This document shows, in pieces, positions 1-64,000 of a stretch of 64,000 bases of DNA. The position numbers were made by a program, and so were the translations under genes. Source of the DNA: Thermomonas sp. GTDB lineage: Bacteria > Pseudomonadota > Gammaproteobacteria > Xanthomonadales > Xanthomonadaceae. The stretch spans positions 99,263-163,262 of the forward strand of contig NZ_JAQSDO010000012.1 of the NCBI RefSeq assembly GCF_029945965.1. The letters are read 5' to 3'. The first letter of the stretch is position 1. The number at the start of each line of letters is the position of its first letter. The notes below the pieces were generated by a model that saw only the letters and a program-made list of their open reading frames with translations, had not been told where the DNA came from and did no database searches.

Positions 1-17
1 ACTCTGACCCCACTTTT
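1..17. repeat. Fragment of GGGGTCAGAGT palindromic repeat
   Basis: The first bases read actctgaccccactttt, the right-hand arm of the inverted-repeat family seen complete at 1631-1713 and 22096-22180. Only this arm lies inside the window; the left arm should lie just upstream. Confidence 0.6.
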
Positions 18-24
18 TGTTTTA

Positions 25-702
25 TTACTGTGCCAGCATCGGCAATCGCAGGCACGTGGCCATCAGCGCCGGATCAGGGTCGACCGCATGCGGCAGCACG
101 CCCCAGCATGGCGCCGGCAAGCGTTCGCGCAGCATTCGCAGGTTGTCTGCAACCCGCTCCATGTCAGGATCCACATGCGATGCGACCCATCCGGCCAGAT
201 GTGCGCCATCGTTGGCAATAGCGCGCGCGCTCAGTAGTGCGTGGTTGAGGCAACCCAGCCGCAGCCCGACCACCAGCAGCACCGGCATCCGCAGTGCATG
301 CACGAAGTCGGCCTGCATCAGCGTCTCCGACAATGGCGCGGCCCAGCCGCCCACGCCCTCCACCACCAGTGCATCGGCCTGGGTAGCGAGCCGGGCATGC
401 GCATCCAGCAAGCCTTGCAGCGAGACCTCGATGCCGGCGTCACTCGCGGCCAGTTCCGGCGCCAACGGCAACGGCAACGCATACGGATTGAGATCGGCGT
501 AATCCGGCCGCGGGTCGCTGGCGGCAAGCAGGGCCAGCGCATCGGCATTGCGCCATTGAACATCGACGTATTCGCAGCCGCTGGCCACCGGCTTCATGCC
601 GATCGCGCGCAGGCCGTGATCGCGCAAGGCATGCAACAAGGCACTGCTGGCAAGCGTCTTGCCGATGCCGGTGTCGGTGCCGGTGACGTAGACCGAGAAC
701 AT
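25..702 (-). CDS. bioD: Dethiobiotin synthetase
   Basis: ATP-dependent dethiobiotin synthetase: it closes the ureido ring of dethiobiotin from 7,8-diaminopelargonate and CO2, the penultimate step of biotin synthesis, in the cytoplasm. The 225-residue product has the expected length. The P-loop GTDTGIGKT lies at residues 8-16, and the family motifs MKPVASG and VEGVGGW follow. The open frame extends 10 codons upstream of this start, but the ATG at 702 has GGAGG eight bases upstream and gives the usual N-terminus MFSVYVTGTDTG. No other biotin gene is in the window. The stop lies just beside the repeat fragment at the window edge. Confidence 0.93.
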   Translation of the reverse strand: MFSVYVTGTDTGIGKTLASSALLHALRDHGLRAIGMKPVASGCEYVDVQWRNADALALLAASDPRPDYADLNPYALPLPLAPELAASDAGIEVSLQGLLDAHARLATQADALVVEGVGGWAAPLSETLMQADFVHALRMPVLLVVGLRLGCLNHALLSARAIANDGAHLAGWVASHVDPDMERVADNLRMLRERLPAPCWGVLPHAVDPDPALMATCLRLPMLAQ

Positions 703-784
703 CTGGATGACCTCCATTTGCCGGACTTCCACATGAAGCCGCTACACAAACGGGCATCTTACGATCCGCTGCTAAACTCGACTA

Positions 785-1270
785 ATGAGCTTCTCAACAA
801 TTGCACTCACCGGCAGCGTGCCGGAACGCTATGCCCAGTTGCTGGAACAGACGCGCGCCCTGCTGCATGGGGAGCGCGACCGGATCGCCAATGCGGCCAA
901 CCTCTCGGCGCTGGTCTACCACGCGTTGCCCGACCTCAACTGGGTCGGCTTTTATTTCTTCGACGGCACCGAACTCGTGGTCGGTCCGTTCCAGGGCATG
1001 CCAGCATGCGTGCGCATTCCGCTCGCCAAAGGCGTGTGCGGTGCCGCGGCAACGACCCGCACGACACAGCGGGTCGAGGACGTCGATGCCTTCCCCGGGC
1101 ATATCGCCTGCGATTCGGCCTCGAAGTCCGAACTCGTCGTGCCGCTGGTAGGCGCCGATGGCGAACTGATCGGCGTGTTCGACATCGACAGTCCGCTTCG
1201 TTCGCGTTTTTCCGTTGAAGACCAGGAAGGCCTGGAAAACATCGCCAAGGCCTACCTGGAGTCGTTGTAG
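785..1270 (+). CDS. msrC: Free methionine-(R)-sulfoxide reductase, GAF domain
   Basis: A single GAF domain of 161 residues, the full family length. It reduces free methionine-R-sulfoxide in the cytoplasm and is recycled by thioredoxin. The three cysteines that define the fRMsr type of GAF protein are present at C75 (MPACVRI), C85 (KGVCGAA) and C109 (HIACDSAS), with the conserved LNWVGFYF and GVFDIDS segments. This separates it from signalling GAF domains. Its stop codon overlaps the GTG start of the next gene (TAGTG), so the two are probably co-translated. The msrC name is by homology to the E. coli enzyme. Confidence 0.9.
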   Translation: MSFSTIALTGSVPERYAQLLEQTRALLHGERDRIANAANLSALVYHALPDLNWVGFYFFDGTELVVGPFQGMPACVRIPLAKGVCGAAATTRTTQRVEDVDAFPGHIACDSASKSELVVPLVGADGELIGVFDIDSPLRSRFSVEDQEGLENIAKAYLESL

Positions 1271-1647
1271 TGGCGGCAAGCACGCAAAAAATGCGCAATA
1301 TCGGCCCGAAGTCCGCTGCCTGGCTACGCCAAGTCGGGCTGCGCACGCTGGATGACATCAGCCACATCGGCGTCGTCGAAGCCTTCATGAAGGTGCGCCG
1401 CGCCGGCTTCAAGCCCAGCCTCAATCTGCTGTATGCGCTGGAAGGCGCGGTGCTCGACTGCCACTGGCAGGAAGTGCCGGATGCGCGCCGCACCGAGCTT
1501 GTCAGTGCCGCCGAGGCGGCAATTGCCCTCTTGCCGCCGCCGCGTGGGCGGCCTGCGGCAGGACCTGTCACCACCACGATTATTGATGACAGCTCGATGG
1601 CAGATATGGCGTTTCTCGATAACGGCAAGGAAATGGGGTCAGAGTGA
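1270..1647 (+). CDS. TfoX C-terminal domain protein
   Basis: A 125-residue protein starting at GTG, one base overlapping the msrC stop. Residues about 8-75 match the TfoX C-terminal (helix-hairpin-like) domain: NIGPKSAAWLRQVGL, then the hydrophobic helix around FKPSLNLLYALEGA. The N-terminal TfoX domain is absent. Full-length TfoX/Sxy proteins activate competence genes; C-terminal-only proteins are common in this family and their role is not established. The last residues (MGSE, stop) are encoded by the left arm of the palindromic repeat at 1631-1713, so the original C-terminus was probably altered by the repeat. Confidence 0.8.
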   Translation: MAASTQKMRNIGPKSAAWLRQVGLRTLDDISHIGVVEAFMKVRRAGFKPSLNLLYALEGAVLDCHWQEVPDARRTELVSAAEAAIALLPPPRGRPAAGPVTTTIIDDSSMADMAFLDNGKEMGSE

Positions 1648-1713
1648 AGTTTCCTGAGCAGCAATACTGAGAAAACGTTTCACACGGGCAGGAAATTCAC
1701 TCTGACCCCATTT
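1631..1713. repeat. Paired inverted repeat, GGGGTCAGAGT family
   Basis: Two outward arms of about 25 bases (1631-1656 and 1689-1713) are near-perfect reverse complements: AAATGGGGTCAGAGTGAA pairs with TTCACTCTGACCCCATTT, with a one-base bulge before TTTCCTG. A 32-base spacer separates them. The stop codon of the TfoX-like gene lies in the left arm. The layout resembles non-autonomous elements mobilised by REP-associated (Y1/IS200-like) transposases; that link is inference. Confidence 0.8.
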
Positions 1714-1737
1714 CCCCGGCTACACTGCCCGCGCTTC

Positions 1738-1968
1738 AAGGTGATCCGGCGGCTATCGCCAACGGATTGAAACGGGAAGCCGGTGACCCCTTGCACAACA
1801 TGTGCAGGAACATCCCGGCGCTGCCCCCGCAACGGTAAGCGAGACAAGTCTGGCATCGGCCACTGTGCAACGCATCGTCATGGTGCGGCATGGGAAGGCG
1901 CCAGGCGGGAACGACCTGCCTTCATCGGCTCAACGTTCCGCCCGCGAGCCCGGAGACCGGCCTTGGAG
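1738..1968 (+). promoter_or_regulatory. Cobalamin riboswitch
   Basis: The order of conserved elements is that of a B12 riboswitch: GGGAAGCCGGTG at about 1774-1785, GCTGCCCCCGCAACGGTAAG at about 1820-1839, and the B12 box AGCCCGGAGACCGGCC at 1947-1962. It lies 136 bases upstream of a BtuB-type receptor gene, the classical target. Adenosylcobalamin binding is expected to reduce expression of that receptor. The outer boundaries are approximate. The rest of the 1714-2103 interval holds no gene. Confidence 0.92.
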
Positions 1969-2103
1969 TGACTGGTTGCGATGCGGCGGGCATCGGGCGA
2001 CGTCGTGCATGCGCGCGTCGCATGGCCGTCGTTCGTTTTCCCGCTTCCACCGCAACTGCCCCTCCACTCATGGGCGCGCGGGCGAGCGCGCCGGAGAACT
2101 TCA

Positions 2104-4005
2104 ATGCAGTCGCGCAACACCTTCCGCCTTACCGCTCTTTCCATTGCACTCGCACTATCCCTGCCGTCACTCGCGCATGCGCAAAGCAGCGACAAGGCGA
2201 CTGGCAATGCCACCGACCTCGACAATATCGTCGTCACCGCCACCCGCACCGCGGTGACCGTCGACGCGTCCTTGGCCGCGATGGAGGTCATCGACCGCGT
2301 CGAGATCGAACACAGCAGCGCACGTTCGCTGCCGGAACTGCTGCGTGGCCGCGACGGCATCACGATCATCAACCAGGGTGGACTGGGCAAGCTCAGCACC
2401 TTGTTCATGCGTGGCACCGAATCCGACCACACCCTGTTCCTGGTCGATGGCGTGCGCATGGGGTCGCCGACCTCCGGCTTGACGTCGCTGCAGGACATCC
2501 CGCTGGAACAGATCGAGCGCATTGAAATCGTGCGCGGACCGCGCTCCTCGCTGTATGGCGCCGATGCGATCGGTGGCGTGATCCAGATCTTTACCCGCCG
2601 TGGCACGGGACGCGAAGGCATGCACGGCCGCGGCCGTATCGGCGCCGGCAGTCATGGATTGCGTGAAGCTTCGGCCGGGCTGGACGTGCGCAGCACGCGT
2701 GGCGGTGTCGGCGTGGATCTGGCGCATCAATCCACCGACGGCATCAACGCCTGTCGCGGCACGTATGACCCGCTGACCTGGGCCGGCGCCGGCTGCTTCA
2801 TCGTGCCCGGCACGCACCTGGACCGCGACGGCTACCGCAACAACAGCGCCACCGTCCGCGCGGATTTCGCGCCCAGCGACGCGTGGCAGTTCGATGCGCG
2901 CGGCTTCCGCGCGACCGGCCACAATAACTACGATGGCGACTACGTCGACAACTCCGACATCGTGCAGCAGGTGGTGGGCGGCAGCGTGCGATGGGCGCCG
3001 TCTGCGGCGACCCAACTCAAGCTGACATTGGGCCGCAATAGCGACATCTCCGACAACTACCTCGGCAGCAGTTTTGCCAATCGCTACGACACCACCCGCG
3101 ACAGTGCCAGCCTGCAGGGTGATTTCACGATGGCCGCCGGACATGTGCTGACGGCAGGCTTTGACTGGTTGCGCGATCGCGCCGACGTCGTTGATCCATG
3201 GTCACCGTTCGCTGCCGAACGCGGCAACCGCGCAGTGTTCGCGCAATACCAGGCCAAGTTCGACGCGCAAGACCTGCAACTGAGCCTGCGCCGCGACGAC
3301 AACGACCAGTTCGGCGGCCACGGCACCGGCGGCATCGCCTGGGGCATGGGTTTCGGCGATGGCTGGCAGTTGACCGCAAGCCATGCGACTGCGTTCAAGG
3401 CGCCCAGCTTCAACGAGTTGTACTACCCGGGTTTCAGCAATCCACTGCTGCGCCCGGAATCCTCGCGTAGCAGCGAACTCGGCCTGAGCCAACGCGGCGA
3501 CGCCTGGCACTTGCAACTCAATGCGTACCAGACGACGGTCAACGACCTGATCGCCTTTGACGCATCACTTGGCGTGCCTAACAATATCGACAGCGCGCGC
3601 ATTCGTGGTGTGGAGCTCATCGGCGATATGCGCCTTGACGAATGGGACGTGCACGGGCAAGTCGGCACATTGGATGCACGCAATCTCAGCGCCGGCTTCA
3701 ACCACGGCAAGCGCCTGGCACGCCGGCCGTCCAGCAGTGCGCGACTCGACCTGGATCGCGAGTTTGGTGCGTGGGGCTTCGGCATCAGCGGCATTGCCGA
3801 AGCCGCGCGTTGGGACGATGTCGGCAACAGCCTGCGCGTGGCCGGCTACGGCACGCTGGATGCACGCGTGTCATGGCGCTTCGCGGATGCGTGGACGTTG
3901 CAGGCCAACCTGGTCAATGCGTTTGACCGGAATTACGAAACAAGTGCGTTTTATATGCAACCCGGCCGCGAAGTTTCACTGAGCCTTCGCTGGCAGCCGA
4001 AGTAA
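2104..4005 (+). CDS. btuB: TonB-dependent vitamin B12 receptor
   Basis: Outer-membrane TonB-dependent receptor of 633 residues, close to the length of BtuB. It has a signal peptide (residues 1-26, cleavage after AHA), a TonB-box-like DNIVVTATRT, a plug domain with the conserved GLGKLSTLFMRGTESDHT and IEIVRGPRSSLYGADAIGGVI segments, and a beta-barrel ending in an aromatic-rich strand (VSLSLRWQPK). The cobalamin riboswitch directly upstream makes B12/cobinamide the likely substrate. The longest frame begins at 1981, inside the leader; the ATG at 2104 is chosen because it has a GGAG site and opens the signal peptide. Confidence 0.92.
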   Translation: MQSRNTFRLTALSIALALSLPSLAHAQSSDKATGNATDLDNIVVTATRTAVTVDASLAAMEVIDRVEIEHSSARSLPELLRGRDGITIINQGGLGKLSTLFMRGTESDHTLFLVDGVRMGSPTSGLTSLQDIPLEQIERIEIVRGPRSSLYGADAIGGVIQIFTRRGTGREGMHGRGRIGAGSHGLREASAGLDVRSTRGGVGVDLAHQSTDGINACRGTYDPLTWAGAGCFIVPGTHLDRDGYRNNSATVRADFAPSDAWQFDARGFRATGHNNYDGDYVDNSDIVQQVVGGSVRWAPSAATQLKLTLGRNSDISDNYLGSSFANRYDTTRDSASLQGDFTMAAGHVLTAGFDWLRDRADVVDPWSPFAAERGNRAVFAQYQAKFDAQDLQLSLRRDDNDQFGGHGTGGIAWGMGFGDGWQLTASHATAFKAPSFNELYYPGFSNPLLRPESSRSSELGLSQRGDAWHLQLNAYQTTVNDLIAFDASLGVPNNIDSARIRGVELIGDMRLDEWDVHGQVGTLDARNLSAGFNHGKRLARRPSSSARLDLDREFGAWGFGISGIAEAARWDDVGNSLRVAGYGTLDARVSWRFADAWTLQANLVNAFDRNYETSAFYMQPGREVSLSLRWQPK

Positions 4006-4033
4006 CACGGAGTTTGTCGTCGCAAGGAAGCGA

Positions 4034-4061
4034 AAGCCCGGCATGGATGCCGGGCTTTTTT
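4034..4061 (+). terminator. Rho-independent terminator of btuB
   Basis: The stem AGCCCGGC / GCCGGGCT with a six-base loop (ATGGAT) is followed by a run of six T. It lies 29 bases after the btuB stop and faces the convergent SDR gene. Confidence 0.85.
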
Positions 4062-4097
4062 ATGCATGTACGTTCTTTGCAGGCTGGCACCACACCT

Positions 4098-4847
4098 TCA
4101 AGCGAGCTTGCGCACCAGGCCAAGTGGCAGGACCCGCATTAGCAGTCCTATCGGCGCCCACGGCCACCACGGCACATAGGCCTTGACCGGCTCGCGTTCG
4201 ATCGCTTTTGCCAGCAAACGGCAACCGACATCGTTGTCGATCATGAAGGGCGTGTGCTTCACCTTCTCGTTGATCTCAGAGCGGATGTAGCCGGGGAAGA
4301 TCGTGCTGACCTTGATCTTTGATCCCCACAGGTCGGAGCGGATGCCTTCGCTGAGCGCCGCAAGGCCTGCTTTCGTCGCGGCATACACGGTGATCGCGCG
4401 CGGCATCCCGCGCATCGCGCTCATCGAGGAAATCGTCACCAGGTGGCCATTGCCCTGCTTGCGGAAAATCTCCAGCGCCGCTTCGCATTGCGCCAGCGCG
4501 GCGACGAAATTGGTCTGCGCGGTCGCCACGTTGACATGGAAATATCCAGTGCCAAGTGATGCACCCTTGCCCATGCCGGCATTGACGATGACCCGGTCCA
4601 GCGTGCCGAGCTCGGCGGCGAATTCGCGGAACACCTCGAACACCTGCGCGTGGTCATTCACGTCCAGAGCGCGCAGCGACACGGTGATGCCGGGATACGC
4701 GGCCAGCAGTTCGGCCTTGAGTTCCTCAAGCCGATCCGTTCGGCGCGCGCACAGCGCGAGGTTACGTCCGCGTGCGGCGAACTCACGCGCCATGCCGGCG
4801 CCAAGACCCGAGCTGGCACCAGTGATCAATATATTTTGACGGATCAT
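4098..4847 (-). CDS. SDR family oxidoreductase
   Basis: Short-chain dehydrogenase/reductase of 249 residues. It has the classical nucleotide-binding TGASSGLG (residues 9-16), the NAG motif (VNAGMG, 89-93) and the catalytic set S140, Y155, K159 (YAATK). It probably oxidises or reduces a hydroxyl/keto group on an acyl or lipid substrate with NAD(P)(H). Last gene of the four-gene operon running from 8003 to 4098; its ATG overlaps the upstream kinase stop by four bases (ATGA), which fixes this start over the longer frame to 4904. The C-terminus is hydrophobic (PWWPWAPIGLLMRVLPLGLV), suggesting membrane association. Substrate unknown. Confidence 0.85.
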   Translation of the reverse strand: MIRQNILITGASSGLGAGMAREFAARGRNLALCARRTDRLEELKAELLAAYPGITVSLRALDVNDHAQVFEVFREFAAELGTLDRVIVNAGMGKGASLGTGYFHVNVATAQTNFVAALAQCEAALEIFRKQGNGHLVTISSMSAMRGMPRAITVYAATKAGLAALSEGIRSDLWGSKIKVSTIFPGYIRSEINEKVKHTPFMIDNDVGCRLLAKAIEREPVKAYVPWWPWAPIGLLMRVLPLGLVRKLA

Positions 4848-5932
4848 GCGGTGGCGGCCTCGTGTTGGCGGGCGTGTTGCAAAATAAGGCGCCGGCAGCG
4901 CCAATGCAGGTAATGGACGAACAACCAGAAATGGCGAAACGCCGGGTTGTTGGTCTGCTTGTGGTGATAGCGGTAATAGATCTGCTGCGCGATGGCTGAA
5001 ATCCGGAACAGGCCCTGCACTTCGTAGAAGGTCCAGTTGCCGGGCGCGATTCCCATCTGCGCGCAGTAGTAATCAACCGCTTCGCGCCGGGTCAGCATGC
5101 CAGGAAGATCAGTGGGCTGGCGACGCAACTTGCGCATGATCGAATCGTCATCAGCCTGCACCCAGTAGGCAATCGTGTTGCCAAGGTCCATCAACGGATC
5201 CCCAATAGTCGCCAGCTCCCAATCCAGCACGCCGATGACGCGGGTCGGGTCCTGCGCATCCAGCACCAGATTGTCGAAGCGGAAATCGTTGTGGACCACG
5301 CAGCTGCGACCATCGGCAGGGATATTCGCGCGCAACCACGCAGCAATACCCCTACTGCGCGGCACGTTCCAGGTCCGGGCTTTTTCATAGCGAACAATCC
5401 AGCCTTCGACCTGGCGCTGCGCATAGCCCGCACCCTTGCCGAGTTGCGCCAGCCCTGCCGCGTCAACATCGATGCGATGCAATGCGACCAGGGTGTCGAG
5501 CATGTTGGTGCACAGCGTGCGCACTTGTTCTGGCGTCAACTCCAAACCGCGCGGAAGATGCTTGCGCAGGATGATTCCCTCCAGCCGCTGCATCACGTAA
5601 AACTCGGCGCCAATCACTGATTCGTCGTCGCAATGAACCAGCATTGCCGGCACCAGCGGGAACACCGGCTGCAGCGCCTGCTGGATGCGGAACTCGCGGC
5701 CCATGTCGTGCGCCGACCTGGCCTTGGTCCCGGCCGGCGGACGCCGCAGGATCAAGTCATGCGTGTCGTATTGCAGTCGATACGTCCAGTTGGATGCGCC
5801 GCCTGCGTATTGGGTGACCTTGGGTATGCCGACAAGACCTGGCACGTGTTGCTTGAGCCATGGATCCAGCCGTGCAAGGTCCAGTGCTTCGCCATCACGC
5901 ACGTCGCCCGCCGTGTCGGTGACCACGGCCAT
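4844..5932 (-). CDS. APH-fold phosphotransferase, LvaA/ACAD10-11 kinase-like
   Basis: A 362-residue kinase of the aminoglycoside-phosphotransferase fold. The catalytic loop HNDFRFDN (214-221, with D216 and N221) and the metal-binding VLDWELATIGDP (235-246) are intact. It belongs to the branch found with acyl-CoA dehydrogenases; LvaA of Pseudomonas putida, which phosphorylates 4-hydroxyvaleryl-CoA, and the kinase domain of animal ACAD10/11 are in this branch. Start chosen at 5932, where the ATG overlaps the preceding SDR stop (TGATG). Expected substrate, by context, is a hydroxyacyl-CoA rather than an antibiotic; that is inference. Confidence 0.85.
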   Translation of the reverse strand: MAVVTDTAGDVRDGEALDLARLDPWLKQHVPGLVGIPKVTQYAGGASNWTYRLQYDTHDLILRRPPAGTKARSAHDMGREFRIQQALQPVFPLVPAMLVHCDDESVIGAEFYVMQRLEGIILRKHLPRGLELTPEQVRTLCTNMLDTLVALHRIDVDAAGLAQLGKGAGYAQRQVEGWIVRYEKARTWNVPRSRGIAAWLRANIPADGRSCVVHNDFRFDNLVLDAQDPTRVIGVLDWELATIGDPLMDLGNTIAYWVQADDDSIMRKLRRQPTDLPGMLTRREAVDYYCAQMGIAPGNWTFYEVQGLFRISAIAQQIYYRYHHKQTNNPAFRHFWLFVHYLHWRCRRLILQHARQHEAATA

Positions 5933-6762
5933 CAGGACGAGGCCTTGCGCTGCATGCGCACTTGCACGCGTGCCAGTTGCCGCCGCATCAGCTTGAGGTA
6001 GATCGCGTACGGAAGCATGCGCTTCAGCCACCAGGCGCGCTTCGCTTCGGGATGGGTGAGGATGTGGGTATCGCCGCGCTGCACGCCTTCGAATACCTGG
6101 CGTGCGATGACTTCGGGACCAATTCGCGCACGCTCGACCAGCCGCTTGGTCATCGCTTCAAGTTTCGGATCGCTGGCGCGCATGTTTTGCGCCAATGCGG
6201 TGCGGAAGAAGGCCGGGCACACCACGCTGACCCCGATGCCGTCGACCTCCAGTTCCAGTTGCAAGGTTTCCGACAGTGCCACCACGGCCGCCTTGGTCGC
6301 GTTGTAGGCGGACGCGTGCGGCATGTGCACCAGTCCGGCCATCGAAGCGATATTGACCAGTTGCCCGCCGCCCTGCACGCGCAACATCGGGGTGAATACC
6401 CGGCAGCCACGGACGACCCCGAGCAGGTTGATGTCGACGATCCATTGCCAGTCATCCGCGCTGGCAATGTCGATGCCGCCCATCTGCGCTACGCCGGCAT
6501 TGTTGATCACCACGTCCACGCCGCCCCAATGCCGGTGCAACCAGTCCGCGGCGCCCTGCAGGTCGGTTTCGACAGTGACGTTGCATGCGATTGCTTCGGA
6601 CTCGGGCGACGCTGCCTGCAACTGCGCCACGGTGTCGGCGCAACGTTCGCGGTCCAGATCGCCGATCAGCACACGCCAGCCCTGCCCGGCGTAGTGCAAG
6701 GCCAGCGCCTGGCCCAGGCCAGAAGCACCCCCGGTGATGAAAACGCGCTTGCCTGCGGTCAT
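5932..6762 (-). CDS. SDR family oxidoreductase
   Basis: SDR of 276 residues with TGGASGLG (10-17), NNAG (87-90) and the catalytic S140, Y153, K157. Second gene of the acyl-CoA operon: its ATG overlaps the dehydrogenase stop by four bases (ATGA), which places the start at 6762 rather than at the longer frame opening at 7029. The basic C-terminal tail ([17 protein letters not shown]) could contact membrane or acidic partners. In an lva-like scheme an SDR would oxidise the 3-hydroxyacyl-CoA product; which of the operon's two SDRs does this cannot be told from sequence. Confidence 0.85.
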
Positions 6763-8003
6763 GCCGCTGCCCCTGCAATCCGCTTGCGATGCTTGCCGAT
6801 CTCGATTCGCGCGATCAGGCTGCGATGCACCGCGTCCGGCCCGTCGGCGATCCGCAGCGCACGGGCAATCGCGAACAGCGAGGTCAGCGGCACGTCGTGC
6901 GACACGCCGGCGCCACCGAACAACTGGATCGCCTCGTCGACCACGTGTTGCAACACGTTGGGCGCGACCACCTTGATCGCGGATATTTCCGACATTGCCG
7001 CAGCTACTCCGTGGGCATCGATCTTCCACGCCGCATGCAACGTCAGCAGGCGAGCCTGGTCGATGGCGATGCGTGCATCGGCAATCCGCTCATGATTTCC
7101 GCCAAGCTCGAGCAACGGCTTGCCGAATGCGACGCGCGAAAGGCCACGTTCGATCATCAGTTCCAGCGCACGTTCGGCCGCGCCGATCGCGCGCATGCAA
7201 TGGTGGATACGACCCGGTCCAAGCCGACCCTGGGCAATCGCGAAACCTGCGCCGAGTTCCTTGACCAGGTTCGCGCGCGGCACCCGCACTTTCTCGAACA
7301 TCACCTCGCCATGACCACTCGGCGCGTCGAGCTCGCCAAAGCACGGCAGCATGCGTTCAATGCGCACGCCCGGCGTATCCAGCGGCACCAGCACCATGCT
7401 GTGGCGTGCGTGGCGGTCGTTTTCGGGATTGGACAGACCCATGAAGATCGCGAACTTGGCATTCGGATGACCGAGGCCGGTGCTCCACCACTTGCGGCCG
7501 TCGAGCACCAGCTCATCACCATCCTCGCGGATCGTCGCCTGCATGTTGGTGGCATCGCTCGAAGCCACCTCGGGCTCGGTCATGCAGAACACCGAGCGGA
7601 TCTCACCCGCCAGCAAAGGTGCCAGCCAGCGCAGCTTCTGCTCATCGTTGCCGAAGTGGTAAAGCACTTCCATGTTGCCCGTATCCGGCGCGCTGCAATT
7701 GAATACCTCCGGCGCGATCAGGCTGCGGCCCATCGCTTCCGCAAGTGGCGCGTATTCCAGCGTCGTCAGCCCAGCGCCGAGTTCAGCGTCGGGCAGGAAC
7801 AGGTTCCACAGGCCTTCGGCGCGCGCCTTGGCTTTCAGTTCTTCCATCTGCGCCGGCACCTGCCAACGCGTCCAGTCGGCACCCGGGTTAAGCGCGCGCG
7901 CATCACGCAGGTAATCGGCTTCGACAGGCTCGATGTGTTCGCGCATGAAGTGGCGCAGGCGCTGCAGGGTTTCCTGCGAACGGGGTGAAGGCTGGAAATT
8001 CAT
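6759..8003 (-). CDS. Acyl-CoA dehydrogenase family protein, ACAD11/LvaC-like
   Basis: FAD-dependent acyl-CoA dehydrogenase of 414 residues with the usual N-terminal helical, central beta and C-terminal helical domains. The conserved substrate/FAD segments [14 protein letters not shown] and the C-terminal [13 protein letters not shown] are present. The start at 8003 (ATG, GGAAG upstream) gives the normal N-terminus; the longer frame runs into the intergenic region. It leads a four-gene operon with two SDRs and an APH-type kinase. In the lva pathway the corresponding enzyme handles a 4-phosphoacyl-CoA; in ordinary beta-oxidation it would desaturate acyl-CoA. Context favours the former, without proof. 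Confidence 0.85.
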
Positions 8004-8061
8004 GCTGTCGCTTCCACACAGGGAAGTTGCCAGCTTAGGCTGTGGGCACCAGAGCAATCAA

Positions 8062-8086
8062 TGCATGGCACCGCTTCGGCCATGCA
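8062..8086. promoter_or_regulatory. Inverted repeat, possible operator
   Basis: TGCATGGC and GCCATGCA, separated by nine bases, form a perfect 8-bp inverted repeat in the 160-bp divergent region between the acyl-CoA dehydrogenase operon and the molybdopterin oxidoreductase. Size and place fit a repressor operator, but no regulator gene is adjacent. Confidence 0.3.
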
Positions 8087-8163
8087 ACCACCGATAAGTA
8101 CCGACGACAGCGGTCATACATTAGGATCGTTCCCACGTCATTTGCCATCATGGAGTCTCGCAT

Positions 8164-10251
8164 ATGCGCACTACTGCATTCCGCGCCTGCGATCTCTGCG
8201 AGGCGATCTGCGGACTTGAGTTCGGGTTCGAGGACGATGCGCTGGTGGCGATTCGCGGTGATGCCGCCGATCCCTTCAGCCAAGGGCATATATGCCCGAA
8301 GGGCAACGCGATCATCGATCTGGAAGCTGATCCCGACCGCTTGCGCGTGCCCATGCTGCGAGAGGGTTCACGCTGGCGCGCCATCGGCTGGGATGAGGCA
8401 TTCGCCATTGCCGGTTCGCACTTGGCTGCGATCCAGCAGGCGCATGGCCCGGCGTCGGTCGCCGCCTACCTTGGCAACCCCAATGTGCATCACTTCGGGC
8501 ACATCGCGTATTTGCCGTCCCTGCTGCGCATGCTGCGCACGCCGAACATCTTCAGCGCCTCGTCGGTCGACCAGTGGCCACATCAATTCACCTGCGCGCA
8601 AATGTACGGACACCAGTTCCTGTTGCCGATCCCCGACATCGATCACACCGACTACTTCCTGATGCTCGGCGCCAACCCGATGGCCTCGAACGGAAGCCTG
8701 ATGACCGCGCCTGGATTTCCGCGCCGGCTCAAGGCACTGATGGCTCGCGGCAAGCTGGTCGTGGTGGATCCTCGACACACGGAAACCGCGGCAGTTTCCA
8801 GCCAGCACATCGCGATCCGTCCGGGTGGTGATGCGCTGTTCCTGATCGAACTGTTGAAAGCGCTGTTGGAAATCGGACCGCCACGGTTGGACGGATATGC
8901 AGGTCGCGTGGCCGGATTGGATCGCGTGCTTTCGGAAATAGCGGGCATCGACACGACCTCGCTTGAGGCCGAAACCGGTGTCGCGCCGGCCATCGTGGTG
9001 CAGGTCGCCGCTGAATTCCATGCAGCGCCGCGTGCAGTGGCTTATGGACGCATGGGCGTGTCGGTGCAGCCCTGGGGAACGTTATGCCAGTACCTCTTGC
9101 AGTTGGTGAACCTGGTCACCGGCAACCTGGATCGCGTAGGCGGCTCACTTCCGAACGAACCCGCAATCCCGATCACCGGTCCGGGAACCAACCCGGGCAC
9201 GCGCGGACGCTGGCACAGCCGCGTGCGGGGTCTGCCGGAATTCGCTGGCGAGCTTCCCGTCGCGTGCATGATCGAGGAGATCGCCACGCCCGGTCTTGGC
9301 CAGGTGCGTGCGCTGCTTACCTGCGCTGGCAACCCGGTCCTGTCCACGCCAGATGGACGTGCGCTGGACAACGCCCTAGAAGGGCTCGAATTCATGGTCG
9401 CCATCGACATTTACATCAACGAGACCACGCGCCACGCAGACTTGATCCTGCCGCCGGCATCACCGCTGACGCAGGATCACTACGACTCGATCTTCAACGC
9501 CTTCGCGGTACGACGTGTCGCGCGGCTCAACCGAGCCCTGCATGATCGACCCGAAGGCGAGCGCGCCGATTGGGAAATCATCAACGGCATCGGCGCCGCG
9601 TATTCGGCGTGTGCCGACAAGCAATGGCGTCCGCTGCCGTCACCGCGAGAGCTCATCGACACCGGACTGGCGCGAGGCGACAGTGGGCTGGATATGCAAG
9701 CGCTCGACGCTGCTCCGCACGGTATTGACCTCGGTCCCCTGCGACCGTCATTGCTTGCGCGGCTGCAGACCGCGAGCGGATGCATCGAATGCGCGCCCGC
9801 GCCGCTGATGGATGAGTTGACGCGCTTCGCCGCGCGCGATGTCAGCGATGCCGCCAGTGGTGGCCTGCGCCTGATCGGCCGGCGGCATGTCCGCAGCAAC
9901 AACTCGTGGATGCACAACGCACCACGTCTGGCCAAGGGCAAGCCGCGCCACCAGTTGCTGATGCATCCCGACGACATGGCCGCGCGCGGTCTGTGCGATG
10001 GCGCTCGCGTGTCGGTGCGTTCGCGTGTCGGCGAAATCCACACCGATGTCCAGGCAGATTGCGGGCTCATGCCGGGCGTTGCCTGCCTGCCGCACGGATT
10101 CGGGCATGGACGCCCAGATATCCAGCTGTCGCGCGCGTCGACGTTATCTGGTGAAAGCTACAACGACCTGACGGATCCACTTGCGGTCGAAGGTGGCTGC
10201 GGCAATGCAGCACTCAATGCGTTGCCCATCGAGGTCGAAGCGCTGGTTTGA
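8164..10251 (+). CDS. Molybdopterin-dependent oxidoreductase
   Basis: A 695-residue protein of the DMSO-reductase superfamily. The N-terminal Fe4S4-binding cysteines are C9, C12, C16 and C44 (CDLCEAIC ... GHICPKG). The molybdopterin domain follows (LGANPMASNGS, VVVDPRHTETA) and the C-terminal dinucleotide-binding domain carries HPDDMAARGLCDGARVSVRSR. There is no Tat-type twin-arginine signal, so it is probably cytoplasmic. The sequence around the Mo position lacks an obvious Cys or Sec, so the metal ligand is uncertain. No electron-transfer subunit or cofactor gene is beside it. Formate dehydrogenase-like or an unknown reductase; the substrate cannot be assigned. GGAG precedes the ATG. Confidence 0.85.
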   Translation: MRTTAFRACDLCEAICGLEFGFEDDALVAIRGDAADPFSQGHICPKGNAIIDLEADPDRLRVPMLREGSRWRAIGWDEAFAIAGSHLAAIQQAHGPASVAAYLGNPNVHHFGHIAYLPSLLRMLRTPNIFSASSVDQWPHQFTCAQMYGHQFLLPIPDIDHTDYFLMLGANPMASNGSLMTAPGFPRRLKALMARGKLVVVDPRHTETAAVSSQHIAIRPGGDALFLIELLKALLEIGPPRLDGYAGRVAGLDRVLSEIAGIDTTSLEAETGVAPAIVVQVAAEFHAAPRAVAYGRMGVSVQPWGTLCQYLLQLVNLVTGNLDRVGGSLPNEPAIPITGPGTNPGTRGRWHSRVRGLPEFAGELPVACMIEEIATPGLGQVRALLTCAGNPVLSTPDGRALDNALEGLEFMVAIDIYINETTRHADLILPPASPLTQDHYDSIFNAFAVRRVARLNRALHDRPEGERADWEIINGIGAAYSACADKQWRPLPSPRELIDTGLARGDSGLDMQALDAAPHGIDLGPLRPSLLARLQTASGCIECAPAPLMDELTRFAARDVSDAASGGLRLIGRRHVRSNNSWMHNAPRLAKGKPRHQLLMHPDDMAARGLCDGARVSVRSRVGEIHTDVQADCGLMPGVACLPHGFGHGRPDIQLSRASTLSGESYNDLTDPLAVEGGCGNAALNALPIEVEALV

Positions 10252-10351
10252 AGTGCGCGGCGACTTTTTGCTGCCGGTGCACAGCCATGATCCGACTGTC
10301 GGTTCAGCGAGTCTTCCTCGCCGCCATCATTCAACGGTGCAACGAATTCGT

Positions 10352-12064
10352 TCAGCCTTCCCTGACATCAATAATAATGCTGGCAATGTTGCTGCTTTGC
10401 GTCGAGTCGTAAACCCTGAAGGTGAATTTGTCTTCATTCATCGCATTGGAATGGTGCTGATAAACTAGGCTGGGTGAGCTGCCGGAAAGTTTACCCTGGG
10501 TCGGGCTATCAATAATTTCATAGTCAAACGACGCCCCGGATTGATTGGTGATATCCAGATTTATCGCCACCGAGGCCAAGCGCACCACGGTAATTCGCTG
10601 ATGAATCGCAACCGGGATTTGCTTTACCGGGCGGTACATATCATTGCCGAGGGTTATGCTCCAATCTTTTGAGGTACGAAAGGGCGACGCTGGCAACATA
10701 GCGGAGTTGCTGAGGTTGCAGCCTTCCGGATTGGAGTTGAATGCATAGCGCACCGCGACCGGGTTGGTGATGCCAGCGGCACTTACAATAATGGTTTCGC
10801 CATCAATCACTGCATTTGCGGGGACATACTTAGCGCAGTTGGTATTGCTTGGGTCTGCCTCGGCAATTTCAAACCAACGCAATGCCTCTCCGTCGGTCGT
10901 TTTTAGTCCGCCTTCCGCATGATCAAAAAAAAGACGCAGCTTATCGCCTTCAATTTTAAAGTCGCGAAATAGCGGGCCTGAAAATAACTCGCGGCGCCTA
11001 TAGACTTTCCCAAGGGCCGCAATGGCCAGGCGCTGGCCTACAGGGTGCTTGCGGCGTGGATGGATGTCATCGGCCTCGCCCACATCAATGGCGACGGCCA
11101 TGGCGGTATTGGGGTGGCTCAAGCTTTTCAATTGGGCTTCCTGCAATTCTGCCCATGCACTCCAGGGGTCGGTATTGGTCCTGCCATAATTGGCCAGCTG
11201 CACATAGATGAAGGGAAAGCTGCCCTGGCCCCAACGTTCGCGCCAGTCTTCAATCAACGCGGCTTGCTGGGTCTGGTAGACGCCCGCGCCCCAATGGTTT
11301 TCCTCACCTTGATACCAAACTGCACCGCGCATGGTGTACGGAATGAGCGGTGCGATCATGCCATTGAACAGACTTGATGGCTGGTTATCGTTCCATTCTT
11401 CCTGAATATCGTAGGCGTGGATTGCATTGATTTCCTGGCTCGTCCATTCCTGGATTTTAGTGGCGCCCAGAGAGGCCCACATAATCCCAATCGGCACCTG
11501 CAGTTCTTGATATAGCTCGGTTGCAAAGTGGTAGGCAACTGCGGACCAATTCTTGGCGTGACCGGGTCGGCTGGGCAACCAATTGCAGGCAGGCAGGCTT
11601 GGCTCCACTTTGTCGGAGCGGGTGGTAGGCACTGAAAGAAAGCGAATGTTGGAATTGACTGCGTTAATAATGTGCTCGGTGGCGTCGGTAGAGACTACCA
11701 AGGTCCAGCCCATGTTGGATTGTCCCGAACAAAGCCACACCTCGCCCACCACGACATTGGCGAACGAGAGCTTCTGTGAGCCGGACGTTATCGTCAATGT
11801 CTGGCCTTGGGCAATGGCTTGCATAGGCCTGAGTTTCAACGACCAACTGCCGTCAGCAGCCACTGCGGTGGATTGTTTCTGACCGGCAAAAGCGATTTGA
11901 ACGGAAGCTCCAGGATCGGCTTGGCCCCAGATAACGACCGGAATTTCTCGCTGCAACACCATGTTGTCGTTAAAGACAGATGCTGCAGTCAGTTGACGTT
12001 GATTGATGGCGCGTGATGTCCCTGATCTTAGAATTCTATTCCACTTGAGTCTCATTTTTTCCAT
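10352..12064 (-). CDS. Sialate O-acetylesterase-type SGNH esterase
   Basis: Carbohydrate esterase of about 570 residues. Family motifs: GQSNM with the nucleophilic Ser near residue 116, AVWYQGEEN, and the DIHP block with the catalytic Asp/His. A C-terminal module (from about residue 500) looks like a cadherin/Ig-type beta domain. Members usually act on acetylated glycans outside the cytoplasm, but no signal peptide is visible: the mature-like LTAASVFNDNMVLQ begins about 25 residues after the first ATG. The longest frame starts at a TTG (12184) and adds an AT-rich leader without signal character. The gene is visibly AT-richer than its neighbours, suggesting transfer and perhaps 5' damage. Confidence 0.82.
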   Translation of the reverse strand: MEKMRLKWNRILRSGTSRAINQRQLTAASVFNDNMVLQREIPVVIWGQADPGASVQIAFAGQKQSTAVAADGSWSLKLRPMQAIAQGQTLTITSGSQKLSFANVVVGEVWLCSGQSNMGWTLVVSTDATEHIINAVNSNIRFLSVPTTRSDKVEPSLPACNWLPSRPGHAKNWSAVAYHFATELYQELQVPIGIMWASLGATKIQEWTSQEINAIHAYDIQEEWNDNQPSSLFNGMIAPLIPYTMRGAVWYQGEENHWGAGVYQTQQAALIEDWRERWGQGSFPFIYVQLANYGRTNTDPWSAWAELQEAQLKSLSHPNTAMAVAIDVGEADDIHPRRKHPVGQRLAIAALGKVYRRRELFSGPLFRDFKIEGDKLRLFFDHAEGGLKTTDGEALRWFEIAEADPSNTNCAKYVPANAVIDGETIIVSAAGITNPVAVRYAFNSNPEGCNLSNSAMLPASPFRTSKDWSITLGNDMYRPVKQIPVAIHQRITVVRLASVAINLDITNQSGASFDYEIIDSPTQGKLSGSSPSLVYQHHSNAMNEDKFTFRVYDSTQSSNIASIIIDVREG

Positions 12065-12200
12065 GAATATAGGCTCTGCTTTTTGCTGAATATCTGAAAA
12101 AAATGAAAAATTACTAAAAACATTAAAAACATTGAAGACAGGGTTATCACTGTCAATATCATGAATAGTTATGGCTAGCGGCAAGTGGCCGCGGAGCCAC

Positions 12201-14033
12201 CTATTCCACCGTCACCGACTTGGCGAGGTTGCGCGGCTTGTCGACGTCGGTGCCGCGTGCCAGCGCGGTGTGGTAAGCCAGCAACTGCACCGGGATGGTG
12301 TGCACGATGGGGCTGAGCACGCCGATATGGCGCGGGGTGCGGATCACGTGCACCTGCTTGGAGTCACCGAAGTGGCTGTCGGCGTCGGCAAACACGAACA
12401 TCTCGCCTCCGCGCGCGCGCACTTCCTGGATATTGGACTTCACCTTTTCCAGCAGGCTGTCGTTCGGGGCAATCACCACGACCGGCATGTCCTCGTCGAC
12501 TAGTGCCAGCGGACCATGCTTGAGCTCGCCGGCCGGATACGCCTCGGCGTGGATGTAGGAAATTTCCTTGAGCTTCAACGCGCCTTCCAGCGCGATCGGA
12601 TAGTGCCTGCCGCGGCCGAGGAACAACGCATGCTGCTTCGGTGCGAATTTCTCGGCCCATAGCGCGACCTGCGGCTCCAGGTTCAGCGCGTGCTGCACAC
12701 TGCCGGGCAAGTAGCGCAACTCATCCAGGTAGGCGGCTTCCTGGACTTCATCAATCGCGCCGCGCAACTTCGCCAGTACGCCAGTCAACGCGAACAGTGC
12801 CACCAATTGCGTGGTGAAGGCCTTGGTCGAGGCCACTCCGATCTCGGCGCCGGCACGGGTGAAGAAAACCAGTTTGCTGGCACGCGGAATCGCGCTTTCC
12901 GGCACGTTGCAGATTGAAAGCGTGCGCAGCTGACCCAATGACTTCGCGTATTTGAGCGCTTCCATCGTGTCGAGCGTTTCACCCGATTGCGAAATCGTCA
13001 CGATCAGCTGGTTGGGATTGGCCACCACCTTGCGATAGCGGTACTCGCTGGCGATGTCGACCGCGCAGCGAATCCCGGCGATGTCTTCCAGCCAGTACTG
13101 CGCGGTCAGGCCGGCGTAGTAACTGGTACCGCAGGCGAGGATCTGCACCGAGTCGACATCGCGCAGCAAGGCCTCCGCATCCGCGCCAAACAGCGCCGGG
13201 TCGAATCCGCCAGCAGCGACGATACCTTCGAGGGTGTCACTGATCGCACGCGGTTGCTCGTGGATTTCCTTCTGCATGAAGTGTTGATATGGGCCCAGTT
13301 CCAGCGAGGCCAGCGACACGTCGGACAAGTGGATGTCGCGCTGCACTTCGGCGCCGTCCGCATCGAACACATGCACGGCCTCGCGGGTCAGCGACGCGGT
13401 GTCGCCTTCTTCCAGGAAGATGACCTTGCGCGTGGCGGACAAAATCGCCGAGACGTCCGAGGCAATGAAGTTCTCGCCCTCGCCCAAGCCGATCAGCAAC
13501 GGACAACCCATGCGTGCGGCGACCATGGTCGATGGATCGCGTTTATCGATCACCGCCAGCGCATACGCGCCGTCCAGTTCCTTCACCGCCTGCTGTAGCG
13601 CGCTGATCAGATCGGCGCCCTGTGCACGGTAATAGTGGATCAGGTGGGCAACTACTTCGGTGTCGGTCTGAGATTCAAACTCGTAGCCGAGCGCCTCCAG
13701 GCGCTCGCGCTGCGCCTCGTGATTTTCGATGATGCCGTTGTGCACCAACGCGAGGTCGCCATGGCTGATATGTGGGTGTGCGTTGTGCTCGGTGACGCCG
13801 CCATGGGTGGCCCAACGCGTATGACCGATGCCCAGCGATGCGGTGAAGTGCTCAGCCTGTGCCGCGGATTCCATTGCAGCCACGCGCCCGGTGCGGCGTA
13901 CTCGGCGCACCATGTCGCCATCCACCACGGCAATGCCGGCGGAGTCGTAGCCGCGGTATTCCAGGCGCTTGAGTCCTTCGATCAATAACGGGACCACGTC
14001 ACGGCCTGCGATCGCACCGACGATTCCGCACAT
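12201..14033 (-). CDS. glmS: Glutamine-fructose-6-phosphate aminotransferase (isomerizing)
   Basis: Makes glucosamine-6-phosphate from fructose-6-phosphate and glutamine, the entry step to UDP-GlcNAc for peptidoglycan and LPS. Full length at 610 residues: N-terminal class II glutaminase (Cys2 nucleophile in MCGIVGAI, then [11 protein letters not shown]), followed by two SIS domains ([24 protein letters not shown]) and the C-terminal [11 protein letters not shown]. The ATG is preceded by AGGAA. In many gammaproteobacteria glmS follows glmU directly; here 8 kb of opposite-strand genes lie between them. Confidence 0.97.
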
Positions 14034-14088
14034 GCGCTTTGATTCCTGCTGGGGTCGGCACAGTGTAAGCGAGTGCGTCCTTCGGCGA

Positions 14089-14125
14089 GCGTCCGCACGG
14101 ACGCCGCGAGTGTCCGGGCGGACAC
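14089..14125. promoter_or_regulatory. Tandem palindromes, putative enhancer sites for the sigma-54 regulator
   Basis: Two 16-bp palindromes, GCGTCCGCACGGACGC (14089-14104) and GTGTCCGGGCGGACAC (14110-14125), share the core GTCCG-N2-CGGAC. Their centres are 21 bp apart, two helical turns. They lie about 77 and 98 bp upstream of the transcription start predicted from the -24/-12 promoter, the usual position for NtrC-type activator sites. The likely binder is the regulator encoded at 19412-20752. The second palindrome is followed by TTTTT and could be mistaken for a terminator. Confidence 0.7.
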
Positions 14126-14168
14126 TTTTTATCTTTGATATTTACTTTTAAATCAGATAGTTAGGACT

Positions 14169-14184
14169 TGGCACGGAGATTGCA
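14169..14184 (+). promoter_or_regulatory. Sigma-54 (-24/-12) promoter of the ABC efflux operon
   Basis: TGGCAC-GGAGA-TTGCA matches the RpoN consensus, with GG (14170-14171) and GC (14182-14183) separated by exactly ten bases. Transcription would start near 14195. That rules out the ATG at 14192 as translation start and favours the ATG at 14222. Confidence 0.8.
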
Positions 14185-14221
14185 TTAACACATGCATGAC
14201 CCACACATCCGCCCGACTCGC

Positions 14222-15517
14222 ATGAACAACCGCTCCCGCATCGCCGATACCTCCGGCCAGGACCAGAGGCTCTCGCAGGCCGCGCAAACTGGCTGGCGCC
14301 ACAAGCGCTGGTTGCCCATCGCTGCCGTCGCAATCGCGGTGCTCGCACTGGCTGGATGGGTGATCTCCGGCTGGGCCGGCGGCGGTCGCTCGTTCGATGC
14401 CTCGCGCCTGCGCATCGCCGAGGTCAAGCGTGGCGACCTGGTCCGCGACCTCAGTGCCGATGGCCGGGTGATCGCCGCCAACAGTCCGACCTTGTACGCA
14501 ATCGCCGGTGGCACCGTGGCATTGAAAGTCGTGGCAGGCGATGTCGTGAAGAAAGACCAGCCGCTGGCGGTGATCGACAGCCCCGAACTGCGCAGCCGGC
14601 TCGCCCAGGAGCAGTCGGCCCTGGCCAGCCTGCAGGCCGGGGCGGGCCGCTCGGTGCTGGATGCGCAACTGGTGCAATCGGCCGCGCGCAAGGCGCTGGA
14701 CCAGGCGCAGGTCGAACAAACTGCCGCCAAGCGCGACCTCGACCGTTACCAGCGCGCGTTCGCGGGCGGTGCAGTGGCCCAGGTCGATGTGGCCAAGGCC
14801 CAGGACGACGTGCAGAAAACCGAGATTGGCGTCGCCCACGCACGTTCCGATCTCGGCCTGCAGGGCCGCGGCGCCAGCCTGGACACGCGCAACAAGCAAC
14901 TGCTGGCCGATCGCCAGCGCGCCGTGGTCGATGAATTGCAGCGGCAGGTTGATGCACTCACGCTGCGCGCACCGTTCGATGGTCAAGTCGGCCAGGTGCA
15001 GATCGCGCAAGGCACCAATGTGGTGGCCAATGCACCGATCCTTGGCGTGGTTGACCTGAGCCTGTTCGAAGTCGAGATCAAGGTCCCGGAAAGTTTTGCC
15101 CGCGACCTGGCGATTGGGATGCCGGCGCAGATCACCAGCAACGGCAAGGCATTCCCGGCCAAGGTTTCGGCGGTGTCGCCGGAAGTCGTCAACGGCGAAG
15201 TCAATGCGCGCCTGCGCTTTGATGCCGGCCAGCAGCCGCCGGCGTTGCGGCAGAACCAGCGCCTGTCCGCACGCATCGTGCTGGACACGCGTCGCGACGT
15301 ATTGATGGTCGAACGTGGCCCGTTCCTGGAGCAGGACGGCGGGCGCTTCGCCTACGTGGTCGACGGCAGCAGCGCCGTGCGCCGTCCAATACAGGCTGGT
15401 GCCAGCAGCCTCAACGCAGTGGAAATCATTTCGGGGTTGCAGCCCGGGCAACGCATCGTCGTTTCCGGCAGCGACCAATTCGACAACGCGGAACGCATCC
15501 GCATCTCCGGACTTTGA
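14222..15517 (+). CDS. HlyD/MacA-type periplasmic adaptor subunit
   Basis: Membrane-fusion (adaptor) protein of 431 residues for a tripartite ABC exporter. One N-terminal membrane helix (WLPIAAVAIAVLALAGWVIS), then a barrel-sandwich/lipoyl-like segment (VVAGDVVKKDQPLAVIDSPEL), a long alpha-helical hairpin rich in Ala, Gln and Arg, and beta-barrel domains ending GLQPGQRIVVSGSDQF. First gene of the operon leading to the ATPase, two permeases and probably the regulatory pair. Start set at 14222 because the ATG at 14192 lies before the predicted sigma-54 transcript start; the ribosome site is weak. The outer-membrane partner is not in the window. Confidence 0.85.
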   Translation: MNNRSRIADTSGQDQRLSQAAQTGWRHKRWLPIAAVAIAVLALAGWVISGWAGGGRSFDASRLRIAEVKRGDLVRDLSADGRVIAANSPTLYAIAGGTVALKVVAGDVVKKDQPLAVIDSPELRSRLAQEQSALASLQAGAGRSVLDAQLVQSAARKALDQAQVEQTAAKRDLDRYQRAFAGGAVAQVDVAKAQDDVQKTEIGVAHARSDLGLQGRGASLDTRNKQLLADRQRAVVDELQRQVDALTLRAPFDGQVGQVQIAQGTNVVANAPILGVVDLSLFEVEIKVPESFARDLAIGMPAQITSNGKAFPAKVSAVSPEVVNGEVNARLRFDAGQQPPALRQNQRLSARIVLDTRRDVLMVERGPFLEQDGGRFAYVVDGSSAVRRPIQAGASSLNAVEIISGLQPGQRIVVSGSDQFDNAERIRISGL

Positions 15518-15533
15518 AAAGAGACAACTGACC

Positions 15534-15794
15534 ATGGACAACACGATGAAGACTCGTTCCGCAACGACACACGCCTTGAATACACATGCCGCCGTCATGC
15601 CGCTGCAGACCCATTGGGACTCACGGCAGCTGGCCGACGCAGTGCCGCTGCGGCTGTCGCAGCTGCTCGACTTCAGTGCCGACACGCTGCGCGCATGCGA
15701 CCGCGCAAGCGCCAACGCAGCCGCCATGCACGGCATCCGCAGGAGCACGACCTTCCTGCCGGCTCCTGCACTGACGCTGTTTCGCACCCGCTAA
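15534..15794 (+). CDS. Small hypothetical protein within the ABC operon
   Basis: An 86-residue open frame starting ATGGACAACACG, 16 bases after the adaptor stop and ending 28 bases before the ATPase. It has no signal peptide or membrane helix; the middle (LSQLLDFSADTLRACDRASA) could form an amphipathic helix, and the end is basic. Not recognised. It fills the only gap between two operon genes and keeps normal codon use, which supports expression, but the ribosome site (AGAGAC) is poor. Confidence 0.5.
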   Translation: MDNTMKTRSATTHALNTHAAVMPLQTHWDSRQLADAVPLRLSQLLDFSADTLRACDRASANAAAMHGIRRSTTFLPAPALTLFRTR

Positions 15795-15822
15795 CCAGAC
15801 CCCACTACAAAGGAACCCTCCC

Positions 15823-16551
15823 ATGTTGGACATGCGCCAGGTCACCAAGGTCTACCGTACCGAACTCGTCGAGACACACGCGCTGCGCTCGCTCGACCTG
15901 CAGGTCAAGGAAGGCGAATTCGTCGCCGTCACTGGCCCGTCTGGTTCCGGCAAGACCACCTTCCTCAACATCGCCGGCCTGCTGGAGGGTTTCACCGGCG
16001 GCGAATACTTGCTCGATGGGGTGAACGTCCAAGGCTTGTCAGACGATGCGCGCAGCAAGCTGCGCAACCAGAAAATCGGCTTCATTTTTCAGGGATTCAA
16101 CCTGATCCCCGACCTCAATATCTTCGACAATGTCGATGTGCCGTTGCGCTACCGCGGGATGTCGGCCAGTGAACGCAAATTGCGGATCGAGGATTCACTG
16201 GGACTGGTCGGCCTGAGTTCGCGCATGAAGCACTTCCCCGCCGAACTCTCCGGCGGCCAGCAGCAACGCGCCGCGATCGCGCGCGCACTGGCCGGCAGTC
16301 CGCGCTTGCTGCTGGCGGACGAACCCACCGGCAATTTGGATTCGCAAATGGCGCGCAGCGTGCTGGAGCTGCTGGAAGACATCAACCAGCAGGGAACCAC
16401 CATTGTGATGGTGACCCACGACCCGGAATTGGCCGCACGCGCGCAACGCAACGTGCACATCGTTGATGGCATGGCGACCGATCTGTCGGTCGAACCCAGC
16501 CTGTCCCGCGTCGCGGAAGCCTCGCACCACAGTGAAGCAACGGCCTCGTAG
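15823..16551 (+). CDS. ABC transporter ATP-binding protein, MacB/LolD-like
   Basis: ATPase of 242 residues with Walker A GPSGSGKTT, Q-loop FQGFNLIPDLNIFDNV, signature LSGGQQQR, Walker B LLLADEPTGNLD and the H-loop VTHD. The Q-loop sequence and length place it with the MacB/LolD/FtsE ATPases that drive FtsX-type permeases by mechanotransmission. It powers the two permeases downstream. AAAGGA lies upstream of the ATG. The TAG stop is formed inside the palindromic repeat that begins at 16548. Confidence 0.93.
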   Translation: MLDMRQVTKVYRTELVETHALRSLDLQVKEGEFVAVTGPSGSGKTTFLNIAGLLEGFTGGEYLLDGVNVQGLSDDARSKLRNQKIGFIFQGFNLIPDLNIFDNVDVPLRYRGMSASERKLRIEDSLGLVGLSSRMKHFPAELSGGQQQRAAIARALAGSPRLLLADEPTGNLDSQMARSVLELLEDINQQGTTIVMVTHDPELAARAQRNVHIVDGMATDLSVEPSLSRVAEASHHSEATAS

Positions 16552-16629
16552 AGGCGGGTCTTGACCCGCCTTCGCCAGGATGCATGAAGAAAACAGATCA
16601 AAATCATAGCGGGTCAAGACCCGCTCTAC
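16548..16629. repeat. Paired REP-like inverted repeat (GCGGGTC family)
   Basis: GTAGAGGCGGGTCTTGACCC on the left and GGGTCAAGACCCGCTCTACG on the right are two palindromic units in opposite orientation flanking a 35-base AT-richer spacer. Fills the whole gap between the ATPase and permease genes and provides the ATPase stop codon. Confidence 0.75.
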
Positions 16630-16639
16630 GGAGCCTTCC

Positions 16640-17953
16640 ATGTTCGGCTATTACCTCAAACTCGCCCTGCACAGCTTCAAGCGCAACAAGGCGCTGACCG
16701 CACTGATGGTGCTGGCAATCGCGCTCGGCATCGGCGCCAGCATGACCACGCTGACCGTATTCCATATCCTGTCCGGCGACCCGCTACCGGAGCGCAGCGC
16801 GACCCTGTTCTATCCGCAGATGGCGCCGGAAAGCATGGACGGCTATGTTCCGGGCGAGGAGCCTAACGGCCAGTTGACCCGCTTCGATGCCGAATCATTG
16901 CTGCGCGAAAAGCGCGGCGACCGCCAGGCGATGATGACCGGCGGCAGCGTGGCGATCGAACCGCAACACGCGGGCCTGTCGCCGATGAGCATTGATGCGC
17001 GCTATACGACCGCCGACATGTTCCCGATGTTCGCGATGCCCTTCCTGTACGGCAATGGCTGGAGCGCGACCGACGACGCGGGGCATGCGCGGGTGGTGGT
17101 GGTCAGCAAGGCGCTGAACGAAAAACTCTTCGGCGGCAAGGACAGCATCGGCAAGAACGTGCGCATCGACAAAGCCGACTTCCGCATCAGTGGCGTGCTC
17201 GATACGTGGCGGCCGACGCCGAAGTTCTATGACATGAATGGCAACAATGGCTACGGCGAAAGCGACCAGGCGTTCCTGCCGTTCTCGACTTCGCGCGACC
17301 TGAAGATGGGTCGCAACGGCAACATGAACTGCTGGGGCGATACCGGCGCTGACCCCGAGGGTGAAACTGGCATCAATGCGCCCTGCGCCTGGATCCAGTA
17401 CTGGGTGCAGTTGGACACACCCGAGAAGGCCGCGGCATACAAGCAGTACCTCACCAACTATTCCGACCAGCAACGGGCGGCGGGGCGCTTCGTGCTTCCG
17501 ACCAATGTCCGCCTGCGCGGGCTGATGGAATGGCTGGACTTCAACAAGGTGGTGCCGGGCGACGTGCGCTTGCAGGTCTGGCTGGCGCTGGGCTTCCTGC
17601 TGGTGTGCCTGCTCAACACGGTGGGCCTGCTGCTGGCGAAGTTCCTGCGGCGCAGTGGCGAACTCGGTGTGCGACGTGCGCTGGGCGCATCGCGCAAGAC
17701 CATCTTCATGCAATGCCTGGTCGAGGCCGGTGCGATTGGCTTGGCTGGCGGCATCGTCGGACTGGCGCTTGCGTGGCTGGGACTGTGGGCGGTGCGCCAG
17801 CAGCCTACCGACTACGCGGATCTCGCCCATCTGGATCCGAGCATGCTGCTGACGACCTTCGCACTCGCGTTGATCACCAGCCTGCTTGCCGGCTTGCTGC
17901 CGGCCTGGAGCGCGATGCAGGTGTCGCCCGCCATGCAGTTGAAATCTCAATAG
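16640..17953 (+). CDS. ABC transporter permease, FtsX/MacB-like
   Basis: Permease of 437 residues with the FtsX topology: an N-terminal membrane helix (ALTALMVLAIALGIGASMTTL), a large periplasmic domain of about 260 residues (MacB-type core, with KLFGGKDSIGKNVRIDKADFRISGV), then three C-terminal helices (VWLALGFLLVCLLNTVGLLLA, CLVEAGAIGLAGGIVGLALA, LLTTFALALITSLLAGLLPA). The conserved VRRALGASRKTIFMQCLVE coupling segment precedes helix 3. It should pair with the second permease as a heterodimer with the ATPase upstream. Substrate unknown. Confidence 0.9.
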   Translation: MFGYYLKLALHSFKRNKALTALMVLAIALGIGASMTTLTVFHILSGDPLPERSATLFYPQMAPESMDGYVPGEEPNGQLTRFDAESLLREKRGDRQAMMTGGSVAIEPQHAGLSPMSIDARYTTADMFPMFAMPFLYGNGWSATDDAGHARVVVVSKALNEKLFGGKDSIGKNVRIDKADFRISGVLDTWRPTPKFYDMNGNNGYGESDQAFLPFSTSRDLKMGRNGNMNCWGDTGADPEGETGINAPCAWIQYWVQLDTPEKAAAYKQYLTNYSDQQRAAGRFVLPTNVRLRGLMEWLDFNKVVPGDVRLQVWLALGFLLVCLLNTVGLLLAKFLRRSGELGVRRALGASRKTIFMQCLVEAGAIGLAGGIVGLALAWLGLWAVRQQPTDYADLAHLDPSMLLTTFALALITSLLAGLLPAWSAMQVSPAMQLKSQ

Positions 17954-18090
17954 CTCACTCCCTCCCCCGCTTGCGGGGGAGGGTTGGGGTGGGGGCGCCG
18001 GTTCCCGTCCACCCCAAAGTCATGGACCGATTGTCGAGTGTCGTCATACACCCCCATCCCAGCCTTCCCCCGCACGCAGGGGAAGGGGCG
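17954..18090. repeat. Paired inverted repeat (CCCCCGCTTGCGGGGG family)
   Basis: The left unit is CTCCCCCGCTTGCGGGGGAG followed by GGTTGGGGTGGGGG. The right unit is the reverse arrangement: ACCCCCATCCCAGCC, then CTTCCCCCGCACGCAGGGGAAG. The unit type is widespread between genes in proteobacteria. It fills the space between the two permease genes; because it can fold into strong hairpins it may tune the permease ratio or protect RNA ends. Confidence 0.75.
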
Positions 18091-18112
18091 AAAAGCCACT
18101 AGGAGAACTGCC

Positions 18113-19345
18113 ATGAACATCCGCCCCATCCTCTCCACGCTGCTGCGCCACAAGATGGCCGCCGCGCTGATCGTGCTGGAGATCGCATTGAGCTGCGCGA
18201 TCATCTGCAACGCCCTGTTCCTGATCAGCAACCGCATCGATCGGATCAAGCAGGGTAGCGGCGCGGTCGAAAACGAGATCGTGCACGTGCAGATTACCGG
18301 TATCGGCACCGATGACAATGCAGAAGCCCTGACCCGCAGCGACCTGGCGATCCTGCAAGGATTACCAGGCGTCAAGGCCGCGACCTCGACCAACCAGGTG
18401 CCGTACGGCAATGGATCGTGGAATACCTCGATCAAGATGGTCAAGGATCAGAAGCAGCCCACGATGAGTGCGACGGTTTACATGACCGACGACAGTTTCA
18501 TGGACACGATGGGGCTCAAGTTGGTCTCGGGTCGCCGATTCAACACCGATGAATTCATCGAATGGTCCGTACTCAATGCGCCGGGCAGCAAGGCCCAGAT
18601 CCCGGCGGTCATCATCACCCACAGCATGGCCGACAAGCTGTTCCCGGCCGGCGATGCACTGGGCAAGACCTTCTACAGCTGGGGTGACAACCCGCTCCGC
18701 GTGGTGGGCGTGGTCGAGCACCTGGCCCGCCCCAACGAGCAGGGCGGTCCGGCCCAGCGCGAATACTCGATGATGTTCCCGATCAGGGCGCCTTATACCT
18801 TGGGCGCCACCTATCTGATCCGCAGCGAAGAAAGCCGCCGCGACGAAGTGATGAAGTCCGCGGTTGATGCGCTTCGCAAGAACGGCCCGAACCGGATCGT
18901 GATTGAAGAAAACACCAAGACGATGGAAGCCATGCGCGCCGACTATTACCGGCAGGACCGCGCGATGGCCTGGCTGCTGTCCACGGTGATCATTGCGCTG
19001 CTGGTGGTGACCGCGCTCGGCATCGTTGGACTGGCGAGTTTCTGGGTGCAGCAACGAACCAAGCAGATCGGCATACGGCGCGCGTTGGGCGCGACCCGCG
19101 GGCAGATCCTGCGTTACTTCCAGACCGAGAATTTCCTGTTGGCCACCATTGGTATCGCGCTTGGCATGTTGCTGGCGTACGCGATCAACCAACTGCTGAT
19201 GGCCAAGTACGAATTGCCGCGCCTGCCATTGGCCTACCTGCCGGTTGGCGCGATCGCCTTGTGGCTGCTTGGCCAGTTCGCAGTGTTCTGGCCGGCACGC
19301 CGCGGCGCCGCAGTGCCGCCTGCGGTCGCGACACGGAGTGCATAA
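18113..19345 (+). CDS. ABC transporter permease, FtsX/MacB-like (second)
   Basis: Permease of 410 residues with the same layout as the first: N-terminal helix (MAAALIVLEIALSCAIICNALFL), periplasmic domain (LSGRRFNT-type GLKLVSGRRF, LFPAGDALGKTFY), and three C-terminal helices around WLLSTVIIALLVVTALGIVGL, FLLATIGIALGMLLAYAI and LPVGAIALWLLGQFAVF. GIRRALGATRGQILRYFQTE is the coupling segment. The longer frame (from 17984) reads through the repeat; the ATG at 18113 has AGGAG eight bases upstream. Probably forms a heterodimer with the preceding permease. Confidence 0.9.
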   Translation: MNIRPILSTLLRHKMAAALIVLEIALSCAIICNALFLISNRIDRIKQGSGAVENEIVHVQITGIGTDDNAEALTRSDLAILQGLPGVKAATSTNQVPYGNGSWNTSIKMVKDQKQPTMSATVYMTDDSFMDTMGLKLVSGRRFNTDEFIEWSVLNAPGSKAQIPAVIITHSMADKLFPAGDALGKTFYSWGDNPLRVVGVVEHLARPNEQGGPAQREYSMMFPIRAPYTLGATYLIRSEESRRDEVMKSAVDALRKNGPNRIVIEENTKTMEAMRADYYRQDRAMAWLLSTVIIALLVVTALGIVGLASFWVQQRTKQIGIRRALGATRGQILRYFQTENFLLATIGIALGMLLAYAINQLLMAKYELPRLPLAYLPVGAIALWLLGQFAVFWPARRGAAVPPAVATRSA

Positions 19346-19355
19346 GCACATTGCC

Positions 19356-19383
19356 AGCCCGTCGGCTTGTGCGCCGACGGGCT
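19356..19383. promoter_or_regulatory. Strong hairpin between permease and regulator genes
   Basis: AGCCCGTCGGC and GCCGACGGGCT pair perfectly over 11 bp with a six-base loop. No T-run follows, so it is not a clear terminator. It could attenuate or process the transcript before the regulatory genes, which would lower regulator levels relative to the transporter. Confidence 0.45.
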
Positions 19384-19411
19384 AAGCTAGCGGCCCACGC
19401 ACGGACTTCCC

Positions 19412-20752
19412 ATGCCCTCGATCCTCGTCATTGACGACAACCCTGCCGTGGCCACCGCGCTGGAGATGCTGTTCTGCCTGCACGACATCGACGTGGTGCA
19501 TGCCGCCTCGCCACGGCATGGCCTGCAGCGGCTGCGCGACGACGGCATCGACCTGGTCATCCAGGACATGAACTTCGAGACAGATACAACCTCGGGCGAG
19601 GAAGGCGTCGCGCTGTTCCATCAGATCCGCAGCGACCATCCCGACCTGCCAGTGATACTGCTCACCGCATGGACGCACCTGGAATCGGCGATCGACCTGG
19701 TCAAGGCCGGCGCCGTCGATTACCTGGCCAAACCCTGGGATGACCGCAAGCTGCTGGCCACCGTCAACAACCTGCTGGAACTTGCTCAGGCGCAACGCGA
19801 GTTGGCGCAGGAACGTGCCGGCGAACGGCGCAGGCGTGAAGCATTGCTGCGCGACTTCGACCTGCGTGGACTGGTATTCGCCGACAATGCCAGCGAGAAC
19901 ATGCTGGCACTCGCCTGCCAGATTGCACGTGCCGACATCCCGGTGCTGATCACCGGTCCGAACGGCACAGGCAAAGAGAAATATGCGGAAATCGTGCATG
20001 CCAACTCCGGCGTTCGCAACGGCCCGTTCATCGCACTCAATTGCGGCGCGCTGCCAGCAGACTTGATCGAAGCAGAACTGTTCGGTGCCGAACCGGGTGC
20101 CTATACCGGCGCAAGCAAGGTGCGCGAAGGCAAATTCGAAGCCGCACACGGCGGCACGCTGTTCCTCGACGAAATCGGCACGCTGCCACTCGCTGGTCAG
20201 GTGAAGTTGTTGCGGGTGCTGGAGACCGGCCGCTTCCAGCGCTTGGGCAGCAACCAAGAGCGCACGGTCAAGGTGCGCATCATCAGTGCGACCAATGCAA
20301 ACCTGCCGACCTTGATTGCCAGCGGTTCATTTCGCGAGGACCTGTTTTACCGGCTCAACGGCATCGAACTGCGGTTGCCGCCTTTGGCCCAGCGCCCGCG
20401 CGACATCCTGCCGCTGGCGCGTCATTTCCTGCCTGCTGACAAGCGCCTGGGCGATGATGCAGAACGCGTGCTGCTTCGGCATGCCTGGCCGGGCAACGTG
20501 CGCGAGCTGCGTAATGTGATGCAACGCTCCGCGCTGCTGGCGCGCGGGGATATCGTATCTGCGACTGACCTCAACCTGCAGCCCGCCATGTCGGCGACTA
20601 CAAACACCCATGGCGACGAGCCCGACCGCGCGATGATCGAGGCTGCGCTGGTACACAACGGTGGCGTGCTGGCGCAGGCCGCAGCCGAGCTGGGCTTGTC
20701 GCGGCAGGCGCTGTACCGGCGGCTGGACCGCCACGGCATCAAGCGCGACTGA
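19412..20752 (+). CDS. Sigma-54-dependent response regulator, NtrC family
   Basis: Activator of 446 residues: receiver domain (D8, D9 and phospho-acceptor D52), AAA+ domain of about residues 150-375, and a Fis-type helix-turn-helix at the end (LAQAAAELGLSRQALYRRLD). Walker A is GPNGTGKE rather than the usual GESGTGKE, Walker B is TLFLDEIG, and the sigma-54 contact loop reads GAYTGA instead of GAFTGA, a tolerated aromatic change. It overlaps the kinase start by one base. Its probable target is the -24/-12 promoter at 14169 through the two palindromes at 14089-14125, making the operon self-regulated. Confidence 0.92.
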   Translation: MPSILVIDDNPAVATALEMLFCLHDIDVVHAASPRHGLQRLRDDGIDLVIQDMNFETDTTSGEEGVALFHQIRSDHPDLPVILLTAWTHLESAIDLVKAGAVDYLAKPWDDRKLLATVNNLLELAQAQRELAQERAGERRRREALLRDFDLRGLVFADNASENMLALACQIARADIPVLITGPNGTGKEKYAEIVHANSGVRNGPFIALNCGALPADLIEAELFGAEPGAYTGASKVREGKFEAAHGGTLFLDEIGTLPLAGQVKLLRVLETGRFQRLGSNQERTVKVRIISATNANLPTLIASGSFREDLFYRLNGIELRLPPLAQRPRDILPLARHFLPADKRLGDDAERVLLRHAWPGNVRELRNVMQRSALLARGDIVSATDLNLQPAMSATTNTHGDEPDRAMIEAALVHNGGVLAQAAAELGLSRQALYRRLDRHGIKRD

Positions 20753-22080
20753 TGATGCGCTGGTGGCATCGCATGTCGTTGGCCTGGCTGTACGCCGCAC
20801 TGGCGTGCGCGTACATGCTTGCGGCAGGCGGCTTGGCGATGCTGTTGACGCGCTGGTTGCACACTTGGTCAGCAACGCTGGTAGCCGCGGCAGTGCTGGC
20901 ACCATTCCTCATTTACCAGGTGCATCGATTGTTCGCACCGGTGCGTTCGTTGTTCCGTGCGCTGGCTGGGAGCGTCGCCAGTTATCGCGATGGCGACTAC
21001 AGTTTCGGCATCGCGTGGCATGGACAAGGCGAACTGCGCGAGTTGGTGGAAAGCCATCGTGAACTAGGCGACACGCTTCGCAAACAACGCTTAACGCTGG
21101 TGCAACGCGAACTGCTGCTCGACACCATCGTGCAGAACACGCCGGTGGCCATGGTGCTACTCGATCCTAGCCGGCGCGTGGTGCTCGGCAACCTCGCCGC
21201 GCGCAAGGTGTTCGGCGACGGCCATCGGCTGGAAGGACAGTCGTTCGAAGACATCCTGGCGCGCACGGATGAAGCCGTGCGCGATGCATTCGCGCGTGGC
21301 GGCGATGGCATGTTCACGGTGGGCGACAGCGGCGATGATGCAAGCGGTAACGAGGACATCTACCACCTGTCGCGGCGCACCTTCCGCTTGAATGGGCGCG
21401 CGCACGAACTGGTATTGCTGCGCCTGCTCACCGCTGAACTGCGGCGGCAGGAAGTGCAGACCTGGAAAAAAGTCATCCGGGTCATCAGCCATGAGCTCAA
21501 CAATTCACTGGCACCGATTGCATCACTCGCGCATTCGGGCAGCGAGCTGCTGCGTCGCAAGCAGTACGAACGCCTGCCGGTCGCACTGGCCACGATCGAG
21601 GAACGCGCGCGGCATCTGGAAGGTTTCATCCGCGACTACGCACGCTTCGCCAAGCTGCCCTCACCTCGGCTTGTCCCGATCGAATGGGCACGCTTCATCG
21701 AGCAACTGCGCACCCAGGTCGAATTCGTCGCCGAGCTCACCCCGACCGATGGCATCGTGCGCGTCGATGTTGCGCAGCTCGAACAAGGTTTGATCAACCT
21801 GCTCAAGAACGCGCATGAATCCGGCTCCGCACCGGGCGACGTGCGACTGCATGTGCGCCGGTTGCCGGTGGGCTGGCGGATCGAGGTGCTGGATCGCGGC
21901 ACCGGCATGAACGAAGCGGTGCTGGCGAATGCGCTGTTGCCGTTCTATTCGACCAAGCGCAACGGTACCGGGCTGGGACTTGCGCTGGCACGCGAAATCG
22001 CCGAAGCGCACGACGGCCGCATCGCCCTGCTCAACCGGGATGGTGGCGGCCTGTGCGTGAGCCTGACATTGCCGCTGTAG
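20752..22080 (+). CDS. Membrane sensor histidine kinase
   Basis: Kinase of 442 residues. Two membrane helices near the N-terminus (LAWLYAALACAYMLAAGGLA and WSATLVAAAVLAPFLIYQ) with almost no periplasmic loop between them, then a PAS-like region (LLDTIVQNTPVAMVLLDPSR). The phospho-acceptor motif is VISHELNNSLAPI (His near residue 247), as in NtrY-type kinases, and the ATPase domain ends with GTGLGLALAREIAEAHDG. Starts at the ATG that overlaps the regulator stop (TGATG). The short sensory region suggests it detects a membrane or internal signal, possibly through the transporter. Confidence 0.92.
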   Translation: MMRWWHRMSLAWLYAALACAYMLAAGGLAMLLTRWLHTWSATLVAAAVLAPFLIYQVHRLFAPVRSLFRALAGSVASYRDGDYSFGIAWHGQGELRELVESHRELGDTLRKQRLTLVQRELLLDTIVQNTPVAMVLLDPSRRVVLGNLAARKVFGDGHRLEGQSFEDILARTDEAVRDAFARGGDGMFTVGDSGDDASGNEDIYHLSRRTFRLNGRAHELVLLRLLTAELRRQEVQTWKKVIRVISHELNNSLAPIASLAHSGSELLRRKQYERLPVALATIEERARHLEGFIRDYARFAKLPSPRLVPIEWARFIEQLRTQVEFVAELTPTDGIVRVDVAQLEQGLINLLKNAHESGSAPGDVRLHVRRLPVGWRIEVLDRGTGMNEAVLANALLPFYSTKRNGTGLGLALAREIAEAHDGRIALLNRDGGGLCVSLTLPL

Positions 22081-22095
22081 AAGCGCCTATCTGCG

Positions 22096-22180
22096 AAAAA
22101 CCGGGGTCAGAGTCGACTTTTTCGACTTGCTGAAGTCGTGGCTCACACTCGTGTAAAAGTCGACTCTGACCCCGGTTTTT
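22096..22180. repeat. Perfect paired inverted repeat, GGGGTCAGAGTCGAC family
   Basis: Two 26-bp arms (22096-22121 and 22155-22180) are exact reverse complements, with the core CCGGGGTCAGAGTCGACTTT. A 33-base spacer separates them and holds a smaller CGACTTGCTGAAGTCG hairpin. Same family as 1-17 and 1631-1713. It lies between convergent genes (sensor kinase and glmU) and may also end transcription. Confidence 0.85.
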
Positions 22181-22209
22181 GGAGCGGGCCTCGGCACGCT
22201 TATGAAAAC

Positions 22210-23580
22210 CTACTTCGGTTTTTTCATCGGTCGATACCAACCATCCAGCGTCTCCTGCCGACTGCGCGCCACGGTCAACTTGCCGGCCGGGGCGGGCTTG
22301 GTGATGACCGAGCCTGCGGCAATCGTCGCGCCTTCGCCTATCGTCACCGGCGCCACCAGTGAACTGTTGGATCCGATGAAGACGCCGTCTTCAATGGTGG
22401 TGGTGGCCTTGTTCACACCGTCGTAGTTGCAGGTAATCGTGCCGGCGCCGATATTCACCCCGGCGCCGACCACGGCGTCGCCGAGGTAGGTCAAGTGGTT
22501 GGCCTTGCTGCCGACGCCGAGCCGCGTATTTTTTATTTCGACGAAATTACCGATGTGCGCACCATCGGCCAGCACCGTGCCGGGGCGCAACCGCGCGAAC
22601 GGACCGACCACCACCGCGCCCTCGCAGCGCGCACCGTCGATGTCGCAATGCGCGCGCACTTCGGTGCCGGCGCCCAGGGTCGCATCCTTGATCCGGCAGA
22701 ACGGACCAATGCGCACGCCGTCGCCCAGTTCGACGCGGCCTTCGAACACCACGTCGACGTCGATCTCCACATCGCGCCCGACCGTGACTTCACCACGGAT
22801 ATCCAGCCGTGCAGTATCCGCCACGCGCGCACCGGCCGCGCACAGCACACGCACCTGGCGCAACTGGAACGCACGCTCCAGCTGGGCGAGCTGCCATGGA
22901 TCGTTTGCGCCTTCGGTTTCAATCGGATCATCGACGATCACGATTTCCGCTGCGGAGTATTCGTCTGCAGCAGCCGCGAACACATCAGTCAGGTAGTACT
23001 CGCCCTGGGTGTTCTGGTTCGACAGGTTCGCCAACCAGCGCATGAGCGCAGTGGCATCGGCCACGATCACCCCGGTGTTGATCAGGTGGATGCGCCGCTG
23101 CGCGGCGTCGGCGTCCTTGTGTTCGACGATTGCCGCGACATGGCCTTCGGGATCGCGCAGGATGCGGCCATAGCCGGTCGGATCATCGAGTTGGGCCGCC
23201 AGCACCGCCAGCCGACCCGGCGCGTCCAGCAACTCGCGCAGCGATGCAGCAGTAATCAGCGGTACGTCGCCATACAGCACCAGCACGCTGGCATCGTCCG
23301 GCACGCCCGGCATCGCCTGCTGCAGGGCATGGCCGGTGCCGAGTTGCGCGGACTGCTCGGCCCAGTGCAGATCGCCCTGATCGGCAAACGCCGCACGCAC
23401 CTGGTCGCCGCCGTGGCCATGCACGACGTGGATGCCAGCCGGCTGCAACGCGCGCGCCGCGTCGATCACATGGGCGAGCATTGGGCGCCCGGCGATGGCC
23501 TGCAGCACTTTCGGCAAGGCCGACTTCATGCGCTTGCCTTCGCCGGCAGCGAGGATGACAACGTGCAACGGTGCGCTCAT
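22210..23580 (-). CDS. glmU: Bifunctional N-acetylglucosamine-1-phosphate uridyltransferase / glucosamine-1-phosphate acetyltransferase
   Basis: Produces UDP-GlcNAc in two steps. Full length at 456 residues. The N-terminal uridyltransferase has the signature [18 protein letters not shown], with GTGHALQQA and YGDVPLI. The C-terminal left-handed beta-helix has repeated hexapeptides and the acetyltransferase residues in [19 protein letters not shown] and [11 protein letters not shown]. It ends near [13 protein letters not shown] as in other GlmU proteins. It lies downstream of atpC on the same strand, the usual order, but separated from it by a 3.5-kb insertion. Confidence 0.97.
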
Positions 23581-23690
23581 GGGCGATCTCGGGTGTGTCT
23601 TCGGCGTGGAATGGGCAATTCTAGCGACATGCCCGTTGTCAGCACGTCGGCGTGATTGACCAGCACCCGGAAACCTCTAGGATTCTGGAA

Positions 23691-25697
23691 ATGTCGGCAT
23701 CCCCGCGCGTCTCCCGCCTTTTGCTCGCCACCTTGCTATGGCTGGGCATGGCGCTGTGCGTGGTCGGCCTGGTATCGAACCGGATGTGGGAGGCGTTGCC
23801 GTTCCCGCGTTTCTTCGAGCACGTGCTGATCGCCTTGTGCGCATTGGCAGCAGCTTGGCCGTTGGTGCGCTGGCGTGGCTGGTCATGGGCTCCGGCACTC
23901 GCGCTGCTGTGGCTGGCGGGCCTGGTCGCTTTCACCGGGCCGATGCCGGTGCTTGCGGTTGTGCTGCTCGCGGCAACCGCGGTGGCCGTGGGTAGCCTGC
24001 TGATGCCCGGGCCAATCGCCTTGCCGCTTGGACTTGCGCTGATTGCCGGCGTACTGGGTTGGCTGTTGCCACTGCAGATCCACTATCGCGCGGTGTACGC
24101 GGTGGTATGTGTCGCACTGATTGCATGGCGTCGCGACGAGGTCATCGCGACATGGCATCGCGTATTCGGACGTTTCGAAGAAGCTGAACGCACTTGCCCG
24201 CGCACAGCCGCCGCGGCAATGCTGTTGCTTGGACTGGCCAGCACCGGGGCATGGTTGCCGACCATGCAGTACGACGATGTGGTCTATCACCTCGGTTTGC
24301 CATCGCAGTTGCAGGAAACCGCACGCTACCTTCCCGATCCGGTGGTGCAGGTGTGGGCACTGGCACCTTGGGCGGGCGATATCCTGCAAGGGGTAACGCA
24401 GGTGCTGGCGGGCGGTGAAGCGCGCGGCGCGCTGGATACGTTGTGGCTGGCGATTGCGTCAGGTGTGGCCTTTGCGTTGGCGGCTGCGCTGGGCGGCGAT
24501 GCACGCAGGCGCTGGTGGTCGGTGGCATTGCTCGCCAGCCTGCCCTTGAGCATGGCCCTGGCCGGCGGCATGCAGACTGAGCTGCCGGCGATGGCCTGGC
24601 TGCCCGCGTTGGCCTGGCTGGTATTGCGTCCACCAGTACATCCAGGCACGACAGCAGATTGGCGGGGACTGTTGGCCGGCGCGGTGTTGTTCGGCGTCTT
24701 GTGCGAACTCAAGGTCATGCACGCCGTGGTGGCCTTGCCCGTACTGATTTGGGCGACATGGCGGCATCGACATCGCATCCCATGGCGTTGTCTTCCCATC
24801 GCGCTGCTACTTGCCGTGGCGGTGGGCGGCTCCAGCTACATCAACGCATGGTGGATGACCGGTAATCCGGTCTTGCCGCTGATGAATGGCTGGTTCCGTT
24901 CACCGTTCTTCGCTGCGAGCAATTTCGATGACCTGCGCTGGCATGGTGGTCTGGATGCCGATGTGCTGTGGGATATCAGCTTCGACACCGAGCACTACTC
25001 CGAATCCTTCGATGGCAGCTTCGGTTTCGTGCTGATCGCACTGCTGGGCGTGTGGCTGCTGGCCCTGCGCGACTTGCGCACACGCGGTCTGGCCAGCGTC
25101 GCCAGCATCGCGCTGCTGCTGCCGCTGCTGCCGATGCAATACGCCCGTTACCTGCAACCCTCGCTGGCCTTGCTGCTGCCGGCGCTGGTGGTCGCCTATC
25201 CCGTCGTGAAACGCGGTACTGCCGCCTTCTGGGCGCTCTGCGTGTTGAACCTGGCCTTCGCCACCAATGCCAGCTGGATGCTCCACACGGGGGCTTTGAA
25301 ACTGGTAGTGCGCAACATCGGCAACAGCACCCCCGTGCTGCAGCACTATATCCCCGAACGCGTGCTGGCGATGCGGTTGCGTGAACCGGGCAACCGAGAT
25401 GGCATCGTGCTGGTGCTACCCGGCAGCAATGTCGCCCTGGCCGAACTGGGCGCACGTGGGCGCAACATGCTGTCGTATTCGCCGCGCTGGAAATCCGAGG
25501 CCTCACGCGTGGAAGCCGACCCGAGTGGCAAGGCCTGGGCGACGTTGCTGCGCGATAACCACATTCGCCACGTGATCCTGCAGCCAGCGCTGCTGTCACC
25601 TGCGCAACGTGCGGGACTGGCACTTTCCGATGCACAGCTGATCCAGTCTGCGGGCGATGCGCAATGGTGGCGCATCCCGGACAATGCGCAGCCATGA
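23691..25697 (+). CDS. Multi-spanning membrane protein, GT-C/GT39-like
   Basis: A 668-residue integral membrane protein with roughly a dozen helices up to residue 500 and a soluble C-terminal domain. The first large loop carries PTMQYDDVVYHLGLPSQL, an acidic pair at the position where GT-C glycosyltransferases hold catalytic Asp/Glu, followed by PDPVVQVWALAPWAGD. It probably uses a polyprenyl-phosphate sugar donor on the periplasmic side; this rests on fold-type resemblance only. Start at the ATG at 23691; the longer frame begins at GTG 23652. Its stop overlaps the GtrA-family gene by four bases, and GtrA proteins often flip lipid-linked sugars, which supports the assignment. Confidence 0.65.
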   Translation: MSASPRVSRLLLATLLWLGMALCVVGLVSNRMWEALPFPRFFEHVLIALCALAAAWPLVRWRGWSWAPALALLWLAGLVAFTGPMPVLAVVLLAATAVAVGSLLMPGPIALPLGLALIAGVLGWLLPLQIHYRAVYAVVCVALIAWRRDEVIATWHRVFGRFEEAERTCPRTAAAAMLLLGLASTGAWLPTMQYDDVVYHLGLPSQLQETARYLPDPVVQVWALAPWAGDILQGVTQVLAGGEARGALDTLWLAIASGVAFALAAALGGDARRRWWSVALLASLPLSMALAGGMQTELPAMAWLPALAWLVLRPPVHPGTTADWRGLLAGAVLFGVLCELKVMHAVVALPVLIWATWRHRHRIPWRCLPIALLLAVAVGGSSYINAWWMTGNPVLPLMNGWFRSPFFAASNFDDLRWHGGLDADVLWDISFDTEHYSESFDGSFGFVLIALLGVWLLALRDLRTRGLASVASIALLLPLLPMQYARYLQPSLALLLPALVVAYPVVKRGTAAFWALCVLNLAFATNASWMLHTGALKLVVRNIGNSTPVLQHYIPERVLAMRLREPGNRDGIVLVLPGSNVALAELGARGRNMLSYSPRWKSEASRVEADPSGKAWATLLRDNHIRHVILQPALLSPAQRAGLALSDAQLIQSAGDAQWWRIPDNAQP

Positions 25698-26104
25698 CCC
25701 TGCGACGCCACCTTGGCAGCTATGCCGCCATCGGACTGCTGCAATGGCTGGTCGAGTACGGATTCATGCTGGCGCTCAGCGAATGGGTGATGCCCGTGGA
25801 ACCGGCCAACGTCATCGGCCGCCTCGCCGGTGCGATGCTGGGCTTCTGGCTCAATGGCAAGTGGACCTTCGCTGGCGAAGGCACCCACGTCGGTCGCCGT
25901 GCCGTGCTGCGCTTCGTGCTGATGTGGCTGGTGCTGACCTTGCTCAATACCTGGCTGGTCGGCGTCATCGATGAAGACTATGGATTGCGGCGCGCGCAGC
26001 TGCTGAAGCCACTGGTCGACATGCTGTCCGGCGGCATCGGCTTCCTGCTGTCACGCCACTGGGTCTACAAAAAAGGGGGCGGAGGGAATCAAGGCAGACC
26101 TTGA
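25694..26104 (+). CDS. GtrA family membrane protein
   Basis: A 136-residue protein with four membrane helices and GtrA-family features: LQWLVEYGFMLALSEW, NVIGRLAGAMLGFWLNGKWTF and GFLLSRHWVYKK at the end of the last helix. GtrA proteins are thought to move polyprenyl-linked sugars across the inner membrane. The ATG overlaps the stop of the GT-C-like gene (ATGA). After the natural-looking end at RHWVYKK, the last residues GGGGNQGRP and the TGA stop are encoded by the inverted repeat at 26071-26122, so the tail is repeat-derived. Confidence 0.85.
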   Translation: MTLRRHLGSYAAIGLLQWLVEYGFMLALSEWVMPVEPANVIGRLAGAMLGFWLNGKWTFAGEGTHVGRRAVLRFVLMWLVLTLLNTWLVGVIDEDYGLRRAQLLKPLVDMLSGGIGFLLSRHWVYKKGGGGNQGRP

Positions 26105-26122
26105 TTCCCTCCGTCCCCTTTT
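26071..26122. repeat. Inverted repeat, AAAAGGGG-CGGAGG family
   Basis: Two 24-base arms (26071-26094 and 26099-26122) pair with a single mismatch across a four-base loop. The left arm begins AAAAGGGGGCGGAGGGAATC. It overlaps the 3' end of the GtrA-family gene and separates it from the convergent gene at 26138. A related copy lies at 27284-27335. Confidence 0.85.
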
Positions 26123-26137
26123 CTATTTACGCCGCGA

Positions 26138-27154
26138 TCAGCCTTCGCTGCTGCCGGACAGCGTCGCAGGTGCTGGCGATGCGGTGCTGTCCGTAGCCGC
26201 TGACGGCTGCGGCACCCAATCGATCGCCTGTTGCTTGATCTTGCCGAACTTGCCGGTCATCTTGGTCAGTCGCTGGTCCCAAACCGGATCAGGTTGCTGG
26301 CCATCGATGACCTTGAAATAGGCCTGCATCATGCAGACCAGTGCAAGCGGTTCGAGCAGCGCGGCCTTGGCCGCCCAGGCAAATACCAGCGCGATGATCA
26401 TGGTCAGCGCCGACAGCTGGCCCGGCAGCATCCATACCAGCAGTCCCGCCGGCACCAGGAACACAGCGAACAGCAAGGCGGACACGACATACATCAGCAA
26501 GGTGGCGAAGAACGCGTTCTTCATCATCGCCTTGCCGTTCTGCCCGTACAGCACCAGCGCATCCGCCGAGGACTGCCACGGGTTGTCGCTCTTGCTGCGG
26601 ATGGCATGTGCCAGGATCAATTCATCCAGGAACCCGACCGAAAGCTTCAGCATGCCGCGGATCAGCCCGACGATGGCCTGCGTACCAGGTATCGGCAAGA
26701 AATTCGCAATACCTTCGATTACCCGCGTCATCATCCGGATCACGCCCTTGAGCAGGCGGTCGAGCGCGAACAGCACGCTGGACTGCACGAAGCGTTCCTT
26801 GACCACGCTGGCGCCGTAGGCTACCTGCCCCTTGCCGTCTGGCAACGGGCGGCCATCCAGCAATTCCACCAGCACCGCGATGTGCCCGGCCTTGACCACG
26901 TACAGCAGGTACTCGCGCAGGAAGAACATGATTCCGGAACCCACACCGAAGCCAATCAGTGCGCCCAATAGCGCGCCACCGGCATGGCCGTCAGCACCAC
27001 CCAACCCGCCGATGCCATAACCAATGCCGGCACCGATCCCGCTTAGCAGCACATAGCCGAGCGCGATGCCGAAATACACCATGGCCCGGAACACCAGGTA
27101 CGGCATCGTCTTCAACAACATGCCGAATGCGCGGCCTAGACTGAAATCCCACAT
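26138..27154 (-). CDS. Hypothetical multi-spanning membrane protein
   Basis: A 338-residue protein, not recognised. Residues 15-40 and 55-90 are hydrophobic and glycine-rich (GIGAGIGYGIGGLGGADG), followed by an amphipathic middle region, a further pair of helices (YVVSALLFAVFLVPAGLLVWML, ALTMIIALVFAWAAKAALLEPLA) and a soluble Pro/Ala/Ser-rich tail. The frame also opens with GTG at 27160, but GGGAG lies nine bases before the ATG at 27154 and only three before the GTG, so 27154 is chosen. It stands alone, convergent with the GtrA-family gene and behind the atp operon terminator. Confidence 0.75.
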   Translation of the reverse strand: MWDFSLGRAFGMLLKTMPYLVFRAMVYFGIALGYVLLSGIGAGIGYGIGGLGGADGHAGGALLGALIGFGVGSGIMFFLREYLLYVVKAGHIAVLVELLDGRPLPDGKGQVAYGASVVKERFVQSSVLFALDRLLKGVIRMMTRVIEGIANFLPIPGTQAIVGLIRGMLKLSVGFLDELILAHAIRSKSDNPWQSSADALVLYGQNGKAMMKNAFFATLLMYVVSALLFAVFLVPAGLLVWMLPGQLSALTMIIALVFAWAAKAALLEPLALVCMMQAYFKVIDGQQPDPVWDQRLTKMTGKFGKIKQQAIDWVPQPSAATDSTASPAPATLSGSSEG

Positions 27155-27283
27155 CGTCACTTTCTCCCGATTCGATTGAACACGATCACCACGTTGCCAG
27201 CACGCACGTGTGGCAGGTTACTCATCACTCATTGAGATCAAACGTGATTGCGTGGCAAAACAGGCCGCTGCACGCGGCAGCTG

Positions 27284-27335
27284 AAAAGGGGGCGGAGGTG
27301 GTAAACGCGCACCTTAACCACCTCCATCCCCTTTT
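27284..27335. repeat. Inverted repeat, AAAAGGGG-CGGAGG family (second copy)
   Basis: Arms at 27284-27302 (AAAAGGGGGCGGAGGTGGT) and 27317-27335 (ACCACCTCCATCCCCTTTT) pair with one mismatch. An extra half-arm (AGTCCCCTTTTCC) follows to about 27350. The flanking 27155-27283 stretch shows no gene. Confidence 0.8.
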
Positions 27336-27360
27336 CTAGTCCCCTTTTCCAGATCGCCAC

Positions 27361-27389
27361 AAACAAAAACGCCGGCTTGCGCCGGCGTT
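27361..27389 (-). terminator. Terminator of the atp operon
   Basis: On the minus strand, AACGCCGGC-GCAA-GCCGGCGTT is followed by TTTGTTT, 23 bases after the atpC stop. A GC-rich stem and T-rich tail make a standard intrinsic terminator for the ATP synthase operon. Confidence 0.85.
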
Positions 27390-27411
27390 CCTGATGAGCG
27401 ATGCAGTCAGC

Positions 27412-27837
27412 TCAGTGCTTGAGGTTCTTGCGCAGGCGCTCTAGTGCCTGCAGCTGCACGGTCACTTCCGCCAGGCGCTGCTGTGCTTCGGCGATTTCCA
27501 TCGCTTCGCCACGGTGGGCGATGATCCGCTCGGCTTCTTCCTTGGCTGCGCGCACCGCGGCTTCGTCGATGTCCTGCGCGCGGATCGCGGTGTCAGCCAG
27601 CACTGTGACCACCGTCGGCTGCACCTCGAGGATGCCACCGGTGATGGCGAAGTCCAGCTTCTCACCACCCGGCAGTGTGACCACGACCTTGCCGGGCTTC
27701 AGGCGAGTGATCAGCGGCGCATGCTTGGGCGCGATGCCCAGCTCGCCGAGTTCACCGGTGGCCACGACCAACTCGGCCTCGCCACGGAAAATCTCGGCTT
27801 CGGCGCTGACGATGTCACAACGGATGGTGGATGCCAT
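27412..27837 (-). CDS. atpC: F1Fo ATP synthase subunit epsilon
   Basis: Epsilon subunit of 141 residues, the usual size. It couples rotation to the central stalk and can inhibit ATP hydrolysis. The N-terminal beta-sandwich ([40 protein letters not shown]) and the C-terminal two-helix region ([20 protein letters not shown]) are both present. GAGGAA precedes the ATG. Last gene of atpIBEFHAGDC, nine bases after atpD. Confidence 0.97.
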
Positions 27838-27846
27838 GGTGATTCC

Positions 27847-29340
<1,494 letters not shown>

Positions 29341-29390
29341 GATGCATCCATCAAACCGCGGCGGCACCGCCGACGATTTCCGCGTTCTTA

Positions 29391-30254
29391 CTAGACTGCC
29401 GCCGCACCGCCGACGATTTCCGAAATTTCTTGCGTGATCGCCGCCTGCCGAGCCTTGTTGTAGATCAGGTTCAGCGTGTCGATCAGTTTGTTCGCATTAT
29501 CCGAAGCCGACTTCATCGCGACCATGCGCGCAGCATGTTCGGACGCCACGTTCTCCATCACCGCCTGGTACACCAGCGACTCCACGTAACGGGTCAGCAC
29601 ATGTTCCAGCACGATCTGCGCGTCGGGTTCGTACAGATAGTCCCAGTCATGCCTGGCGACTTGCGTCTCCGCGGCCGGCAACGGCAGCAACTGGTCCATC
29701 GTCGCGCGCTGGGTCATGGTGTTGACGAAGTCGTTGTACGACAGGAACACCTTGTCCACCTTGCCGGCGGTATAGGCGTCCAGCATGACCTTGATCACGC
29801 CGACCAGCTGTTCGACACGCGGAATGTCGCCCAGATGGGTGACCGAGCCCAGCATGCCGACCTTGATCCGGCGGAAGTACACCGAGGCCTTCTGGCCGAT
29901 GGTGACCACGTCGACCTCGACGCCCTGCTCCTGCCACTTGCGGAACTCGCCCAGCAATTTGCGGAACATGTTGTTGTTGAGGCCGCCGGCCAGGCCGCGG
30001 TCGGACGAGATAACCACGTAACCGACGCGCTTCACGTCTGCGCGCTGCACCAGGTATGGGTGGCGATACTCGGAATTGGCCTGCGCCAGGTGCCCAATCA
30101 GCTGCTTCATAGCGCGCGCATACGGGCGCGACGCCTTCATCCGCTCTTGCGCCTTGCGGATCTTGGAGGCCGAGACCATTTCAAGCGCGCGCGTCACCTT
30201 GCGGGTGTTCTGCACACTCTTGATCTTGGTTTTGATTTCTCTGCCGCCAGCCAT
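29391..30254 (-). CDS. atpG: F1Fo ATP synthase subunit gamma
   Basis: Central-stalk gamma subunit of 287 residues. The N-terminal coiled-coil helix ([20 protein letters not shown]) and the C-terminal helix ([20 protein letters not shown]) with the final [12 protein letters not shown] are complete, and [11 protein letters not shown] is conserved. The frame opens at 30323, but that part reads through the REP-like pair; the ATG at 30254 gives the family N-terminus. Confidence 0.97.
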
Positions 30255-30266
30255 ATCGTGTTTCCC

Positions 30267-30352
30267 GTAGAGCGGGGCTTGCCCCGCTTGAGTCTCATCG
30301 CGAAGCAAGCTCCGCATGTGCATCTAATGCAGCGGGGCGAGCCCCGCTCTAC
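30267..30352. repeat. Paired REP-like repeat between atpA and atpG
   Basis: GTAGAGCGGGGCTTGCCCCG (from 30267) and the opposite-facing CGGGGCGAGCCCCGCTCTAC (to 30352) flank a 42-base spacer. Same architecture as the pair at 16548-16629 with a different palindrome core. Confidence 0.8.
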
Positions 30353-30363
30353 AAAGGCATTGC

Positions 30364-31929
<1,566 letters not shown>

Positions 31930-31991
31930 CTTGGTTTCCTTGGTGCCGGCGTCGCCGCCAGCCATATTCAAAAAAGCATTTTCAAATCGGA

Positions 31992-32519
31992 TTAGTGCGA
32001 CAACGCCGCTTCGAGGCGGCCGAGCTTGCCCTTGAGTGAACCGTCGATCACGACATCACCGGCATCGATCACCGCGCCACCGATCAGGCTGGCATCGATC
32101 GCGGTTTCGATCTCGACCTTGCGGCCGAAGCGTTTCGCCAGCGCCAACTTGATTGTCTCGAGCTCACCCGTAGGCAGCTCGACGGCGGATGTCACTTTGG
32201 CCTTGACCACACGCTCGGCTTCAAACCGCAGCTCGTCGTACAGGCCGGCGATCTCCGGCAGCAACGGCAACCGGCTGTTCTCCGCCAACAGCGCGAGGAA
32301 GCGCCCGAAGGTGTCGTCCGCCACTTCCGGTGACAACAGTGTCACCGCGTCGGCATCGCTCAGCCGCGGGTTACCGAGCAAGTCGGCAACCTGCGGATCG
32401 GCAGCGATGTGCGCGGCGAACGCAAGCGCGTCCGACCATGCCGGCAAGCTGCCGGCATCGTGCGCCAGCGAAAACGCGGCGCGGGCGTAGGGACGTGCGA
32501 GGGTCATGGCTTGACTCAT
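31992..32519 (-). CDS. atpH: F1Fo ATP synthase subunit delta
   Basis: Delta subunit of 175 residues, full length. It joins the peripheral stalk to the top of F1. The N-terminal helical domain ([19 protein letters not shown]) and the C-terminal segment with [21 protein letters not shown] are both conserved. The ATG follows AAGGAA. Confidence 0.96.
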
Positions 32520-32529
32520 CGTCGATTCC

Positions 32530-33000
32530 TTACAGCTGTGCCGCCAGATCGTCGATCAGCGCCTTGTGGTCGTCGGCATTGATCGTGCGATTGAGCAGCT
32601 TCGAAGCACCACTGACGGCCAGCATGGAGACTTGCTTGCGCAGGTCTTCCTTGGCGCGGTTGGCGGCGGCATCGATCTCGGCCTCGGCCAGCGCACGCTG
32701 GCGATTGCCTTCGGCGATGGCGTCGTTCTTGGCAGCATCGATCAACTGGTTGGCACGCTGGTGGGCCTGCTCGATGATCTCGTTGGCCTTGCCACGCGCA
32801 GCCTTGAGTTCATCGGCAACCTTGTCCTGCGCCTGGGCCAGGTTGGCTTGTGCAGTATCGGCAGCCGCCAAACCCTCGGCGATCTTCTGTTGACGCTCTT
32901 CGATGGCCGCGATGATGTGCGGCCAGCCGAACTTCATGACCAGCCAGGCCACCGCGAAGAACGCGAGGCCCTGAATGACCAGAGTGAGGTTGGGTAGCAT
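32530..33000 (-). CDS. atpF: F1Fo ATP synthase subunit b
   Basis: Peripheral-stalk subunit of 156 residues. A single N-terminal membrane helix ([20 protein letters not shown]) is followed by a long charged coiled coil rich in Ala, Glu, Lys and Gln, and a short C-terminal delta-contact region. Length matches E. coli b (156). GGAGCAAAGCATC precedes the ATG. Confidence 0.97.
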
Positions 33001-33063
33001 GATGCTTTGCTCCTGATGCCGGCGGATCGGGCCGCCGGCGTTGCCTGGACCTGTTGCCTGCGA

Positions 33064-34737
<1,674 letters not shown>

Positions 34738-34785
34738 AGGCCCGGCCTCATGAAAGGCACGAAAACCGTCCTGCGGAGCCGTAGA

Positions 34786-34815
34786 AGTATAGCAGGCGTG
34801 AAAATGTACCGGCAA
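34786..34815 (-). promoter_or_regulatory. Putative promoter of the atp operon
   Basis: On the minus strand, TTGCCG (34815-34810) and TATACT (34791-34786) are separated by 18 bases. Transcription would start near 34779, about 42 bases before the GTG chosen for atpI. Confidence 0.6.
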
Positions 34816-34913
34816 CCGCCAAAAGACTTCGGGCGATCGCGGAACCTTCTACAGCGTGGCAGGTCGCATCAATCAGCGCCCCCACCTTCCTCGTCAGCTC
34901 GGGACGGGCGCTG

Positions 34914-34951
34914 AAGCCCCGGCCCGACTCCTGGCCGGGGCTTGTTTTTTT
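34914..34951 (+). terminator. Orphan plus-strand intrinsic terminator, possible small RNA end
   Basis: AAGCCCCGGCC and GGCCGGGGCTT form an 11-bp stem with an eight-base loop, followed by G and seven T. It faces the plus strand, where no protein gene precedes it: atpI and lpdA both run on the minus strand. The C-rich stretch 34877-34890 just upstream would suit a small regulatory RNA of about 90 nt. The rest of 34816-35067 shows no gene. Confidence 0.6.
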
Positions 34952-35067
34952 GTTCTAGGCAAACTGAGCCAGGCGCCTAGGCTCGCGCACCCATGCGCTC
35001 ACCAAGTCGCACAGCCGTGGCGGCCGTGGCGCTCAAAGCCGCACAACGTGCCATTCAAGGCACATGG

Positions 35068-36990
35068 TTAAGCGCGGCTTTTCGCCTTGGGGATGTAGAG
35101 GTCGGTAATCGTGCCTTCGTAGACCTCGGCCGCCATGCCCACCGACTCACCCAGGGTCGGGTGCGGATGGATCGTGTTGCCGATGTCGGCAGCTTCGCAG
35201 CCCATCTCGATCGCCAGCGCGACTTCGCTGATCAGCTCGCCCGCGTGCACCCCGACAATGCCGCCGCCGATCACCCGATGGCTGGCTTCGTCGAATATCA
35301 GCTTGGTGAAGCCTTCGGTGCGCGAAATGCCGATTGCACGCCCCGAGGCCGCCCACGGGAACTTGCCGACGCCGATCTTCAGCCCCTTGGCCTTGGCTTC
35401 GATCTCCGTGACGCCGACCCAGGCGATTTCCGGATCGGTATAAGCCACCGACGGAATCACGCGGGCCACCCACTCTTTCTTTTCGCCGGCCGCGACTTCG
35501 GCGGCGAGCTTGCCTTCGTGCGTGGCCTTGTGCGCCAGCATCGGCTGGCCGACCAGGTCGCCGATGGCGAAGATGTGCGGCACATTGGTGCGCATCTGAA
35601 CATCGACCGGGATCAGCCCGCGCTCGCCGACGCGCACGCCGGCCTTTTCGGCATCGAGTTTTCCGCCGTTGGCGCTGCGACCCACGGCCACCAAAACGCG
35701 ATCAAAGAGCTTGCCGTCAGGCATGCTTTCGCCCTCGAACGTGCAGGTGATGCCGTTCTTCTGTGCCTTGGCCTCAATCACCTTGGTCTTCAGGTGCACG
35801 GCCACACCCTGCTTCTTCAGGCGATCAGCGAGCGGCTTGACAAGATCAAGGTCCGCCCCCGGCATCAGCTGCGGCATGAACTCGACCACGGTCACTTCGC
35901 TACCCAGCGCGCGATAGACAGTGGCCATTTCGAGCCCGATGATGCCGCCGCCGACGACCAGCAACTTCTTCGGTACTTCGGCCAGCTCCAGCGCATCGGT
36001 GGAGTCCATCACCCGCGGGTCGTCCCACGGGAAGCCCGGCAGCTTCACCGGCTGCGAACCAGCGGCGATGATGCAGTTGGTGAAGTGCAGCAGTTGGGCC
36101 TTGCTGTCGGCATCGGTGATTTCCAGCTCGTTGGCCGAGACGAACCGACCCGTGCCGTGCACCACGCGGATCTTGCGTTGCTTGGCCATGCCTGCCAGGC
36201 CATTGGTGAGCTGGCCGACCACTTTTTCCTTGTAGCTGCGCAGCTTGTCGAGGCTGATCTTCGGTGCGCCGAACTCCACGCCGTACTCGCTGGCATGCGC
36301 AGCTTCGTCGATGACGGCGGCGGCGTGCAGCAGCGCCTTGGACGGGATGCAACCGACGTTGAGGCAGACACCGCCCAGCTCGGCGTAGCGTTCGATCAAC
36401 ACCGTATCGAGACCTAGGTCGGCGGCGCGGAACGCAGCCGTATAGCCGCCGGGACCGGCGCCCAACACGACCATGGCGCAGCTGATGTCAGCGCTGCGGC
36501 CGGAAGCGCCTGCGGCTTTCGGAGCGGTTGCTTCTGGCTCCTTCTCCTGCGAAGCGGGGTGAGAGCCCGCAGCTGGCGTGCCAACGGCGCGCGCGGAATC
36601 GAACGCCTGCGCCGCTGGCGCAGGCTGGGGCGCGGGGGAAGGTTGGGATGGGGGCGCTTTTGCAGTCACAGCACTCTGGCCGCCACCTTCACCCGCCGCG
36701 CTACGCGCGTCGACTTCTCCTGCCTGCGGCACAGGTGAGGAACTGGCGCCTTCCAATTCCAGCATCGCAATCACCGCACCTTCCGAGACGGTATCGCCCA
36801 GCTTGATCTTCAGCGCGGTGATCACGCCGGCCGCCGGCGACGGCACTTCCATCGTGGCCTTGTCGGATTCCAGCGTGACCAGTCCCTGATCCTTGGTAAC
36901 GGTGTCGCCTACCGCGACCAGCAGTTCGATCACCGGTACATCGCCGTGCCCACCAATGTCGGGGACGCGTACTTCGATTGCATTGCCCAT
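35068..36990 (-). CDS. lpdA: Dihydrolipoamide dehydrogenase (E3) with N-terminal lipoyl domain
   Basis: E3 of the pyruvate dehydrogenase complex, 640 residues. A lipoyl domain (residues 5-80, modified Lys44 in ESDKATMEVP) is joined by a low-complexity linker (about 83-168) to the FAD domain (GAGPGG, 177-182), the redox pair C209/C214 (CLNVGC), the NAD-binding GGGIIGLEMA, and the C-terminal His-Glu dyad in HPHPTLGE. E3 with its own lipoyl domain is known in several bacteria. The linker DNA near 36600-36670 resembles an intergenic repeat. GGGAG precedes the ATG. Last gene of the E2-MscS-hydrolase-E3 operon. Confidence 0.95.
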   Translation of the reverse strand: MGNAIEVRVPDIGGHGDVPVIELLVAVGDTVTKDQGLVTLESDKATMEVPSPAAGVITALKIKLGDTVSEGAVIAMLELEGASSSPVPQAGEVDARSAAGEGGGQSAVTAKAPPSQPSPAPQPAPAAQAFDSARAVGTPAAGSHPASQEKEPEATAPKAAGASGRSADISCAMVVLGAGPGGYTAAFRAADLGLDTVLIERYAELGGVCLNVGCIPSKALLHAAAVIDEAAHASEYGVEFGAPKISLDKLRSYKEKVVGQLTNGLAGMAKQRKIRVVHGTGRFVSANELEITDADSKAQLLHFTNCIIAAGSQPVKLPGFPWDDPRVMDSTDALELAEVPKKLLVVGGGIIGLEMATVYRALGSEVTVVEFMPQLMPGADLDLVKPLADRLKKQGVAVHLKTKVIEAKAQKNGITCTFEGESMPDGKLFDRVLVAVGRSANGGKLDAEKAGVRVGERGLIPVDVQMRTNVPHIFAIGDLVGQPMLAHKATHEGKLAAEVAAGEKKEWVARVIPSVAYTDPEIAWVGVTEIEAKAKGLKIGVGKFPWAASGRAIGISRTEGFTKLIFDEASHRVIGGGIVGVHAGELISEVALAIEMGCEAADIGNTIHPHPTLGESVGMAAEVYEGTITDLYIPKAKSRA

Positions 36991-37002
36991 GTCAGCTCCC
37001 GG

Positions 37003-38565
37003 TCAATTCTTGTGGTCGACCACGGCCCAGGTGGTCTGGTAGAGGTCGTGGCGGCGGTCCTTTAGGTTGAGCACTGTGCCGTTGGCGCGAAACTCCACCA
37101 GTGCGTCCAGCCGAAGATCGGCGAAGGCCACCTGTTCGGTGTTCTCGGTGCAGATCGCCGCGATCCCGTCCGGCGGGAACGGGAAATCGACCGGCGTGAA
37201 GATGCCACTCTGCGCGTACTGGATATCGAAATTGGTCACGCCCGGCAGGTTGCCGACGTTGCCAGAGGTGACGACATAACACTGGTTCTCGACCGCGCGC
37301 GCCTGGCAGCAGTAGCGCACCCGCAGATAGCCCTGGCGCACGTCGGTACAGAACGGCACGAACAGCATCAGCGCGCCCTGGTCGACCAGGTGGCGTGCCA
37401 GCTCCGGAAACTCGGAGTCGTAGCAGATCATCACGCCGATCGGGCCGCAGTCGGTCAGGATCGCCGCGGCCTGTTCGCCGCCGGTGATTTTCCACCAGTG
37501 ACGCTCGTTAGGCGTCGGGTGGAGTTTTTCCTGGGTATGCAGCGAACCATCGCGCAACGCCACGTAGCAGACGTTGTGGATATCGCCGTCCTCGACGTAA
37601 GTCGGGTGCGAGCCGCCAATAATGTTGATGTTGTATTGCACCGCCAGCCGCTTGAGCAGGTCGCGCAGCTGTTCGGTGTACTGGGTCAGGGTGCGCAGCG
37701 AATCAGCCGGCGACAGCGGTTCGTTGGCGACCGACAGCAGCTGCAAGGTAAATAGTTCCGGGAACACCACGAAATCGCTGCGGTAGTCAGCGGCGATATC
37801 GACGAAGTATTCGACCTGCTGGGCGAACGCAGCGAAGTCGGCGATGCGCCGCTGTTGGTACTGGACCGTGGCTACCCGCACGCTGTCCGGCAGGTTTCCG
37901 CGCTTCTGGTGCAGCCGCACCACGGGGTTCTCCGCACGCTTGGGATTGCGCCACATCAGGCGCACCCCATAGCCCATCGACTCCGCATCGCTGGGCAGGT
38001 AATCAGGGATCACGCCATGCGCTACGAATCCGTTGCGCAGCTGGAAACTAAGGGTGGCATCGCGCACGCGCGCCGACTCAACCGCCTCGACGTAAGCCTC
38101 GACGCTGCCGTGTTGGCGCAGCTTGCGCTTGAGCCCGGGCAGGCGGCCGACAAAGACAATCCCCTTGAGCTCGAGCGATTGGCACAGCTTCTTGCGCTGG
38201 TCATACAGGCGACGGCCGATGCGCAGTCCGCGGTATTCCGGGTCCACGCACACTTCCATGCCGTACAACCAGTCGCCCAAAGGGTCGTGGCGGGCGGCAT
38301 AGCCACCGGCACTGATTTCACGCCAGGTGTGCGGTGCCATCGAGGTGGCTTCATCAATGCGGAAGGTGGCGCAATGGCCGACGATCTTGCTGTCGTACTC
38401 GGCCACGAATTGGCCTTCGGGGAAGTTGCCCAGCTGGCCGCGCACCATGTCCTGGCTGTAGCCCTTGCCATACACGCGGGCCGACAGCGCAGCGACCGCG
38501 CCGAAGTCGGACTGCTGCAACGGGCGAATCAGCAGACGGGGTTTGTGATCTTGCGTGGTGGGCAT
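37003..38565 (-). CDS. GNAT acetyltransferase / nitrilase-family hydrolase fusion
   Basis: A 520-residue two-domain protein. Residues 1-210 form a GNAT domain (VDPEYRGLRIGRRLYDQRKKL is the acetyl-CoA loop). Residues about 228-510 form a carbon-nitrogen hydrolase with the Glu-Lys-Cys triad in VFPELFTLQ, TQEKLHPT and VMICYDSEF. The substrate is unknown; nitrilase-superfamily amidases cleave C-N bonds and the GNAT domain could acylate or sense a related amine. It sits 12 bases before lpdA and 15 after the MscS gene, so it is transcribed with the PDH genes. This fusion is known in proteobacteria but not characterised as far as I recall. Confidence 0.88.
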   Translation of the reverse strand: MPTTQDHKPRLLIRPLQQSDFGAVAALSARVYGKGYSQDMVRGQLGNFPEGQFVAEYDSKIVGHCATFRIDEATSMAPHTWREISAGGYAARHDPLGDWLYGMEVCVDPEYRGLRIGRRLYDQRKKLCQSLELKGIVFVGRLPGLKRKLRQHGSVEAYVEAVESARVRDATLSFQLRNGFVAHGVIPDYLPSDAESMGYGVRLMWRNPKRAENPVVRLHQKRGNLPDSVRVATVQYQQRRIADFAAFAQQVEYFVDIAADYRSDFVVFPELFTLQLLSVANEPLSPADSLRTLTQYTEQLRDLLKRLAVQYNINIIGGSHPTYVEDGDIHNVCYVALRDGSLHTQEKLHPTPNERHWWKITGGEQAAAILTDCGPIGVMICYDSEFPELARHLVDQGALMLFVPFCTDVRQGYLRVRYCCQARAVENQCYVVTSGNVGNLPGVTNFDIQYAQSGIFTPVDFPFPPDGIAAICTENTEQVAFADLRLDALVEFRANGTVLNLKDRRHDLYQTTWAVVDHKN

Positions 38566-38580
38566 CAGGCGTCCCTCAGG

Positions 38581-39744
38581 TCATGGCGAGGCGGGGTCAC
38601 GGTGGTCTTCGTCGCGTGGCTGGTTCGCGTCCTCGGCCGCGGCCTGCGTGACGCCAGCCTCGACATCCTTGCCGGCATCGTTGCTCGCCAGCTGCTCCCG
38701 CTCATGCGCCGGAAGTCGCTCGGGTGCTGTGAATACATCGGCACTAGTCTTCGCTTGTACACTTTTTCCTTGCAATGCGGCCAAGGCCTCGTCGCCAGTA
38801 AGCCCGAACAGGCTGCGCAGGTTGAGGTCACTCTGCGGGAACGGCATTTCGATGCCATGCGCCCGCATCGCGGTATCGATCTCCCACAGGTACGCGGCAT
38901 TGATGGCGGCATTGCGGCGCGCGGCCTCCACCGTCAACCAGACCACCAGCATGTACTCCACCTTGCTGTCCGCAAAATTCGTGAGCCACACCTGCGGACG
39001 CTTGTCGCCTTCGGTGGCCAGCGTGAAAGAAACCCGGCTGGCCGCTTCCAGCGCCGCTTTCTTCACCAACTCCTTGTCAGCGCCGTAGGCCACGCTGAAT
39101 GACACACGGATCCGGCGATTCTCGGAACCATGGGTCCAGTTCACCACGCGTCCAGTGACGAATTCCGAGTTCGGCACCAGCAGATCGATGTTGTCGTTGG
39201 TGGTGATGCGGGTGGCGCGGATATTGATCGCGCGCACGGTACCGCGCGTGCTGGCATCCAGTTCGACGAAATCGCCCACCTTCAACGAGCGGTCGAACAG
39301 CAGGATCAGGCCTGAAATGAAATTGCTGAAGATCGCCTGCAAGCCGAAGCCCAAGCCCACGCCAATCGCGCCGGCGAACACCGCGAACTTTCCGAGCGAT
39401 ACGCCGATCGAATCCAGCGCCATGAACAGCCCGATCGCCAGCAAGAAGTAATGGAGCAGTGTCGACAGCGTGTAAAGCGCAGCTTGATTCGCCGACTGAT
39501 TGCGTTCGCCATAGCGCTTGAGCGCACGACGCAGCAACAGTGAAACCAACCAGGCAAGCACGAACGCGACCACCGCGCCCACCAGCCCGCCAACGGTGAT
39601 GGAGATGCCCCCCAGGTAAAGCAGCTGGAAATCCAGCAACGGCTGCAAACCATTCCAGCCGGCACGCGCGGAATCGTTGGCCGCGTCACGCACGGCATCC
39701 CCGGCTTTCTCCAGCTTTTGGCCTATGTCGGGATTCAGGCCCAC
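38581..39744 (-). CDS. MscS-family mechanosensitive ion channel
   Basis: A 387-residue channel with three N-terminal helices (ITVGGLVGAVVAFVLAWLVSL, STLLHYFLLAIGLFMALDSIG and the pore helix FAVFAGAIGVGLGFGLQAIF), then the conserved NFISGLILLFDRSLKVGDFVEL and the cytoplasmic beta and alpha/beta domains. It releases solutes on hypo-osmotic stress. Residues after about 330 are a charged, disordered tail (EDANQPRDEDHRD). The GTG start follows the aceF stop by three bases, so the gene is locked to PDH E2 expression. Confidence 0.9.
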   Translation of the reverse strand: MGLNPDIGQKLEKAGDAVRDAANDSARAGWNGLQPLLDFQLLYLGGISITVGGLVGAVVAFVLAWLVSLLLRRALKRYGERNQSANQAALYTLSTLLHYFLLAIGLFMALDSIGVSLGKFAVFAGAIGVGLGFGLQAIFSNFISGLILLFDRSLKVGDFVELDASTRGTVRAINIRATRITTNDNIDLLVPNSEFVTGRVVNWTHGSENRRIRVSFSVAYGADKELVKKAALEAASRVSFTLATEGDKRPQVWLTNFADSKVEYMLVVWLTVEAARRNAAINAAYLWEIDTAMRAHGIEMPFPQSDLNLRSLFGLTGDEALAALQGKSVQAKTSADVFTAPERLPAHEREQLASNDAGKDVEAGVTQAAAEDANQPRDEDHRDPASP

Positions 39745-39747
39745 TGG

Positions 39748-41121
39748 CTACAGCATCGCCCGGCGCATGTCGCCAAGAAGTTGCGCGAGATAAGCGGTGA
39801 AGCGCGCCGCGGCGGCGCCATCGATCACCCGATGGTCGTAGCTCAATGACAGCGGCAGGATCATCCGCGGCTTGAATTTCTCGCCGTTCCAGACCGGCTT
39901 CATCGACGACTTCGACACGCCCAGGATCGCTACTTCCGGCGCATTGATGATCGGGGTGAACGCAGTGCCGCCGATCCCGCCCAGCGAACTGATGGTGAAG
40001 CAGCCGCCCTGCATCTGGTCAAGCTTCAATTTGCCGTCGCGGGCCAGGCCAGCCAGTTCGCCCATTTCGCGGGCGATCTGGGTCACTCCCTTCTTGTCTA
40101 CGTCGCGCAGCACCGGCACCACCAGCCCGTTCGGGGTGTCGGCGGCGAAGCCGATGTGGAAGTACTTCTTCAGCACCAGCTGCTCGCCATCCAGCGAAGC
40201 ATTGAAGTTCGGGTATTTCTGCAACGCAGCCACGCAGGCTTTGATCATGAAAGCGAGCATGGTCACCTTGCCGGCCTTGCCCGCGGCAATCGCCTTGGCG
40301 TTCTCGTCGTTGAGCGTGACCCGCAGGTCTTCCAGCGCGGTGATGTCGGCATCGTCAAACTGGGTGACGTGCGGGATCATTGCCCAGTTGCGCGCCAGGT
40401 TGGCGCCGGAAATCTTCTGGATGCGCGACAGCGGCTTGGTTTCGATCTCGCCGAACTTGGCGAAGTCGACCTTCGGCCACGGAATCAGGTTCAGGCCATT
40501 GCCGCCGCCAACAGACGGGGCAGATGCCGGCGCGCCGCCGGACAGCACGCCCTTGACGTACTTCTGCACATCATCCTTGCTGATCCGGCCACCACGCTCG
40601 CTGCCGCTGACCTGTGACAGATCCACGCCGAGCTCGCGCGCGAACAGGCGCACGGCCGGGCTGGCATACGGGACTTTGTCCGGCAGCACCGCATCGGCCT
40701 CGAAGCGGACCGGCGGCAGGCCTGCGCCCATCGGCGCGGCGCTATCGGTGGGCGATGGCTTCGCGGGCGGCGCGGGTTCGGCCTTCGGTTCAGGCTTGGG
40801 CTTGGGCTCGGATTCCTGTTTCGGCTCCGGCTTTGCTGGCGCTTCGGCGGCAGGCGCTTTTGCCGTCTCTGGCGCCGCGTCGGCGGTTTCGATCATCGCC
40901 ACCAGCCCGCCTTCGGACAGGCTGTCGCCCAATTTGACCTTGAGCTCCTTGACCACGCCGGCAAACGGCGACGGGACTTCCATCGTCGCCTTGTCCGATT
41001 CCAGCGTGACCAGGCCCTGGTCTTTGGTGACGGTATCGCCCACCGCGACCAGCAATTCGATCACCGGCACATCGCCATGGCTGCCAATATCGGGAACACG
41101 TGCTTCCTTCAGGTCGGCCAT
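39748..41121 (-). CDS. aceF: Pyruvate dehydrogenase E2, dihydrolipoyllysine acetyltransferase
   Basis: E2 core enzyme of 457 residues: one lipoyl domain (1-80, Lys44 in ESDKATMEVP), a Pro/Ala/Lys/Glu linker (85-135), the peripheral-subunit-binding domain (about 150-190, ASPAVRLFARELGVDLSQV) and the acetyltransferase domain ending with the catalytic HRVIDG near residue 430. One lipoyl domain is fewer than the three of E. coli. It transfers acetyl from E1 to CoA. CGGAG lies before the ATG. E1 (aceE) is not in the window. Confidence 0.95.
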   Translation of the reverse strand: MADLKEARVPDIGSHGDVPVIELLVAVGDTVTKDQGLVTLESDKATMEVPSPFAGVVKELKVKLGDSLSEGGLVAMIETADAAPETAKAPAAEAPAKPEPKQESEPKPKPEPKAEPAPPAKPSPTDSAAPMGAGLPPVRFEADAVLPDKVPYASPAVRLFARELGVDLSQVSGSERGGRISKDDVQKYVKGVLSGGAPASAPSVGGGNGLNLIPWPKVDFAKFGEIETKPLSRIQKISGANLARNWAMIPHVTQFDDADITALEDLRVTLNDENAKAIAAGKAGKVTMLAFMIKACVAALQKYPNFNASLDGEQLVLKKYFHIGFAADTPNGLVVPVLRDVDKKGVTQIAREMGELAGLARDGKLKLDQMQGGCFTISSLGGIGGTAFTPIINAPEVAILGVSKSSMKPVWNGEKFKPRMILPLSLSYDHRVIDGAAAARFTAYLAQLLGDMRRAML

Positions 41122-41234
41122 GCGCTACTCCGATTGTGCAATTTAAGACCGGTATTGTTGCCATATCCAGAGCTTTGGAACAAATCTTGCGTGGATTTCT
41201 ATTTTTATCCGGATGATTTACAAACACAGCCACA

Positions 41235-42155
41235 TCACTCGCCCGCCCAAGGGCATGCACGGGCCTCAGGGATGCTCGGCCTCGGCACGCGCTCGCGGCG
41301 CAGCAGGTACAGGCCACTGGCAATGATGATCGCCGCGCCCAGCCAGGTCATGGCCTTCGGCAATACGCCCCACAGCGCCAGGTCCAGCCCCACCCCCCAG
41401 ACCAACGCGGTGTATTCCAGTGGCGCGATCAGCGAGGCCTCGCCGCGGCGGAAGGCCTCGGTGATCGTGTATTGGCCCAGCGAGCCGGTGATGCCTACCA
41501 CCGCGATGATCCAGGCATCCTGTAATCGCAATGACACCCAACCCGGCCACGCCAGCACGCCTGCACCCAGCGCCATCATCGCCAGCATCCACACCACCAT
41601 TGCCTGATTGGAGTCGGTGCGCGCCAGCACTCGCACGGTAATGGCCGACACCGCATAGGCCAGCGCCGCGACAAGCACAGCCAGTCCCGCCCAAGTGAAC
41701 ATGCCTGCGCCGGTCGGACGCAGCACGGTCAGCACGCCGATCAGGCCCACGCCAATCGCTGTCCAGCGGCGCGGCCCGACCTTTTCACCCAGGATCGGCA
41801 CCGACAATGCGGTGATCAGCAGCGGTGCAACGAAGAAGATCGAATACGCGGTGGACAGTGGCAGGCGCTTCAGCGCGTAGACAAAACTGCCCATCATCAG
41901 GATGCCGAGCCAGCCGCGCAGCAGGTGCAGCGGCCAACGGATACGCAACAGTGGCCGCAACCCGGTGGTCCATAGCGCCCACGCCAGCACCAGCGGCAGC
42001 GACGACAGGCCGCGCAAGGTCGCAACCTGCAACGGTGGGTAATGTGCGGTCAAAGTCTTCAGGCCGGCATCCATCAGCGCGAACATCAGCACGGCGACAA
42101 GCATCATCCAGACGCTGCGGCGATGATCATGGTCGGCATTCACGTGGGCTGGCAT
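41235..42155 (-). CDS. DMT superfamily (EamA) transporter
   Basis: A 306-residue inner-membrane carrier with ten helices as two EamA repeats; each repeat shows a TALRGL-like or ALEYTAL-like half (ATLRGLSSLPLVLAWALW, LIAPLEYTALVWGVGLDLAL). Substrates in this superfamily range from amino acids to nucleobases; none can be assigned. The ATG at 42155 is chosen over the longer frame to 42287, whose extra residues are hydrophilic and overlap the divergent nuclease gene leader. Confidence 0.85.
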   Translation of the reverse strand: MPAHVNADHDHRRSVWMMLVAVLMFALMDAGLKTLTAHYPPLQVATLRGLSSLPLVLAWALWTTGLRPLLRIRWPLHLLRGWLGILMMGSFVYALKRLPLSTAYSIFFVAPLLITALSVPILGEKVGPRRWTAIGVGLIGVLTVLRPTGAGMFTWAGLAVLVAALAYAVSAITVRVLARTDSNQAMVVWMLAMMALGAGVLAWPGWVSLRLQDAWIIAVVGITGSLGQYTITEAFRRGEASLIAPLEYTALVWGVGLDLALWGVLPKAMTWLGAAIIIASGLYLLRRERVPRPSIPEARACPWAGE

Positions 42156-42309
42156 CGCGGGAGCATGCGGCAGAGCAGCACCTGCGTCACGCGCCTTGCT
42201 GTCACACTCAGCCCGCAGACTAGGCCTCGGAAACGTCGCCAACCAGAATCTGCACCTCCCCCGCAGCGCGACGCCACCCCTGTCCATCCAACGTCAAAGA
42301 GGTTGCGCC

Positions 42310-44016
42310 ATGCGCTTTTCTGCTATTGCCGTGCCCGTTTTCCTGGGAATGCTCGCCACCGCCCCCGCGCGTGCCGACGTCTTCATCAACGAAATCCACT
42401 ACGACAACGTCGGTACCGACGTGTCGGAGAAAATCGAGGTGCTGGCCCCCGCCGGCACCAACCTCGCCGGCTGGAGCGTCGTGCTCTACAACGGCGGCGA
42501 CGGCAAGAGCTACGCCACGCTGTCGCTGTCGGGCACCGTCGCCAACCAGTGCAATGGCTTCGGCACCGCGAGCGTGGCTGCTCCCGGCATCCAGAACGGC
42601 GCACCGGACGGCGTAGCTCTGGTCAATCCCAGCGGCGTGCTGGTTCAGTTGTTAAGCTACGAGGGCACGTTCACCGCGACCAACGGCCCGGCCTCCGGTC
42701 AGGCCAGCATCGCGATTCCGCAATCGGAAACGTCCTCCACCGCCACCGGCACCTCACTGCAGCTGGCCGGGAGCGGCAGCCGTTATGTGGACTTCAGCTG
42801 GCAGGCGTCGCGCACCAGTTCATTCGGCGCCTGCAATACCGGGCAAACCCCAACCGGCGGTACGGGTGGCGGCGGAACCGGCGGCACTGTGCTGCAGAAC
42901 GGCGTACCGGTCACCGGATTGACTGCGACCACGGGTAATAGCGTGTCCTACACACTCGTGGTGCCCACGGGCGCGAGCAACCTGCAAGTCGCCAGCAATG
43001 GCGGCAGCGGCGACGCGGACCTGTACGTACGCTTCGGCAGCGCACCGACCACCACCAGCTATGACTGCCGTCCCTACCTCAGCGGCAACAACGAGAGCTG
43101 CAGTTTCGCCGCACCTCAGGCGGGCACCTGGCATGTGATGCTGCGGACGTACACCACCTTCTCCGGCGCCAGCCTCGCCGGCAGCTTCACCGCAGCGGGC
43201 GGTGGTGGCGGTGGCGGTGGTGGCAGCGATCCGTATTACAGCGGCGTCAACACCTCCAGTGCGGCGGCGTTGCGCAGCACTCTGCACGCGAAGATCATGG
43301 CCAGCACCAAGATCCCGTACACCGCCAGCACCACCGACAGCTGGGACGCACTGGACTTCGCCGACGAAGACCCGCTGGATTCCACCAAAATTCTCGACGT
43401 CTACAAGAACACCGCGTATGCCAAGGCGGGCGGCGGCAACAACTTCTACAACCGAGAGCACACCTGGCCGAATTCGTACGGTTTCTCGGTCGATGGCCCG
43501 ACCAACTTTGCCTATACCGATCTGCACATGCTGATGCTGGCCGACATCAGCTACAACAGCGCTCGCAGCAATCTGCCCTACGGCAACTGCACGGCCAGTT
43601 GCTCCGAATATCCGACCGTTGCCCATAACGGCCGCGGCGGCGGCAGCGGCACGTTCCCGGGCAATTCCAACTGGAGCAACGGCAGCATCTTCCAGACCTG
43701 GAGCGGAATGAAGGGCAACGTCGCACGCGCCGTGCTTTACATGGACATCCGCTACGAGGGCGGTACCAATGGCGGCAACAGCGAGCCCGACCTGCGCCTG
43801 ACCGACAACGCATCGTTGATCGCCAACACCAATGGCAATGCCTCCATCGCCTACATGGGGCTGCTGTCGGTGCTGTTGCAGTGGAGCCAGCAGGATCCGG
43901 TCGATGCCTATGAGCGGATCCGCAACGACGCGATACAAACCTACCAGGGCAACCGCAATCCGTTCGTCGACCATCCCGAGTGGATCGCCTGCATCTACCA
44001 GAACGTCTGCCCCTGA
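42310..44016 (+). CDS. Secreted endonuclease I with lamin-tail and PPC domains
   Basis: A 568-residue exported protein. Signal peptide 1-22 (cleavage after ARA), a lamin-tail-like beta domain (about 23-165, FINEIHYDNVGTDVSEKIEV), a Gly/Thr linker, a pre-peptidase C-terminal domain (about 195-300, DADLYVRFGSAP and GTWHVMLRTYTTFSGA), a glycine run, and an EndA/NucM nuclease domain (about 315-568) with the catalytic NREHTWP at 381-387. It probably degrades extracellular DNA. AAGAGG precedes the ATG, and the longer frame from 42196 would add residues before the signal peptide. It is divergent from the DMT gene. Confidence 0.9.
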   Translation: MRFSAIAVPVFLGMLATAPARADVFINEIHYDNVGTDVSEKIEVLAPAGTNLAGWSVVLYNGGDGKSYATLSLSGTVANQCNGFGTASVAAPGIQNGAPDGVALVNPSGVLVQLLSYEGTFTATNGPASGQASIAIPQSETSSTATGTSLQLAGSGSRYVDFSWQASRTSSFGACNTGQTPTGGTGGGGTGGTVLQNGVPVTGLTATTGNSVSYTLVVPTGASNLQVASNGGSGDADLYVRFGSAPTTTSYDCRPYLSGNNESCSFAAPQAGTWHVMLRTYTTFSGASLAGSFTAAGGGGGGGGGSDPYYSGVNTSSAAALRSTLHAKIMASTKIPYTASTTDSWDALDFADEDPLDSTKILDVYKNTAYAKAGGGNNFYNREHTWPNSYGFSVDGPTNFAYTDLHMLMLADISYNSARSNLPYGNCTASCSEYPTVAHNGRGGGSGTFPGNSNWSNGSIFQTWSGMKGNVARAVLYMDIRYEGGTNGGNSEPDLRLTDNASLIANTNGNASIAYMGLLSVLLQWSQQDPVDAYERIRNDAIQTYQGNRNPFVDHPEWIACIYQNVCP

Positions 44017-44099
44017 GCATGACGACGGCATCGGCACGGGCTTCGGTCCCGTGCCGGTGCGCGTTATCCTGACTGGACCAGAATCAACCGGTCACTCCA

Positions 44100-44582
44100 A
44101 TGCCTTCCTTCGATATCGTCTCCGAAGTCGACACCCACGAACTCACCAACGCGGTCGATCAAGCCAACCGCGAGCTCACCACCCGCTTCGATTTCAAGGG
44201 TGTGGAAGCCAGCTTCGAGCTGGACGACGCGACGATCAAGCAGTCCGCGCCCAGCGAATTCCAGCTGCAGCAGATGACCGATATCCTGCGCGCGCGGCTG
44301 GTCGCACGGAAGATAGATGCGCGCTGCCTGGAGTTCGGCGACATCGAAACCAATCTTGCAGGTGCGCGACAGACTGTCACCGTCAAACAAGGTATCGAAC
44401 GCGAGATGGGGAAGAAGCTGCAGACTGCAATGAAGGACGCGAAGCTCAAGGTCGACTCGCAGATCAATGGCGACAAGCTGCGGGTCAACGGCAAGAAGCG
44501 CGACGACCTGCAGGCGGCGATGGCGCTGCTGCGCGCAGGCGAGTTCGGCGTGCCGTTGCAGTTCGATAACTTCCGCGATTAA
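44100..44582 (+). CDS. YajQ family cyclic di-GMP-binding protein
   Basis: A 160-residue protein, full length, matching YajQ throughout (MPSFDIVSEVDTHELTNAVD, FDFKGVEASFELDD, LQTAMKDAKLKVDSQI, DLQAAMALLR). Its homologue in Xanthomonas campestris binds c-di-GMP and acts with a transcription factor in virulence control. It lies on the same strand as the DUF1415 gene, nine bases apart, and probably forms a transcript with it. Confidence 0.95.
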   Translation: MPSFDIVSEVDTHELTNAVDQANRELTTRFDFKGVEASFELDDATIKQSAPSEFQLQQMTDILRARLVARKIDARCLEFGDIETNLAGARQTVTVKQGIEREMGKKLQTAMKDAKLKVDSQINGDKLRVNGKKRDDLQAAMALLRAGEFGVPLQFDNFRD

Positions 44583-44591
44583 AGGCAATAG

Positions 44592-45152
44592 ATGGCGATG
44601 GATGCGATGCAGGTCGAGGCCACGTCTGTTGAACGGAATATCCGGCGCTGGCTGGAACGCGCCGTCATAGGGCTGAACCTGTGCCCGTTCGCCAAGGCGG
44701 TGTACGCGAAGAACCAGGTGCGGATCGTCATCAGCGATGCCAGCACCGAAGCCGCCTTGCTCGAACAGCTGGGCGAAGAACTCGTCCTGTTGCGCGACAC
44801 GCCGGCCGACCAGGTCGACACCACCCTGCTGGTGCATCCACAAGTACTGCAGGATTTCCTGGACTACAACGATTTCCTCGACCAGGCTGATGCGCTCATC
44901 GATGCGATGGACCTGGAAGGCGTGTTGCAGGTCGCCAGTTTCCACCCGGACTACCAGTTCGCCGATACCCGGCCGGACGATGCCGAAAACCTGACCAACC
45001 GCGCGCCATACCCCACGTTGCACCTGCTGCGCGAAGACAGCGTGGCGCGTGCGGTCGAGGCCTATCCGGAACCGGACGCGATCATCGAACGCAATGTCGC
45101 GACGATGCGGGAATTGGGGGTCGAGGGGTTCCGCAAGCTGCTGGCGAACTAG
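44592..45152 (+). CDS. DUF1415 family protein
   Basis: A 186-residue protein recognised as DUF1415 by RWLERAVIGLNLCPFAKAVY near the start, DFLDQADALIDAMDLEGVLQVASFHP and LTNRAPYPTLHLLREDSV. Function unknown; the conserved LNLCPFA Cys suggests a redox or metal role, which is speculation. AAAGG lies before the ATG. The end of the gene is followed by a long inverted repeat. Confidence 0.9.
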   Translation: MAMDAMQVEATSVERNIRRWLERAVIGLNLCPFAKAVYAKNQVRIVISDASTEAALLEQLGEELVLLRDTPADQVDTTLLVHPQVLQDFLDYNDFLDQADALIDAMDLEGVLQVASFHPDYQFADTRPDDAENLTNRAPYPTLHLLREDSVARAVEAYPEPDAIIERNVATMRELGVEGFRKLLAN

Positions 45153-45164
45153 ATCTGCGTAGAA

Positions 45165-45285
45165 GCGTGTGAGGCCCCGCTTGCCATGGCTGCTCCTCGG
45201 CTTCTGCGAACGTCCTGTTCGAGGCGCCGCCGCGCGCCATCCATGGCGCGCTTTCCGCAGCCATGGCAAGCGGGACCTCACACGC
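45165..45285. repeat. Long inverted repeat with 29-bp arms
   Basis: Arms at 45165-45193 and 45257-45285 are reverse complements at 28 of 29 positions; the core is CCCGCTTGCCATGGCTGC. Between them is a second hairpin, GCGCGCCAT-CC-ATGGCGCGC. It fills the gap between the convergent DUF1415 and rsuA-like genes. No coding capacity was seen in 45153-45314. Confidence 0.8.
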
Positions 45286-45314
45286 ATGAATTCCCACCGC
45301 GACTCTATACAACA

Positions 45315-46016
45315 TCAAGAGCCGAACAACCCCTCTCGCTCCGCTTCACCCAGCATCCGCCATTGGCCTTCGACAAGATCGCCAAGATCGAGCCCACCAA
45401 TCCGTTCGCGGTGTAGCGCATCGACATGGTTGCCGACCGCGGCGAACATCCGTCGCACCTGGTGGTAGCGGCCTTCGTGCAGGGTCAAGCGCGCCTCACG
45501 CGGGCCGAGCACTTCAAGCTCCGCCGGTAACAGCGGCGTCTTCTCGCTTTCCAGCATAAGACCGCCATTGGCGAAGTTCGCGACTTCATCGCCACGCAGG
45601 TCCTGCGCCAACGTTGCCAGATACACCTTTGGCAGTTTTGATTTCGGCGAAATGATCCGGTGCAACAACAGACCGTCGTCGGTGAGCAACAGCAAGCCCG
45701 ACGTGTCGCGGTCGAGCCGGCCAACCGTGGACAGCACCGGATCGCGCAGGCGGAATCGTGGCGGCAGCAGGTCGAACACCACCCGCCCCCGATCCTTCTT
45801 GGAACAGGTCACATCGAGCGGCTTGTGCAGCATCACTAGGATGCCGGGCGCCGGATCCAGTGGCTCGCTATCGACGCGGATCTCGTCGTGAGTCGGCGTG
45901 TCGTCGGCATACAGGACCTCCCCGGCGGCATCGGTGATGCGGCCTTCGCGGAACAACCAGGCAACCTGCTTGCGACTGCCGTAGCCCAGATTGGCGATGT
46001 GCTTGAGCAGTTTCAT
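45315..46016 (-). CDS. rsuA: Pseudouridine synthase, RsuA-type
   Basis: A 233-residue RsuA-family enzyme; the family converts U516 of 16S rRNA to pseudouridine. An N-terminal S4-like domain precedes the catalytic domain, whose motif GRLDRDTSGLLLLT carries catalytic D102, the same number as in E. coli RsuA. HEGRYHQVRRMFAAVGNHV is also conserved. The start ATG at 46016 overlaps the stop of the rRNA methyltransferase gene upstream (ATGA), so the longer frame to 46184 is rejected. Specificity for U516 is by family likeness. Confidence 0.88.
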   Translation of the reverse strand: MKLLKHIANLGYGSRKQVAWLFREGRITDAAGEVLYADDTPTHDEIRVDSEPLDPAPGILVMLHKPLDVTCSKKDRGRVVFDLLPPRFRLRDPVLSTVGRLDRDTSGLLLLTDDGLLLHRIISPKSKLPKVYLATLAQDLRGDEVANFANGGLMLESEKTPLLPAELEVLGPREARLTLHEGRYHQVRRMFAAVGNHVDALHRERIGGLDLGDLVEGQWRMLGEAEREGLFGS

Positions 46017-47134
46017 CGCCTGTTCCGAGTCGACTTGGGGGCACGTACCTGTACAGCCCGTGCAGCCGCCGCTTTCGTCGCCTGCACGATCTTGAAACCA
46101 CCTTGTTGGGCGACGATGGCCACGTCGGCAAAACCGTCTGCCAAGGCCTGTTCGTAGGGAAGATGCCGGTTGGCGACCAGCCACAGCCGGCCACCCGGAT
46201 TCAGCGCCTGCGCTGCGGCATCGATGAAGGCGCGGCCGATGTCAGGTCGGTCGCCACGACCAAGCGCATGGAATGGCGGATTGCAGACAATGGCATCGAA
46301 GCGCTCGGCCACACCGGCCGCGACATCCTGCCAATGGAAATGCACTGGGACTTTCCGTTCTGAGCCAGGTGCGTCGGCAAGGTTGGCATCGGCCAGCGCC
46401 AATGCGCGCGCATCGGCCTCGTAAAGATCCAGCGACGTGACCTGCGGGCAGCGCGCCATGACCTGCAAAGCGAGGTAACCCCAACCCGCGCCGAAATCGG
46501 CAACGCGTCCACGGACGTCGTTTGGCAGCGCAGAAGCCAGCATCGCCGATGCCGCATCCACCCGATCCCAGGCGAACACGCCAGGCCGGGTCTGGAATCC
46601 GTCGCCGGGCACATCGGGCGATGCGATCCGACGCGGCACGTCACCGCATGCCCATTGCGCCTGCAACGCCGTATCGATGGCGGCGTCGGGCGCGGTCCAG
46701 AACACGCGGCAATGGTGCTTGCTGACCAGGGAAACCGAGCCAGCCAATTGCTTCAGGTCGGCCTCGCGTGATTTCGCGCCTTCGTCATTCGACACTGACA
46801 CGACGACGACGCCACCCTCGGCGACCGCTGCACAGGCCTTGGCCAGCAGCGCACGCGCTTCCTCGCGTTGGCGCGGGGGCAGCACCAGTACCAGTGGAAA
46901 TTTCCCGGGCGGCAGGGCGTCTTCGTCAATCAGGTCGATGCCGATCCGGGTCAGCCGTACGGCTTCCGGCTTGAACGGCTGGGTGCCGACCATTCCGTCG
47001 CCACGCTGCGCATGCAGGGCCGCGCCTTCGCGACCACGCAGGAATAACACGCCATCGGCCGGCCATTGCAGCAGGCCGGCGCTGAACGGGTAGAACAGGG
47101 CATCTAGGGCGATATCGCGTGATGTATATGACAT
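46013..47134 (-). CDS. Class I SAM methyltransferase, RsmC-like
   Basis: A 373-residue methyltransferase with an N-terminal degenerate Rossmann half (FLRGREGAALHAQ, PLVLVLPPRQREEA) and a C-terminal active half containing VADFGAGWGYLAL and the target-base motif NPPFH. That duplicated layout and motif are those of RsmC, which methylates G1207 of 16S rRNA. It is translationally coupled to the rsuA-like gene, another 16S-modifying enzyme. The ribosome site is weak. Confidence 0.8.
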   Translation of the reverse strand: MSYTSRDIALDALFYPFSAGLLQWPADGVLFLRGREGAALHAQRGDGMVGTQPFKPEAVRLTRIGIDLIDEDALPPGKFPLVLVLPPRQREEARALLAKACAAVAEGGVVVVSVSNDEGAKSREADLKQLAGSVSLVSKHHCRVFWTAPDAAIDTALQAQWACGDVPRRIASPDVPGDGFQTRPGVFAWDRVDAASAMLASALPNDVRGRVADFGAGWGYLALQVMARCPQVTSLDLYEADARALALADANLADAPGSERKVPVHFHWQDVAAGVAERFDAIVCNPPFHALGRGDRPDIGRAFIDAAAQALNPGGRLWLVANRHLPYEQALADGFADVAIVAQQGGFKIVQATKAAAARAVQVRAPKSTRNRR

Positions 47135-47173
47135 CCGCGAAGTTTAACGATGTGCAGGACAGACAGGCACGCC

Positions 47174-47614
47174 TCAGGTCGATGCGGCATCACGTTCTTC
47201 GTGCTTGCGGCGCAGCAGGGTAAGCGCCCAGTTACCGAGCACGCACAGGCCTGCCGCCATGCTCCAGCTGGCCGCTTCGCTGCCGCCCGGCAGGATCGCC
47301 GCGAGATCGGCTGGCCAACTGCGACCAAACCAGGCCACGGTGACCAGCGCCGACAGGCCGAACAGCACCGACAGCCCGCGCAGCAGGCGCTGCTCGAACA
47401 GCGAGTTGTTCGTGGCCTGCACGCGTGCAAGCCCTGCCACCTGCGCTGCGAAATCGATAGGCAAGCCGATGGGCGGCGCTTGCCGCAATGCACGCGCGAC
47501 ACGCAGGTCACTGGCATCGGCATCGGCGGTGCCCTCGCGAACGGCCAGACGCGCATGCTCTTGCGCCTGCCATTGGGCTTCCTCGTAATCGGGAAAATTC
47601 GGTCGATGGGTCAT
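47174..47614 (-). CDS. Putative anti-sigma factor or membrane partner of the ECF sigma
   Basis: A 146-residue protein, not recognised by family. A soluble N-terminal half of about 75 residues (FAAQVAGLARVQATNNSLFEQR) is followed by two membrane helices (LLRGLSVLFGLSALVTVAWFG and WSMAAGLCVLGNWALTLL) with a short loop and a charged end. The ATG overlaps the ECF sigma stop by four bases. Position and topology (soluble domain first, then helices) fit a membrane-bound anti-sigma factor; no zinc-binding HxxxCxxC motif is visible. Confidence 0.65.
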   Translation of the reverse strand: MTHRPNFPDYEEAQWQAQEHARLAVREGTADADASDLRVARALRQAPPIGLPIDFAAQVAGLARVQATNNSLFEQRLLRGLSVLFGLSALVTVAWFGRSWPADLAAILPGGSEAASWSMAAGLCVLGNWALTLLRRKHEERDAAST

Positions 47615-48189
47615 GCGGCAACTCCGATACGCGGGCTGAGTATCTCGCGCAAATGCTTGCGGCTGCGGAACAGGTGGCTTTTGATGGTGCCTTCAGCCAT
47701 GCCGGTGATCGTGGCGATCTCGGCAATAGGCAGTTCTTCCAGGTGATACAGGGTCAGCACCATGCGTTGCATCGGTGGTAGCGCCTCGATCGCAGCATGC
47801 AGCTCGCGTTCGTCCTCGCCCTGCGCATGCACAGCCTGTAGGTCGTGGCCATCACCGATGTTGTCGAGCAGGGACAGGCCGTCAGTATCCTCAGCCGCTT
47901 CGGCCAACGGAATGCGCTTGCGCTCCAGGTGCCGGCACGCAACCGAGTAAGCGATCTGCCCGATCCACGATTTCAGCGGACTGTCGAAGCGGTATTGGTG
48001 CAAGTAACGATGCACGCGCAGGAAGGCTTCCTGGCACAGCTCACGGGTGTCTTCAGGATGGCGCACCATGCGCTGGATCACGTGCCAACACAGACCTTGG
48101 TACTCACGCACCAGCTGTTCGAACGCACCCGCACGATTGGCGAGCACGGCTTCGACAAGCCTGCGGTCAAGGTCCGGAGTGGCATCCAT
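47611..48189 (-). CDS. ECF RNA polymerase sigma factor
   Basis: A 192-residue extracytoplasmic-function sigma factor with region 2 (FEQLVREYQGLCWHVIQRMV, DTRELCQEAFLRVHRYLHQY) and region 4 (ALPPMQRMVLTLYHLEELPI, IATITGMAEGTIKSHLFRSR). A probable own promoter lies at 48198-48225 and an identical motif drives the divergent DUF6249 gene. The predicted transcript start is only a few bases before this ATG, so the message may be almost leaderless. It is coupled to the small membrane protein downstream. Confidence 0.93.
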   Translation of the reverse strand: MDATPDLDRRLVEAVLANRAGAFEQLVREYQGLCWHVIQRMVRHPEDTRELCQEAFLRVHRYLHQYRFDSPLKSWIGQIAYSVACRHLERKRIPLAEAAEDTDGLSLLDNIGDGHDLQAVHAQGEDERELHAAIEALPPMQRMVLTLYHLEELPIAEIATITGMAEGTIKSHLFRSRKHLREILSPRIGVAA

Positions 48190-48197
48190 CCAACATC

Positions 48198-48225
48198 AGA
48201 TACGCCCAAGGCGGAATCGGTTGCA
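48198..48225 (-). promoter_or_regulatory. ECF-type promoter of the sigma gene
   Basis: On the minus strand TGCAACC (48225-48219) and CGTATCT (48204-48198) are separated by 14 bases. The same pair with the same spacing faces the other way at 48257-48284. AACC and CGT boxes at this distance are typical of ECF sigma factors. Confidence 0.65.
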
Positions 48226-48256
48226 AGCATCGGGCAGAAATCATTTACGGGTCAGC

Positions 48257-48284
48257 TGCAACCGGGTGCGCCCCCGCCGTATCT
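48257..48284 (+). promoter_or_regulatory. ECF-type promoter of the DUF6249 gene
   Basis: TGCAACC (48257-48263) and CGTATCT (48278-48284) with a 14-base spacer, identical in both boxes to the divergent promoter of the sigma gene. Transcription would start near 48291, about 50 bases before the ATG at 48342. Confidence 0.65.
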
Positions 48285-48341
48285 CTTTGCCCGAACGGCA
48301 AATACAAGCGCACCGCATCACACCACGACAAAGGATTTCCC

Positions 48342-48668
48342 ATGAACTTCGAACTGCTGATCCCGATCACCTTTTTCATCTGCATCACTTATGCCATCAA
48401 GGTCGTAATGGATTCACGCGTCCGCAAGCAACTGGTCAGCAGCAATGGTTCCCCGGAATTGGTGCAGTCGATCATGGCCAACGACGAAACCAACCGCCGC
48501 CTGTCCTCGCTGCGCTGGGGCATCACCATGGTGGCCTTGGCCATCGGCTTCGGCATCGTCCAGGGCGCTGGCTGGACCGAGGTCAATCCTGGCGTGATCG
48601 CCCTGCTGGTCGGTTCGCTGGGGCTGGGCAACCTGGCCTTCTACGCGCTGTCGCGCAAGTTGGGCTGA
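48342..48668 (+). CDS. DUF6249 family membrane protein
   Basis: A 108-residue inner-membrane protein: one helix at the N-terminus (LLIPITFFICITYAIKVVMD), a charged cytoplasmic stretch (SRVRKQLVSSNGSPELVQSI), and two further helices (WGITMVALAIGFGIVQGAG, VIALLVGSLGLGNLAFYAL). Resembles DUF6249 proteins, which often accompany ECF sigma factors. AAGGA precedes the ATG, which is correct over the longer frame from 47775. Its promoter matches that of the divergent sigma gene, so it is a probable regulon member. Confidence 0.82.
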   Translation: MNFELLIPITFFICITYAIKVVMDSRVRKQLVSSNGSPELVQSIMANDETNRRLSSLRWGITMVALAIGFGIVQGAGWTEVNPGVIALLVGSLGLGNLAFYALSRKLG

Positions 48669-48748
48669 TCGCGTGCAGCTGATTCCATCAGCTGATTGAA
48701 AAGACACATCCCGGTATGCTGTCGGCCCCGCAAGCCGGCAGCATTCCG

Positions 48749-49048
48749 ATGTCCGATCAAGACCAGAACACTCCTAATCAGGGCAGCCCGCCCGACCACA
48801 TGTCGAACGATCCACGCAGCAAGTTCCATGATCCGTCCGTGCTGGAACGCGGCATCGGCATCCGCTTCAATGGCGTGGAACGCCACAACGTCGACGAGTA
48901 CTGCATCAGCGAAGGCTGGGTGCGCGTGCCGGTCGGCAAGTCGCTGAACCGTCGCGGCCAGCCGATGACGATGAAGCTGAAGGGCAAGGTCGAGGCCTGG
49001 TTCCTGGTCGATGGCAATGACGGCGAAGCCGAAACACCGGCTGACTGA
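48749..49048 (+). CDS. DUF3297 family protein
   Basis: A 99-residue soluble protein of DUF3297: DPRSKFHDPSVLERGIGIRF, then NVDEYCISEGWVRVP and GQPMTMKLKGKVEAW. Function unknown. The ATG at 48749 (MSDQDQ) gives the usual start; the frame also opens 11 codons earlier at 48716. Single gene. Confidence 0.85.
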   Translation: MSDQDQNTPNQGSPPDHMSNDPRSKFHDPSVLERGIGIRFNGVERHNVDEYCISEGWVRVPVGKSLNRRGQPMTMKLKGKVEAWFLVDGNDGEAETPAD

Positions 49049-49119
49049 TCCGCGGACGGTTGCCGTCAGGTACATCCTCGCCGGCGCAGACTAGAGCCTT
49101 CCAAGCTGAGGAGTCCGCC

Positions 49120-49686
49120 ATGCGTACCCATCACGGCCTGTCCCTCTCACTCTCAGCGGCCTTGTTGTTTGCCCTGGCCGGCTGCGCATCCACCGGCGCG
49201 ACCGGCATGCTGGCCGCCGATGCGCCGCGCGCCCTGCCGGAATCCGGCCCGGTCAGCGTGCACTGGAACGACCCGGCAACATTCACCGAGGTGCGCCTGA
49301 GCAGCAACCGTTGGGCGGCCTCCGAAGGCAACTGGCTGCAGGAGCTGGCGCAATACATGCGCAAACGCGCGCAGCAGGAGCTGGCGCCGGGGGAACATCT
49401 TGACCTGACCATCGTCGACATTGATCGGGCCGGCCAGTACGAACCGTGGCATAGCATCGACATGCAGAACGTCCGCATCATCCGCGACCAATACCCGCCA
49501 CGTATGACAGTGCAGTTCCGCCGCGTGGATGCCAATGGCGCGGTACTTGCCGAAGGCGAACGCAAGCTGACCGACCTGGCCTTCCTGCTCCATGCCAGTC
49601 CGATAAACAGCACCGATCCGCTGCGTTACGAGAAACGCATGATAGATACGTGGCTGCGCCGCGAACTGGACATCGCTTCGCGCTGA
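49120..49686 (+). CDS. DUF3016 family lipoprotein
   Basis: A 188-residue exported protein. The signal peptide ends in the lipobox LAGC (Cys22), so the mature protein should be lipid-anchored. The remainder matches DUF3016: VSVHWNDPATFTEVR, LQELAQYMRKRAQQELAPG, LDLTIVDIDRAGQYEP and IRIIRDQYPPRM-like IIRDQYPPRMTVQF. Function unknown. The start at 49120 puts the signal peptide at the N-terminus; the longer frame from 49060 does not. Confidence 0.85.
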   Translation: MRTHHGLSLSLSAALLFALAGCASTGATGMLAADAPRALPESGPVSVHWNDPATFTEVRLSSNRWAASEGNWLQELAQYMRKRAQQELAPGEHLDLTIVDIDRAGQYEPWHSIDMQNVRIIRDQYPPRMTVQFRRVDANGAVLAEGERKLTDLAFLLHASPINSTDPLRYEKRMIDTWLRRELDIASR

Positions 49687-49709
49687 TTCAGCAAGTCCAC
49701 AGAGTTTGG

Positions 49710-49732
49710 AAAGCCACCGTCATGGCGGCTTT
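49710..49732 (+). terminator. Possible terminator after the DUF3016 gene
   Basis: AAAGCCACC and GGCGGCTTT pair with one mismatch around GTCAT; the following T-run is short (TTTCAT). The rest of 49733-49900 shows no gene. Confidence 0.4.
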
Positions 49733-49900
49733 CATATTGCTGGCCCGGCGCCACAATGCGATTCCATCGCGGCTTGCACGGCGACCATCACCATCGCCAC
49801 CCATTCCATCGGCGCATGGTCGCTTCCATCGCATGGCGGGCGCGTGGCCGCAAACGCCCCGCTATGCTCGCCTGCAATCAAGTCGTATACAGGCGTCACC

Positions 49901-51184
49901 ATGATCAAGAGCGCGTTCTTCGTCCTGCGCATCACCCTTGCCTGGGGCTTGGCCGTCCTGCTGGTCGCTTCGCTGTATTCCAGCCTGCCACTGATTGGCG
50001 ATTGGGAATTCCCGATGGTGCTGGCCGGCATGGCCACCATGGCGTTGGTGATCACCGGCGCGTTCTCGCATCTCAAGCGGGTGCGGCTGATCGCCGGGCA
50101 CATCGACAATGGCGCGCTCGACAACCGCCAACGCCGGCAAATCGAGATCCCGTTCGAAGCCGGCGAAGCCTTCGACTTGCTGGATGCCGCGATCCGCGAA
50201 CTACCGCGCATCGAACAAGTCGAAAGCGCGCGCGACAGCTTGCAGATCCGCGCCAAGCTCAGCCGCCCGCGCACGTATGGGGAGCCACCACTGCGTCGCT
50301 ATAACCCGCTGCTGTGGTTCGGGGTCACGCGCAACCAGATCCTGGCCACGGTCACCCCCGGCCACGACGCCGGCAGCGTGCTGCTGATCTGCGAACCCGA
50401 GAACCCGGCCTGGAGCGATTGGTTCCTGGTCGATGATGGCACCAACTACGAGAACGCCGAGGCGATCACCCGCGCCATCAGTCGTCGCGTCGCCGATCGT
50501 CGCCGTGGCGAGCAAGCCAGCGCCGCGCAAACCGAAACCGAAAAGGAACTCACTGTCGCCAAGCTGAGCCGGTTGCATGCGCAGGTGGAACCCCATTTCC
50601 TTTACAACACCCTGGCCAGCGCACAGCTGTTGACGAAAAGTGACCCGGTTCGCGCGGAACAGATGCTTGGCCACCTGATCCAGTTTTTGCGCAACTCATT
50701 GCCGGATGCCGATGATGCGATGTCGCAGCTCGGCACCGAACTGGAACGCGCGCTGGCCTATCTGGAAATCCTCAAGATCCGCATGGGCGATCGCCTGTCG
50801 GTGCAGGTCGACATACCAGACAACCTGCGCGCCACCCCCCTGCCGCCAATGATGCTGCAGACCCTGGTCGAAAACGCGATCAAGCACGGACTGGAACCAC
50901 GCACCGGCGGCGGTACCGTGTGGATCCGCGCGCGCCGTGGCGAGGACGGCATGGTTGCAGTCACGGTCGCGGACGATGGCGAAGGCCTGAACACCAAGAA
51001 CAGCGGTACCGGCATCGGCCTGAAGAACGTGCGTGAACGCCTGCGCCTGATGTTCGGTGGCAAGGCTGCGCTGGCGGTGATCGCCAATTTCCCGACTGGC
51101 ATCGCTGCCACGATCACGGTTCCGGCAGTTGGCGCGGAATCAGCTAACAACAACGCCTCCATAAAGAGCCATGACGATGTCTGA
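49901..51184 (+). CDS. LytS/YehU-type sensor histidine kinase
   Basis: A 427-residue kinase. Two N-terminal helices (ITLAWGLAVLLVASLYSSLPL and FPMVLAGMATMALVITGAF) are followed by a cytoplasmic region of about 170 residues, then the LytS-type phospho-acceptor motif LHAQVEPHFLYNTLASAQ and an ATPase domain (MLQTLVENAIKHGLEPR, DDGEGLNTKNSGTGIGLKNV). The chosen ATG opens the first membrane helix; the longer frame from 49706 reads through the intergenic region. It overlaps the response-regulator start by 14 bases. Confidence 0.92.
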   Translation: MIKSAFFVLRITLAWGLAVLLVASLYSSLPLIGDWEFPMVLAGMATMALVITGAFSHLKRVRLIAGHIDNGALDNRQRRQIEIPFEAGEAFDLLDAAIRELPRIEQVESARDSLQIRAKLSRPRTYGEPPLRRYNPLLWFGVTRNQILATVTPGHDAGSVLLICEPENPAWSDWFLVDDGTNYENAEAITRAISRRVADRRRGEQASAAQTETEKELTVAKLSRLHAQVEPHFLYNTLASAQLLTKSDPVRAEQMLGHLIQFLRNSLPDADDAMSQLGTELERALAYLEILKIRMGDRLSVQVDIPDNLRATPLPPMMLQTLVENAIKHGLEPRTGGGTVWIRARRGEDGMVAVTVADDGEGLNTKNSGTGIGLKNVRERLRLMFGGKAALAVIANFPTGIAATITVPAVGAESANNNASIKSHDDV

Positions 51185-51953
51185 ACTCGTACGCACCTGC
51201 ATCGTTGCCGAAGACGAGTCCTTGCTGCGGCAAGCGCTCATCGACCAGTTGCGCGCGTCATGGCCGGAACTGCAGGTGCTGGCCGAATGCGAGGACGGCG
51301 CCAGCGCGGTGGAAGCACTGGCCGAATACACCCCGGACATCGCCTTCCTCGACATCCGCATGCCCGGCCTGACCGGCCTGGAAGTCGCCACCGCCGCCGT
51401 GCAGGCCAGCCCGCGCACGCAGATCGTATTCGTCACCGCCTATGACCAGTACGCCATCGACGCATTCGAACGCGGCGCGATCGATTACCTGCTCAAACCG
51501 GTCCATCCCGAACGCCTGGCCGCCACGATCGAACGCCTGCAGGCGCGTAGCGGCAATCCGGATGCGGCGACGCTTATCGCATTGATCGAACACCTGGGCG
51601 CGACGTCGCGCGCGAACGAAGCGCGCGAACCGCTGACCTGGATCACCGCCAGCGCCGGCAAGGAAACCCGGTTGATCCTGATTGATGAAGTCGCCTATTT
51701 CCGCGCCGACAACAAATACACCACCGTAGTCACCGCCGAGGGCGAAGCGTTGTTGCGCACGCCGATCAAGGAGCTGGTTGCGGTGCTGGACCCGGCCAGC
51801 TTCAAGCAGATTCATCGCTCTACAATCGTGAATCTCAAGGCAATCGCCGGGATCACCCGTGACGACGCCGGCCGCGGCATCATGCGCCTGAAGAATCGCC
51901 CCGAAACCCTGACCGTCAGCGTGCCGTTCATGACCTTGTTCCGGAACATGTGA
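51171..51953 (+). CDS. LytTR-type response regulator
   Basis: A 260-residue regulator: receiver domain with phospho-acceptor D61 (IAFLDIRMPG), Thr/Lys residues in FVTAYDQYAIDAFERGAIDYLLKP (split over residues 90-113), and a LytTR DNA-binding domain from about residue 155 (ETRLILIDEVAYFRADNKYT, FKQIHRSTIVNLKAI). It pairs with the LytS-type kinase upstream. ATG at 51171 or 51177 (both in frame, two codons apart) is possible. Target genes are unknown. Confidence 0.92.
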   Translation: MTMSELVRTCIVAEDESLLRQALIDQLRASWPELQVLAECEDGASAVEALAEYTPDIAFLDIRMPGLTGLEVATAAVQASPRTQIVFVTAYDQYAIDAFERGAIDYLLKPVHPERLAATIERLQARSGNPDAATLIALIEHLGATSRANEAREPLTWITASAGKETRLILIDEVAYFRADNKYTTVVTAEGEALLRTPIKELVAVLDPASFKQIHRSTIVNLKAIAGITRDDAGRGIMRLKNRPETLTVSVPFMTLFRNM

Positions 51954-51977
51954 GCGCTGCGCGTTGCGGCAGCGGCA

Positions 51978-53291
51978 TCACCCTGATGGTGGCATGCCGG
52001 CGCATGCATCGGCGCGCGCCTGTAGCACCTCGCGCTCGCGTGCATTGCCGGTCAACGTTGCGGCACGAATAAAGGCCTCGCGGGCTTCATCGAGACGACC
52101 CAACTGCTGCAACAAATCGCCACGCACCGCCGGCAATGGTGCGTAGTCACGCAGTTGAGGTACGTCGACCAAGGCATCGACGATGGCCAGACCGGCCTGC
52201 GCACCCTGCGCGCGGCTCACGGCCACCGCACGGTTGAGTTCGACAACGGGCGACGGCAGCACTTGCGCCAGTTGCGCATACAGGGCGGCGATACGCGGCC
52301 AGTCGGTGTCCTGCATCCGCAGCGCGCGTGCATGGCAAGCGGCAATCGCGGCTTGCAGCGCATATATACCGCCGCCGCCACCCAGGCGTTGCGCGCGATC
52401 GAGTGCTGCAAGTCCGCGCTGGATCTGCAACCGATCCCAACGCGCACGATTCTGTTCCGGCAACAGGATCGGCGTGCCATCGGTCTGGGTGCGTGCCGGC
52501 ATCCGCGAGGCCTGCAGTTCCATCAGTGCGAGCAGACCCAGCACTTCGGGCTCGGTCGGCAACAGCCCGGCCAGCACCCGTCCCAGCCGCAGCGCTTCCT
52601 CGCATAGCGCCGGCCGCATCCAGTCATCGCCACTGGTCGCCGCGTAGCCTTCGTTGAACACCAGGTAGACCACCTCGAGAACCGCGTCCAGCCGCTCCGG
52701 CAGTTCGGCCTTACGAGGCACCTCGAACGCCACCTGCTCCTTCGCCAGCGTGCGTTTGGCGCGCACGATACGTTGGGCCACGGTCGGCTCGGCCTGCAGG
52801 AACGCGCGCGCGATTTCCGCCGTGCTCAAACCGCCGAGCAGGCGCAGGGTCAATGCGACCTTTGATTCCATCGGCAACGCCGGATGGCAGGCGACGAACA
52901 GCAGACGCAACAGGTCGTCGCCAATATCGTCGTCCGCCAGCCGTTGTGCGTCGTCGCCCTGCATGTCGGCTCCGTGCAGTTCGAGTTCGATGCCGAATTC
53001 ATTCTGCTTGCGTGCGTGCAGCGCGCGCTGGCGCAGGTGGTCGATGGCGCGATGCTTGGCCGCAGTCATCAGCCACGCCGCCGGCTTGTCTGGCAGGCCA
53101 TCGCGTGGCCATCGCTCCAACGCGCCCAGCAAGACGTCCTGCGCCAGTTCCTCGGCTACATCGAGACTGCCGGTGATGCGCGCGATGCGCGCCAGCAGCC
53201 GCGGCGATTCCATTCGCCACAGCGTGTCGAGGGTCCGATGGATCGCGTCAGGGCGAGTGTCGGCGGGCATCATTGCTTGCATTGCGGGCAA
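51978..53291 (-). CDS. ECF42-type sigma factor with C-terminal TPR-like extension
   Basis: A 437-residue sigma factor. Residues 1-200 carry ECF regions 2 and 4 (LDVAEELAQDVLLGALERWP, LPMESKVALTLRLLGGLSTA, PTVAQRIVRAKRTLAKEQV). The C-terminal 230 residues form the long helical extension (ALLELLGLLALMELQASR-like VLGLLALMELQASRMPAR, VVELNRAVAVSRAQGAQAGL) of the ECF42 group, which has no anti-sigma factor. It lies four bases after a VOC gene and at the end of a DGPF-VOC-VOC-sigma run, the hallmark ECF42 context. Confidence 0.9.
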   Translation of the reverse strand: MPAMQAMMPADTRPDAIHRTLDTLWRMESPRLLARIARITGSLDVAEELAQDVLLGALERWPRDGLPDKPAAWLMTAAKHRAIDHLRQRALHARKQNEFGIELELHGADMQGDDAQRLADDDIGDDLLRLLFVACHPALPMESKVALTLRLLGGLSTAEIARAFLQAEPTVAQRIVRAKRTLAKEQVAFEVPRKAELPERLDAVLEVVYLVFNEGYAATSGDDWMRPALCEEALRLGRVLAGLLPTEPEVLGLLALMELQASRMPARTQTDGTPILLPEQNRARWDRLQIQRGLAALDRAQRLGGGGGIYALQAAIAACHARALRMQDTDWPRIAALYAQLAQVLPSPVVELNRAVAVSRAQGAQAGLAIVDALVDVPQLRDYAPLPAVRGDLLQQLGRLDEAREAFIRAATLTGNAREREVLQARADACAGMPPSG

Positions 53292-53294
53292 TCA

Positions 53295-53699
53295 TCACCC
53301 CGGCATCTGCGATTCGTCCATCCAGAACACACCCCACTGATGGTGGTCCAGGTCCTCGAAGCCGTGGTCGTACATGAAGCCGTAGTCCTTGGCTTCGCCT
53401 GGCGCGGACCCGCCGGCGGTGATCGCCTTGGCCACCAGTGCATCCACCGCCTCGCGACTGTCCACCGAGATTGCCAGTAGTACCTCGGTGCCGATGCGCG
53501 CATCGATGATCGGTTTGGTGGTCAGGGTCGTGAAGAATGACTCGACAAGCAGCATCACGCCGGTATTGTCATTGATGATTAGGGATGCGGCGTTTTCGTC
53601 GGTGAACTTCGGGTTGAACGAGAAACCGAGCGCGGCGAAGAACTCCACCGAGCGTTCCAGGTCCTTGACGGGCAGGCTGACATAAAGGTTGCGGGGCAT
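53295..53699 (-). CDS. VOC family protein
   Basis: A 134-residue glyoxalase/dioxygenase-fold protein (VYVSLPV-like NLYVSLPVKDLERSVEFFAAL at the start, DHGFEDLDHHQWGVFWMDES at the end). The frame continues upstream to 54191, but that part reads another gene in the wrong frame; the ATG at 53699 gives the conserved N-terminus. Probably metal-dependent; substrate unknown. Third gene in the ECF42 cluster. Confidence 0.85.
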   Translation of the reverse strand: MPRNLYVSLPVKDLERSVEFFAALGFSFNPKFTDENAASLIINDNTGVMLLVESFFTTLTTKPIIDARIGTEVLLAISVDSREAVDALVAKAITAGGSAPGEAKDYGFMYDHGFEDLDHHQWGVFWMDESQMPG

Positions 53700-53758
53700 G
53701 GTGATGTCCTGAGTGGATGTGGAAAAGCGGATTTGGAGGATTGGAGATGAAAGATCGG

Positions 53759-54166
53759 TTACGGCATGTGCTTCAGGCAATTGACCATCCAGCCCTTTCC
53801 GTACTTGTCCTTGATACCCCCAAAGCGATGCGCCCAGAACGTCTCTTCCAGCGGCATGGTGATGGTCCCGCCTTCGGCCAGCGCGTGGAAGATGCGTTCG
53901 GCTTCTTCCGGCGTGTCCGGCATGATGTTGATGGTGGTGCTGCCGGCCTCGTGAGGGGGCGGGCCATCGGCGCCCATCAGCATCGCGCTGCCAGCCCCAA
54001 CTTGTGAATGCATGATCTTGTCCGCCGACGCCGGGCCGCATTGCTCGGCCATCGGCGACTCGCCGTAGGTGAAACGCTGGGTGACAGTGCCACCGAGTGC
54101 CGCGGCGTAGAAATCCATGGCCTCGCGGGCGCTGCCGGGGAAGTTGAGGTAAGCGACCAGTTGCAT
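53759..54166 (-). CDS. PhnB-like VOC family protein
   Basis: A 135-residue VOC protein of the PhnB/3-demethylubiquinone-methyltransferase-like subgroup: LNFPGSAREAMDFYAAALGG, then TTINIMPDTPEEAERIFHAL and FWAHRFGGIKDKYGKGWMVN. AGGAGAA precedes the ATG at 54166. Such proteins recur beside ECF42 sigma factors; their biochemical role is not settled. Confidence 0.87.
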   Translation of the reverse strand: MQLVAYLNFPGSAREAMDFYAAALGGTVTQRFTYGESPMAEQCGPASADKIMHSQVGAGSAMLMGADGPPPHEAGSTTINIMPDTPEEAERIFHALAEGGTITMPLEETFWAHRFGGIKDKYGKGWMVNCLKHMP

Positions 54167-54213
54167 GGTGGTTCTCCTTGGGTTTGGCCATGAGTTGGCC
54201 TTGAGTTGAACGA

Positions 54214-54636
54214 TCAGTTGTTGCCGATGCGTTCGCGCAGGCGATCTTCCTGCTCGCGCAGTTGCGGGGTGAATTCTTCGCCGAAGTCCTCGGCTTCGAA
54301 GAGCGGGCGGATCTCGATTTCGGACGGGCCTGGCATCGGGTTCGGGCAGCGCCTCGCCCATTCGATCGCCTCGTCCAGCGAGCGCACCTGCCACAGCCAG
54401 AATCCGGCGACCAGCTCGCGGGTTTCGGTGAACGGGCCGTCGATCATCCGGCGCTGCGCACCATCGAACGCGATGTGCACGCCACGTGAACTCGGATGCA
54501 GGCCTTCACAGGCCAGCATCACCCCGGCATTGACCAGATCTTCGTTGAACTTGCCCATCGCTTCCAGCAATTCCTGCGTCGGCATCACGCCGGCTTCGGA
54601 CTCCACGGTGGCCTTGACCATCACCATGACTTTCAT
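54214..54636 (-). CDS. DGPF (YCII-type) domain protein
   Basis: A 140-residue protein with the motif DGPFTETRELVAGFWLW that names the DGPF family, and the preceding AFDGAQRRMI strand. AGGAG lies seven bases before the ATG at 54636, which is preferred over the first ATG at 54651. First gene of the minus-strand ECF42 run; the promoter-like TGTCGA-N17-CGTC lies just upstream. Confidence 0.88.
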   Translation of the reverse strand: MKVMVMVKATVESEAGVMPTQELLEAMGKFNEDLVNAGVMLACEGLHPSSRGVHIAFDGAQRRMIDGPFTETRELVAGFWLWQVRSLDEAIEWARRCPNPMPGPSEIEIRPLFEAEDFGEEFTPQLREQEDRLRERIGNN

Positions 54637-54686
54637 GTCGTTCTCCTGCATCGCGGCACAGCATTTTTGCCGCTTTCAGAGATGAC

Positions 54687-54713
54687 GACGAATGGGTGCG
54701 GCCGGGATCGACA
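54687..54713 (-). promoter_or_regulatory. Putative ECF42 promoter
   Basis: On the minus strand TGTCGA (54713-54708), 17 bases, then CGTC (54690-54687). This agrees with the ECF42 target motif as I recall it (TGTCGA at -35, CG[A/T]C at -10). Transcription would start near 54680, about 44 bases before the DGPF gene ATG. Confidence 0.55.
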
Positions 54714-54805
54714 GGCCCATGCAAATTATTTCGACATCAAGATTTGAGCTCGATACCCGGTGCGTGCATGATCGGCGTCCTGAAGTGTGCGATGCGGAGC
54801 CCGCG

Positions 54806-55183
54806 ATGCAATACCTGACCCTGATCCACATCGACCCGACGTTGATGGCCGACCTGCCGGACGCCAAGTTCGACCGCCTGATGCGCGGTTGTTTCGAGAA
54901 AGCCGATGCCCTGCAGCAAGACGGCTGCCTGCATGGTTCGCAACAGCTGGAAGCTCCCGAGACCGCCAAGACCTTGCGCGTGCGCGATGGCATCAGCCGC
55001 GTGACCGACGGCCCGTTCGCCGAAACACGAGAGTTCCTGGCCGGCTTCAACCTGATCGAAGCCGATTCGATGGACGCGGCGATGCAGATCGCCCAGCAGT
55101 TCCCATGGGCGCGCTTCGGCAGTATTGAAGTGCGCCCGGTGCGCGACACGCAGGCCGTGCGCGATCGGGTCGGCGCCACCTGA
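54806..55183 (+). CDS. DGPF (YCII-type) domain protein, divergent copy
   Basis: A 125-residue protein with MQYLTLIHIDPTLMADLPD at the start and VTDGPFAETREFLAGFNLIE containing the DGPF signature. It is divergent from the other DGPF gene, with the putative ECF42 promoter between them. The start at 54806 matches the conserved N-terminus; the frame opens earlier at 54692, within the promoter region. Function unknown. Confidence 0.87.
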   Translation: MQYLTLIHIDPTLMADLPDAKFDRLMRGCFEKADALQQDGCLHGSQQLEAPETAKTLRVRDGISRVTDGPFAETREFLAGFNLIEADSMDAAMQIAQQFPWARFGSIEVRPVRDTQAVRDRVGAT

Positions 55184-55271
55184 AGTCGACGCCCGCGCTG
55201 ACACTGGCTTCACCAGCATCACTTAAAATCACGACTCCCGGGTACGCCGCCCGACATTGAATCGAGGTGGC

Positions 55272-56330
55272 ATGTACATCGTAGGCTTGGGCACCGCGCA
55301 CCCTGAATGGCGCTATACGAAAGCCGACTGCTGGGACTCGTTCAAAGCGTCCCTATGGTTCGACCGCCTGGATCGTCGTGCGCGGATGGTCACAGAACTG
55401 GTGCTCTCACGCGATAACGGCATTGATGCCCGATACCTTGCAGTAGGTACGCTCGACGAGGTCTTCTCGATCGATCCGGACACCTTGCATGCGCGTTTCC
55501 AGGCATATGCACCGGCATTGGCAGCGCAGGCTGCGACGCGCGCGCTGGCAGATGCCGGAATGCAGGCGAGCGACATCGATGCGGTGATCGTCAGCACCTG
55601 CACCGGCTACCTGTGCCCGGCGCTTAGCAGTTACGTCACCGAGTCACTAGGCTTGCGCAGCGATGTGATGGCCCTGGACCTGGTCGGCCAAGGCTGCGGC
55701 GCGGCCCTGCCAAACCTGCGCACCGGCGAGGCCCTGATCGCGTCGGGCCGGTGTTCGCGGGTGCTGTCGATCTGCGTGGAAGTCAGCAGCGCGGCGATGT
55801 ACCTGGACAACGACATCGGCGTGCTGATCAGCGCTTGCCTGTTCGGCGACGGTGCTGGCGCAGCAGTCCTGTCGGCAACGCCAGTCGAAGGCAAGCGCAG
55901 CGTGCGCTGGGTGCGCGCGGCATCGATCATGGATCCATCGCAGCGCGATGCTTTGCGTTTCGAGCAACGTGGCGGCCTGCTGCGCAATATCCTGACCCGC
56001 GAGGTACCGGGGCTGGCCGCGACCTACGCGCCGCGCGTGCTTGATGAAGTACTGAATGCCGAAGGCCTGCAACGCACCGACATCACCGGTTGGATCTGGC
56101 ATGCCGGTGGCCGCGATGTGCTTGCCGCGCTGTGCAAGCGCTTATCGCTCTCCGACACTGATATCCGGCATAGCGCCGATATCCTGCGCGATTACGGCAA
56201 TCTCAGCAGTGCGTTCGTCTATTTCGTGTTGCAGGCCGCGCTTGCCGCCGACGAGCCAGGTGGTCATTGGTGGCTGGCCTCATTCGGTGCCGGCTTCAGC
56301 AGCCACGGCGCGTTGCTGGACGTGGCGTAA
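55272..56330 (+). CDS. Type III polyketide synthase
   Basis: A 352-residue chalcone/stilbene-synthase-type enzyme. The thiolase-fold triad is intact: C142 (GQGCGAALPNL), H277 (WIWHAGGRDV) and N310 (RDYGNLSSAFV). It condenses acyl-CoA or acyl starters with malonyl-CoA; bacterial members of this kind commonly make alkylpyrones or alkylresorcinols. Start at the ATG at 55272 with GAGG upstream; an in-frame TTG at 55257 is less likely. First of three plus-strand genes with a methyltransferase and an FAD enzyme. Confidence 0.93.
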   Translation: MYIVGLGTAHPEWRYTKADCWDSFKASLWFDRLDRRARMVTELVLSRDNGIDARYLAVGTLDEVFSIDPDTLHARFQAYAPALAAQAATRALADAGMQASDIDAVIVSTCTGYLCPALSSYVTESLGLRSDVMALDLVGQGCGAALPNLRTGEALIASGRCSRVLSICVEVSSAAMYLDNDIGVLISACLFGDGAGAAVLSATPVEGKRSVRWVRAASIMDPSQRDALRFEQRGGLLRNILTREVPGLAATYAPRVLDEVLNAEGLQRTDITGWIWHAGGRDVLAALCKRLSLSDTDIRHSADILRDYGNLSSAFVYFVLQAALAADEPGGHWWLASFGAGFSSHGALLDVA

Positions 56331-56380
56331 GGACGTGCGTGAGCATTCGCGCGTGAGTGGTATCGCATGAGTCACCTCAC

Positions 56381-57103
56381 ATGAACATGGCGCGCGTGGT
56401 GCAACCGGAGTGGCTGGACCACCTGCCTGCCGATGACCCGCGCGCGATCCGTTCGCGTGACGACCTGCGCCGGATCAACGTGCTGATGTCCGCGACGCGT
56501 TTGCTGGGCGAGGCCCTCGACCCGCTGATTGCTGGCCGCAATCACGCACGCATCGTTGAACTGGGCGCGGGCGATGGCAGTCTGTTGCTGCGCCTCGCCC
56601 GTTCGCGTGCAAACGCGTGGCCTCCAGTCACGCTGGACTTGCTGGACATGCAACCGATCGTCGCACCGGCAACATTGGCAAGATATGGCGAACTCGGTTG
56701 GGCGGCGAACGTCGTCCATGCCGATGTCTTCGACTGGCTGCGCGACACGCCGACAAATTCAAATGCCGATGTCAATACCGACGAGGCTCCGATCATCGTC
56801 GCCAACCTGTTCCTGCATCACTTCGAAGGCCAACACCTGTCCGAATTGCTGCATGGCATCGCCGCACGCGCGCGTGCCTTCATATGCGTGGAGCCGCGCC
56901 GCTCGTCGTTCGCATTGCTGGGCAGCCGCTTGCTCGGCGTGATCGGCTGCAATGCGGTCACCCGCCATGACGCCGTTGTCAGCGTGCGCGCCGGTTTCGC
57001 CGATCAGGACTTGAGCCAAGGCTGGCCCAGCGATGCGGCATGGGATCTTCGGGAACATGCGGCCGGTTTGTTCGGTCATCGCCTGGTCGCGGTGCGCACA
57101 TGA
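56381..57103 (+). CDS. Class I SAM-dependent methyltransferase
   Basis: A 240-residue methyltransferase with the SAM-binding VELGAGDGSLL (residues 59-69) and a later acidic strand (LDLLDMQP), then HADVFDWL and IIVANLFLHHFEG. The target is not shown by sequence; next to a type III PKS it probably methylates the polyketide's hydroxyl or ring carbon. ATG at 56381 is chosen (56387 also possible); the ribosome site is weak. Its stop overlaps the FAD gene start (ATGA). Confidence 0.87.
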   Translation: MNMARVVQPEWLDHLPADDPRAIRSRDDLRRINVLMSATRLLGEALDPLIAGRNHARIVELGAGDGSLLLRLARSRANAWPPVTLDLLDMQPIVAPATLARYGELGWAANVVHADVFDWLRDTPTNSNADVNTDEAPIIVANLFLHHFEGQHLSELLHGIAARARAFICVEPRRSSFALLGSRLLGVIGCNAVTRHDAVVSVRAGFADQDLSQGWPSDAAWDLREHAAGLFGHRLVAVRT

Positions 57104-58359
57104 GCAAGGCCTTCGATGCGATCATCATTGGCGCCGGCCCCGCCGGCAGCACGGCAGCGATTCGCCTGGCAAGCGCCGGCTGGTCGGTGGCCATCGTCGA
57201 GAAGCGCGAGTTCCCGCGTCGCAAGGTTTGCGGCGAATGCATCGCCGCATCCAACCTGCCATTGCTGGATGCACTTGGCATCGGTGAGGACGTCGATGCG
57301 CTTGCCGGCCCGGGCCTGCAGCGGGTCGGCTTGTTTGTCGGGCAGCGCAAGATCATCGCGCCGTTGCCGCCGATGACCCACGCACGACATCGATGGGGCC
57401 GTGCCTTGGGCCGCGAGCATCTGGACACACTGCTGCTGGCGCGCGCTGGTGCGCTTGGGGTGCACGTCTTGCAACCGTGGGCGGTCAAGCAACACGATGC
57501 CGACGGCGAGCTGCATCGCTGCACGTTGGCGCGCGCGGGTGAGCACGCAGATCTCGAGCTGCATGCACCGGTGCTGATCCATGCGCATGGTTCATGGGAA
57601 CCCGCCCCGCGCGCAGGCATGCAGGCAGATGCCGCGCGCAGACCGCCGCATCGCGATGGCGACCTGCTGGCCTTCAAATCGACATGGCGCAATGCACGCA
57701 TCGAACCCGGCTTGCTACCGGTGCTGGCGTTTCCCGGCGGCTACGGCGGCATGGTGCTGGGCGACCACGGCCTGGTGACGCTGGCGTTCTGTATCCGTCG
57801 CGATGGCCTGCAACGGGCGCGCACTGCACATGCCGGCAGCAGTGCAGCCGAAGCTGCGTTCGCATATGTTCGGGCCTGCTGCGCTGGCGTGGAGGACGTG
57901 CTGGACGGCGCCGAATTGGCTGGAAGCTGGCTTGCGGTCGGACCCTTGCAGCCCGGCATCCGCGAGGCGGCGCTGGGTGATGGTCAATTCGCCATCGGCA
58001 ATGCGGCCGGCGAAGCGCACCCGATCCTGGGCGAAGGCATGAGCATGGCGATCCAGTCCGCATGGTTACTTTCGGATCGGCTCATTGCACATCGCACGAA
58101 AACTCCGGCGTCGTCTGAAATGCGGCCAACGTGGTCATCCGTGGGGTCGAGTTATGCGCGTACATGGCGGGCGAATTTCGCGCCACGCCTGCGCTTCGCT
58201 GCCGTATGCGCGCACCTGGCGATGCGTCCGCGCGCAGCGGCTCCACTGCTGCCCTTGCTGCAACGATGGCCTGGCCTGTTGACCAGAGGCGCGCGCATCG
58301 CCGGCAAGGTGCGGCAATCAGCAATGCCTGCGCGGTACCAATGCGGTACTGGCCTGTAG
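57100..58359 (+). CDS. FAD-dependent oxidoreductase, geranylgeranyl-reductase/hydroxylase type
   Basis: A 419-residue flavoprotein with the dinucleotide-binding IIIGAGPAGSTAAIRL (GAGPAG at 11-16), the KVCGECIAAS segment common to this group, and the second FAD motif AIGNAAGEAHPILGEGMSMA. It could hydroxylate or reduce the polyketide product; the family includes both aromatic hydroxylases and prenyl reductases. Coupled by a four-base overlap to the methyltransferase. A similar trio (type III PKS, methyltransferase, flavin enzyme) makes methylated alkylquinones in Streptomyces. Confidence 0.9.
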   Translation: MSKAFDAIIIGAGPAGSTAAIRLASAGWSVAIVEKREFPRRKVCGECIAASNLPLLDALGIGEDVDALAGPGLQRVGLFVGQRKIIAPLPPMTHARHRWGRALGREHLDTLLLARAGALGVHVLQPWAVKQHDADGELHRCTLARAGEHADLELHAPVLIHAHGSWEPAPRAGMQADAARRPPHRDGDLLAFKSTWRNARIEPGLLPVLAFPGGYGGMVLGDHGLVTLAFCIRRDGLQRARTAHAGSSAAEAAFAYVRACCAGVEDVLDGAELAGSWLAVGPLQPGIREAALGDGQFAIGNAAGEAHPILGEGMSMAIQSAWLLSDRLIAHRTKTPASSEMRPTWSSVGSSYARTWRANFAPRLRFAAVCAHLAMRPRAAAPLLPLLQRWPGLLTRGARIAGKVRQSAMPARYQCGTGL

Positions 58360-58482
58360 TTCGGCGCGGCACTAATCCTGAACGTGGACAAGGGAATTCC
58401 CGACAGTGTCCGGGACAATGCACCGACTGCCACCAAGCCTTGATTCGGCGAAGCTGCATGTCACGCCACCCGGACCACCGCG

Positions 58483-59379
58483 ATGGAACTGCGCACCGCC
58501 CTGCTCGCCCTGTTGCTGTTGCCACCTGCGGCATTCCCGGCCAACGCCGAAACCCTGACGCGCACGCTACTGCATGTTGCAGTAGCACCGATGCCGGCGC
58601 CGATGCTGGCAACCGGCTTCCATCCCGACATCGACATCGCCAGCTACCTGGTCAGCGAGAAACTCGACGGCGTGCGTGCACGCTGGGATGGCCGGCAACT
58701 GCTGACCCGAGCGGGCAATCGTATCGATGCACCTGCATGGTTCACGGCCGGCTGGCCGGCACAGGCCATCGAAGGTGAGTTGTGGATTGGCCGCGGGCAA
58801 TTCCAGCAAGTCAGCGATCTGGTGCGCGCGCTGCAACCCGATACCTCGGCATGGCGACAGGTGCACTTCATGGCCTTTGATCTGCCGACATCCCCACAAC
58901 CTTTCGCCACCCGCACACGCGCGTTGCGCGACCTGGTCAGGCGGGCCGCACTGCCGCAATTGCAACGCATCGCGCAGGTTCACCTCACCGACCGTGCGCA
59001 ACTCGATGCGCGTCTGGATGCGGTGGTGGCGGGCCGTGGCGAGGGCCTGATGCTGCACTACGCCTTCGCCCATTACCGCCCTGGCCGCACCGATGAGCTA
59101 CTGAAATACAAACGCTGGGACGATGCCGAAGCGCGTGTAGTCGGCTACCGTCCGGGCAAGGGCAAGTACGCCGGCATGGTCGGCGCGCTGCTGGTCGAAG
59201 ATGCGCATGGTCGACGCTTCGCACTCGGCAGCGGCTTGCGCGATGCCGACCGCACGCGACCACCGCCGATTGGTTCCATGGTCACGTTCCGCTACAACGG
59301 ACTCACCGCGAAGGGCACGCCACGCTTCGCGCGTTACCAGCGCATGCATGCTGATGCGGCATCGGTCGCCACGCGTTGA
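58483..59379 (+). CDS. Periplasmic ATP-dependent DNA ligase, Lig E type
   Basis: A 298-residue ATP-dependent ligase. A signal peptide (1-22, cleavage after ANA) precedes the nucleotidyltransferase domain with nucleophilic K60 in SEKLDGVRARWDG, then IEGELWIG, FMAFDLP, GEGLMLH and KYKRWDDAEARVV, and an OB-fold end (GALLVEDAHGRRFALGSG, GSMVTFRYNG). Small ligases with a leader (Lig E) act outside the cytoplasm and are thought to repair incoming or extracellular DNA. It lies beside no other DNA gene; the housekeeping ligase is expected elsewhere. Confidence 0.92.
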   Translation: MELRTALLALLLLPPAAFPANAETLTRTLLHVAVAPMPAPMLATGFHPDIDIASYLVSEKLDGVRARWDGRQLLTRAGNRIDAPAWFTAGWPAQAIEGELWIGRGQFQQVSDLVRALQPDTSAWRQVHFMAFDLPTSPQPFATRTRALRDLVRRAALPQLQRIAQVHLTDRAQLDARLDAVVAGRGEGLMLHYAFAHYRPGRTDELLKYKRWDDAEARVVGYRPGKGKYAGMVGALLVEDAHGRRFALGSGLRDADRTRPPPIGSMVTFRYNGLTAKGTPRFARYQRMHADAASVATR

Positions 59380-59397
59380 ATCCATGCGGCTGGCGTC

Positions 59398-60196
59398 CTA
59401 TTCGGAATCGACCCCGGCCAGGTCCAATACCCACTGCCGCACCACGGGTTCACCGGCGTAGAAGTCCTTCGGTTTTTTCTCCGCCATCGCCCAGCGATGC
59501 AGCCAACTGGGACCGTAGCGGCCTTCATATCCATCCGGCCGTGCATAAGCCGGGTCGCGCAGGGCTTCGTCGAGCGTGATCGTGCGATACCCACGGCGAC
59601 GCACGCCGGCAATCAGTTCGACATAGCTGGCTGCATTCAATGCATTGGCATGCATCAGCCAAACCTGCGGCAGCGCGTACCCAAGCAATGCCTGCTACTG
59701 GCGCTCGTAATAGTCGACCTTGTTGAGCATGTACGGCACGTAACCTTCGCGCAGTCGACGTAGCGTGTCCTGTCGTGAAGCGACATCGACAGGCCCATCG
59801 TTTGGACCATCGCCATCGTGTCCGCTGCTGCCATCGAGCACGTTCTCGTACGCGAAGTTCCAGACCCATTCGCCGTTGTCCACCGTGACCGGTGCGACGC
59901 GATAACCATGCTTCGCCAGGAAATCGCGAATTTCCGCCTTGTCAGCCTGGGTGCGACCGGCGCGCAAGTAAGGGTGGCGAAACCAGCGTGGCTGCATGCC
60001 GCGCTTGCAGATTCGTATCGGACGTGACCCCGATGCGCTGCCACGGCAGATCGTCAATCGTGACCGCGATGCGGCGATCAGGTGTTGGCTGTTGCGCGGC
60101 CGCTATTGAAGCGACGCATAACAGCATCGCGGCTAATGCAATGCGCATTCCGCACGGATCGGAGGTCATGCTTGCACGGCTTGCTGTGCCAGCCAT
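59398..60196 (-). pseudogene. Polysaccharide deacetylase remnant with frameshift, deletion and stop
   Basis: Pieces of a secreted NodB-type deacetylase. The N-terminal part (signal peptide from 60148, MRIALAAMLLCVASIAAAQ, then RIAVTIDDLPWQRIG) is in one frame. The later part, from RWFRHPYLRAG through YRVAPVTVDNGEWVWNFAYE to the C-terminus, is in another. About 90 residues of the usual middle are missing at the junction near 59980-60030, and an in-frame TAG at 59697-59695 interrupts the C-terminal half after YYERQ; the frame resumes at QALLGYALPQVWLMHAN. Three lesions make a functional product unlikely. Its start overlaps the M64 peptidase stop (TGATG), so it was once part of that operon. Confidence 0.82.
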
Positions 60197-61611
60197 CAGT
60201 GCGTCTGGCTGTACAGGTCGATGATGTCCGAGATCGAATCCTGGCAAACGCTGCAGAACGCGTCGGAACGAGTGAACATCATGCATTGCAGTTGCGGGCG
60301 GTAATACCCGGTCGCCGAGTAGTTTCCACCCTGGAACGCGCCGACCGCATCGCGATATTTCGCCTTGACGAACATCGCATCGACATGCTGCTGCTCCTCA
60401 TGGAACAGCGCGCTCATTTCCGCTTCCGGGCGCCGGTCCGCGCGCAACTTGGCACGACGTGCCTGGATGCCACGTTCGTAGGTTTCAAACTCCGCCTTCG
60501 GCCACGGCGTGGGCAATGGCACCACCAGGCTGGTCGGCGTGCGTTTCCATTTCAGGTTGTGTTGATTCAGCAACGCGGTCACGTTCGGTTCCCACGGTTC
60601 AACCGTGGGCTTGTCAGCGGCGGCATAGGAGACTGGCGAGGTGTAGTACTCGTCGGCCAGCGCAGCGAAGTGATGGCCAAACTCGTGCACGAACACATAG
60701 TCGCGCCAGTCATTGTCGGCGGCCACGGTGCTGAACTGGCCGAAGATCCCGCCACCGCCATAGGTCTGGCCATTGACCATGATTTCGACGAAATCATACG
60801 GCGCGTACTGCGCGAGTTCGCGGAAGGCGCGATTGTCCAGGGTCAGGATGTAGCGCTCGCTGCCGAAGATGTCGTAGCGCGCACCGGTCGAGGACGCATG
60901 GTGGATACCGGTGGACGGGCGGCTGACCCCGGATTCCGGCGTCGGCACCGCCAAGGCCCACACATTGAAATCCGCTGCGCGTTCCTTGAAGGGTGACACG
61001 CTGAACAGGCGATCGGCGAGTGCACGCGCGCGTTGTTCGAACTTGGGCATCTCTGCTGCGGTGTAGCCATCGCCGAGCAACAACAGATCAACCTTGTGCG
61101 CTGAATCGCCGTTGTGGCGAATGGCAATCGGCATTGCTGGTGCTGGCTGCGCTACGCGATCGATGTCGAGTGCGTCCGGATCCACGGTCACCGACCACGA
61201 GGGCGCGAATGCATTGGCGGCATCACGTCCATACACCGTGATCTTTACCGGCGCGGTCGGCATCGGGAACCGCAACGATTCCTGGAAGCTGCGCTGGGTG
61301 GCCTGCGCCTCGTCGGTGCTGCGCCATTCGCCAAAGATGGTGGCGTAGCCACGTGAATACAGCTGCTTGCCAGTCGCGGCATCGGCCACTTCGAACTTCT
61401 GCGAACCGCGATTGGTTGCATCGAGCGGCTGGTCTGGATTGCCCGGCCACGGCAGCGGTTCGACCACCACGCGGTCCAGTGCGTAGTGCTCGACCTTGGC
61501 ATCGCCGCTGTGCTGGATATCGACGCGCAGCGTGGGCGGCGTGGCAGCGATGGCGGGCATCGATGCCATCAATATCAACGCGATCATCGACAGAAGTGTG
61601 GACAGGCGCAT
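60196..61611 (-). CDS. M64 family (IgA-peptidase-type) metalloprotease
   Basis: A 471-residue secreted protein. Signal peptide 1-23 (LLSMIALILMASMPAIA), an N-terminal beta domain of about 160 residues (TYGR-like VKITVYGRDAANAFAPSW), and a peptidase domain with LLLLGDGYTAAEMPKFEQ and the zinc motif HEFGH at 309-313 followed by ALADEYY. This is the M64 signature. The C-terminal CMMFTRSDAFCSVCQDSI is cysteine-rich. Substrate unknown. GGAGAA precedes the ATG at 61611; the longer frame would precede the signal peptide. Confidence 0.9.
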   Translation of the reverse strand: MRLSTLLSMIALILMASMPAIAATPPTLRVDIQHSGDAKVEHYALDRVVVEPLPWPGNPDQPLDATNRGSQKFEVADAATGKQLYSRGYATIFGEWRSTDEAQATQRSFQESLRFPMPTAPVKITVYGRDAANAFAPSWSVTVDPDALDIDRVAQPAPAMPIAIRHNGDSAHKVDLLLLGDGYTAAEMPKFEQRARALADRLFSVSPFKERAADFNVWALAVPTPESGVSRPSTGIHHASSTGARYDIFGSERYILTLDNRAFRELAQYAPYDFVEIMVNGQTYGGGGIFGQFSTVAADNDWRDYVFVHEFGHHFAALADEYYTSPVSYAAADKPTVEPWEPNVTALLNQHNLKWKRTPTSLVVPLPTPWPKAEFETYERGIQARRAKLRADRRPEAEMSALFHEEQQHVDAMFVKAKYRDAVGAFQGGNYSATGYYRPQLQCMMFTRSDAFCSVCQDSISDIIDLYSQTH

Positions 61612-61639
61612 GGTGTTCTCCGTTGGGGGTCCGCAGCGC

Positions 61640-62413
61640 CTAGCGATGCGTGGACAGCAAGGTCTTGGCGGACAGGGCCTGGGCGGCGGCATCGGTGGAA
61701 TCCAGCACCTTGTCGCTGACCCCCAGCCACACATACCAGTAGCGCAGGTTCTGCTGCAGCGTCTGGTTGTCGCTCAGGCTGGCAAGCTGCGTGTTCGCCT
61801 GCGCATCCGGAATGGGTGATGGGCAATCGAGCAGTTCCTGGTCCACACCGCCCAATTGGCGGAAGCACTTGGCCCAGATGTAGTCCTGCACCTCGGCGGG
61901 AACAAGGCTGCGAATCTGCACGCGGTAGGCCGGGTTGTGACGCAGGATTTCCGCAGTCACGCCCGCGCCGGTGGCGCGGTAATAGCTCGACAGTCCCCAG
62001 CGCAGGTCCTCATCCTCGATCAGCCCGAGGTCGCCGGCATCGCGCAATTCGTTGAACGTGGTGTCGTCCAGCTCGAATGGCAGGATCTGCCTCGCCTGGT
62101 AGTACGCAAGCGCAGTTTTCCACGGCGAACCATCCACCAGGGTGCCATCTTCGCCGTGGGCCAGGGCTTGCTTGCCGAAGCCGGCGACCATCTTCCAGAA
62201 CGCACGGGCCTTGGCCATGTTCTGGATGTCAGCCTGCACATCGTCATGGATGCGCTTGGTATAGCGCTGGCCACGCGCGGCATCGATCCGATCCTGGTTC
62301 CAGTTGCTGACCTGCAGCGCGATCAGGATGCCGGCGATGACGATGACCAACTCGATCAGCGCCGCCGTCCAGTCGTGCTCACGCAAGCGCTGGGTGAATC
62401 GTGGAACCCGCAT
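61640..62413 (-). CDS. DUF6090-like membrane-anchored protein
   Basis: A 257-residue protein with one N-terminal helix in the typical DUF6090 context: DWTAALIELVIVIAGILIAL followed by QVSNWNQDR, then a long helical soluble region presumably in the periplasm. Function unknown. It lies 28 bases upstream of the M64 gene on the same strand and may be transcribed with it. Confidence 0.78.
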   Translation of the reverse strand: MRVPRFTQRLREHDWTAALIELVIVIAGILIALQVSNWNQDRIDAARGQRYTKRIHDDVQADIQNMAKARAFWKMVAGFGKQALAHGEDGTLVDGSPWKTALAYYQARQILPFELDDTTFNELRDAGDLGLIEDEDLRWGLSSYYRATGAGVTAEILRHNPAYRVQIRSLVPAEVQDYIWAKCFRQLGGVDQELLDCPSPIPDAQANTQLASLSDNQTLQQNLRYWYVWLGVSDKVLDSTDAAAQALSAKTLLSTHR

Positions 62414-62461
62414 GTCCGTCCCCTTGCCGCACGATGGCGACCGACTTGGCGATGATGCTGT

Positions 62462-63574
62462 CTATCGCCCCGGCACGTACACCTGCACGCGGTTGCGGCC
62501 CTGCAGCTTGGCCGAATACAGCGCGCGGTCGGCCATCGCCACCAGCGTTTCCGGTGGCTGGGTCGCGTTCGGCACCAGTGCACTGACACCGATACTGATG
62601 GTCACGTGCGCAGACACTGGCGAATCCGGATGCGGCATTGCCACCGCTTCCACCGCGGCGCGCAGGCGCTCGGCCACGTCGCTGGCTTGCGCAAGGCTGC
62701 GGCCAGGCAGCACCAGCACCAGTTCCTCGCCACCGAAGCGCGCGACCAGGTCGTGGTCGGACTCGGCAAAACCTTCGCAGACGCGCGCCAGCTCGCGCAG
62801 GCATTCGTCGCCGTATAGATGTCCGCTGGCATCGTTGAGCAGCTTGAATGCATCGGCATCGACCAGCAACAGCGCAAGTGACTCGTTGCGGGCCGCCTGC
62901 CGGGCCCAATCGGCCTGCAGGCGTTCGTCAAAGCAGCGACGGTTGGCGATCCCGGTCAACCCGTCGCTCATCGAGATGCGTTCCAGCTTGCGGTTGGCCA
63001 ACCGCAATTCATCGGCCATGCGCGCGAAGTGGATCGCGGCGGCAACAAGATACGACACCGCATCGAACACCGCGCAGGATTCGGCATCGAAGAAATCGGT
63101 GCGGTTCGATTCGAGGTTGAGCACGCCATGCAGGCGCTGGCCGTGGCGGATCGGTACCAGGTATTCGGAACGCACATAGGAATTGCCAAGGACGTAATCC
63201 GGATCGTCGTCCACGTCGGGGATCAGTTGTGCTCGCCCAGTGCGCGCGCAACGCCCGGCACCACCGCGGCCAACCGGCCACTCACCAGTGGCCGCCAGCG
63301 GCGACAGCGTCATTTCGCCGGCGTAAACCTCTTTGACGAAATGGGTGTTTTCTTCATTGAGCAGGATCACGCTGGCAATGGCCACCGGCAGCTCGGCCAC
63401 GATGCAGGCGCAAATGCCCTGCAGCATCGCCTGCAAACCTTCGCCCTGCAGGGCTTCGCGGGAAATGCGCACCACGATGCGGGTCAGCGTGGCCCGCCGC
63501 GCATTCGCATCCTGCGCGAGCCAAGACTGGCCTGGCAGGTTGTTGACTGGATCGGCAGTCACCGAATCCGGCAT
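62462..63574 (-). CDS. GAF-GGDEF diguanylate cyclase
   Basis: A 370-residue cytoplasmic protein: GAF sensor domain (about 35-185, with GVLNLESNRTDFFDAE) and a GGDEF domain (200-365). The active-site loop is FGGEELVLVL (GGEEL at 281-285), one of the active variants. The inhibitory I-site RxxD expected just upstream is SDHD (272-275), so product feedback is probably absent. GGAGGAG lies well before the ATG. It may supply c-di-GMP to effectors such as the YajQ protein encoded at 44100; that link is inference. Confidence 0.92.
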   Translation of the reverse strand: MPDSVTADPVNNLPGQSWLAQDANARRATLTRIVVRISREALQGEGLQAMLQGICACIVAELPVAIASVILLNEENTHFVKEVYAGEMTLSPLAATGEWPVGRGGAGRCARTGRAQLIPDVDDDPDYVLGNSYVRSEYLVPIRHGQRLHGVLNLESNRTDFFDAESCAVFDAVSYLVAAAIHFARMADELRLANRKLERISMSDGLTGIANRRCFDERLQADWARQAARNESLALLLVDADAFKLLNDASGHLYGDECLRELARVCEGFAESDHDLVARFGGEELVLVLPGRSLAQASDVAERLRAAVEAVAMPHPDSPVSAHVTISIGVSALVPNATQPPETLVAMADRALYSAKLQGRNRVQVYVPGR

Positions 63575-63696
63575 CGACCACGCTCCTCCCCTAGGAACGC
63601 CGCCAGTCTACCCCGACGGCATTGCTGTCAATTCACAAAGATCACGGCAGGGAGGCAGCCGGCGGGGAGGTCCGGCTACAGCCCTGCCGTGCAGAC

Positions 63697-63891
63697 TCAA
63701 CGGCAGCGGAAGTAGGCGGCTGCAGGCGTGGCGTAGCTGCGGTTGCTGGCATAACCGCTGCTGTTGCCGTAGCCAACGCCAAAATCACGTTCGCGGTGGA
63801 TGTGGGCCGACTGGGCACCACCGTCCCCACGGCGTGGGGTCAGGCGGCGCTCGACGTAGGCGCTCGGGCGTGGGGACTTGATGGCAAACAT
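63697..63891 (-). CDS. Small hypothetical protein rich in Arg, Ser and Tyr
   Basis: A 64-residue protein beginning MFAIKSPRPSAYVERRLTPR with a Gly/Ser/Tyr-rich second half (GVGYGNSSGYASNRSYATP). AGGAG lies eight bases before the ATG at 63891, a strong sign that it is translated; the longer frame to 63969 is not preferred. No signal peptide or helix. Not recognised. Confidence 0.6.
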   Translation of the reverse strand: MFAIKSPRPSAYVERRLTPRRGDGGAQSAHIHRERDFGVGYGNSSGYASNRSYATPAAAYFRCR

Positions 63892-64000
63892 GTCGTTCTC
63901 CTGCTGTAATGTGTTGGTGTGCTGGTAATGTAGTACACTACGCAGACCGTCACATGTGCAGGAAGTCATGGCCCCGACCCATTCAATGGAATGGGTAGGC

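Follow-up and report, generated by a model that had tools for sequence, protein, structure and literature searches.

Does an exporter operon that ends with genes for its own two-component system also switch itself on? The question is raised by a MacB/FtsX-type operon within the 64-kb stretch of DNA analysed here (the window), whose last two genes, both on the + strand, code for an NtrC-type response regulator (19412-20752; REC, AAA+ with GAYTGA, Fis-type HTH) and a sensor kinase (20752-22080; two TM segments with a short outside loop, followed by PAS-like, HisKA-like and HATPase regions). An earlier sequence-only reading had correctly placed this pair at the end of the operon and proposed a self-contained sigma-54 circuit, in which the regulator would bind palindromes upstream of the adaptor gene and control its own exporter. 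Given the regulator, the sites, the promoter and the similar layout found in relatives, we consider it very probable (roughly 0.8) that the exporter switches itself on through a sigma-54 enhancer circuit acting via the operon's own regulator.

The promoter region has a well-defined anatomy, conserved among relatives with a near-fixed geometry. It contains two exact dyads predicted to be enhancer sites, a distal GTCCG-CA-CGGAC (GTCCGCACGGAC, 14091-14102) and a proximal GTCCG-GG-CGGAC (GTCCGGGCGGAC, 14112-14123), with centres at 14096.5 and 14117.5, i.e., a spacing of 21 bp or two helical turns. Counted from the T of the -24 element, half-site centres lie at -76 and -69 in the distal dyad and at -55 and -48 in the proximal one. 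The candidate sigma-54 promoter, TGGCACG-GAGA-TTGC (TGGCACGGAGATTGC, 14169-14183, + strand), is a perfect TGGCACG-N4-TTGC in which GG (14170-14171), N10 and GC (14182-14183) provide the -24/-12 spacing. Between dyads and promoter, the + strand sequence AATCAGATAGTTA (14151-14163) exactly matches WATCARNNNNTTR, which we take to be the IHF consensus; there are two such exact matches in the whole window, this one included. Transcripts start about 12 bp past the -12 C, and by this rule the transcript should start at about 14195, which puts the dyad centres some 98 and 77 bp upstream of it. Hence both the consensus GG-N10-GC promoter before the adaptor gene and the paired palindromes at about these distances, as first described, were confirmed, while the IHF-consensus site had been missed. 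The adaptor start has also been moved, ATG 14222 being more likely than the listed ATG 14192 since the latter precedes the predicted start of transcription by 3 nt.

Downstream, all features lie on the + strand. The first gene codes for a HlyD/MacA-like periplasmic adaptor with one TM segment (14222-15517; TIGR01730, HlyD_D23 and HlyD_3 over cut-off). It is followed by an unannotated small protein of 86 aa (15534-15794) bearing the motif W-x4-LADAVPLRLSQLLDF; without match in Pfam or NCBIfam, it is conserved in relatives, aligning with 20 of the 23 that have an adaptor-ATPase gap of 150-700 bp (L021, L024 and L068, where no similar ORF was picked up, were left out of the comparison), and L33, A36, P38 and L41 are invariant in the aligned proteins. 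Next come a LolD/MacB/DarD-like ABC exporter ATPase (15823-16551; ABC_tran over cut-off) and two MacB-like permeases (16640-17953 and 18113-19345, with ATG 18113 preferred for the second), each matching MacB_PCD and FtsX, with 4 TM segments by hydropathy and a large stretch after TM1. Repeat-like sequences are interspersed among these genes. An intergenic hairpin with two repeat-like palindromes (16553-16625; -39.2 kcal/mol, z -5.5) separates the ATPase gene from the first permease gene, and its tandem hairpins, GGCGGGTCTTGACCCGCC and GCGGGTCAAGACCCGC, are REP-like with similar copies near 30271 and 30331. A repeat-like element of 153 bp, hairpin-like at both ends (17954-18106), separates the permease genes, and pieces of it recur near 36636 with 2 mismatches.

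A further hairpin, AGCCCGTCGGC-N6-GCCGACGGGCT (19356-19383; -30.2 kcal/mol, z -2.6), which lacks a U-run, lies between the exporter and regulator genes, and several relatives have longer gaps or extra genes at this place. Autoregulation of the regulator is consequently uncertain. The order of the genes given in the sequence-only reading holds, but this strong hairpin parts the regulator and kinase from the exporter genes; likewise, the proposed feedback loop is favoured by comparison as far as the exporter promoter is concerned but not onto the regulator and kinase themselves.

Conservation of the promoter region was assessed in 81 loci, comprising the window and the best 80 of at least 588 regulator relatives, of which 71 (window included) had a usable adaptor start and entered the promoter counts. 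Those without adaptor match on the stretch (L025, L032, L033, L035, L040, L042, L058, L059, L061) were left out together with L066, whose adaptor is truncated, and L038 was kept despite having only 95 bases upstream. All 71 loci, which are related and in some cases nearly identical so that the counts are not independent, have a sigma-54 score of at least 13 upstream of the adaptor, as compared with 20 of 2015 random windows. At least three CGGAC/GTCCG half-sites are found between -100 and -30 in 70 of them, against a mean of 1.6 loci (maximum 6) after dinucleotide shuffling and 0.15% of random windows; over the 125 bp upstream, half-site density is 19-fold that of the remaining locus sequence. 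In L078 (Nannocystineae) the zone holds a single half-site, and L029 (Kofleriaceae) has six around it, with its best promoter match at the predicted start. A CGGAC close to the promoter, at -51 to -46, and a more distant half-site, at -72 to -80, are each present in 64 loci, and 58 loci have both. The IHF consensus is matched exactly at -18/-17 in 30/71 loci (shuffle mean 0.2, maximum 2; random 2/4115) and with at most one mismatch at the same place in 56 (random about 0.07%); the other 15, which include every one of the seven S. maltophilia/S. sepilia loci, have two or more mismatches at this position. Within the genus itself, 17 of 25 genomes carry the regulator, as do 16 of the 20 near-complete ones. 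Of 16 such relatives, G199 lacked an adaptor on its stretch and went unscored; in each of the other 15, a set partly overlapping the 80 above, the sigma-54 score reaches 13.9 or more and three or more half-sites lie within 125 bp.

What is conserved is not the paired palindrome. The check suggested with the sequence-only reading, conservation of the pair upstream of orthologous operons, was run and, read literally, all but fails: the exact pair at 21 bp occurs in just 8 of 71 loci and at least one exact dyad in 20 (window included), which rules out the exact pair and points to the CGGAC half-site, kept in arrays nearly throughout, as the conserved unit. Half-sites are common to Lysobacteraceae and Oxalobacteraceae loci and their arrangement varies: 52 of the 71 loci have inverted half-sites 0-2 bp apart, 12 have CGGAC in one direction and 7 have other mixtures. 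Most Lysobacteraceae loci are of the inverted type. The 12 Oxalobacteraceae loci, grouped in a single starred clade of the regulator tree, comprise 10 one-direction and 2 mixed arrays, and of the 41 steps from one CGGAC to the next in these arrays 29 measure 8-10 bp, that is, a direct repeat about every 9 bp; L006 and L078 are the other two one-direction loci. We infer from these sequences that both arrangements are read by DNA-binding domains of a single kind. A half-site that is inverted in one family and mostly direct in another offers a natural test of how DNA is recognised by a bEBP ring.

Could the array serve a regulator other than the operon's own? In many loci it sits in the divergent region between glmS and the adaptor gene, and the genome encodes two other strong bEBPs, so that NtrC, the AtoC-like bEBP or a regulator of glmS might own the sites, with the operon's regulator acting elsewhere. 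We find this quite improbable, for the position of the array follows the promoter. In 50 loci with a near-full glmS match and at least two half-sites, the distance from the array centroid to the -24 element has a standard deviation of 4.3 bp, against 33.5 bp for the distance to the glmS start, which argues that the array belongs to the exporter promoter and not to the neighbouring glmS; the dyads were rejected as a glmS site on the same loose spacing. Moreover, the array stays with the operon in the 21 loci without a glmS match on the flank, including the 12 Oxalobacteraceae (L078 excepted), and is retained in G005, G057 and G035, where the operon lies beside trmL. Among 16 genomes of the own genus, a loose array pattern occurred in 11 of the 12 with the regulator and in none of the 4 without, a weak test because the reversed control of this pattern matches often. 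As evidence in its own right the loose pattern was discarded, as 232 of 296 genomes match it and the reversed control does so as often or more.

Nor does the layout readily suit repression. Palindromes can be operators, and in some relatives half-sites reach about -39 or closer, so the array might be the operator of a repressor blocking the promoter, or the unphosphorylated regulator might itself repress. Yet most of the array lies between -76 and -48, counted from the -24 element, and not over it, and the IHF site between them fits the usual activator layout, which makes an operator a most improbable account. The proposal that the regulator acts, as an activator, on its own exporter promoter is instead favoured by the comparison, with the arrays and sigma-54-like promoters found nearly throughout, a recognition-helix core, SRxxLYR, invariant in 81/81 regulators, one half-site shared by Lysobacteraceae and Oxalobacteraceae and, as far as searched, no second array in this genome.

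The domain make-up, phosphorylation site and ATPase motifs of the regulator suit this role. REC, Sigma54_activat and the Fis-type HTH are all over cut-off in the window protein, and the phospho-acceptor D52, K188 of Walker A and DE253-254 of Walker B are present in 81/81 regulators. Tyrosine takes the third position of the GAFTGA loop in 80 of 81 regulators, the whole GAYTGA being found in 74; according to passages of PMC7057263, such a tyrosine occurs in a small number of bEBPs. Regulator and kinase matches come together in 81/81 loci, although that of L066 is just a 37% fragment at a contig end. Three strong and three weak bEBP matches were detected in the genome, the strong ones being NtrC (over cut-off), an AtoC-like protein (under cut-off) and the operon's own regulator. 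For X. oryzae, PMC6090019 lists a mutant of GX_XOC0286, an 'ntrC family' regulator that may or may not be the counterpart of this one.

Exact GTCCG-N2-CGGAC dyads are rare in this 3.24-Mb genome, with 3 copies as compared with 10.7 expected from the base composition of the window. Two of them are those at 14091-14123, the sole exact matches within the window. With up to two mismatches the window holds 40 matches, fewer than the 57.7 of shuffled sequence, and these loose matches are therefore meaningless. The third exact dyad (G000:C6:286998, L001) was considered as a second target and rejected, as it lies inside what we read as a long peptidase-like reading frame; no sigma-54 site was noticed by eye in 400 bases around it. 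Six perfect TGGCACG-N4-TTGC sequences occur in the genome, and only that at 14169-14183 has at least two half-sites in the 130 bp upstream. A genome-wide search for one arrangement, CGGAC 30-60 bp before TGGCAY-N6-TGC, returned five places; apart from this promoter, none of them has more than one half-site between -80 and -40. In that search and among the 30 of 156 near-consensus sigma-54 sites examined singly for arrays, no second half-site array was found at a sigma-54-like site. As far as searched, then, the circuit looks dedicated to the exporter in this genome. The rarity of the array also means that much of the regulon should be legible from sequence.

The same does not hold across the family. 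In 15 of 50 sampled trmL loci, all of the positives being relatives although this genome's locus was in the sample, three or more half-sites accompany a sigma-54-like site within 1.5 kb upstream, as compared with 0/50 on the reverse strand of the same regions and zero matches to this promoter and array elsewhere in 2.4 million strand-bases of the operon loci. Each of the 15 promoters (L181, L185, L206, L229 and L204 among them) is followed by a small ORF for a secreted- or membrane-like protein. In L181, L185, L206 and L229 the ORF has an N-terminal hydrophobic stretch, six more g43 loci being alike; in the other 11 we read a signal-peptide-like protein with repeats of the 'VQVRPS' or 'PTVTV' type, hydropathy having been computed for three examples. 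For two of these repeat proteins Pfam gave no match over cut-off, and the sole one put to NCBIfam matched XAC0231_fam over cut-off; a literature search found no papers naming XAC0231. In this genome neither a trmL-linked array nor an XAC0231-family match was found, and a 75-aa protein used as query gave a best match of E 0.07. Arrays were also seen elsewhere. In g23 genomes (L128, L129, L161) a promoter of this kind is followed by another small protein, of 76-101 aa, two of these proteins containing MFESLIQVLHQLALNALGL..., and in L128 and L129 an apparently aceF-like gene is divergent. On the - strand of L162 (G008:C15), half-sites at -76/-69/-54/-47 precede a sigma-54-like site followed by an ORF that we read as resembling a GntR/MocR-type regulator, and in L168 (G210:C237) an array and sigma-54-like promoter lie before what appears to be a CPBP-protease-like membrane protein. 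With trmL-linked, g23, L162 and L168 arrays in existence, the regulator is not single-target across the family. 'Self-contained' therefore describes this genome, within the searches made, but not the relatives, whose regulon points to small secreted- or membrane-like proteins beside trmL.

On the activator reading, kinase 20752 would phosphorylate regulator 19412, as members of these families do, and the active regulator would bind the half-site array at 14091-14123. IHF would bend the DNA at 14151-14163, bringing the AAA+ ring of the regulator into contact with sigma-54 polymerase at 14169-14183, where the promoter would open in an rpoN-dependent manner; the genome has one rpoN match and an ihfA match over cut-off. 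Transcription would then cover the adaptor, the small protein, the ATPase and the two permeases, and also the regulator and kinase if it passes the hairpin at 19356-19383. Sites, bending site, promoter and regulator together make a testable switch for an exporter operon of many Lysobacteraceae and Oxalobacteraceae.

How would the signal reach the kinase? By hydropathy, the window kinase has two TM segments joined by a very short loop, with hardly anything in the periplasm. Of 81 kinases, 62 were predicted to have exactly two such segments ahead of residue 120 and 19 to have three or four; in the three of the latter that were looked at, the third segment starts at 117-118. HATPase_c is over cut-off in the window kinase, HisKA and PAS_8 fall just under theirs, and the HELNN box is invariant in 29/29 aligned kinases. 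PMC10314905 and PMC3023708 describe intramembrane-type kinases that work with ABC transporters in Bce modules, and the two TM segments and near-absent outside loop shared with these make transporter-coupled sensing plausible here. By this analogy the signal might reach the kinase through the exporter, a Bce-like arrangement with sigma-54 output, to which we would give somewhat less than an even chance. It is rather doubtful, though by no means far-fetched, that the kinase instead senses a cytoplasmic cue via its PAS-like region with the exporter as output only. The PAS_8 match at residues 123-173, under the curated cut-off, and the many residues around this region that are invariant in the 29 aligned kinases agree with a cytoplasmic cue, but the constant pairing with exporter genes and the near-absent periplasmic part fit transporter-coupled sensing equally well. 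A fuller version of the latter, unlikely as a whole, would make this a Gram-negative counterpart of Bce flux sensing: the exporter would sense its substrate and drive the kinase, the regulator ring would read CGGAC either inverted or as a 9-bp direct repeat, and the regulon of relatives would include the trmL-adjacent small proteins. If this were true, these proteins, one of them of the XAC0231 family, may be exporter cargo, a probe or a feedback part.

NtrC-glnA type enhancer systems share the -24/-12 promoter, the upstream sites with IHF between and the two-component bEBP; they differ from the present system in its short CGGAC half-site of variable arrangement, its GAFTGA-loop tyrosine and its exporter target. 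With MacAB-TolC exporters the operon shares the HlyD/MacA-like adaptor, the 4-TM permeases with MacB_PCD and FtsX and the LolD/MacB-like ATPase. Unlike in MacAB-TolC, the ATPase and two permeases are separate proteins here, an 86-aa protein is added and a TolC gene is absent among the operon genes examined. The exporter is thus MacB-like and not MacB, its ATPase gene being separate from the permeases. The Bce regulator is OmpR-type, and with an NtrC-type regulator the present system at most 'works like' Bce. Bce modules of Firmicutes, as described in PMC10314905 and PMC3023708, do have ABC genes beside a 2-TM kinase with a near-absent outside loop, while here these come with an NtrC/sigma-54 regulator, MacB-type permeases and an adaptor in a Gram-negative bacterium.

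In part, the link is already in print: passages of a 2025 survey (PMC12316311) report, as 'first evidence', that sigma-54 promoters are enriched before COG0577 (FtsX-like) permeases, gamma-Proteobacteria included; for this permease link, those passages mention neither an operon or regulator nor enhancer sites or IHF. XibR of Xanthomonas campestris is an NtrC-family regulator from the same bacterial family, described in part of PMC5130282 as an orphan with GAFTGA, whereas the regulator studied here is kinase-adjacent with GAYTGA; on that description we rejected identity with XibR. The darobactin exporter DarBCD is approached by the ATPase, adaptor and permease 2 in NCBIfam, all under curated cut-offs (263 of 375, 68 of 450 and 30 of 700 bits, respectively). 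Among the papers listed, none was about this operon according to its title or the opening of its abstract, and its function did not come up in the literature searched. The main parts belong to known families, and their combination, a MacB-type exporter with an intramembrane-type kinase and a sigma-54 regulator, is a variant of these systems.
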